A stretch of 34,222 nucleotides of DNA from Anaerolineales bacterium. GTDB taxonomy: Bacteria; Chloroflexota; Anaerolineae; Anaerolineales; UBA11858. The stretch's first letter is position 1, and each line of letters begins with the position of its first letter. Shown piece after piece: positions 1 through 34,222 of this stretch. A program made the position numbers and the translations under genes. Under the pieces are notes generated by a model. That model was not told where the DNA came from, made no database searches, and worked only from the letters and a program-made list of their open reading frames with translations. The stretch spans positions 1-34,222 of the forward strand of contig JADHXE010000011.1 of assembly GCA_016783125.1 (NCBI GenBank), in the 5' to 3' direction.

Positions 1-38
1 GGGTTGCTCCGCAACCCGGCACACCCCTTATTTTCGGT
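1..38. repeat. Right half of hairpin repeat, cut by window edge
   Basis: The window opens with a small hairpin (GGGTTGC-TCC-GCAACCC) followed by GGCACACCCCTTATTTTCGG. The second part matches the right arm of the hairpin family seen at 20082, 20300, 27419 and elsewhere. The left arm lies outside the window. Confidence 0.6.
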
Positions 39-116
39 ATATTTCTCATTTTTTGATTACAAATCGTGAAATCCGTGTCCCATAAAACATTGTTTTTCAG
101 TGGTGAGAATAAGAAT

Positions 117-983
117 ATGGATATCAACCTTGCTTTAGGGGGTGGGGGTTCCAAGGGCAATGCCCATATCGGCGTGCTGCGGGTGCTTGAGCGCGAGGGC
201 TTCCGCGTGCGCGCCATCGCTGGTACCAGCGCCGGGGGCATGGCCGCGGCGGCTTATGCTGCCGGTTATAAGCCCGATGAGATCGAAAACTACATGCGCC
301 AGGTGGATCAGGGAAAACTATACAGTTTCCATTTTCGCGGTGAGCCCAGCCTGTTGGGGATCGATGGCCTCCAGGAATCTCTTAATGACCTGATGGGAGA
401 GCGTACTTTCGATGATCTCCAAATACCCTGTGCGTTGACCGCGGTGGATTTAGATTCTGGGGAGGAAGTGATCCTGAAAGAGGGGCGCGTAACGGATGCC
501 CTCCTGGCGACGGTTGCCATCCCGGGCATTTATCCGGCCAAAAAGAGGGACGATCATCTCCTGGTGGACGGCGGGGTGCTGGACCCGGTGCCGGTGGCTG
601 TCGTTCGGGCGATTTCACCAAACCCGCGCACCCCCGTGGTGGCAGTAGTGTTGTCACCGGCCACTAAAAAACACACCACGTTGACCGCTCCCCAATACAA
701 CTTAATCTTCAACAGAATCTCGCGTATGCGTGTCGCCCAGGCTTTCGAAATCTTCATACGCTCCATCGAGATCGGCATGTTCGCTATAACAGAGTTACGC
801 CTCCAGATCGACGCCCCCGAAGTGATCATCCGCCCTGATGTCAGTCAGATCGGGTATTTAGATCGTGTGGATGTCTCCGCAGTGGCCAAGCTGGGGGAGC
901 GGGCCGCGGAAGCTGCTTTGCCTGAGTTGAAGCGAGCTGTTGGGTGGAGGAGAAGGGTGGGGCGATTTTTGTTGAACCCGTAA
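117..983 (+). CDS. Patatin-like phospholipase (RssA-type)
   Basis: Predicted serine lipid acyl hydrolase of the bacterial patatin family, about 288 residues, cytoplasmic or membrane-associated. Seen in the sequence: the glycine-rich oxyanion-hole motif GGGGSKGNAHIGVL directly at the N-terminus, the nucleophile elbow GTSAGG, and the DGG motif carrying the catalytic Asp, in the usual order and spacing. The ORF track starts at a GTG at 66. I prefer the ATG at 117, which puts the glycine-rich loop within ten residues of the N-terminus as in RssA-type proteins and has a GTGAGAA stretch upstream. No signal peptide or membrane helix is visible. The substrate cannot be told from sequence. It stands alone and converges on the cytochrome gene at 1048. 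Family assignment is secure; physiological role unknown. Confidence 0.9.
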   Translation: MDINLALGGGGSKGNAHIGVLRVLEREGFRVRAIAGTSAGGMAAAAYAAGYKPDEIENYMRQVDQGKLYSFHFRGEPSLLGIDGLQESLNDLMGERTFDDLQIPCALTAVDLDSGEEVILKEGRVTDALLATVAIPGIYPAKKRDDHLLVDGGVLDPVPVAVVRAISPNPRTPVVAVVLSPATKKHTTLTAPQYNLIFNRISRMRVAQAFEIFIRSIEIGMFAITELRLQIDAPEVIIRPDVSQIGYLDRVDVSAVAKLGERAAEAALPELKRAVGWRRRVGRFLLNP

Positions 984-1047
984 CCAGTCTTGGAAAATCG
1001 CGCTGCTTATGCGTAGCGTAGCGTAGCACCCCCGGAGCGATAGCTTA

Positions 1048-2805
1048 TTACTCCAAGTTGATTATTGCCTCTTCCATCAGTATGTCAGGCACGTTCCAAT
1101 CCTTCCAATCCATCAGATTAATAAAAGAGCGGCGCAAGAATAATCGCACTTCGATATGCACCTGCCCAGCAGCCTGATTATCGAAGGTATATTCGCTGGA
1201 TGCTGTTTCGAATGCGCTGATTCTGTTATCCTGCAAAACCGTGTTTGGATTCCAATAAGCTACCGTGGGATAATAACCTGTCCAATCCTCCTGTAGCAAC
1301 TTGGCATAAGCTTCACCAGGTTGCTTGGCGTAATAGCCCTCAGCCGGACTCCCTATTCCGCACCATTCCGGCAATACTGGCCCGGCCACCTGCTGAAGTA
1401 AATCATCATTCTGATCATAAACCTGAACCAGCAAGATGAGATGCCTGCCGGGATAATCGGTGGGTACATGGTGCCCGGTGTTGTCGTTCATGATCTGTAC
1501 CTGAACCTGCACTTGGCCATCTTGCTGACTGGCATTTATATCAAGCGACACTGCATTTTGTAGTAAAGTCTCATCCATAGCGCCAGGCATGCGGTGGCTG
1601 AAGATCGTTTCCGGGGCGCGCTGATGAGCGCCCACATCAGCCCGGGCTATCAGCGTCGCGCCAGTGGGGGGCATGTGACAATCCTGGCAAGTCTGACCAC
1701 TTTGTGGGTCGCTGTAAGGGCTATCCAGCCATTCACCAAAGGAATTATAGATTGGGTTATCCCAAAAAACGCCGAAGTGGCAAGGGGCGCAGTAGGCGCT
1801 CTCCTTTTGGATGGCTGAATAGGTATCCTCACCTGGAGCCACATCGTCATACGGCCCGGCAAAGAACTGGTGCCCTTCCGGCGGTCGCCGGAAGGTATAG
1901 GACATCACCCCGGGTTTATCTGGGGCAGGCAAGCCGGTTTGTGGGTCTAACTGCACATCCCAGACTTTATGGCAGAAATCACAAAAGATGCCCTCTTTCT
2001 CCACCCCTTCTACCAGGTTCACATCCGCGGAAAAGTTCATATTTGGTTTGGCTGCTGCACCAGGAATGTGACAGTTACCACAGTTGCCGGCAGATCCGGG
2101 GAAATCAAGCCGATAACCCGGTCCAAAATAGGGTTGCCCAGGGTCTGGCGCTAAGGCCACGTAATTGTAGTCGCCAGTGTTGCTTCGAGTAGGATTGGCC
2201 GGAATAAACATTGTAAGCGGACTTTGATTGCCATGTACATCTGTGCCATTGTAACTGGTCAAGAAGCGCGGGTTGATCGCCGATTGTGAATGAGCATCCT
2301 GCAGCCATTCGTCGACTGGCAATGGAAAAGGTGTGTCTGAATCGCGCACTGCATGGCATTCCGCACAGCCCTGATCCTCGCCTTCACCCATCAAATTACC
2401 AGAAGTCAGCCATTCGTAGTTGGGGTTGTCTTCCTGCGCAAAGCGGTGGATTTCGATGGTGATTTGCGGTTGCTCGGATGTGGCTATTGCATTGTTGATA
2501 AAAAAGCCCTCTGCCCAAGCTGTGATGGATGCGGGCTCGTCCAGTGGAACGTTCTCAAGTTGGAAAAGACCATCCTCATCGGTGAAAGTATGGTTCTCGG
2601 TTGCTTGCAGGCGGACCACTGCCTCTGGCACAGGCTGGTGTTCTTCGTTAATCACAATACCTGCCACAGTATCCGGGGGCAAAAGCAGTTGCGATGGCTC
2701 TGTATATTTGTCTGTAGATTCAGCGGATCCCATCTCCGGAAGGTGCACCAACCCAGGGAACAGAATCAACAAAAAACTAAGCAACAATAAGCGCTTCATC
2801 ATCAC
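1048..2805 (-). CDS. Exported five-heme c-type cytochrome with N-terminal carboxypeptidase-regulatory-like domain
   Basis: A 585-residue exported protein. It starts with a hydrophobic signal sequence (MMMKRLLLLSFLLILF), followed by a small beta-sandwich of the carboxypeptidase-regulatory type at about 45-120 (VAGIVINEEHQPVPEAVVR). Five CxxCH heme sites follow: CAECH (147), CGNCH (242), CDFCH (275), CAPCH (339) and CQDCH (373). Scattered His residues, such as the HRMPGA region near 404, could be distal ligands. The last 170 residues look like a beta-rich domain without hemes. The layout resembles multiheme cytochrome c-554/NrfA-like electron carriers, but no catalytic type can be assigned. It lies 4 bp downstream of the BNR lipoprotein gene, so the two are almost certainly co-transcribed. 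It probably acts outside the membrane in electron transfer; the partner is unknown. Confidence 0.85.
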   Translation of the reverse strand: MMMKRLLLLSFLLILFPGLVHLPEMGSAESTDKYTEPSQLLLPPDTVAGIVINEEHQPVPEAVVRLQATENHTFTDEDGLFQLENVPLDEPASITAWAEGFFINNAIATSEQPQITIEIHRFAQEDNPNYEWLTSGNLMGEGEDQGCAECHAVRDSDTPFPLPVDEWLQDAHSQSAINPRFLTSYNGTDVHGNQSPLTMFIPANPTRSNTGDYNYVALAPDPGQPYFGPGYRLDFPGSAGNCGNCHIPGAAAKPNMNFSADVNLVEGVEKEGIFCDFCHKVWDVQLDPQTGLPAPDKPGVMSYTFRRPPEGHQFFAGPYDDVAPGEDTYSAIQKESAYCAPCHFGVFWDNPIYNSFGEWLDSPYSDPQSGQTCQDCHMPPTGATLIARADVGAHQRAPETIFSHRMPGAMDETLLQNAVSLDINASQQDGQVQVQVQIMNDNTGHHVPTDYPGRHLILLVQVYDQNDDLLQQVAGPVLPEWCGIGSPAEGYYAKQPGEAYAKLLQEDWTGYYPTVAYWNPNTVLQDNRISAFETASSEYTFDNQAAGQVHIEVRLFLRRSFINLMDWKDWNVPDILMEEAIINLE

Positions 2806-2809
2806 ACCC

Positions 2810-5800
2810 TCAAGGATTGCAGCCGCAAACTTCTGCGGCGTTCACCGTCATCCGCCGGAAAACACCCGACCCAGCGGTTGCAAAATAAAGATGCAGCCCA
2901 TCCGGCGAGAGCACCATTGTATTGGTGACGTTATTGCCATTGGTACCGGCGGGCAAGGTGGTCAACCCTTCGTTCCACGGCTTCCAACTGCCCCCACCAT
3001 CATCGCTGATAAAAATCCCATCGGCCTGAGAGGCCAGGTAGAGTACATCTGGCGTATAAGGGTCTACAATGATCTTGTAGTATTCCTGATCTTTGGTTAG
3101 CCCGCGCATGATCTCGAACCAAGACTCGCCGCCATCAGTGGACTTCATCACTGAGCCCATGAAAAAGCCGGGCTGCCCTTTGCCTTCATTCTCGCCGTTC
3201 TTAGAGCAGGCGTACATCACATTCGGGTCGCGCGGATCAAAGTCGATTGAGAAGGTCCATTGCTCATCCGGCCAGCCGTTATCCCACATCTCCCAGGTCT
3301 TACCGCCATCTAGTGAACGGTTTAGCCCATTATAAGTACCTGAATACAAGATATTACTATCCTCGGGGTGGTACGCTAACGAGAAAACACCATCCCAACT
3401 CCAATTGGTGTTGCTTTCATGCCAGCTTTCGCCACCATCCCGGCTGATATAAATGCCTGCGGGGAAAGTGCCAAATACGATCACATCTGGGTCCTCTGGA
3501 TGAAAGATCAAGAATGTATACTGATAGAGAGGGCGGTCATTCCAAACTGGCCAGAAGGTGCCAAATTTGCCAAGCGAGGGCAACTGTTCCCAACGGTCTC
3601 CACCCGGATCGACAAAGTAGATTTCGTATCCCATCGTCCCCGCGAAGAGGGCACCGTTATTTCCCCAGGCCAATGTCCGTACTGCAATCTCTGGCATGCC
3701 CTTCATAAATTCAGACCAGGTTTCCCCGCCATTATCGGAGCGATATACCCCCTTCTCAGTGCCAACATATACCATATCTGAATTCTTTGGGTCTACGGTT
3801 AGGGCAAGGATTTCCTGACTGGCGATGACGCTGGTTTTTTTCCAGGACTCTCCAGCATTGCTAGACTTGTAAACCCCTTCGCCGTATATCCCAATATACA
3901 ACATACTGGGATCAGACGGTGACACTGTCAAATTGTAGCGTCCCTGGCGTAAGGCATCCTGGACGTGATAATCAGGCAGCCCATCGTCAATCCTCGTCCA
4001 GCTTTCACCGGCATCTCCGGATTTGAACACACCTGCAGGATAGGCGCTGACATAGACCTCATCAGGTTGACTTGGATGTGGTACGACTTCGATATAGTGA
4101 ATCTCTCCTTCTTCGACCTCAGTGAGATCCCAAGGAGAGGGGAGAGTTACGTTTGCCCCGCCAAACTCATCCGAGCGGTAAATGGTCGGTTGCGAGCCAA
4201 CCGACGTAAAATAAAAACGATCTGGCAAAGCAGGCGAAAAGGCTACCGAGGTCACCCCGGCAGAGCCATTAATCTGGCTGAGGGTCTCCCAATTCTCACC
4301 GCCATCCCAACTGGCACGCACCATGGCAAAATCCTGGAAAGGCTTGGGGATGTAGCCGCTCACGATGATATTGTCATCTTCAGGATGAACGGCCATGGTG
4401 AAGGAATAATCCACTTCGGAATGGTGGAAGAAACGTGTCTGTCCCCAATCCACGATACCGAAAATACCAAACCCATTCTTCAATGCATATAACTTACCGG
4501 TGGTCGTTGGCGATGTCGCCATTGCATATATCGATCCAAATCGAAAACCACTCCCATGGGTGTCAATTTCGATCTGCCAACGCTCTCCCCTATTACTGGT
4601 CACTTCCACCTTTCCAACATCGGCAACATACCACACTTCATCAGGATCGTGCGGATTGATCTGGATCTCGTCCGCCCATGGATGGGTGATGCCGTTCTCC
4701 GTGACCCGCTCCCAGGTTTCACCATAATCAAAGGTGCGGAACTGGCCTTCGCCCCCCGCAGATGTGGCATACACAGTGCCATTGCCGGCGCTCACTTCTG
4801 TCTCAAGCAAGGAGATAGAAGTATACTGAATGCCGCTGTTCTTCCATTCGAAGGTTCTGCCGCCATCAGTAGTTTTCAAGATACCTGCGCCCTGAGATGG
4901 GAAGTAAAGCACATCCGGATCTCGCGGGTCAATTGCTATATCGTCGATGTCGCCATTTCTTCCCAACAATATGAGTTTCTCGAAGGACTCCCCGCCATCA
5001 GGGGCTTTATACATCCACGTCCCCCCTATGCCAATATACAAAGTGCGGTCGTATTCTGTTACGCCCATTAACTTAATAAAATTGTCCCATACCTCTGGTA
5101 GAGGCAGCGCTTCCCATGTCTCGCCACCATTGGTCGTTTTCAATACCACGCGAGGGTTGGGACCTTGGAAGCCTTCATTATAAGATTGCATCAAGCCCAC
5201 ATAGACCGTTTTGGGATCCAGTGGATCGACGATGATAGATTGGATATCCGAGTCCGGATGTTGGTTCATGTTATCCACCAGGATCCAGCTAGCCCCTTTG
5301 TCTGTTGTGTGGAATAGCTGTCCATCTGCTTGATCGGTCCATTCGCGCGTCCCTACCCAAAACTCTTCTTCCGTGGAAATCCCTACGACTTGAACAGAAG
5401 AATCAGGATGAATAGGGAAGTTCAGATTTGACCAATTCACCCCTCCATCCGCAGTTAACAACACGTCGCCACCCCAGGTTCCCAGGAGCAGGAAATCTGG
5501 ATCAAAAGCGCTCATGGCCATATGCGAGATACCATTGGGTGGTTCAAGGATCGCATTGAATGTTTCCCCGCCATCTTCACTTTTATAAAGTTGCCCTGCG
5601 CTGACATATAAAATATTGGTGTTATCTTGGTTGAGGAAGATTTGATTGATTCTATGGCCAGGTTTCAAGAACTGAGGCGATGGCGTCCAGGTTTCCCCAG
5701 CATCAATGGTTTTTAACACACTTCCCCCAGCGCCTCCAGCAAAAAGTACATCAGGGTTATTTATGCCGATCTCGACGGAGGTTATAAAACCACCTTCTGG

Positions 5801-6334
5801 CCCGCCGGTCTGCTGCCAGGCAGTAGTCGCTTCCAGGTCTACTAACTTCACCACCATGGATTCTGTGACTGAGTTTTCCCCATCCGAGACCGTTAGCGTA
5901 AGGCGGTCGAATCCTTCTTCCGGTAGTTCGGCTGGAGCGGTATAGGAGACCGCATCTCCATTTTCTGATAATATCCCGTATTGTGCGCTCCAACTGAATT
6001 CAAGAGGATCGCCTTCGGGGTCACTTATCTCGTACTGTACAAGTGCTTGCGCACCGGCACATAGTGTGCCCGGCTCTAAAGAGAGAGTGGAAATATCCGG
6101 TTCTAAATTTGGTGGAAGTGTGGGTGTTGAAGTCGGTGCAGGTGTCGGTGTTGGCTCAACTGTTGGCGGCTCTTCAACCTCACTAACTACAGCCTCAGTA
6201 TCCTCCGTGATGCTGCCTGCGTCCATATCTTGCTCGGATATTGGGGTGGTTATCGACTCTTTCCCACTACAAGCGGACGACAGAATAATTAGCACAACAA
6301 GCATAGAGATTGCACAAAACTGAGATTTACCCAT
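2810..6334 (-). CDS. Giant BNR/sortilin-like repeat lipoprotein
   Basis: About 1174 residues from the chosen start. The track begins at 6418, but the Met at 6334 (or the one at 6343) begins a clean lipoprotein signal ending in the lipobox LSSAC, so the 28 extra residues are probably untranslated. Order of parts: signal and lipobox; acidic linker; Pro/Thr-rich stalk (PTPTPAPTSTPT); an Ig/PKD-like domain (YEISDPEGDPLEFSW) at about 110-195; then about 17 BNR units with signatures such as DGGETW, DGGESW and DAGESW, probably forming one or two large beta-propellers of the VPS10/sortilin or photosystem-assembly-factor kind; short Cys-containing tail (CGCNP). Such proteins usually sit on the cell surface and bind proteins or glycans. 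The gene is followed after 4 bp by the multiheme cytochrome gene, suggesting a surface complex. No enzymatic residues can be named. Confidence 0.85.
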   Translation of the reverse strand: MGKSQFCAISMLVVLIILSSACSGKESITTPISEQDMDAGSITEDTEAVVSEVEEPPTVEPTPTPAPTSTPTLPPNLEPDISTLSLEPGTLCAGAQALVQYEISDPEGDPLEFSWSAQYGILSENGDAVSYTAPAELPEEGFDRLTLTVSDGENSVTESMVVKLVDLEATTAWQQTGGPEGGFITSVEIGINNPDVLFAGGAGGSVLKTIDAGETWTPSPQFLKPGHRINQIFLNQDNTNILYVSAGQLYKSEDGGETFNAILEPPNGISHMAMSAFDPDFLLLGTWGGDVLLTADGGVNWSNLNFPIHPDSSVQVVGISTEEEFWVGTREWTDQADGQLFHTTDKGASWILVDNMNQHPDSDIQSIIVDPLDPKTVYVGLMQSYNEGFQGPNPRVVLKTTNGGETWEALPLPEVWDNFIKLMGVTEYDRTLYIGIGGTWMYKAPDGGESFEKLILLGRNGDIDDIAIDPRDPDVLYFPSQGAGILKTTDGGRTFEWKNSGIQYTSISLLETEVSAGNGTVYATSAGGEGQFRTFDYGETWERVTENGITHPWADEIQINPHDPDEVWYVADVGKVEVTSNRGERWQIEIDTHGSGFRFGSIYAMATSPTTTGKLYALKNGFGIFGIVDWGQTRFFHHSEVDYSFTMAVHPEDDNIIVSGYIPKPFQDFAMVRASWDGGENWETLSQINGSAGVTSVAFSPALPDRFYFTSVGSQPTIYRSDEFGGANVTLPSPWDLTEVEEGEIHYIEVVPHPSQPDEVYVSAYPAGVFKSGDAGESWTRIDDGLPDYHVQDALRQGRYNLTVSPSDPSMLYIGIYGEGVYKSSNAGESWKKTSVIASQEILALTVDPKNSDMVYVGTEKGVYRSDNGGETWSEFMKGMPEIAVRTLAWGNNGALFAGTMGYEIYFVDPGGDRWEQLPSLGKFGTFWPVWNDRPLYQYTFLIFHPEDPDVIVFGTFPAGIYISRDGGESWHESNTNWSWDGVFSLAYHPEDSNILYSGTYNGLNRSLDGGKTWEMWDNGWPDEQWTFSIDFDPRDPNVMYACSKNGENEGKGQPGFFMGSVMKSTDGGESWFEIMRGLTKDQEYYKIIVDPYTPDVLYLASQADGIFISDDGGGSWKPWNEGLTTLPAGTNGNNVTNTMVLSPDGLHLYFATAGSGVFRRMTVNAAEVCGCNP

Positions 6335-6440
6335 GATCCTCATCCTTTCATTGCTAATCTGAAAACAACTGCTGCTGAGTTGTTCCTTGTGTACTTTGCC
6401 CCGCGGCGACGTTTGCATTGATGAAAGAAAAGGTGACCTA

Positions 6441-6446
6441 ATTATA
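6441..6446 (-). promoter_or_regulatory. Possible -10 box of the BNR-cytochrome operon
   Basis: On the minus strand this reads TATAAT, a perfect -10 hexamer about 100 bases upstream of the lipoprotein start. No convincing -35 lies 16-18 bases before it, so the call is tentative. Confidence 0.3.
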
Positions 6447-6473
6447 CATCTTAAATTGCGGGTCTCTCGATGC

Positions 6474-6479
6474 TATAAT
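6474..6479 (+). promoter_or_regulatory. Possible -10 box of the small membrane protein gene
   Basis: Perfect TATAAT hexamer, with only a weak -35 (TTAAAT, 17-base spacing). It would start transcription near 6486 and give a leader of about 48 bases to the ATG at 6534. It faces away from the opposite-strand TATAAT at 6441. Confidence 0.35.
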
Positions 6480-6533
6480 ATGAGGGCTGATATGCTGACC
6501 GGTCTTTCTGTCGTTTGGAGGCTCTGTAACCCC

Positions 6534-6761
6534 ATGACCCGTGATCTTCGAAAATACGCTCGTCAAACCAATACCCGTTTGCTGGTGGGTTTTATGCTGT
6601 TGTTGTTCTTAGTAGGCGATGGCCTGATTTACGCTTTCTATGGCCGCGAGTCAGCTATCATGGGGCTGATTTGTCTGGCTGCTGGCACAGCGCCACTGCT
6701 GTTGATTGGGTTGGTTCTTTGGGGGACGGAATGGGTGGTCAAGCGGGCAAATAGGGAGTAG
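6534..6761 (+). CDS. Small two-helix membrane protein of unknown function
   Basis: A 75-residue protein with a short basic N-terminus (MTRDLRKYARQTN), two hydrophobic segments (roughly residues 15-35 and 41-64) and a basic tail (VVKRANRE), which suggests both ends face the cytoplasm. The start is uncertain: ATG 6534 has a GGAGG 12 bases upstream and fits the TATAAT at 6474, while the in-frame ATG at 6492 has a better-spaced GAGGG but would need a different promoter. The gene ends in an array of 7-bp GGGAGTA-like units that also supplies the start region of the following esterase remnant. I do not recognise the family. Confidence 0.6.
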   Translation: MTRDLRKYARQTNTRLLVGFMLLLFLVGDGLIYAFYGRESAIMGLICLAAGTAPLLLIGLVLWGTEWVVKRANRE

Positions 6762-6781
6762 GGAGTGTGGAGTATGGAATT
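6754..6781. repeat. Heptamer array (GGGAGTA-like, four units)
   Basis: Four consecutive 7-base units: GGGAGTA, GGGAGTG, TGGAGTA, TGGAATT. The array covers the last codons and stop of the membrane-protein gene and the ribosome-binding site and start of the esterase remnant. Confidence 0.6.
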
Positions 6782-7378
6782 CGAAACACGAACGATCATG
6801 ATCGATGATTGGGTACTGCGCATCCGAGAGTCAGAAGGGGATGGCCCTCATCCTGTAACCTTGCTGCTCCATGGCTGGACCGGCGATGAGAATTCCATGT
6901 GGATCTTTGCTTCGCGCCTTCCTGAGAATTATCTACTGATCGCCCCACGCGGGCTGCATGAAGCTCCTATCGGCGGGTATAGCTGGCATCCCATCAAGGA
7001 TAAATCCCGACCAACTATAGATGATTGGTCTATTACCCCAAGGGCGGATTTCAGCGACCTGCGGCTGGCGGGATTCAGCCAGGGGGCAGCGCTAGCCTAT
7101 GCTTATGCATTGCTGCACCCTGAGCGAGTCCGTGCCCTGGCTGGTTTAGCGGGCTTTTTGCCAGAGGGTGCATCCGTTTCGGTTTGGGGATACCCGTTTA
7201 TGTTTCCCATGGCAGCCAAACGTTCAGCCCTTCTGGTGGGGGCGATGAGGACGACTCCGGCAAGTTCCACGGTGGGCTGTCCGGTGGTTCAGATAGCTTC
7301 CCCAGCGATCCGGACAATCCCGACTACTACACGCCTAACGTACTGGCGGAGGCCCTGGCAGAGAGACAGACCAAATAA
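6774..7378 (+). pseudogene. Decayed alpha/beta-hydrolase (phospholipase/carboxylesterase family)
   Basis: The reading frame begins like a normal esterase: LLLHGWTGDEN oxyanion strand, LIAPRGLHEAP, GYSWHP, then the nucleophile elbow GFSQGAALAYAYALLHPERV. Three defects are visible. The stretch between DDWSITP and ADFSDLRLAGFSQG is about 20 residues shorter than I expect for the family, suggesting an internal deletion. At about 7183-7190 (GGTTTGGGG) the expected strand (IPVYVSHGSQ) continues in the next frame, so there is a 1-base indel. After that the sequence turns into a Gly/Asp/Ser-rich tail with no acid or His region, so the catalytic Asp and His are absent. Frame A ends at 7394 and the shifted frame at 7378. 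I read this as a dead gene joined to unrelated sequence; a sequencing indel would explain only one of the three defects. Confidence 0.7.
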
Positions 7379-7422
7379 GCTCTTGTGGATTTGAGCGATG
7401 TTGTAGATTTGCGGCAACAAAA

Positions 7423-7447
7423 AGAGCCTGCCACATAAGCAGGCTCT
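7423..7447 (-). terminator. Rho-independent terminator
   Basis: A 9-bp stem AGAGCCTGC / GCAGGCTCT with a 7-base loop. Reading on the minus strand the stem is followed by TTTTTGTTG, so it terminates the operon that ends at 7472. It may also stop plus-strand transcripts from the esterase remnant. Confidence 0.75.
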
Positions 7448-7471
7448 AAATCCCTTGAACAGGTGATTCTC

Positions 7472-9046
7472 TCATTGGTCTTCCTCAAGCCTATTTTGAC
7501 GAATGGTTACTAATCCAAAGCACAGACTGACCAGCGCGAAGAGTCCTGGAAGGCAGCCAGGTGGGGTTTCACGATCCTCAACTCCCTGGTCGGTTTGGGG
7601 GGTTTGAACCTTTATCTCTGTTGTATCTAGCTTATTTTGGACACGGTCAGCCATCTGCCAAACTGCCGCAAGTTGGTAGGTTGCAGCGTCTATATCTTCT
7701 GGGATGGCATAATCTGAGACATCGCTCCAGTCTGCTGGTTGTGTATTCGGTACATTATCTGGCAAGTCGTTGCGATCGGATAAGGTCGGGTCGGCTTCGA
7801 TGATGTAATCCGAACTGGGGTTAATCTGCACCCAGGCGCCGTTATTGAACCAACCCTCGAAGGCTTGTCGAATATGCGGCTTATCGGGAGCAGATTGAAC
7901 GTGGTCGCGTACACCAGCCAGGATCATTCCTTCTACATCGGGGATATTTCTCGAAGCGTCATCGTAGAGCCAGACGGCTTCTCGAATATTCCAAAAAGCG
8001 TCAGCTTCAGCGGGGTTTGCGATGTCATCTGGCCATGAGCCTGAAAATATATTGTTGTTCGCTAAGGCGTGGGTTACAGGTCGTGAGTATACATTCTTGG
8101 TTGTACTGGGGTAGCTATCTAATGGGAAATCCTCATCTAACCCTAAGATACCATCTTGGTTATGGTCTGGGGTTTGATGGTCTCTACCTGTCATCTTGGT
8201 GGTGTTATAAAGGCCATCGCCGTTTCCATCATGAAAGATCTGGTAAAAAGGTAGGCTAGGGTCATATGCCAGATCGCTGTAATTGACTGGAAAGACAAGT
8301 GGGTGATATCCGGAATATCTGGGGTTGAAGTATTCTCCTTGCTGTGGGGAGGGTTTCAACCACACACGACCGAAATCGCGGGTAGCGACTTGGCTGGAAA
8401 CTGGTGTTTCCCATTGGATAAGGTAGCGCAGACGACCCGAAAGTTCTTCCCCAAGAAGGGCGGGGACAGCGACGATGATATTGCCGCCATTTGACACTCC
8501 AATCATACCAATATTATCGTGCAACACGTTGACTGGAAGCACATCGTCAATAGTCCGATCCTGGTTGTCGGTTAGTTCCCCAGCAGCATATTTGATGATG
8601 TCGCCTAAGGCTTCGATGCAGCGAGATCCTCGGTAGTCGTAACTGCCATCAGAATGATGATTCGTCTTGGGAAAATCGCCGCCAGGAAAGACGAAAGTTA
8701 GAATAATGATGTCATCTGCGCTAGGGGGAAGTTGGTGAAAGGGCGGCTTGAGATCGAAACCTCCAGGAACCCAAATGATCACCGGTGCCCCCTCAAGGTA
8801 GCGAGCACGTCCTAAAGAAGGTGATTGGATGTGTAGCGATAAGGTGCCTGTGGGGCTGCCGGTACTGTCAGAGGGCAAATCCACATCTACTTCTATTAGT
8901 TCCGCAGATGAGTCGGGCGACTTAGTTTGGGAGGATTGGGCTGTCACAAGTTTTAATGGTGACAGGGATATTCCGGACAAGATTAGGCATACTATGAATA
9001 AGTATCGGATAAATCGTGAGTTTGGGGTAGAAATCCTTTTCAACAT
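7472..9046 (-). CDS. Exported alpha/beta-hydrolase-like protein with C-terminal membrane anchor
   Basis: A 524-residue protein with an N-terminal signal sequence (IRYLFIVCLILSGISL). A hydrolase-like core follows: IIWVPGGFDLKPPF resembles an oxyanion strand, and MIGVSNGGNIIV is a nucleophile elbow (G-x-S-x-G). Mid-protein there are two Asp/Asn-rich calcium-loop-like segments (DGNGDGLYN and DHNQDGILGLDED). Near the C-terminus a hydrophobic segment (PGLFALVSLCFGLVTI) followed by RQNR looks like a sorting or anchoring tail. The putative acid and His of a triad cannot be assigned confidently. The start ATG has GGGAG upstream. It lies 79 bases downstream of the membrane-protein gene at 9126 on the same strand and is followed by a terminator. 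Likely a surface esterase or peptidase-like enzyme; substrate unknown. Confidence 0.7.
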   Translation of the reverse strand: MLKRISTPNSRFIRYLFIVCLILSGISLSPLKLVTAQSSQTKSPDSSAELIEVDVDLPSDSTGSPTGTLSLHIQSPSLGRARYLEGAPVIIWVPGGFDLKPPFHQLPPSADDIIILTFVFPGGDFPKTNHHSDGSYDYRGSRCIEALGDIIKYAAGELTDNQDRTIDDVLPVNVLHDNIGMIGVSNGGNIIVAVPALLGEELSGRLRYLIQWETPVSSQVATRDFGRVWLKPSPQQGEYFNPRYSGYHPLVFPVNYSDLAYDPSLPFYQIFHDGNGDGLYNTTKMTGRDHQTPDHNQDGILGLDEDFPLDSYPSTTKNVYSRPVTHALANNNIFSGSWPDDIANPAEADAFWNIREAVWLYDDASRNIPDVEGMILAGVRDHVQSAPDKPHIRQAFEGWFNNGAWVQINPSSDYIIEADPTLSDRNDLPDNVPNTQPADWSDVSDYAIPEDIDAATYQLAAVWQMADRVQNKLDTTEIKVQTPQTDQGVEDRETPPGCLPGLFALVSLCFGLVTIRQNRLEEDQ

Positions 9047-9125
9047 ATACTCGACTCCCTATCAAGGAAGTAAGACAAGGGTAAAGTTTAGTCTGTCTCA
9101 GTTATCCTGGTTTTGACTTGTGTCA

Positions 9126-9941
9126 TCAATCGACAACTAGCCTTTGCACTTCCTTTGTTTCGCTAACAACCCTTGTCACTTTCAAGGCTTCTAACAAAGA
9201 AAAGATGATGCTTAGAACAACAGGTAGGAGCCATGACACCAAGGAAGTGATCGTTTGTAAGGGGAAAAACAAACCTAAGGTGATCACCAGTGGGATATAT
9301 TGTTCATAAGGTTTGATTGTCTCCTCGAAGAAGTTTTCCATCATGCCCTGGAATTGCTCTTCGAATTTAGCCCCCGCTTGTAAGCGCTCCTCTTCGGGTA
9401 TCTGGGCTAGGATTTGTTCCTTCATCGGCTCCATAAACATGTTGAAGTAGGTTTCGGGTATTTCAAAGCCTTCCCGTTCGATATGGGCGGAGCAACCGAG
9501 GTATAAACCTCCACAGGTCACAAGGATAAGGGCCATCATCAACATGCTCCGGCCTTCGCTGATAGGGCGCACAGAGAACCTAATCCGCTCATTCAATTCC
9601 TTTGCGACACTGTTTGCATAAAAAGAGGCAGCCAACACATAAACAAGGGTTAGGACACCAGTGTCTAATGACACCTGCCATCCTAAGAGTATGGCCAACC
9701 CAGAGAGGAGAAAGGCAAGAATCCCTATCCCCAGGGGCCTAAGCAACGCCGCTACTAGCCCTGCTGCCACAACTATGGCGCCTATTGCCGCCAAGAGCCA
9801 CAGGAGCAGATATAGGAGTTCAATGGATGGGGAAAGGATCAACTGGCAAGACTGGTTGATTTGTTTGCAGATTGTGCCGAAGAAGTATCCAGCCCCTGCC
9901 AATAGAATTGTGAAAAATAAAAACTTCAACCACTTGCTCAC
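9126..9941 (-). CDS. Multi-pass membrane protein of unknown function
   Basis: A 271-residue protein starting with GTG, preceded by a strong AGAGGAGG about nine bases upstream. There are about six hydrophobic segments: one at the N-terminus (FLFFTILLAGAGYFFG), two or three between residues 40 and 115, one at about 135-150 and a pair near the C-terminus. Between the last groups lies a 70-residue acidic, amphipathic stretch (about residues 155-230) rich in Glu and Met. I do not recognise the family. It is the first gene of a probable two-gene unit with the exported hydrolase-like protein, which suggests a link with secretion or the cell surface, but nothing more specific. Confidence 0.65.
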   Translation of the reverse strand: MSKWLKFLFFTILLAGAGYFFGTICKQINQSCQLILSPSIELLYLLLWLLAAIGAIVVAAGLVAALLRPLGIGILAFLLSGLAILLGWQVSLDTGVLTLVYVLAASFYANSVAKELNERIRFSVRPISEGRSMLMMALILVTCGGLYLGCSAHIEREGFEIPETYFNMFMEPMKEQILAQIPEEERLQAGAKFEEQFQGMMENFFEETIKPYEQYIPLVITLGLFFPLQTITSLVSWLLPVVLSIIFSLLEALKVTRVVSETKEVQRLVVD

Positions 9942-10002
9942 CTTTTTATCCTCCTCTCAGCCAATTGAGCTGAAATCCGTCATTGATTGATTTGAAATTC
10001 AG

Positions 10003-10036
10003 GATAAAAAACAGCCGTTGATCTGTTGTCAACGGC
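10003..10036 (-). terminator. Terminator of the b6/Hdr-like operon
   Basis: Reading on the minus strand: stem GCCGTTG / CAACGGC with a 9-base loop, followed by TGTTTTTTAT. It lies about 320 bases past the last gene of the respiratory operon, beyond a repeat element. Confidence 0.6.
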
Positions 10037-10167
10037 CTTCAGTAATAGACATTATGCTTGAAGGGCCAGCTCAACCTAGCCAGCTGTCTGCGAGTTAATT
10101 CGGGGTCAAACTGAAAATGTAAGGCAATTCTACACCTCTTGTGATGAAATATCAATGAATTTGTTTT

Positions 10168-10279
10168 GGGTGTGTTTCAAACGAGTTGAGAAGTTCCGGA
10201 AATTGGGGTGTGGGGGGGCGTTTTGCGTCCCCCCCCCCACCAATTTCCGGGCTCTCTTCAACTGAAATGAAACGCACCC
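10168..10279. repeat. Complete hairpin element, copy A (112 bp)
   Basis: Outer ends GGGTGTGTTTCAAACGAGTT and TCAACTGAAATGAAACGCACCC form an imperfect inverted repeat. Inside it, CCGGAAATTGGGGTGTGGGG pairs with the C-rich arm ending CCACCAATTTCCGG around a TTTTGCG loop. Flanks AATGAAT and ATTCATT extend the symmetry. It occupies most of the 415-base gene-free stretch 9942-10356; the rest of that stretch holds only the terminator at 10003 and no ORF I would call. Confidence 0.8.
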
Positions 10280-10356
10280 TATTCATTTACATTCAGAAAA
10301 ACCTGGCACTTTTTGCGTGGCTGGGCTTTGTTTTGAAGGGCAAGAGCTGAAGTATT

Positions 10357-11382
10357 TTACAAGGGCAATAACTCATCAAGCGAACGCCCGGCTTGGTATT
10401 GGAACTCCTCCGCCAACTGCGTCTGGATGTGATTGAAGATGATCGTCAGGGGCAGGTGTTGCGGGCAGGACTGTTCGCAGATGCCGCAGCCTGAGCAGGA
10501 AATCATCCAGCGCATGATGTCGGATTTTTGGTATTGGCCATCTTCGTCACGCCGGGGATAGTGGATATCACACAGGGGACAAACATTCAAGCAGGTTGAG
10601 CAATCCCCGCAGCTCTCAAGCTGGTCGATCAGCGCTTCTACATTTTCTGGCAGCAGCTCGGCCAACCCATTGGCGATGCGCTCGCGGGTGTTCTCACTGC
10701 GCTGCACGAGACGGGATGCGACACGCCGATGACCTTCTAACAACTCGGCATCGATCTCAGTTTCTGCATGCTCAGAAAGTTTGAGTTTCTCAGCCACAGT
10801 ATCATCGCTGATGGTAATCAGCGCGTGCTGTCGGACTGGCAGCCCGAGAATACCAATATTGATGTCGGCGGCGGTGGCTTCGGGTGAGATGCATACCTGG
10901 CAGGCGGAACGATAACGGTAGCGCACGATGCCGCCTTGACGGCTGAACTGCAGCGCTTCCTGGGTGAGACCTTTGGGTGAGCCTTTGCGTTCTGCCCGCC
11001 ACTGATATTCATCCATGGGCAATGTGCCTAAGCAATCAACACCCAGGGTTAGTAAGTTCTCTGTATCGAAACCGTTTTGTTTAGTCATCTCGATGAGCGT
11101 GCGCATTTCACAAGGCCGCAGCATAGCGCCAACTTTAGGGGAATCTCCCTCAACCAGATCGAGGATCAACTTGGCGGCGTTGATGGGCATTAGCGGAGCG
11201 AAGGGATTCAGAGATGTCAGTTCCTCAGGATCATCGATCAGGCGCGGCCCAGTGTCATCTATGTGTCCATTCATGGGCACCAGCATGCGCTCAAAATCAA
11301 AAGCCTGCCAGACCGTTTTTACGAATCCTCGCACAGTCCCCAGCGGATCACCGTGAGTTTTTATCATCCACTGTGTGCTCAT
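10357..11382 (-). CDS. FrhB/FdhB-like protein with two C-terminal [4Fe-4S] sites
   Basis: A 341-residue soluble Fe-S protein. The N-terminal two thirds resemble the F420-hydrogenase/formate-dehydrogenase beta-subunit family (FrhB/FdhB), including the RPCEMR motif (Cys91), DCLG (Cys117) and a CQVC pair (161/164). The C-terminus carries two ferredoxin-like cysteine sets: CGDCSTCLNVCPLC (258-271) and CSGCGICEQSCPQH (296-306). In this family the N-terminal part binds flavin and moves electrons between F420, NAD(P)H or ferredoxin and Fe-S partners; which donor is used here is unknown. The start ATG has an excellent GGAGGT upstream. It is the last gene of the cytochrome b6/Rieske/HdrDE-like operon, separated from the HdrDE-like gene by a 134-base spacer filled with heptamer repeats. 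It likely docks with that protein. Confidence 0.8.
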   Translation of the reverse strand: MSTQWMIKTHGDPLGTVRGFVKTVWQAFDFERMLVPMNGHIDDTGPRLIDDPEELTSLNPFAPLMPINAAKLILDLVEGDSPKVGAMLRPCEMRTLIEMTKQNGFDTENLLTLGVDCLGTLPMDEYQWRAERKGSPKGLTQEALQFSRQGGIVRYRYRSACQVCISPEATAADINIGILGLPVRQHALITISDDTVAEKLKLSEHAETEIDAELLEGHRRVASRLVQRSENTRERIANGLAELLPENVEALIDQLESCGDCSTCLNVCPLCDIHYPRRDEDGQYQKSDIMRWMISCSGCGICEQSCPQHLPLTIIFNHIQTQLAEEFQYQAGRSLDELLPL

Positions 11383-11397
11383 CGAGTACCTCCGGTT

Positions 11398-11512
11398 TGG
11401 ATATTGGATATTAGGTATTGGGTATTAGGTATTAGGTATTGGGCGGAGATCAATTCAAAACCAATATCTAATCTCTAATATCCAATATCTAACCTCCAGC
11501 TTCCAGCTTCCA
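11398..11512. repeat. Heptamer repeat array with inverted arms
   Basis: One side is a tandem of 7-base units (ATTAGGT, ATTGGGT, ATTAGGT, ATTAGGT). The other side carries the complementary form (CCAATATCTAATCTCTAATA), so the whole can fold back on itself. It fills the spacer between the last two genes of the respiratory operon. It ends with a CCAGCTTCCAGCTTCCAACC tandem. Confidence 0.75.
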
Positions 11513-11516
11513 ACCT

Positions 11517-13421
11517 CTACTCACCAATCTGCTTTTCCAATATCTCAGCGATATCCATCACCTGAATTTGCTCGCCCATACCTTTGGAACTGATGGCGTC
11601 TTCGAGCATGATCGTGCAGTAAGGGCAGGCTGTGGCGACGACCTCGGCTTCGACATCCAGGGCATCTTGTAAGCGGCGGTTATTGATACGTTTATCCGCC
11701 TCGGTTTCCTGCCACATCATGCCGCCGCCGCCACCGCAGCAGAAACTATTATCAGCGCTGCTTTTCATTTCTACTCGATGGGTTTGGGCCTGGTCTAAAA
11801 GAGCGCGGGGGGAATCGTAGATATCGTTGTGGCGGCCCAGGTAGCAAGGATCATGATAGGTTATTTTCCCAGCGATGCCACTGCCGTTGGCTGATCCGAG
11901 ATCGAGTTTGGATGAAATTTCTGCCAGGAGCTCCGTGGAGTGCTGCACGATATAATCGCCGCCCATCTGCGGATATTCATTTTTGAGGGTGTTGTAGCCA
12001 TGGGCGCATTGCGTCACGATACGTTTGAATTTGATCTGCTCGAAAGCCTCGATGTTTTGCTCAGCGAAGACCTGGAAGATGTATTCATGGCCCATACGCC
12101 GGGCGGTTTCGCCGCAGCAGCTTTCATCATGGCCCAGTACGCCAAAATCGATGCCCGCTTTACTCATCAATTTGACGAAAGCGTGAGTTGCTTTCTTGTT
12201 GCGATCATCGAAAGATGCCGCACAGCCGACAAAATAGAGCACATCCACTTCGTCACCGGGGGCTAGTTCGCGCACGTCTAGACCTTCGGCCCAGGCCATG
12301 CGGTCTTGGGGAGGCATACCCCAGGGGTTGCCCTGGCGCTCCATGTTGCGCAGGGTGTCGCCGATAGGTTTGGGCATCTCGCCGGTCATCAGAATCGCGT
12401 GGCGGCGGATGTCGATGACGCGTTCCGGGGGGCGGATAAAGGCTGGACAGACTATCAGGCAGGCTCCGCAGGTGGTGCATGACCACAAGGCTTCATTCTC
12501 GAAGAGATGGGCGGGCAGCTCTTTCGTGGAGCCGTTCCCGTTCCCGCTGGGGGTGCCCAGGGTGTCTATCATGGCATCGCGCAGCTGCATGAGCAGGGTT
12601 TTGGGCGAATAAGCCATGCCGCTCTGGGTGGCCGGGCAGACATCTTCGCAGCGTCCACAGCGCAGACAGGCGTCGAACTCCAGTAGGTTCTGTGGTATGA
12701 ACTCGGTGATCTTGCCAACCCCGAGAACTTCGGCGGTCTCCAGATCTTCGACTTTGGTCAGCGCGCCGTAAGCGCGGCGGGGGTGCAGGATGATGTTCAA
12801 AGGGGCATTGACCAGATGGCGCAGCTTGGTGAAGGGGATGCAGGCTGCAAAGGTCAGCGCTAGAAAAATGTGGATCAGCACTAAAATGGGGTGGAGGCTG
12901 AACGCCGTTTCGGGTGTGAGGCCTGTTGAAGTCAGCCATCTGGCTAGAGCATTGCCTACAAAAGAATACCGCGCCCATTCTGGTGCAGCTGTGATCAAGC
13001 GCATCGATTCGGTGAAGAAGCCGGCGATGGGCAACAAGGTTAGCATGATCAGGGCATAATAATCGTCCCATTGGGTGGGCAGGCTCTTTGGACGCAGTAC
13101 CAGCCTCCGGAAAGCAGCCATCAACCCCCCCCCCAGGATGAACAGCCCTGCCAAATCCATAATGAACTCGTAGGCGAAGTACAGGTTCTCCCGGGGAAAA
13201 TTCTCCAAAGCAAAAGGTGTAAAAAGGGCCATCTGCATCAGGTTGATGGCTGTGCCCACAACCTGGATGGTCACGCCCCAGAAGATCAACAGGTGCATGA
13301 TCCCAGGGTAGGCTTTTTTCAAGATGCGAACCTGGCCGATGGCATGAACGAAGAAATCCCGCACGGCAGTGGGCCACTGTTTACTGTTCACTGATAACTG
13401 ATTACTGGTTGCTGTGCTCAT
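11517..13421 (-). CDS. HdrDE-like membrane Fe-S oxidoreductase (cytochrome b + CCG fusion)
   Basis: A 634-residue fusion. Residues 40-200 form about five membrane helices like nitrate-reductase gamma or HdrE heme-b subunits, with candidate ligands in IMHLL (H43) and SLHPILVLIHIF (H177, H184). A pair of ferredoxin sites follows (CLRCGRCEDVC 252-262; CTTCGACLIVC 315-325). Two CCG domains come next: C400, CC435-436, C472; and C526, CC561-562, CPYC 599-602. In the first CCG domain the usual final CxxC reads CAHG, so one Cys is missing. This is the arrangement of HdrD/HdrE, DsrK/DsrM and related menaquinone-thiol oxidoreductases; the substrate is not known. The start overlaps the Rieske stop (ATGA), implying coupling. 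Residues 5-16 are encoded by a heptamer array, so the original start may have been altered. Confidence 0.85.
   Translation of the reverse strand: MSTATSNQLSVNSKQWPTAVRDFFVHAIGQVRILKKAYPGIMHLLIFWGVTIQVVGTAINLMQMALFTPFALENFPRENLYFAYEFIMDLAGLFILGGGLMAAFRRLVLRPKSLPTQWDDYYALIMLTLLPIAGFFTESMRLITAAPEWARYSFVGNALARWLTSTGLTPETAFSLHPILVLIHIFLALTFAACIPFTKLRHLVNAPLNIILHPRRAYGALTKVEDLETAEVLGVGKITEFIPQNLLEFDACLRCGRCEDVCPATQSGMAYSPKTLLMQLRDAMIDTLGTPSGNGNGSTKELPAHLFENEALWSCTTCGACLIVCPAFIRPPERVIDIRRHAILMTGEMPKPIGDTLRNMERQGNPWGMPPQDRMAWAEGLDVRELAPGDEVDVLYFVGCAASFDDRNKKATHAFVKLMSKAGIDFGVLGHDESCCGETARRMGHEYIFQVFAEQNIEAFEQIKFKRIVTQCAHGYNTLKNEYPQMGGDYIVQHSTELLAEISSKLDLGSANGSGIAGKITYHDPCYLGRHNDIYDSPRALLDQAQTHRVEMKSSADNSFCCGGGGGMMWQETEADKRINNRRLQDALDVEAEVVATACPYCTIMLEDAISSKGMGEQIQVMDIAEILEKQIGE
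13373..13407. repeat. Five-unit heptamer array inside coding sequence
   Basis: On the minus strand it reads CAGTAAT, CAGTTAT, CAGTGAA, CAGTAAA, CAGTGGC: five units of the CAGTNNN type. It is translated as residues NQLSVNSKQW near the N-terminus of the HdrDE-like protein. Confidence 0.8.
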
Positions 13422-13858
13422 GACTCGTCTCCAGCGCTGACGTAGATGTCGCCATCTCTGATTTCGGTTTGAAAGGGGGTAAGCCCTTTGGGAGGCGGCC
13501 CGGAAATTACGCTACCATCGGAGGGGTCGAAATAGCCATCGTGGCAGGGGCAGATGATCTGCTCTTTTTCGGCATCCCATTTGCAGATGCAGGCGAAGTG
13601 GGTGCAGACCGCGGAATAGGCCTTTAGCCCGGCGGCGGTGTTGATCACCAGGGCCGGATAGCGCCCAAACGAAACCGTCCGAGAGCTGCCAACGGTCAAT
13701 TCGGATTCGGATGCCACAAGTACAGGCTCGGCGGGGGTTTCTTCCAGCTTGGGTGGATAGAAATAGGCCAAGACGGGGCCAAATACGGCGGCCAGGCCGG
13801 TAGCAGCCAGGACGCGGTTGACGATCTTCAGAAAGTCACGTCGGGTTACTTTACTCAT
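13418..13858 (-). CDS. Rieske [2Fe-2S] protein
   Basis: A 146-residue Rieske protein of a cytochrome bc/b6f-type complex. The N-terminus has a Tat-like motif (TRRDFLK) followed by one hydrophobic segment that anchors it. The cluster motifs are complete: C85-T-H87 and C103-P-C105-H106 supply the two Cys and two His ligands, while C90 and C105 can form the usual disulfide. The ORF track begins at 13879, but the Met at 13858 is preceded by GGAGAGGTGAG at proper spacing and puts the Tat motif at the N-terminus, so I use it. It lies immediately after the subunit IV stop, and its own stop overlaps the HdrDE-like start by four bases. It should accept electrons from menaquinol at the Qo site and pass them to a c-type heme. 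Confidence 0.95.
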   Translation of the reverse strand: MSKVTRRDFLKIVNRVLAATGLAAVFGPVLAYFYPPKLEETPAEPVLVASESELTVGSSRTVSFGRYPALVINTAAGLKAYSAVCTHFACICKWDAEKEQIICPCHDGYFDPSDGSVISGPPPKGLTPFQTEIRDGDIYVSAGDES

Positions 13859-13860
13859 GG

Positions 13861-14262
13861 CTAACTCACCTCTCCCCAAACGGTCAGGGCGATCAGGATG
13901 ACCATCAGAGCGCTAATCACAATGAAGCGCACGCGGGCTGTTTTCTTGGATTTATCGGGTTTGCTATCCAAGAAGGGCCAGATCATGACAATGCCTGCAA
14001 AAATCACCGGCAGAACCGCGCCGGTCGTTTTTGGTAGATATTTGATGATCTGGTACAAAGCCAGGAAGTACCATTCTGGTTTGACGTGGGCGGGCGTGTT
14101 CAAGGGGTCAGCGGGTGGCTGCAGACCCACCGGATTGAACAGGCCAATGATCCCGATGATCACCAATAAGATACCAAAGCCGAGGGCGACCTTGGCTTCG
14201 TTGGTTGCATGATCGGGGTAGAAGGGGATGGGGTTTTCTTCGGGAGATATGTTTTCAGACAT
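13861..14262 (-). CDS. Cytochrome b C-terminal subunit (subunit IV / PetD-like)
   Basis: A 133-residue membrane protein with three hydrophobic segments (about 25-42, 78-95 and 111-129), corresponding to the C-terminal part of cytochrome b. It carries the Qo-site signature PEWYFL at residues 62-67, the key element for quinol binding and oxidation. Splitting cytochrome b into b6 and subunit IV is the b6f-type arrangement. The start ATG has GGAGA six bases upstream. The gene lies between the b6 gene (across a 105-base repeat-filled spacer) and the Rieske gene (practically abutting), consistent with a single complex. Confidence 0.92.
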   Translation of the reverse strand: MSENISPEENPIPFYPDHATNEAKVALGFGILLVIIGIIGLFNPVGLQPPADPLNTPAHVKPEWYFLALYQIIKYLPKTTGAVLPVIFAGIVMIWPFLDSKPDKSKKTARVRFIVISALMVILIALTVWGEVS

Positions 14263-14277
14263 GGTTTTTCTCCGGAT

Positions 14278-14367
14278 AGTTGATTAGGTATTGGGTGGCT
14301 AGGTATCAGGTATTGGGTATTAGGTTGGGAATAAACCTAATTACCTGATACCGGATTACCTGATTAC
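14278..14367. repeat. Heptamer-type repeat array with inverted arms
   Basis: Units such as GATTAGGT, ATTGGGT, ATCAGGT and ATTAGGT on one side, and the complementary CCTAATTACCTGATACC on the other. It fills the spacer between the b6 and subunit IV genes and can fold into a long imperfect hairpin. Confidence 0.7.
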
Positions 14368-15423
14368 CTAAAGTGGTTTCATAACGCCCTGGCGACGCAC
14401 CATGATGAAGTGCATCCCCATGAAGGTCACAGTAGCCAATGGGATGACCAGGACGTGCAAGGCGTAGAATCGGCTGAGGGTCTGTGCGCCGATATTCCAA
14501 CCCACGCGCAGGAAGACCAGGGCCAGATTTCCAATGGCCGGCATGCTCCCAGCGATCTCGGTAGCGACGGTTGAGGCCCAATAAGCCCGCTGGTCCCAGG
14601 GGAGCAGGTAGCCGGTCAGGCCGAAGGCCAGCGTCAGCACCAGCAAGGTGACTCCGCTGACCCAGTTGAGCTCGCGCGGTTTTCTATACGCTCCCATGAT
14701 GAATACGCGCAGCATATGGGCGGTACACATGACGATCATGCCGTTGGAAGACCAATGATGGATCATGCGGATAGCCGCCCCGAAACGCACCTCGGTTTCG
14801 ATGAACTGAATGCTGGCATAGGCGGCCTCCGGGGTGGGCTGGTAATAGAAGGCCAGCATAATGCCGGTGATGCCTTGCATGACGAACAGGAAGGCGGTGA
14901 TGCCGCCCAGGCAGTACCACCAGCGCCGCTGCCAATCGGGGACGGGTTTGGCGAGCATCTTAGAGAGCGGATCGGAGATTTCGTAACGCTCGTCGATCCA
15001 CTCACCGACGCGGGCCAGGATTGGCTTCCAGGGAGCGCGGGTCTTCCACATGCTGGCGCTTTGGACGATCCCGAAGACGAGGATCAGCCCGGCAGTGCCA
15101 AAGATGACCCAGCGAGCTAAAGGAGTCCAGAGACCTTTCTCCTCCCCGGCGATGTGGCAGTGTAAGCAGGGGTCTTGCTTGGGGGGCGGCGGCAAGCCGG
15201 GCAGGCTGGACGAGATAGCCGGGACGGCCAGTACTGCATCTGAAGATGCATCTGTAGGTGCGTCCGAAGAATCTCCTGACGGCAGCCCGGCGCTCTGCCG
15301 GGCCAGTTCCCAGTTAGGCTCAGTGGCCCTGGCCTGGCTCTGGTGGGCGAAGAGCAATAGCAGCGCGGTCACCAGTACAAAGGCCACAAGGCCTAGAAGA
15401 ATTCGGCGATAAAGTAGTTTCAT
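14368..15423 (-). CDS. Cytochrome b6-like protein with N-terminal c-type heme site
   Basis: A 351-residue fusion. Order: signal or anchor helix (residues 8-26); an exported Ser/Ala/Asp- and Pro-rich linker; a single heme c motif CLHCH (86-90); a membrane helix (103-122); then cytochrome b6. The heme b ligand pairs are H222/H236 and H323/H338. Spacings of 14 and 15 match the b6-type rather than the bc1-type protein. The conserved GYLLPWDQRAYWA segment is present. Its job is the quinol-oxidising cytochrome b of the complex formed with subunit IV and Rieske; the attached c heme would act as built-in electron acceptor in place of cytochrome f or c1. No separate cytochrome f/c1 gene is in this operon. 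The start ATG has GAGGTGA upstream. First gene of the operon, with a CRP-like palindrome about 60 bases ahead. Confidence 0.92.
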   Translation of the reverse strand: MKLLYRRILLGLVAFVLVTALLLLFAHQSQARATEPNWELARQSAGLPSGDSSDAPTDASSDAVLAVPAISSSLPGLPPPPKQDPCLHCHIAGEEKGLWTPLARWVIFGTAGLILVFGIVQSASMWKTRAPWKPILARVGEWIDERYEISDPLSKMLAKPVPDWQRRWWYCLGGITAFLFVMQGITGIMLAFYYQPTPEAAYASIQFIETEVRFGAAIRMIHHWSSNGMIVMCTAHMLRVFIMGAYRKPRELNWVSGVTLLVLTLAFGLTGYLLPWDQRAYWASTVATEIAGSMPAIGNLALVFLRVGWNIGAQTLSRFYALHVLVIPLATVTFMGMHFIMVRRQGVMKPL

Positions 15424-15482
15424 AGGTCACCTCGGTTTGGATATCAAGGTAGTGCTTTCTGACGCGCGTGGAAAATACCAAA

Positions 15483-15498
15483 TGTGAGCTTAGTCACA
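15483..15498. promoter_or_regulatory. CRP-family operator upstream of the b6/Hdr-like operon
   Basis: TGTGA-GCTTAG-TCACA: perfect half-sites with six-base spacing, the classic recognition pattern of CRP-type regulators. AAA and ATT flanks also match the extended consensus. It sits about 60 bases upstream of the b6 start, a position suited to activation of the minus-strand operon. Confidence 0.65.
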
Positions 15499-15617
15499 AT
15501 TACAGCATATAAGAAATATGCAGATAGAGCAATATCGGAAGTCTGAAATGAGATCGGGTGTTAACCTTATTTTTTTGGAATATCCACCCTAGAGGGAACA
15601 CACTCCCCCAGGATTGG

Positions 15618-15769
15618 CAGGGTTGTTCAGTTCTACCTGGACAATCGAATAAATTCGAAGCTGGCTTGCAAAATCCACCTGCGTGGATTGGGTTATCAAC
15701 CGACGCAGGTCGGTTTCGCAAGCCAGAATCGATTTCAATCGATTTGGTGCTTAGAACTGAACAGCCCTG
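15618..15769. mobile_element. MITE-like element with 18-bp terminal inverted repeats and 10-bp direct repeats
   Basis: Termini CAGGGTTGTTCAGTTCTA and TAGAACTGAACAGCCCTG are inverted copies with one mismatch. The element is flanked on both sides by the direct repeat CCAGGATTGG (15608-15617 and 15770-15779), which looks like a target-site duplication. Inside, CTGGCTTGC (15661) pairs with GCAAGCCAG (15718), enclosing two hairpins whose six-base loops (CCTGCG and CGCAGG) are exact complements. No transposase is encoded, so it would be non-autonomous. Confidence 0.65.
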
Positions 15770-15789
15770 CCAGGATTGGGGGTCATGCG

Positions 15790-15955
15790 AAACCTGCCTG
15801 GCCGGAGGCCCGCAAGGCGCGCAGGTTGAATTCCAGTCGCCGCGCTCGCTTTGCGCGCCTCTGGCGTGCGGGCCTTTGGCCAGGGCGACTTCGCAAATGT
15901 TGGTGCAGTTCCGCCTATGGCGTGCGCCCCTAAGGGGCAACTGCCGCATTATCCT
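15790..15955. repeat. G+C-rich inverted repeats
   Basis: CCTGGCC..GGCCCGCA near 15797 pairs imperfectly with TGCGGGCC..GGCCAGG near 15868-15885. Just after it, GCAGTT..GCGCCCC pairs with GGGGC..AACTGC (about 15905-15945). Together with the MITE-like element these fill the 647-base gene-free stretch 15424-16070. Several long ORFs of the track here only reflect the repeats. Confidence 0.55.
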
Positions 15956-15967
15956 TCGCCAATCTCC

Positions 15968-15996
15968 TTGACAAATGCGATAAATCCAGGTAACAT
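15968..15996 (+). promoter_or_regulatory. Promoter of the copper operon
   Basis: Perfect -35 TTGACA (15968-15973), 17-base spacer, -10 TAACAT (15991-15996). Transcription would start close to 16003, at the edge of the CsoR operator. Confidence 0.75.
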
Positions 15997-16006
15997 TACA
16001 GAACCC

Positions 16007-16025
16007 TACCCCCCAGGGGGGGGTA
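16007..16025. promoter_or_regulatory. CsoR operator
   Basis: TACCCCCCAGGGGGGGGTA is the G/C-tract pseudo-palindrome typical of CsoR-family operators. It overlaps the predicted transcription start, so bound CsoR would block initiation, and it lies 45 bases ahead of csoR itself, implying autoregulation. Confidence 0.8.
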
Positions 16026-16070
16026 TCCCATGAGTCAGGGAATAGGAGCAAGGCATAGGAGGCCGCCACG

Positions 16071-16340
16071 ATGAAGCACGAAGAAGCGCTGCACCGATTG
16101 AAAAATGTTGAGGGGCACATCCGTGGTATCCAGCGGATGCTCGAAGAAGATAAATACTGTATTGATGTGATTCGCCAAATCCACGCCGCCCAGGCTGCCC
16201 TCAATAAGGTCAGTACCATGATCTTGGAAGGGCACTTGAATTCCTGCCTGATCACTGCCGTGCGCGGCGATGACCCGGATGACCGCGAGCGCGTACTTCA
16301 GGAGATCATCGACGTCTTTGAGGCGGCGACGAAAGTGTAG
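16071..16340 (+). CDS. csoR: CsoR-family Cu(I)-sensing repressor
   Basis: An 89-residue all-helical repressor. The Cu(I) ligand set of copper-type CsoR proteins is complete: Cys30 (YCIDVI), His55 and Cys59 (HLNSC). The N-terminal region RLKNVEGHIRGIQRML is the conserved DNA-contacting helix. In this family apo-protein binds the G-tract operator and Cu(I) binding releases it. It is the first gene of a five-gene copper operon, preceded by a matching operator and consensus promoter. The start ATG follows GGAGG at somewhat long spacing (AGGAGGCCGCCACG). The intact Cys/His/Cys pattern distinguishes it from RcnR (nickel/cobalt) and formaldehyde-sensing FrmR relatives, so copper is the confident assignment. 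Confidence 0.93.
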   Translation: MKHEEALHRLKNVEGHIRGIQRMLEEDKYCIDVIRQIHAAQAALNKVSTMILEGHLNSCLITAVRGDDPDDRERVLQEIIDVFEAATKV

Positions 16341-16349
16341 AAGGTAACT

Positions 16350-16438
16350 GGTGAATTAGTAAATTGGTAGATTGGTAGATTGGTAAATGGTTTCCTCGAA
16401 CCAATCTACCAATCTACCAATTTACCAATCTACCAATC
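16350..16438. repeat. 8-bp-period repeat array with inverted arms
   Basis: Units AAATTGGT, AGATTGGT, AGATTGGT on the left; CCAATCTA, CCAATCTA, CCAATTTA, CCAATCTA on the right; loop TTTCCTCGAA. It forms a long hairpin between csoR and the copZ-like gene and might modulate distal expression of the operon. Confidence 0.75.
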
Positions 16439-16469
16439 AAATAATATCCAAACTAAAGGAGTAACCCAC

Positions 16470-16676
16470 ATGACAACTGTAACTTACAACATCCCTGGTA
16501 TCAATTGTGGACACTGCGAGCACACCATCAAGATGGAAGTTGGCGATCTTGAAGGTGTGCAATCCGTTGAAGCCAGTTCGGAAAGCAAGACAGCCACAGT
16601 CGCCTTCGATGCGCCTGCCACTGAGCAAGGCATCAAGGATCTCTTGGCTGAAATCAACTACCCGGCTGTAAATTAG
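16470..16676 (+). CDS. copZ: CopZ-like copper chaperone (HMA domain)
   Basis: A 68-residue heavy-metal-associated domain with the metal-binding motif GINCGHCEHTI (CxxC) in the first loop and the beta-alpha-beta-beta-alpha-beta length typical of free-standing chaperones. The track starts at 16380 inside the repeat array; the ATG at 16470 has AAAGGAG at correct spacing and starts the domain directly. Expected to bind Cu(I) in the cytoplasm and pass it to the N-terminal domain of CopA, encoded 340 bases downstream, or to CsoR. The motif has His between the Cys residues (CGHC), a common variant. A mercury or zinc chaperone role is possible in principle, but CsoR and CopA in the same operon favour copper. 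Confidence 0.88.
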   Translation: MTTVTYNIPGINCGHCEHTIKMEVGDLEGVQSVEASSESKTATVAFDAPATEQGIKDLLAEINYPAVN

Positions 16677-16758
16677 TATTTTCAAATCAATCAACGTGCA
16701 GGGGTGTTGATGAGCAACACCCCCCCGCATGTTCTTATCGGTAATAAAGGAGTCCAAT

Positions 16759-17013
16759 ATGTGGTTCAATCATGGTTATGAATTTGGTTGGGGCGGCATG
16801 ATTTTCGGTGGGTTGATGATGCTGGTGTTTTGGGGTGGGTTAATTGCACTCATCTTTTGGGGAGTGCGATCTCTCATGTCGAGTAAAAACTATCCCCAAA
16901 CGGATACTCCCGAGCGAGTCCTGAGCGCCCTCGAGATTTTAGATCAGCGCTACGCGCAGGGCGAGATCAATCGAGATGAATATGCAGCGATAAAAGGGGA
17001 TATAGCCCACTGA
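16759..17013 (+). CDS. Small SHOCT-domain membrane protein
   Basis: An 84-residue protein: a Gly/Met/Phe-rich N-terminal membrane helix (about residues 12-38), a short linker, and a C-terminal SHOCT motif ([26 protein letters not shown]). The ATG at 16759 has AAAGGAG upstream, so I use it instead of the track start at 16729. The stop overlaps the copA start (TGATG), so the two are translationally coupled. Such proteins often accompany copper or heavy-metal efflux genes; SHOCT helices are thought to mediate oligomerisation or membrane-associated interaction. The molecular role here is not known. Confidence 0.85.
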
Positions 17014-19499
17014 TGTCCGATACAAAACAACTTACGTTGCCAATCACTGGCATGACCTGCGCCAATTGCGTCGCCGCCGTGGAACGTAATATCAAGAAGG
17101 TGGATGGTGTGCAGGTGGCAAATGTCAACCTATCCTCCGAGCGGGCCACGATTGAGTTTGATCCCGACCAAACAGGGCTGGGCGATTTCATGGCCCGCAT
17201 CGAGCGCGCCGGCTATGGTATCGCTGCTGGTGAAGCGGATTTTATGATCCAGCGTATGAGCGATGATAATGATGCCCGTCGCTTGGAGAAAGCGTTGATG
17301 GCTGAAACTGGCGTCTTGGACGTCCAGGTCAGTTTTACCAGCGCGCGCGCGCATCTTGAATATATCCCTACTATTATCAGCCAGGCTGAATTGCGCGATG
17401 CTGTCAAAGCGGCCGGTTTTGATGTGGTCGTTCTGGGCGGAGATGCAGAGGACGCCGAGGCCCAGGCGCGCGATAGGGAAATTGCTGAACAACGGCACTT
17501 ACTGGTTGTCGGTTTACTGTTCACCGTTCCACTGTTTCTTTTTTCCATGGGCCGTGATTTTAGCTTTTTGCCTGCCTGGGCTCATCAGCCGTGGGCAACT
17601 TGGTTGATGTTTGCCCTGGCGACCCCGGTTCAATTCTATGTCGGTTGGCAATACTACGTAGGTGCATTCAAATCCCTGCGCAATCTTTCCGCCAATATGG
17701 ATGTCCTGATCGCCATGGGATCATCAGTGGCTTATTTCTACTCTATCTTCATCGTGCTTGGGCTGCTTCCCGGGCATGTGTACTTCGAGACTGCGGCAGT
17801 AATCATTACTTTGATCAAGGTCGGCAAGTTCCTGGAGGCGCGTGCCAAAGGGCGCACCAGCGAGGCGATCAAAAAATTGATGGGCTTGCGCGCCAAAACA
17901 GCCCGCGTTGTTCGAGATGGCGCCGAGATCGAGATTCCCGCCGATGATGTTGTGGTAGGCGATATGGTTATCGTTCGACCCGGAGAGAAAATCCCTGTCG
18001 ATGGCGTGGTGGTTGAAGGTCGCTCCTCGGTGGACGAATCGATGATCACAGGTGAGTCTCTACCTGTAGAGAAAGGCCCTGGAGATGCGCTGGTCGGCGC
18101 CACGCTCAACAAGCTGGGACGACTCAAATTAGAAGCCACCAAAGTTGGCAAAGAAACCGCCCTTTCGCAGATCATCCGTCTGGTGGAAGAAGCCCAGGGC
18201 AGCAAAGCCCCCATCCAGAAACTGGCAGATCAAGTTTCTTCGATCTTCGTTCCGGCGGTGATCTTGATTGCGGCAGCCACTTTTCTAGTCTGGTATTTTT
18301 TGATCCCCATGTCTCCAGGGGCTGAGATGAGTCTTTTCACGCGCGCCCTGATCAATATGGTCGCCGTATTAGTTATCGCCTGTCCCTGCGCGATGGGGTT
18401 GGCGACGCCGACTGCGGTCATGGTCGGTACCGGCAAGGGCGCTGAGATGGGCATCTTGCTCAAATCGAGTGAGGCTTTAGAGCGCGCCGGTCGATTGACT
18501 ACGGTGGTGCTGGATAAGACGGGTACGATCACCAAAGGGCAGCCGGCGGTTACTGATGTAGTGGTCAGTGAGCAGTGGACAGTGGGCAGTGATGATGAAT
18601 TGCTTCGGTTAGCCGCTTCTGTGGAGCAAGGTTCCGAGCATCCCCTGGGTGAAGCCATCTGGGCGGAGGCGGGCAACCGCTCCCTGAGTCTCAGCCAGCC
18701 CGAGGGTTTCAAAGCCCAAGTCGGCCATGGCGTAGAAGCGCAAGTTGATGGCCTTGAAGTGTTGGTTGGCAATATGCGCATGATGGAAGCTCGTCAGATG
18801 TCGCTCAATGCTCTGGAGGGCGAAGTAAGACGATTGCAGGCCGAAGCCAAGACGGCTATGTTGGTCGCTGTCGATGGACAGGTCTGTGGGGTGATCGCTG
18901 TAGCCGATACCGTCAAAGATGGTTCAATCGAGGCCATTGCTCAGTTGAGAGAAATGGGATTGCGCGTAGCCGTGATCACGGGAGATAATCAGCAGACCGC
19001 CGAAGCCATTGCTGCCCAGGTTGGCATCGATGATGTTTTAGCTGAAGTCCTGCCCGGCGACAAAGCCGCTGAAATCAAAAACCTACAGGGACTGGGAACA
19101 AGTGACCAGGGATCAGTCTCCGTCTCCCGTCCCCCGTCCTCGGTCATAGCTATGGTCGGCGACGGCATCAACGACGCCCCCGCCCTGGCCCAGGCCGACG
19201 TGGGTATTGCCATCGGCACTGGCACCGATGTTGCTATGGCTGCCGCGCCGGTTACCTTGATTAGCGGCGATCTGCGCGGTGTGCCTAAGGCAATTGCGCT
19301 TTCGCGCCGAACCCTGCGTACCATCAAACAGAATCTTTTCTGGGCTTTTTTCTACAATGTGATCCTGATCCCCGCCGCCGCTGCCGGATTCTTGAATCCC
19401 ATGCTGGCCGCGGGCGCTATGGCTTTTAGCAGTATTTTTGTTGTCAGCAACAGTTTGCGATTGCGACGCTATCGCATGAAAATTTGGAGGATGATTTGA
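17013..19499 (+). CDS. copA: Copper-exporting P1B-type ATPase
   Basis: An 828-residue Cu(I) pump. Order: metal-binding domain 1 with GMTCANC (C16, C19); a second HMA-like fold (about 75-145) that has lost its CxxC; eight membrane helices; actuator motif TGES; transport motif CPC (457-459); phosphorylated Asp501 in DKTGT; HP motif in GSEHPLGEA; hinge GDGINDAP (716-723). It exports cytoplasmic Cu(I) using ATP, fed by the CopZ-like chaperone. Two stretches look repeat-derived: residues about 519-527 are encoded by a CAGTNNN heptamer array, and residues about 694-710 ([17 protein letters not shown]) form an unusual insert just before the hinge. All catalytic motifs remain. The start overlaps the SHOCT gene and the stop overlaps the redoxin start. 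Confidence 0.95.
18566..18593. repeat. Four-unit heptamer array inside copA
   Basis: CAGTGAG, CAGTGGA, CAGTGGG, CAGTGAT: exactly four 7-base units of the same CAGTNNN type as in the HdrDE-like gene. It is translated within [12 protein letters not shown] in the linker after the phosphorylation site. Confidence 0.75.
19087..19143. repeat. Heptamer-type insert inside copA
   Basis: The right part is a 7-base tandem (CGTCTCC, CGTCCCC, CGTCCTC, GGTC). The left part has GGGACTGGGAACAAGTGACC, partly complementary in style. It encodes an insert before the GDGINDAP hinge that the usual family sequence lacks. Confidence 0.65.
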
Positions 19500-20074
19500 A
19501 TAACAAAACTTCTTTTACTGGTAGATGGGGCCGCTTTTTAGTGGTTGGTGTACTGATATTGTCCGCAGTGCTGCTTCAGGCTTGCAGCAGTGAGACGGGC
19601 TTGCAAGTTGGCGCTGATGCGCCTGCTTTTTCCCTGCAATCAGCAGATGGTAGTACAGTGTCCTTAGATGAATATGCGGCTCAGCCGGTGCTGCTGTACT
19701 TCCATATGGCGATGGGCTGACCGCCCTGCATGCAGCAGATCGTTGATCTGCAAAACGACCCGGCTTTTCAAGCGTTGAACGTTTCCGTTATAAGCGTTTC
19801 TTTTGATCCGGCAGGCGAGCTATCTCAAGGGGCATTAGAATACGGCATTCACAGTATTCCTTTGTTAGTTGACGCTGATCATTCAGTCTCAGAAGCCTAT
19901 GATGTGCTCCAGTGGGCCGTGGGAACAGGCGAGCCAGGGCACACCTTTATCCTTGTAGATGCGGATGGAGAGATCGCTTGGATCCAAGATTATGGCGCGC
20001 CGGAGAACCGCGGCGTGATGTACGTCCCTGTGGATGAACTCACTCGCGAAGTGAGCGCCCACCTGGAAAATTGA
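19496..20074 (+). CDS. Redoxin lipoprotein, candidate selenoprotein (UPPC active site)
   Basis: A 192-residue thioredoxin-fold protein if TGA at 19718 is read as selenocysteine. The start is TTG at 19496, with GGAGG five bases upstream and a four-base overlap with the copA stop. It has a signal and lipobox (VLLQAC), then the redoxin core ([19 protein letters not shown]), the active-site strand [13 protein letters not shown], and a cis-Pro-region [16 protein letters not shown]. The in-frame TGA stands precisely where the first Cys of CxxC belongs, and the frame stays open and family-like for 114 codons beyond it. Downstream, GCAGATC-GTT-GATCTGC forms a perfect 7-bp hairpin whose G-first loop begins 22 bases after the TGA, within the accepted range for bacterial SECIS elements. 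Alternatives are a nonsense mutation or a sequencing error. Last gene of the copper operon; probable extracytoplasmic thiol oxidoreductase. Confidence 0.75.
19735..19751 (+). promoter_or_regulatory. Candidate bacterial SECIS hairpin
   Basis: GCAGATC-GTT-GATCTGC: perfect 7-bp stem, three-base loop beginning with G. The loop begins 21 intervening bases after the in-frame TGA at 19718-19720. This agrees with the published bacterial SECIS consensus (loop 16-37 bases from TGA, G among the first two loop bases). Confidence 0.6.
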
Positions 20075-20081
20075 AGAACCA

Positions 20082-20140
20082 CCCGAAAAAAGGGGTGTGG
20101 GGCGTGCTTGCTTTGCACGCCCCACACCCCTTTTTTCGGG
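20082..20140. terminator. Perfect 26-bp hairpin ending the copper operon (repeat-family core)
   Basis: CCCGAAAAAAGGGGTGTGGG.. pairs without mismatch with ..CCCACACCCCTTTTTTCGGG around the loop TTGCTTT. It starts eight bases after the redoxin stop and the right arm contains TTTTTT, so it probably terminates transcription. Its sequence is the core of the hairpin repeat family. Confidence 0.75.
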
Positions 20141-20194
20141 TAATCCGCTCCAAGGCTTAGCAGTTAGTGAGCTTAGCTCGTTTGTCCGTTTCAG

Positions 20195-20238
20195 AATGCC
20201 AAAGGTGTGTAACCGATACTCCTTTGGCATTTTGTTTT
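20195..20238 (+). terminator. Second rho-independent terminator after the copper operon
   Basis: Stem AATGCCAAAGG / CCTTTGGCATT (11 bp), followed by TTGTTTT. Confidence 0.7.
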
Positions 20239-20253
20239 GGGACTGTTGATGTG

Positions 20254-20259
20254 TATAAT
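20254..20259 (+). promoter_or_regulatory. Possible -10 box of the signalling cluster
   Basis: Perfect TATAAT with TTGTTT 16 bases upstream. It lies just after a terminator and would give a leader of about 175 bases, containing a hairpin repeat, before the gene at 20438. Confidence 0.4.
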
Positions 20260-20299
20260 TGAGAAGAAACATAAATACTCAGCCTCGAACCAGATGAGA

Positions 20300-20372
20300 C
20301 CGAAAAAGGGGTGTGCGGGGGGGGCACGCTTTGCGTCCCTTCAGGAACACCCCCGTACACCCCTTTTTTCGG
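20300..20372. repeat. Hairpin repeat core copy in leader region
   Basis: CCGAAAAAGGGGTGTGCGGG pairs with CCCCCGTACACCCCTTTTTTCGG, separated by an imperfect middle. It belongs to the same family as 20082 and 27419. The gene-free stretch 20141-20437 holds only this, the terminator at 20195 and the possible promoter at 20254. Confidence 0.7.
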
Positions 20373-20437
20373 AATTCCTGCTGCGAAGGCTTTATCCTGA
20401 ACAGTTGCGAAGAGACTAATAAAGCAAGGAGTGAAGC

Positions 20438-21337
20438 ATGAAAGTGTTAACGCTCATGGCGGACACCCCAGATTTTCAAAGATTTGTAAAACGACTGGCC
20501 TCAGATGGGTATCAGGTCGTCCAGGCCAATAACCATGATGAGGCTTGTGAATATCTCCAGAATGGTCAGATTCAAGCCGCAGTGCTTGATTTTGACATTG
20601 CCAGTGCCGAACTTGTCAGGAGGATTCGCGATGTTGGCGCGCCGGATTATATCTATGTCTTTGGTTTGTTGTCGGCGGCTGGAACTGGGGCAACGAATAA
20701 GAAGTCAGGGTTATTGGCGGACGAGTATATCTTCAAACCCATGGAACCTGATGAGCTCATCGCCCGTTTGGTTATCGTTGACCGTTATATCAAAACTCTG
20801 ACAGATATCCGCGCCAAGCAGAAATATCCTGAACCCATACGCGATGCTGTCACGGGCACTTTTAGTCAATCCACCATTCATGAATTATTGACCACTGAAG
20901 TGAGTCGTTCTAGAAGGACAAGAAAGAAATTTGTTTTAGCTGTCTTAGCCTTGGATGGTGCCAGCAATATTCGGGTGAAGCATAATCGAGATAGTCTCAA
21001 TAAAGCACTCTCGCAGGTTGCTCTCAAGATTTGGGCCAGCGTTCGAGCTTACGATCTGATTGGTCGCTGGGGTAAGACTGGTTTCATGCTCCTATTGCCA
21101 GAGACAACGCTCTCAGGTGCCACCGTAGTAGCGGAGCGCATACGTCAAAATGTGAGTAGCGTTCCCCTGGGTTTGCCCGATGAAATACAGCTTCAATTGA
21201 GTGCCAGCATGGGGTTTGTCCAAGCCAGTTCACGAGATTTTATATCGGTGGATGATCTTATCACCGAAGCGGAAAATTCCCTGGCTAAAGCCGAACAGGT
21301 TGGTGGTAATCACATCGTATTTGCCTGGGATGCCTAA
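20438..21337 (+). CDS. REC-GGDEF protein with degenerate active site
   Basis: A 299-residue two-domain protein. Residues 1-120 are a divergent receiver: the phospho-acceptor position is present (VLDFD, Asp51) and the Lys loop reads FKPME, but the acidic pair is reduced to MADT and the usual MPxxDG after the Asp is missing. Residues 140-299 are a GGDEF-family domain in which the signature is GKTGF (about 212-216) instead of GG(D/E)EF, so diguanylate cyclase activity is unlikely. The inhibitory-site motif RxxD is intact (RAYD, five residues before the signature). It could therefore serve as a c-di-GMP receptor or regulator rather than an enzyme. It is the first of three signalling genes on this strand. 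Function beyond this is inferred from motifs only. Confidence 0.85.
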   Translation: MKVLTLMADTPDFQRFVKRLASDGYQVVQANNHDEACEYLQNGQIQAAVLDFDIASAELVRRIRDVGAPDYIYVFGLLSAAGTGATNKKSGLLADEYIFKPMEPDELIARLVIVDRYIKTLTDIRAKQKYPEPIRDAVTGTFSQSTIHELLTTEVSRSRRTRKKFVLAVLALDGASNIRVKHNRDSLNKALSQVALKIWASVRAYDLIGRWGKTGFMLLLPETTLSGATVVAERIRQNVSSVPLGLPDEIQLQLSASMGFVQASSRDFISVDDLITEAENSLAKAEQVGGNHIVFAWDA

Positions 21338-21350
21338 GTCATTATCAATA

Positions 21351-21452
21351 GGGTGCGTTTCAAACGAGTTGGAGAGGTTATTACGTATTGCGTATTGTTT
21401 ATCGACGAATACGCAATACGCAGCAAGGCGTTCAATGAAATGAAACACTCCC
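21351..21452. repeat. Complete hairpin element, copy B (102 bp)
   Basis: Ends GGGTGCGTTTCAAACGAGTT and TGAAATGAAACACTCCC match copy A. The core differs: ACGTATTGCGTATTG pairs with ATACGCAATACGC. It lies between the two REC-GGDEF genes and encodes the spurious N-terminal extension of the ORF at 21353. Confidence 0.75.
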
Positions 21453-21484
21453 GTATCATTAGTAAGCATTCGGAAGGATTGCTC

Positions 21485-22417
21485 ATGGAAGTATTGATCG
21501 TTGAAGATGATCCAATTTCGCGCAAGTTACTGGCTCGCACACTCGCTAAACTGGACTATCAGGTCATCGATACCAAGAATGGCATTGATGCCTGGGACAT
21601 ACTTCAACAAAAACCTGTCCAATTAGTAATCACCGATTGGCTCATGCCCAAGATGGATGGCCTGGAGTTGACGCGCGCCATCCGTGAGGCTGAACTGCCC
21701 AATTATGTCTACATCATGATCCTGACCAGCCAGGAGGGGATTGATAATGTCATCGATGGTTTGGATGCTGGAGCAGATGATTACTTAGTCAAGCCATTCA
21801 ATCCAAGGGAGCTAAGCGCTCGCCTGAAAATTGGAGAGCGGGTATTGGATTTGGAACAACGTTTGAGGGGTGCTCACGATAAAATGAAGTATCTGGCCAT
21901 GCACGACGAATTGACTGGGCTTTGGAATCGCAGAGCTTTCTATAGTCATGCTTTAGCTGAGTTGGATCACGCTGCTCGTGGAGATCTTTCCTTATGTATC
22001 ATTATGTTGGATATCGATCATTTTAAATCAGTCAATGATCGCTTTGGGCACTTGGTCGGTGATCAAGCCCTGAAGATGGTCGCTGATACACTTATGAAAC
22101 ATGTGCGGCAATATGATCGGGTAGGGCGTTGGGGGGGCGAAGAATTTATCGTCATATTGCCGACAACCACCTTGGAAGAATCCATCGATGTTGCTGAGCG
22201 TTTGCGAGTAAAAGTAGCTTCAGCGAAATTGCCGTTAAAAGAACCTGAAGGCGATGGTGCCCTTCAGGTGCAGATCAGCCTGGGTGTGGCTTGTACCATA
22301 GGAGATGAAGGCATCGAATTAGATACCCTTGTTGATCGCGCAGACGAAATGCTTTATCAGGCAAAAGAAGCAGGGCGCAATCGAGTTTGTGTTTATTCAG
22401 AAACAACTGGCGAGTAA
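21485..22417 (+). CDS. Response regulator with diguanylate cyclase domain (REC-GGDEF, PleD-like)
   Basis: A 310-residue response regulator that makes c-di-GMP from two GTP. The receiver (1-125) has the acidic pair (VEDD), phospho-acceptor Asp in VITDWLMPKMDG, Thr in LTSQ and Lys in VKPF. The GGDEF domain has the intact signature GGEEF (about 217-221), the metal-binding DIDHFKSVND, and an RxxD product-inhibition site (RQYD) five residues before the signature. The track starts at 21353, but that extension lies in a repeat element; the ATG at 21485 has GGAAGGA upstream and begins the receiver directly. It lies between the degenerate paralogue and the hybrid kinase, which is the likely phosphate donor. 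Confidence 0.95.
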   Translation: MEVLIVEDDPISRKLLARTLAKLDYQVIDTKNGIDAWDILQQKPVQLVITDWLMPKMDGLELTRAIREAELPNYVYIMILTSQEGIDNVIDGLDAGADDYLVKPFNPRELSARLKIGERVLDLEQRLRGAHDKMKYLAMHDELTGLWNRRAFYSHALAELDHAARGDLSLCIIMLDIDHFKSVNDRFGHLVGDQALKMVADTLMKHVRQYDRVGRWGGEEFIVILPTTTLEESIDVAERLRVKVASAKLPLKEPEGDGALQVQISLGVACTIGDEGIELDTLVDRADEMLYQAKEAGRNRVCVYSETTGE

Positions 22418-22508
22418 GAGTAAGTGTAACTGCTCAGCCATAGAGAGAAAGTTAGGGTATCTCTTCCTTGGCCCGAGTAGTTACGAGTAAGTCAATGAGG
22501 AGACCCTC

Positions 22509-25304
22509 ATGAACAAGATTAGTCAGTGGATGACGGACAATAAGAGCGCATTGATAGCGGCCATTTCGGTGCTATGTTTGTGGGGGTTCATCCCTCTCTA
22601 TGGGCAGATCGGGGAAACAGCAGTGGTGTTGATCGTGTTGCCAACAATCCTGATCGGGTGGCTTTACGGGATGCGAGCTGGCTTTGTCGCTGGTTTACTC
22701 AATTATCCAACATTCTTGTTGCTTAGGGCATATGCAACAGGTGTTTTCTCGGGGTGGATTGATAGGGATTCCCTCATTCGATCTATCATGGCTGCCATAA
22801 TTGGTGGAGTGATAGGTCGCTTATGCGATATGATGGAACAAATGAGCCTTAGTCTGATCAGCCGCCAGCAGGTAGAAGAGAGCCGTCGCCTGAGCGAAAG
22901 ACGCTATCGGGCTCTATTCGAAGATGCTCCGATCTCTCTTTGGGAAGAGGATTTTTCAGATGTCAAAATGTATATTGATGGCATCAATGAAAAAGGAATC
23001 ACAGATATTGAAGCTTACCTTGATGAGCATCCTGAAGAAATCGAACATTGCATATCATTAGTCAAGGTTATCGATATCAACCATACCACGCTGGAGATGT
23101 TTGACGTAGAGAATAAAGATGAACTGCTAGGTAATCTCGACAAAATCTTCGGGGTAGAGTCGGTTGAAATATTCAGGCAAGAGTTAATCGCTTTATCAAA
23201 GGGGGAAACTGTCTTCGAAAGTGAGGGCGTCAATTACAATCTCGCGGGGGATGTTATCTATGTGCATGTCAAATGGTCTGTTGCGGCGGGATATGAAGAT
23301 ACCTTAGAAAGAGTGCTCGTATCTATCATTGATATTACCGATCGTGTACGTACTGAAACAGAAGTCAAACGACAAGAGCAATATTTCAAAACTTTGGTGG
23401 ATTCTAATCCCGTCGCAGTGGTGATATTAGATTTGGAACACAAGATCACTGGATGCAATCCTGCTTTTGAAGAGTTGTTCGGCTATTCGATCTCTGAGGT
23501 GGCCGGCGATAATCTCGATGATTTAATTGTTCCCGAAGGTGTGCGCCAACAAGCGCAACAATATACGCAGAGCGTAGTAAATGGCAAAAGTGTACGACGG
23601 ATTGCTCAGCGCCAACGCAAGGACGGTACGCTGGTGGATGTGGAAGTTCTTGGGGTGCCAGTTTTCGTTGAGGGGGAGCAGAATGCCATCCTGGCGCTCT
23701 ACCATGATATTACTGAACTGCTTCAGGCACAGCGAGAGGCTGAGTCCGCGGCCCAGGCCAAAGCGGATTTCCTCGCCAACATGAGCCATGAGATCCGCAC
23801 ACCCCTCAACGCGGTGATCGGTATGACAGGCTTACTGCTCGACACACAGCTGGACGCGGATCAGCGCGAATATGCCCAGACAGTACGTACAAGCGGTGAT
23901 GGGCTGCTGTCGATCATCAATGATATCTTGGATTTCTCGAAGATCGAAGCTGGCAAACTCGAATTAGAGAAAGAGCCTTTCAACATCCGCGATGTGATTG
24001 AAACCAGTCTGGATCTGTTGGCTTCGAAGGCCTCTGAAAAAGGTTTAGAGATCGCCTATCTGGTTGAAGGTGAAGTTCCTAATGCTGTTGCCGGGGATGC
24101 CACCCGGGTGCGTCAGGTATTAGTCAATCTGCTCAGTAACGCAGTCAAATTTACGGAACAGGGAGAAGTTGTCACGCGAGTAACCAGTGTGCCGCTAGAT
24201 GATGAATTCTATCGATTGCACCTATCGATTCAAGATACCGGCATTGGTATCCCAAAAGATCGCATGGATCGCTTGTTTGCCTCTTTTAGCCAGGTTGATG
24301 CCTCTACCACCCGAAAATATGGCGGCACAGGGTTAGGATTGGCGATCAGCAAACAGTTAGTCGAATTGATGGGCGGCAGGATGTGGGTTGAAAGCGAAAT
24401 GGGGGTTGGCAGCACTTTCCATTTCACATTCATGGCTGCCTCCGCGCCTGGAACCCGCCGAGTAGATACCGCTAAGGCTCATGAGTTATTGAGCAGTTCC
24501 CGCGTTTTGATCGTCGATGACAACGCCACCAATCGCTTGATTCTTATTCGACAAACCAAATCTTGGGGTATGCGCCCCCGCGCTGCTGCCAGCGGGGCAG
24601 AGGCCTTGGAGTGGATAAAGGATGGAGAAGAATTTGATTTCGCCATTCTAGATATGCAAATGCCGGAGATGGACGGCGTCATGCTGGCCGCGGAGCTGCG
24701 CAAGTATTGCAGTGAAGAAGCCTTGCCTTTGATCTTGCTTACATCATTAGGCGGTCTGGAAGAAATCCCTGAAGAGATCAAATTCAGTGCTCGCCTGAAC
24801 AAGCCTATCAAATCATCCCTCCTTTATGATGCTATTGTCACTGTCATCAGCCGTCGGGCAGAAGTTGATGCGCCTGAACTTCCCAAGAAAGAAGAACCCG
24901 TTTTCGACGAGAGCATAGGCGCGCACCATCCCTTGCATATCTTGCTCGCTGAGGACAACATCATCAACCAGAAGGTTGCTTTGCGGATCCTGGAGAAATT
25001 AGGCTATCGGGCTGATGTAGCCGCCAACGGACTTGAGGTGCTGGATGCTTTAGAGCGTCAACACTATGATGTTGTACTGATGGATATTCAAATGCCTGAA
25101 CTGGACGGCGTGGAGGCCACCCAACAAATTCAAGCGAAAATGTCCCCAGATGAACGCCCTCGGATCGTTGCCATGACAGCTCATGCTCTGGAAGGAGATC
25201 GTGAGCGATACTTGAGGGCAGGTATGGATGACTACGTTAGCAAGCCCGTGCGCATTCAAGAATTAGTCGATGCGCTGGAGCGCTGCCGTCCACATAATCG
25301 ATAG
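22509..25304 (+). CDS. Hybrid sensor histidine kinase (TM-PAS-PAS-HisKA-HATPase-REC-REC)
   Basis: A 931-residue membrane sensor kinase. Two or three N-terminal helices (about 15-110) have little periplasmic sequence, suggesting an intracellular or membrane signal. Two PAS-like domains follow (about 130-280 and 285-405), then the phospho-acceptor His427 (SHEIRTPLN), the ATPase domain ([28 protein letters not shown]), a first receiver with Asp715 ([11 protein letters not shown]) and a second receiver with Asp859 ([11 protein letters not shown]). There is no C-terminal Hpt domain, so onward phosphotransfer needs a separate Hpt protein, not found in this window, or the receivers act as sinks. The start ATG has GAGGAGA upstream. 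Co-directional with the two REC-GGDEF genes, suggesting control of c-di-GMP. Confidence 0.95.
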
Positions 25305-25320
25305 CAGAAGTAAGCTACCA

Positions 25321-25365
25321 AAAAAAGTGTGCGCAGGCGGCGTAGCCGCCTGCGCACACTTTTTT
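25321..25365. terminator. Bidirectional terminator between convergent genes
   Basis: Perfect 21-bp stem AAAAAAGTGTGCGCAGGCGGC / GCCGCCTGCGCACACTTTTTT, loop GTA. A-tract on one side and T-tract on the other let it terminate both strands; it separates the hybrid kinase from the inositol-phosphate synthase. The CGGG after the T-tract suggests a divergent member of the hairpin repeat family. Confidence 0.85.
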
Positions 25366-25369
25366 CGGG

Positions 25370-26449
25370 TCACCCGGTGATGAAATCTTCTGTCATCTGG
25401 CGAGCTTCGTCATCTGTGAATTGCTCGGGGGGGGATTTCATGAAATACGAGGACGGCGCGACCAGCGGACCGGCGATACCGCGATCCAGGGCGATCTTGG
25501 CGCAGCGCACCGCGTCGATCATTACCCCGGCAGAATTAGGCGAATCCCAGACTTCGAGTTTAAGCTCTAAATTCAGAGGTACATCCCCAAAAGCGCGCCC
25601 TTCCATGCGGATGTGGCACCACTTGCGGTCGGTCAGCCAGGGCACGTAGTCGCTGGGCCCAACGTGGATATTCTCTTCCCCAATATCATAAGGTAACTGG
25701 CTGGTAACGGCCTGGGTCTTGGATATCTTCTTGGACTCTAAACGCTCACGCTCCAGCATATTGTAGAAATCCATGTTGCCGCCGAAGTTGAGCTGGTAAG
25801 TGCGGTCGATGTGTACGCCGCGATCCTTGAAGATATTGGTCAGCACGCGGTGAGTGATGGTGGCCCCTACCTGACTCTTGATGTCATCGCCAATCACGGG
25901 CAGCCCCTTTTCCTCGAAGCGTTTGCTCCAGTAGGGGGAGGTAGCGATAAATACGGGGATTCCATTGACGAAAGCGCAGCCAGCTTCCAGGGCCTGTTCC
26001 ACATACCATTTGGTGGCCATTTCCGCACCAACCGGCATGAAGTTGACCACTACATCGGTATTGGCTTCCTTCAGGATGCCGATGATATCGTCGGTAGCGC
26101 CTTCGGCTTTTTCCACACGTTGCAGCAAGTATTTTCCTAGACCATCATGGGTCATGCCACGGGATACGGGAATGTCCATATGGGGCACCTCGGCGAACTT
26201 GGTTGTGTTGTTGGGGTCTGCCCAAATCGCTTCGCTGAGGTCCAGGCCAACCTTGCTGGCAACTACATCAATCGCGGCGGTAATTTCAATATCCCTCACA
26301 TGGTATCCGCCCGCGCTGGCGTGCATCAGGCCGGGGATTTCGACATCGTCAGCGGCGTTCTTGTAATATTCGAGACCTTGTATCAGTGCGGAGGCGCAGT
26401 TGCCAATACCAATAATCGCCACCCGGACTTTGTTATCTTTCTTTGCCAT
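25370..26449 (-). CDS. ino1: Inositol-3-phosphate synthase
   Basis: A 359-residue enzyme converting glucose-6-phosphate to 1L-myo-inositol-1-phosphate with bound NAD. Recognised from the N-terminal Rossmann loop [16 protein letters not shown], the central [10 protein letters not shown], the conserved [15 protein letters not shown] and the [11 protein letters not shown] segment. Length fits the shorter bacterial and archaeal class of this family. The start ATG is preceded by GAAAGGA. In bacteria the product feeds phosphatidylinositol, di-inositol-phosphate solutes or inositol sugars; which one here is not visible. It is followed within five bases by a bidirectional terminator, and a 260-base repeat-rich gap separates it from the epimerase gene upstream, so co-transcription with the pentose-phosphate genes is possible but not shown. 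Confidence 0.95.
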
Positions 26450-26478
26450 CTTGTTTCCTTTCTATTGTAAACATCGTC

Positions 26479-26705
26479 ATAGGAACGCGGTTCCTGCGCC
26501 TGAAGACGTGCTATGCAAGGAACCGCGTTTTTGGATTATACCTTATTTATTTCTCGTTCCACCGCTCTATTATCCCACTCGTTCCACCGCTCCTATTCAT
26601 TACTCGTTCCACTGCTCTGCGGTGGAACGCCGGTTTGACGCTCCGCATCCCGTGCTAACGCGGAGCGTTATGAGCGGGGGCTACCACGCAGAGCGTGGTA
26701 ACCAG
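26479..26705. repeat. Repeat-rich gap with three 25-bp-spaced copies of CTCGTTCCACCGCTC
   Basis: CTCGTTCCACCGCTC occurs at 26553, 26578 and 26603 (third copy one mismatch), exactly 25 bases apart, followed by an inverted part (GCGGTGGAACG). Upstream, AGGAACGCGGTTCCT is a palindrome and AAGGAACCGCG repeats it; downstream, CGCTCCGC pairs with GCGGAGCG. No gene is seen in this 260-base gap. Confidence 0.7.
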
Positions 26706-26709
26706 TATT

Positions 26710-27387
26710 TCATGAGCAAGCCAAAGCCCTTCTGAGCGCGGTCATATTCCATGACACGCTGGCCGCATCATCGAAGACTGCTGAGCCAACCACCAGTATA
26801 GATGCGCCCGCGGCGGCGACCTCGGCGATATTGTGCGCCTTGATGCCGCCATCGACTTCTAGCTCTACGTGTGTCAGTCCGCGCTCATCCAACATTTGGC
26901 GCAGGCGGCTGATTTTCTCCGTGCTGCTGGGGATATAGGATTGCCCTCCATAGCCCGGCTCAACGGACATGATCAGGACTAAGTCAACCTCGGGGAGTAT
27001 CTCTTCGATGGTATTCAGCGGGGTGTTGGGTTTGAGCGTCACCCCGGGCCGGACGCCCAGACTCCGGATGTGTTGAATCGTGTTCTTCAGGTTGGTACAC
27101 GCCTCAACGTGAACGGTGATAATATCCGCGCCTGCCTCGGCGAAGCTGGGGATATGTTGTTCGGGGTGCTCGATCATCAGGTGTACATCGAGGATAGTGT
27201 CAGTCTCGTCGGCGATAGAACGCAGGGCGGAGACGATCAGCGGGCCGATGGTGATCGGGGGCACGAAATGCCCGTCCATCACGTCGATGTGGATGAAATC
27301 CGCGCCAGCAGCGATAGCTTCGCGAACTTGATCTCCCAGGCGGGAAAAGTCGGCGGTGAGGATCGAAGAGGCGATTTTGACATTCAC
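26710..27387 (-). CDS. rpe: Ribulose-phosphate 3-epimerase
   Basis: A 225-residue TIM-barrel enzyme interconverting ribulose-5-phosphate and xylulose-5-phosphate. Diagnostic motifs: KIASSILTADF at the N-terminus, HIDVMDGHFVP (metal-binding His and catalytic Asp), LDVHLMIEHPE, VEPGYGGQ and VDGGI. The ORF track runs back to 27513, but those 42 residues are encoded by a repeat element and lie outside the family. The GTG at 27387 (MNVKIASSIL) with AGGA nine bases upstream gives the usual start and length. It is followed by a repeat-rich gap and then ino1, and preceded by rpiA and tkt on the same strand, forming a pentose-phosphate cluster. Confidence 0.95.
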   Translation of the reverse strand: MNVKIASSILTADFSRLGDQVREAIAAGADFIHIDVMDGHFVPPITIGPLIVSALRSIADETDTILDVHLMIEHPEQHIPSFAEAGADIITVHVEACTNLKNTIQHIRSLGVRPGVTLKPNTPLNTIEEILPEVDLVLIMSVEPGYGGQSYIPSSTEKISRLRQMLDERGLTHVELEVDGGIKAHNIAEVAAAGASILVVGSAVFDDAASVSWNMTALRRALACS

Positions 27388-27418
27388 TCTATTTATCCTA
27401 TACTCTTGAAATTGATAA

Positions 27419-27552
27419 GGGTGTGTTTCATTCCAGTGGAAGTAAACCCGGAAATAGGGGTGTGCGGGGGGTCGCAATGCCAAAGGCACGCAAAGCGAAG
27501 CGCCCCCGCACACCCCATTTCCGGAACTTTTCCGCTCGTTTGAAACATACCC
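27419..27552. repeat. Complete hairpin element, copy C (134 bp)
   Basis: Ends GGGTGTGTTTCA and TGAAACATACCC are inverted. The inner arms CCGGAAATAGGGGTGTGCGG and CCGCACACCCCATTTCCGG pair. It sits between rpiA and rpe. Confidence 0.85.
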
Positions 27553-27561
27553 AATTGATAA

Positions 27562-28248
27562 TTATTTTCGCTCCATGATGCGAATGCCTTCATTTCCGGC
27601 GATGATGATGGTGTCTGCGATATCCAAGAACAGGCCATGGCCGATAACCCCGGGGTGTGTGGATAACGTCACTGCCAACTCGTAAGCATCGGCGATGCCT
27701 TCTTCGAACCAGCAGAGGGCCAGATAGTTGCCGTTGTCCGTGATGGCAGGTGAGCCATCTTCTTCAAGCCACAACTTGGCGGTACAGCCTAACCCTAGGG
27801 TGTTCAGCCAGTGGATATGGGTCTCGTGCTCGAACCGCACGATCTCAACGGGCAGAGGGCCGCGTCCTAATTTCGGCACCAACTTTGACTCGTCCACGAT
27901 GACCACAAATTGTTCGGCGTGGCTCTCGACGATTTTCTCTCTCAAAGCAGCGCGCCCTAAACCCTTGATCAGGTTCAAGTTTGGATCGACCTCATCGGCG
28001 CCGTCCACCGCCAAATCCAGGTTTGGATACTCCCCTAAATTAGTTAGAGGGATACCCCACTCCAGGGCGCGTTCCGCAGTGGCTTCGGAAGTGGGCACAG
28101 CGCGGATGTCGGTCAGCTCGCCTGAGCTAACCTTGACGCCCAGCATATCCACAAAATAGGCTGTGGTAGAGCCGCTCCCCAACCCGAGGGTCATGCCGCT
28201 TTTGACAAATTCCAGGGCGCGCCTTGCCGCTGCTTCTTTATGGTTCAT
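27562..28248 (-). CDS. rpiA: Ribose-5-phosphate isomerase A
   Basis: A 228-residue enzyme interconverting ribose-5-phosphate and ribulose-5-phosphate. Motifs of the A-type enzyme are present: LGLGSGSTTAYFVD, the segment DLAVDGADEVDPNLNLIKG with catalytic Asp residues, and the Glu/Lys region VVIVDESKLVPKLG. The track begins at 28272; the Met at 28248 (MNHKEAAAR) matches the family start and avoids a short TTTGCATG-type repeat in the leader. It lies 31 bases after the transketolase stop, so they are probably co-transcribed. Confidence 0.95.
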   Translation of the reverse strand: MNHKEAAARRALEFVKSGMTLGLGSGSTTAYFVDMLGVKVSSGELTDIRAVPTSEATAERALEWGIPLTNLGEYPNLDLAVDGADEVDPNLNLIKGLGRAALREKIVESHAEQFVVIVDESKLVPKLGRGPLPVEIVRFEHETHIHWLNTLGLGCTAKLWLEEDGSPAITDNGNYLALCWFEEGIADAYELAVTLSTHPGVIGHGLFLDIADTIIIAGNEGIRIMERK

Positions 28249-28278
28249 ACATGCAAACCTGCCCACATGCAAACTTGC

Positions 28279-30282
28279 TCACTTTCCCAGTATTTCCTTC
28301 GCCTTCTCGACCACATTCTCCGCCGTAAAGCCAAACTCCTCGTAGATCGTCTGATACGGCGCAGAAGCCCCAAAACGATCCAGACCGATCACAGCGCCAT
28401 CCGGGCCCACGTAATGCGACCAGCCCAGGGAAACACCGGTCTCGATAGCCAGGCGGGGGGTGTCGGGCGGCAGCACGGAGAGGCGGTATTCGTCCGTTTG
28501 GGCATCGAAAAGCTCCCAACTGGGCATAGAGACCACACGCGCGTCGATGCCTTCATCAGCCAGTTTGGCTTTGGCATCCAGGACGATCTCGACCTCGGAG
28601 CCGGTGGCGATCAGCACGATCTCCGGCGCGACCCATTTGGGTTCAGATAACACATAAGCGCCCTTGATGAGATCGTTATCCGAAGGAGTGACCTGCGGCA
28701 GACCCTGACGGGTGAGCACCAGGGCTGTGGGGCCGTCTACCCGTTCCAGGGCCGCCTTCCAGGCCTGGGAGGTTTCGTTGCCATCCGCGGGGCGGAGTGT
28801 TAACAGGTTGGGGATGATGCGCAGGGAGGCCAGTTGTTCAACAGGTTGATGGGTGGGACCGTCCTCGCCCAGGCCGATGCTGTCATGGCTGAAGATATAG
28901 ATCACCGGCAGGCCCATCATGGCCGCCATGCGGATGGTGGGCCGCAGATAGTCGGCGAAGACCAGGAAGGTGCCGCCGTAGGGGCGCAACCCGTGTAAGG
29001 CCAGGCCGTTCATGATCGCCCCCATGCCGTGCTCGCGGATGCCGTAGTGGATATAATCTCCGTTGAAGTCGTCGGGCGCTATCGGTGTTTGGCTCTTGGC
29101 CTTGGTCTTATTGCTGCCGGTCAGGTCAGCCGAGCCGCCCAGGAGAGTAGGCAAGACTGGCGCAATGGCATCCAGCACCTGGCCTGAGGTGGCGCGGGTG
29201 GCCAGGGGTTTGCTATCGCTGAAATCGGGAAGGGCCTCTTCCCAGCCTGCGGGCAGTTCGCCTTTGACGTAGGCGTCCCACTGCGCGGCCAGGTCAGGGT
29301 ATTCCTGACGATATTTTTCAAGCAGTTCTTTCCATTGTTCTTGTTTTTCTGCGCCCAAAGATGCCTTTTCCGCGAAGCGGGCTTTAGATTCTTCTGGAAT
29401 GTGGAAGCGCGGCTCTGTGGGCCAGCCGAAATGTTCCTTGGTGGCGTTCAGGCCCTCGTCGCCCAGCGGCGTGCCGTGGACTTTGGCGGTATCCTGCCCG
29501 GGGCTGCCATAACCGATGTGGGTCTTGCAGGCGATGATCGTGGGCTGTTCAGTTTCCGCGTCCGCGTGCGCCGCCCGGATGGCCTCGTCAATAGAAGCCA
29601 TATCATGGCCGTCAGCGCGCAGGGTCTGCCAGCCGTAAGCCTCGAAACGCTTGAGCACATCGGTGCTCCGGGTCAGGCTCGTATTCCCGTCGATGGAGAT
29701 GCTGTTGTCGTCGAAGAAGACGATCAACTTGCTCAAGCTCAGGTGACCAGCCAATGAGCAGGCCTCGTGGGAGACTCCCTCCATCAGGTCGCCGTCGCCG
29801 GCCAGCACATAGGTGTAGTGATCGACGATAGGGAAGTCGGGCTTGTTGAAGCGCGCCGCCAGCCACTGTTCAGCCAGGGCCAAACCGACGGCGTTGCTGA
29901 TGCCTTGTCCCAGCGGACCGGTGGTGACTTCGATGCCCAGATCAGGCTCGTACTCGGGGTGCCCGGCGGTGCGGCTGCCCCACTGGCGGAAGTTCTTGAC
30001 TTCATCCAGCCCGAGGGGATAACCGCTCAAATGCAGCAGGGCATAGAGCAGCGCCGATCCGTGACCGGCCGAGAGCACAAAGCGGTCGCGGTCCGGCCAG
30101 AGGGGGTCGGATGGGTTATTCTTTAGGAAGCGCGTCCACAAGACGGTGGCGATATCGGCCGCGCCCAGCGGCAGCCCCGGATGCCCAGAGTTGGCTTCCT
30201 GTATTGCGTCAACGGCTAACATGCGCAGGGTGGTGGCGATCAGTTGGTCGGTTTTGTCGTAGGTGGAGGGAATGTTGGTCAT
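28279..30282 (-). CDS. tkt: Transketolase
   Basis: A 667-residue thiamine-diphosphate enzyme transferring two-carbon units between ketoses and aldoses in the non-oxidative pentose phosphate pathway. Seen: substrate-binding His in [10 protein letters not shown], second His in [13 protein letters not shown]/Mg motif [12 protein letters not shown] through [10 protein letters not shown], the HGTPLG loop, the catalytic Glu region [12 protein letters not shown] and [19 protein letters not shown]. Length is typical for a bacterial full-length transketolase. It is the first gene of the run tkt-rpiA-rpe (then ino1). The ribosome-binding site is weak (GAGAG far upstream). Confidence 0.97.
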
Positions 30283-30299
30283 GGGTATAATGCTCTCTT

Positions 30300-30375
30300 T
30301 TTATGTAGGGACACGGAGAACGCAGAGATTGAATTAGTACTGCTCTGTTCTCTCTGTGGCTCTGTGCTTTTTCAT
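30300..30375. repeat. Short-period repeat with inverted arms
   Basis: ACACGGAGAACGCAGAG on the left and CTCTGTTCTCTCTGTGGCTCTGTG on the right form an imperfect inverted repeat of 7-8-base units. The remaining bases to 30509 contain no recognised gene; TTGTACAA at about 30492 is a perfect palindrome next to the antitoxin-like start. Confidence 0.5.
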
Positions 30376-30509
30376 ATTTGACGTTTGATTCGAGTTGATT
30401 CTTACTCAGTGCGATTCTAACAATCCTTAGCGAATGATACCAGAGGATTGCCTGCCAGCAACTCCCAAATCGAAAGTAGAAGAAGAGGTTTATTGTACAA
30501 TATAAAAAT

Positions 30510-30790
30510 ATGGTCACGCGAGATCGATTCGAACCGAATTTACCCATACCCATGTCCCTGGCCCCCTTCTTCCAGGAATATGATCTGGCGACTCTCGATG
30601 TGCAGCGCTCCGCGAACACCATTATCGAAAGGGTGTTGCAATACGGCAATCGCGCGGAAATCCGCTGGCTGTTCCAGGCATATCCACGTCCGCGGGAGCT
30701 GCCTGGGTGAGCAAGTGGGGAGGTTACGCCTTGCCCGAACCGCACCTGACTTTTTGGAAACTGGTTTTAGAGTTAGAGGGGGCTTCGTGA
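30510..30790 (+). pseudogene. Antitoxin-like gene broken by a frameshift
   Basis: The first frame reads FFQEYDLATLDVQRSANTII.. and stops at 30710 after RELPG. One base earlier the next frame continues sensibly (WVSKWGGYALPEPHLTFWKLV) and stops at 30788-30790, overlapping the toxin ATG (TGATG). The combined product, about 93 residues, resembles the short proteins (DUF6922-type, from memory) found directly upstream of AbiEii-type toxins. A missing base at CTGCCTGGG (about 30700-30705) explains the break. No slippery heptamer is visible, so programmed frameshifting is less likely than a mutation or sequence error. No Shine-Dalgarno is seen before the ATG; TTGTACAATATAAAAAT lies just upstream and may be the promoter or operator. 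Confidence 0.6.
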
Positions 30791-31365
30791 TGGGCACAAA
30801 ATCTGAAGGGCATGTTTATTGGGAAACCGTCTCGACCGAAATGCGTCAGGTGGTGTCAGCCTTTGCGGGTTCTGATATTGGGGCGCGCTTTTACCTGGCG
30901 GGAGGCACAGCTCTGGCCTTGCAGTTAGGCCATCGCCGTTCTTACGACCTGGATTTTTTCTCGTCAACGGAAGATATTCCTTCCATCCGCCAGCCTCTTG
31001 AATCTGCTTTGGCTTCCTTTGATCCCATTCTAGCCGATGCTGCCTGGGGAAATCTGGTGTACCTGGCTGGAGATGTGCGGGTGGGTTTTTATGGCTACGG
31101 TTATCCCATGGTGACGCCCTTCATCGTTGCTGATGGAGTTCGGCTGGCGAGTGTGCTGGATATCGGCTTAATGAAACTGGATGCCTTGCAGGGGCGTGCC
31201 AGCCGCAAGGATTTCCATGATTTATATGCCATCTGCCAACTGGTTTTTTTCGAGCGTGCTGATCTGGAGGAGCCACTGACCTTGCTCGAAGATGTACTGT
31301 GGGAAACAGTGAAAGCGTACTTTCGCCAGCAAGCTGTTGAGATGGGAAAGAGTTGGCTAGAGTAG
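30790..31365 (+). CDS. AbiEii/AbiGii-type nucleotidyltransferase toxin
   Basis: A 191-residue protein of the nucleotidyltransferase-toxin family of type IV or abortive-infection systems. Seen: FYLAGGTALALQLGHRRSYDLDFFS, the nucleotidyltransferase signature with GG, the DLDFF metal site, and later DIGLMKLDALQGRASRKDFHDLYAI, the conserved KxxAxxxRxxxKDxxDLY segment. Residues needed for activity seem present. The track begins at 30448; the ATG at 30790 overlaps the stop of the antitoxin-like frame, which fixes the start. In studied AbiE systems the partner antitoxin represses transcription; here the partner is frameshifted, raising the question of how the toxin is controlled. Confidence 0.85.
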   Translation: MGTKSEGHVYWETVSTEMRQVVSAFAGSDIGARFYLAGGTALALQLGHRRSYDLDFFSSTEDIPSIRQPLESALASFDPILADAAWGNLVYLAGDVRVGFYGYGYPMVTPFIVADGVRLASVLDIGLMKLDALQGRASRKDFHDLYAICQLVFFERADLEEPLTLLEDVLWETVKAYFRQQAVEMGKSWLE

Positions 31366-31389
31366 CAAGAATAATAAAGGTTGGACCAG

Positions 31390-31859
31390 ATGACTCCTAA
31401 AGATCACGTACTCATAGACATGGCAGAATCCAGCATCAAAGCCCTGGGGGTTACGGTTTGTATCGTCTCGCTCAATGAGCCTAAAGAATCGGCTTTCGCG
31501 GTCATTCAGGCCGCCAGTCCAATAAAACGACGAGAGCCTCTGGTGTTGGATTTAGCGCCGAATAGTTTTATCAGGCTTTCAAGAGGGGCCAGGTTGACGA
31601 TTTTCCGGTTGAACCTGAGGTCGTCAGGGAAGCAAATCTCCTGCGATCGGTAGATCGTGGTTTGGATTTGCCAGAACCGCTCAACTCGGCCTTACAGGTG
31701 CCATTGATAGTCAACCAAAAAATTATCAGTTACCTCGTATTCGGGGAAGCGCGCAACTGGGAGCGTGGCCCCTTTTCCAAAGAGATGATCGAGCGTGCCA
31801 AAGCTAAAGCCAGCAACGTCGAAGATTATTTGGAGAGGAAATACTCCCAAGCGAGTTAG
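31390..31859 (+). pseudogene. Small GAF-like protein, interrupted by a frameshift
   Basis: Frame one (from ATG 31390, with AAAGG upstream) reads TPKDHVLIDMAESSIKALG.. up to LAPNSF; frame two takes over as YQAFKRGQVDDFPVEPEVV.. and ends with VPLIVNQKIISYLVFGEARN..KYSQAS. The switch falls at AATAGTTTTATC (about 31562-31571), where one more T would restore a single frame of about 157 residues. The second half resembles the final strands of a GAF domain (VPLIVNxxIxxYLVFGE). No catalytic residues are seen. Either a recent mutation or a homopolymer sequencing error; the adjacent antitoxin-like gene has a similar break. It lies downstream of the toxin gene on the same strand. Confidence 0.55.
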
Positions 31860-31904
31860 CATAAGAGAACCCCTTCGATATGATGTCCGAACGTCTGCCA
31901 GTAG

Positions 31905-32120
31905 GGCCGCACGCCACGCCGAAGGCGGGTCTACGACCGGCGCGCGCACCGTAGGTGCGCAAAGCGAGCGAGCGCGGTGATCACGAATGGATATGAATTA
32001 TCCGAATGACACGAATAATATTGTGTTTTACTTGATCAGCAACGGACAAAGAAAAAAATCCGTGTTCGCCGTAGGCGTGCTGCGCATCCGTCAAATTCGT
32101 GTCCTTTTTTAAGTTTTGGG
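31905..32120. repeat. Gene-free stretch with G+C-rich and CACGAAT-type repeats
   Basis: GCACGCC..GGCG and GCGCGCACCGTAGGTGCGC hairpins (31912-31975) are followed by TCACGAATGG, GACACGAATAA and, inverted, CAAATTCGTGTCC (32093-32106), plus ACGGAC / GTCCG-type pairs. No ORF in 31860-32150 looks real. The TTTTTT runs could terminate the histidine-kinase transcript. Confidence 0.5.
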
Positions 32121-32150
32121 ATTAGTGTTTTCTGACTGTATTCAGCATAT

Positions 32151-33341
32151 CTAGGGAGTAATCAGCAAGTGGATTGTAAAAGTCGTCCCCACATCCACTT
32201 CGCTTTCGACCTCGATATGTCCCCCGTGGCCTTCGATGATGCGTTTGACAATTGAAAGCCCTAAACCAGTGCCTTGGGACATACGCTCGGAACCGGGCAC
32301 CCGGAAGAATTTGCTGAATAACCTGTCTAAGTATTTTTGGGGGATACCAACACCCGTGTCGCTGATCGAGATGTGAATTTCATCAGGAGCAGCTTCAGCT
32401 TTGAGCAGCACTCTGCCGCCTGCAAGGGTGTATTTGATGGCGTTGCTCAAAAGGTTGAGCACAGCTTGTTTGATTTTGTCACAGTCCCCTTTTATCATAG
32501 GCAGTTCATCGGGAATCTCGATATTACAGAATAAGCCGCTCTCTTCGGCCTGGTCGATGATCAGTTGGAAGCATTCGTTGAGTAGAACGTTGAGATCGAA
32601 AGCATCAATCTGGAATTGGGAGCGACCTGACTCCAGCCGGGCGACATTCAAGAAATCGGTCGACATCTCCGCCAGGCGCACCCTCTCTCTTTGAATGTTT
32701 TTTGCTAATTGTTCCCTTTTGTCGTCTGTGATCTCTGGATGGGTGAGTAGGTGAGTGGCAGTGCGCAAGGATGCCAGGGGGGTGCGCAATTCGTGCACGA
32801 ATTCAGAGATCAGGTCGAATTGTTGGAAGAGACGCGAGTTTTCTATCGCCACAGCCGCTTGGACGCCCAGGGTCATCAGGGCCTCCTGGTCATCTGATGA
32901 AAATTTTCCATTGCGCTTATTGATAGCTTCCAATACCCCGCTGACTTTATCCTTGGCGATCAAGGGCACGCCCAGGAGAGACTTTGTTGTAATCCCCAGC
33001 GACTGGCCTACCTGTTGATAATGACGTTCATCTTGCTTTGTGTCATGGATGATCATGGGTTGGCGGTTCTTGACGATCCATCCGGCGATGCTGCTTTCGA
33101 CGGGCACATCCAAGCCCCGCAGGAGGGGACCATCAAATTGGGAGGCAACTTGGAAGTAGAGCCGTTCTAACCTTTCATCGTAGAGCAGTATCGAAGCCGC
33201 CTCGGCTCCTGTCAACTCGGCCGCAGCCTGGACGATACGCTTTAGCAGGATATCCAGATCGAGCGTCGATGCCAAATCGCGGGAGATCGAGATTATCTTT
33301 TTGTAACGAGATATTTGCGAAATTTCTGCTTTATCAGTCAT
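32151..33341 (-). CDS. GAF-domain sensor histidine kinase
   Basis: A 396-residue soluble kinase. A GAF domain (about 10-180 from the chosen start) has typical elements (AASILLYDE, SSIAGWIVKNRQP, SLLGVPLIAKDKVSGVLEAINK). The HisKA box is FVHELRTPLASLRT. The ATPase domain has N-box NLLSNAIKYT, G1 DTGVGIP, F-box and GTGLGLSIVKRI. No membrane segment or receiver is present. The track begins at 33383; the Met at 33341 (MTDKAEISQ) overlaps the sirtuin stop by eight bases, a typical coupled arrangement, so I use it. The ligand of the GAF domain is unknown and no response regulator is adjacent, so its partner lies elsewhere. Confidence 0.92.
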   Translation of the reverse strand: MTDKAEISQISRYKKIISISRDLASTLDLDILLKRIVQAAAELTGAEAASILLYDERLERLYFQVASQFDGPLLRGLDVPVESSIAGWIVKNRQPMIIHDTKQDERHYQQVGQSLGITTKSLLGVPLIAKDKVSGVLEAINKRNGKFSSDDQEALMTLGVQAAVAIENSRLFQQFDLISEFVHELRTPLASLRTATHLLTHPEITDDKREQLAKNIQRERVRLAEMSTDFLNVARLESGRSQFQIDAFDLNVLLNECFQLIIDQAEESGLFCNIEIPDELPMIKGDCDKIKQAVLNLLSNAIKYTLAGGRVLLKAEAAPDEIHISISDTGVGIPQKYLDRLFSKFFRVPGSERMSQGTGLGLSIVKRIIEGHGGHIEVESEVDVGTTFTIHLLITP

Positions 33342-34104
33342 TGAGAATCTCGGCGGCCAGGGATGGGATAATATCAGCGACATCGCCAGTCAGCACGGCG
33401 GAAGCCTGCCCATCGACATAAGTTTCGGATTTGTTGATCACGATAATGTCCGAGCCATTTTCCCTGGCTTTGGCCGGTAAGCCAGCCACGGGCATAACAG
33501 CTAATGAGGAGCCTGCCACCAACATCAAGTCACAGTTTTCACTGGCCTGACGGGCCTCAAGCCAGATTTTAGCTGGCAGCTGTTCTTCGAAGAGCACCGC
33601 GTCGGGTTTGAGGATGCATTCGCAATCCGGACAGCGGGGAATATCGCCGTGTTCGATATATGCGCCTATAAAATCGCTTGATGGATACTGATGATAACAG
33701 CCCACACATGTCAGCGTATTCAACGTCCCATGCACTTCCAGGACATGTTTCGAGCCAGCGCGCTGATGCAGGCCATCGATGTTCTGGGTGATGATTGTGC
33801 GGATAAAGCCGCCGTTTTCCAATTGGGCCAGGGCCACATGCGCGGGATTGGGTTGAGCGTTGAGCATATGGCTGGCCAGCGGGCGCAGCCATTCAAAAAA
33901 CCGTTCCGGATGATATCGGAACGATGATAACGAGGCTACTTCCATGGGAAGGAAACGGGTCCATAATCCACTACCCGCTGATCGGAAATCTGGAATTCCG
34001 GAGGAAGTTGAGCTGCCCGCCCCCGTAAGTACTACAGCATGTTGAGCGTTTTTAATAAGATCAACGGCTCTATTGAAAGCTGTATCCTGGGGGCGAGTCG
34101 TCAT
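33334..34104 (-). CDS. cobB: Sir2-family NAD-dependent protein deacylase
   Basis: A 256-residue sirtuin. NAD-binding motif GAGSSTSSGIPDFRS, catalytic region TQNIDGLHQRAG with the active-site His in EVHGT, four zinc Cys (CVGC .. CPDC) and the GSSLAVMPVAGLP and VINKSET segments are all present. It removes acyl groups from lysines using NAD, giving nicotinamide and O-acyl-ADP-ribose. Length and motifs fit the class III/U bacterial enzymes; the substrate range (acetyl versus succinyl) is not clear because the YxxR residues typical of desuccinylases are not evident. No good Shine-Dalgarno precedes the ATG. It overlaps the histidine-kinase gene downstream. Confidence 0.94.
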   Translation of the reverse strand: MTTRPQDTAFNRAVDLIKNAQHAVVLTGAGSSTSSGIPDFRSAGSGLWTRFLPMEVASLSSFRYHPERFFEWLRPLASHMLNAQPNPAHVALAQLENGGFIRTIITQNIDGLHQRAGSKHVLEVHGTLNTLTCVGCYHQYPSSDFIGAYIEHGDIPRCPDCECILKPDAVLFEEQLPAKIWLEARQASENCDLMLVAGSSLAVMPVAGLPAKARENGSDIIVINKSETYVDGQASAVLTGDVADIIPSLAAEILND

Positions 34105-34197
34105 CGAAGGAGTTTTGACAATGCAAAAATCTTGGAAATTTCGATTTTCTTGTATGTGCAGTTATTATTTAGGACTTACGCACTTGCGCAGGAAAAG

Positions 34198-34222
34198 CCC
34201 GAAAATAGGGGTGTGTGGGGTG
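34198..34222. repeat. Left half of hairpin repeat, cut by window edge
   Basis: CCCGAAAATAGGGGTGTGTGGGG matches the left arm of the hairpin family. The bases before it (AGGACTTACGCA, 34171-34182) resemble terminal sequences of other small elements, but nothing firm can be said. Confidence 0.65.

Follow-up and report, generated by a model that had tools for sequence, protein, structure and literature searches.

The window analysed here is a stretch of 34,222 nucleotides (positions 1-34222 of contig C47) from a draft genome of 4.33 Mb, which consists of 318 contigs and is 88% complete. Its relatives are Anaerolineae MAGs. Five genes lie on the minus strand between positions 10357 and 15423 (Table 1). 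They encode a cytochrome b6, a subunit IV, a Rieske protein, a membrane CCG protein and a soluble FrhB-like protein; the Pfam domains agree with an earlier note on this DNA, which had described five same-strand genes. The overlap reported there is also present, as the Rieske stop and the start of the CCG gene share four bases (ATGA, 13418-13421). The Rieske span is counted from the likely ATG at 13858; the ORF list has a TTG start at 13879.

Table 1. Operon genes and neighbouring features in the window
Feature	Positions	Strand	Details
FrhB/FdhB-like soluble Fe-S protein	10357..11382	-	341 aa; Pfam FrhB_FdhB_C and Fer4
A+T-rich short tandem repeats, operon intergenic gap	11397-11495		
EtfD/EMR-like membrane CCG protein	11517..13421	-	634 aa; Pfam Nitrate_red_gam, Fer4 and two CCG
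Rieske [2Fe-2S] protein	13418..13858	-	Pfam Rieske, E 4e-11; CTHFAC...CPCHDG ligand boxes; Tat-like N-terminal anchor
Subunit IV (petD-like)	13861..14262	-	133 aa; Pfam Cytochrom_B_C, E 1e-16; PEWY Qo-site motif
A+T-rich short tandem repeats, operon intergenic gap	14283-14372		
Cytochrome b6 with N-terminal TM, CxxCH, TM extension	14368..15423	-	351 aa; Pfam Cytochrome_B, E 2e-51
CLHCH motif, b6 residues 86-90	15154..15168	-	C86, L87, C89 and H90 invariant; predicted to bind heme c covalently at the p-side
Nested imperfect inverted repeats upstream of b6	15605-15895		Arms of 31-48 nt; resemble a miniature mobile element
CsoR-like metal-sensing repressor	~16071-16340	-	Pfam Trns_repr_metal
Heavy-metal-binding protein and CopA-type P-ATPase	16380-19499	+	

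One of the repeat units, CCTAATACC, has three exact copies in the window where 0.15 would be expected. Beside the operon, the CsoR-like gene makes up a copper/metal resistance locus together with the neighbouring genes for the heavy-metal-binding protein and the CopA-type P-ATPase.

To assess whether the linkage is conserved, the CCG protein served as query in a scan of the GTDB genome collection, and the loci were then searched by tblastn with all five proteins. The b6, petD, Rieske and CCG genes are found in the same order in 28 other Anaerolineae genomes: 17 loci from tblastn (all Chloroflexota), ten genomes from the stretches of relatives, and G335, which is counted on gene order and ORF size. 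In three of the 28 (L167, L168 and L169) the contig stops within the CCG gene. The order is fixed across divergence down to about 48% identity. The linkage is thus not due to chance, and it is not confined to this genome; such confinement was the outcome that the earlier note had named as refuting its proposal.

The FrhB-like gene is the next gene in 19 of the 25 loci that could be judged. Six genomes with an intact operon (L012, L014, L018 and L160-L162) contain no FrhB of this kind, either at the locus or genome-wide; consequently, the protein is not an obligate subunit. Since the deepest members, L163 and L164, carry the gene, its absence elsewhere would most simply be explained by loss.

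No bc genes lie near the CCG homologues at 38% identity or less, which occur in Acidobacteriota, Myxococcota and other Chloroflexota. In a quick tree the b6-linked proteins group as a single clade (support 100*) and, judged on their sequences, have a single origin. The other outcome that the earlier note had named as refuting, homologous Hdr-like pairs lying mostly with unrelated complexes, is seen to the extent that EMR proteins outside the clade are found away from bc genes; these proteins are separate from the b6-linked clade. Four members (L015, L016, L017 and L026) have lost petD, Rieske and FrhB; a degenerate b6 is still located directly upstream of the EtfD-like gene. L032 was considered as a soluble EtfD-like variant lacking b6, and was rejected as the run of N just upstream is an assembly gap.

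Three relatives of the window from the same genus (L009, L010 and L012) have genes for [NiFe] hydrogenase subunits, an FlpD/MvhD protein and a HycI protease on the same strand, upstream of b6; in L010 and L012 an HdrA-like protein is also encoded there. This hydrogenase-type set is absent from the window.

In the CCG protein, two [4Fe-4S] sites and two CCG domains are fused to a NarI-like cytochrome b domain in a single chain. Its best solved relative is M. smegmatis EtfD (PDB 9OJN), matched at E 3e-133 by the clade profile; query residues 11-287 and 299-629 align colinearly with it. The heme b ligands H43 and H202 correspond to EtfD H78 and H241, both cubane sites are complete (eight Cys), and the D2 site is full (C526, C561, C562, C599 and C602, with capping H474). 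EtfD is an electron wire from ETF to menaquinone, which it reduces; its D2 cluster is rendered non-catalytic by the His cap (PMC13083937). By these sequence features the CCG protein is a member of the EtfD/EMR (ETF:menaquinone reductase) family.

The earlier note had called this protein HdrDE-like. HdrDE and DsrMK also pair a membrane cytochrome b with a CCG Fe-S protein, and some are quinone-linked; in HdrDE, however, HdrD and HdrE are separate and both CCG sites hold catalytic noncubane clusters, whereas here the two parts are fused and D2 is His-capped. An HdrDE or DsrMK identity is ruled out by the fusion, the D2 ligands and model scores far below the cut-off (46 of 400 bits for DsrK), and the match to EtfD places the protein in the EMR/EtfD type instead. 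The quinone-reducing role once proposed for the Hdr-like arm gains support from the homology to EtfD.

The D1 site differs between the b6-linked clade (C400, C435, C436, C472 and C475) and EtfD (C503, C538, T539, C581 and C584). All 21 other clade members have Cys436 at the position of EtfD Thr539, as in Hdr; canonical relatives mostly have Thr or Asn there, with one exception (L067). The linear D1 pattern of EtfD (C, C-Thr, C-P-H-C) is not found in the clade, which has Cys436 for Thr. Because this extra cysteine completes a five-cysteine site, the D1 cluster of the clade is predicted to be noncubane rather than linear. The five-cysteine CCG site of Hdr holds the catalytic noncubane cluster (PMC13083937).

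Alone in the clade, the window copy has Gly at residue 475 (11997-11999) and reads CAHG rather than CPHC; the fourth D1 ligand is lost (C475G). This does not bar it from the family, since FadF is a member of the EtfD family and also lacks D1 (PMC13083937). The reading frame is intact. The CCG half of the window copy (~11517-12251) is unusually divergent, with about 70% identity to near and far clade members alike; in trees, the N-terminal half groups with L009 and L010, and the C-terminal half falls outside the supported L009-L013 group. Recombination, faster evolution after the loss of D1, or an assembly problem could account for this divergence.

Unlike the known EtfD, EMR and FadF proteins (PDB 9OJN, PMC13083937), with which it shares the fused architecture and the heme, cubane and D2 ligands, the clade is joined to b6, petD and Rieske genes, and no ETF genes were found near its loci. 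Contig C117 of the window genome carries a further EMR-type gene, next to etfAB. Ordinary ETF is a possible donor to the b6-linked protein, with no etf gene linked to it and a separate EMR-etf locus in the same genome.

The b6, subunit IV and Rieske proteins have the hallmarks of a b6f-type complex. The split between b6 and subunit IV is the same; all four heme b histidines of b6 are kept (H222, H236, H323 and H338, invariant columns in 16 members); Cys171 lies at the heme c-i position of b6f complexes; and the PEWY motif and Rieske ligand boxes are in place. In contrast to such complexes, the operon contains an additional EtfD-like gene and none for cytochrome f or c1; b6 carries an N-terminal CxxCH instead. 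Two TM helices flank a C-L-x-C-H-I motif in its N-terminus, ahead of the b6 core. Every full-length clade member, the degenerate b6 copies among them, conserves C86, L87, C89 and H90. Among 400 sampled genomes of the phylum, only the window's own and G367 have this segment. It is short, no sixth heme ligand was identified, and the AlphaFold model of b6 (pLDDT 59) is too low in confidence to place it.

In the degenerate b6 of the four reduced members the c-i Cys and the whole helix-B region are gone, and a Tyr stands in for the last heme His; the CLHCH-TM part is still there. We take the persistence of this CLHCH-bearing remnant upstream of the EtfD-like gene as the strongest indirect sign of the EtfD-like protein working with the b6-derived heme c subunit.

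The FrhB-like protein matches FdhB/FrhB in sequence and fold (model pLDDT 68), and FdhB (F420) is its nearest solved relative. Its Pfam FrhB_FdhB_C match scores above the cut-off. Four invariant cysteines (C91, C117, C161 and C164) align with FdhB cysteines, presumably the ligands of the flavin-proximal cluster. The earlier note had counted two [4Fe-4S] sites; these four residues, added to the two sites of the C-terminal domain, make three likely. Domain order, flavin-proximal Cys and a C-terminal dicluster domain as in FdhB are shared with the solved F420-reducing FrhB/FdhB subunits (PDB 7BKB, 8RVU and 4CI0). The flavin motifs are altered: where Frh has QDGG as its FAD pyrophosphate motif (PMC3930138), this protein has DPLG, and the second flavin loop is NPFxPLM. 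The flavin site is probably modified. The operon also differs in having no catalytic gene for a hydrogenase or formate dehydrogenase.

Many Anaerolineae encode relatives of the FrhB-like protein, singly or in tandem, next to acyl-CoA dehydrogenase or HdrA-like genes; an acyl-CoA dehydrogenase adjoins them in 7 of 27 short loci. Such neighbours support a role in electron transfer, not F420 specifically. The window genome encodes the F420 ligase CofE, as do 17 of 22 clade genomes. Across the class it is present in 80 of 150 genomes, or in 63 of 102 when only those of good quality are counted; these counts are not decisive for an enrichment of F420 in the clade.

In Anaerolineae, operons at L132, L134 and L097-L103 combine HdrA-like flavoproteins and a ferredoxin-like protein with an acyl-CoA dehydrogenase and two FrhB-like proteins; in L132 a CCG protein is also present. 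They possibly represent an ETF-independent electron path from beta-oxidation.

The reading that we prefer, with a probability of about 0.5, is that the operon specifies a respiratory unit in the membrane in which two quinone modules are coupled, one for input and one for output. Electrons from a cytoplasmic carrier would enter the CCG/Fe-S wire of the EtfD-like protein and pass via heme b to menaquinone. The FrhB-like flavo-iron-sulfur protein would be the carrier-facing piece in most members and would have been lost in others. The b6/subunit IV/Rieske module would re-oxidise menaquinol by a Q-cycle; the high-potential electron would move from Rieske to the p-side heme c tethered at the b6 N-terminus, and from it to an oxidase or to acceptors in the periplasm. 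Homology underlies the assignment of the wire, of the quinone sites and of the Q-cycle; that the modules associate physically, in which direction electrons flow, that menaquinone is the carrier they share, and which donor and acceptor are used are what we infer.

Several features favour this coupled unit. The heme b, cubane and D2 ligands of the EtfD-like protein are complete, and EtfD reduces menaquinone. Gene order is kept in the 28 other genomes, with the 4-base overlap in the window. The heme b ligands, PEWY and the conserved N-terminal CxxCH are consistent with the output module. The EtfD-like proteins form one clade, in which a degenerate CxxCH-bearing b6 can remain beside them. The genes near FrhB relatives, the lack of ETF genes near clade loci and the separate EMR-etfAB locus also argue for it. 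It is weakened by the six intact operons without FrhB, by C475G in the window copy, by the short CxxCH segment with no sixth heme ligand identified, and by the location of most EMR relatives away from bc genes. A further weakness is the patchy occurrence of heme-copper oxidases: no more than 16 of 28 clade genomes have one, and none was found in the incomplete MAG of the window. Such an oxidase is consequently not a universal acceptor, and acceptors probably differ among clade members.

In another account, the b6/Rieske complex and the EtfD-like quinone reductase are both of the ordinary kind, are co-expressed and remain separate, communicating via the quinone pool. This is possible, if on balance doubtful. 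Operons often group the enzymes of one pathway without physical contact, the known EtfD and bc complexes all act separately, and FrhB is freely gained or lost. Mere co-expression is harder to reconcile with a gene order fixed over deep divergence, with the clade-specific EtfD-like sequence, and with the degenerate b6 scaffold kept beside the EtfD-like gene. The coupled unit can also be given a named donor: as an F420H2:menaquinone oxidoreductase, the FrhB-like protein would oxidise F420H2 and the EtfD-like protein would pass the electrons to menaquinone. The nearest solved relative by both sequence and fold, FdhB (F420), and the distribution of CofE in clade genomes point in this direction. 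However, CofE is widespread in the class anyway, QDGG is replaced and the second flavin loop is NPFxPLM; like variant motifs in FrhB paralogs beside acyl-CoA dehydrogenases suggest a different partner. We therefore consider F420H2 an unlikely donor.

The flow could also run in reverse, with menaquinol oxidation in the b6/Rieske Q-cycle driving the EtfD/Hdr-like arm, so that electrons from the quinol pool would end on cytoplasmic ferredoxin, F420 or a disulfide. The five-cysteine D1 completed by Cys436 would suit this direction, as its Hdr equivalent is catalytic (PMC13083937), and so would the HdrA, FlpD and [NiFe] hydrogenase genes upstream of b6 in the same-genus relatives. Against this, the capping His474 of D2, non-catalytic in EtfD, is kept, the window copy has no fourth D1 ligand, and no disulfide-substrate enzyme is linked; reverse flow is accordingly quite improbable.

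The linkage of b6/Rieske with an EtfD-like protein suggests a previously undescribed unit for electron input and output in one respiratory complex. The gene set is a new combination of known modules and not a categorically new system. A search of the literature, limited to open-licence papers, found no description of it. In Candidatus Methanoperedens, which has the same module classes within one organism, HdrDE, HdrABC-FrhB and an unusual Rieske/cytb complex are proposed to act on one menaquinone pool (PMC4683180). There, unlike here, the modules are encoded and proposed as separate complexes, and the Rieske/cytb cluster is described as lying with multiheme cytochromes rather than with Hdr or Frh genes.

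The stronger claim, a stable supercomplex in which an EtfD-like reductase with an Hdr-type five-cysteine D1 is built onto a b6/Rieske complex with a tethered heme c, is only tentative; the five-cysteine D1 is a feature of the clade that is lost in the window copy. Such a supercomplex would link a carrier in the cytoplasm directly to a heme c on the p-side, the Q-cycle lying between the two, and would place electron entry and proton-translocating exit within one enzyme. As a rule, a quinone reducer and a cytochrome bc complex are different enzymes connected through a common quinone pool. The conserved operon that joins the two modules makes it possible to test, in a largely uncultured lineage, whether input and output have merged in one complex; the heme c motif fused to b6 and the lineages reduced to the heme c scaffold and the quinone reducer belong to this case. 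In addition, EtfD, the b6-linked clade and Hdr offer a natural series for studying how one cysteine shifts a linear [3Fe-4S] site towards an Hdr-like cluster.

In seven loci (L009, L010, L019, L022, L024, L025 and L130), though not in the window, a LuxR-type response regulator adjoins the operon, accompanied in several of them by a HisKA_3 kinase gene. This regulator may control the b6/EtfD-like operon.
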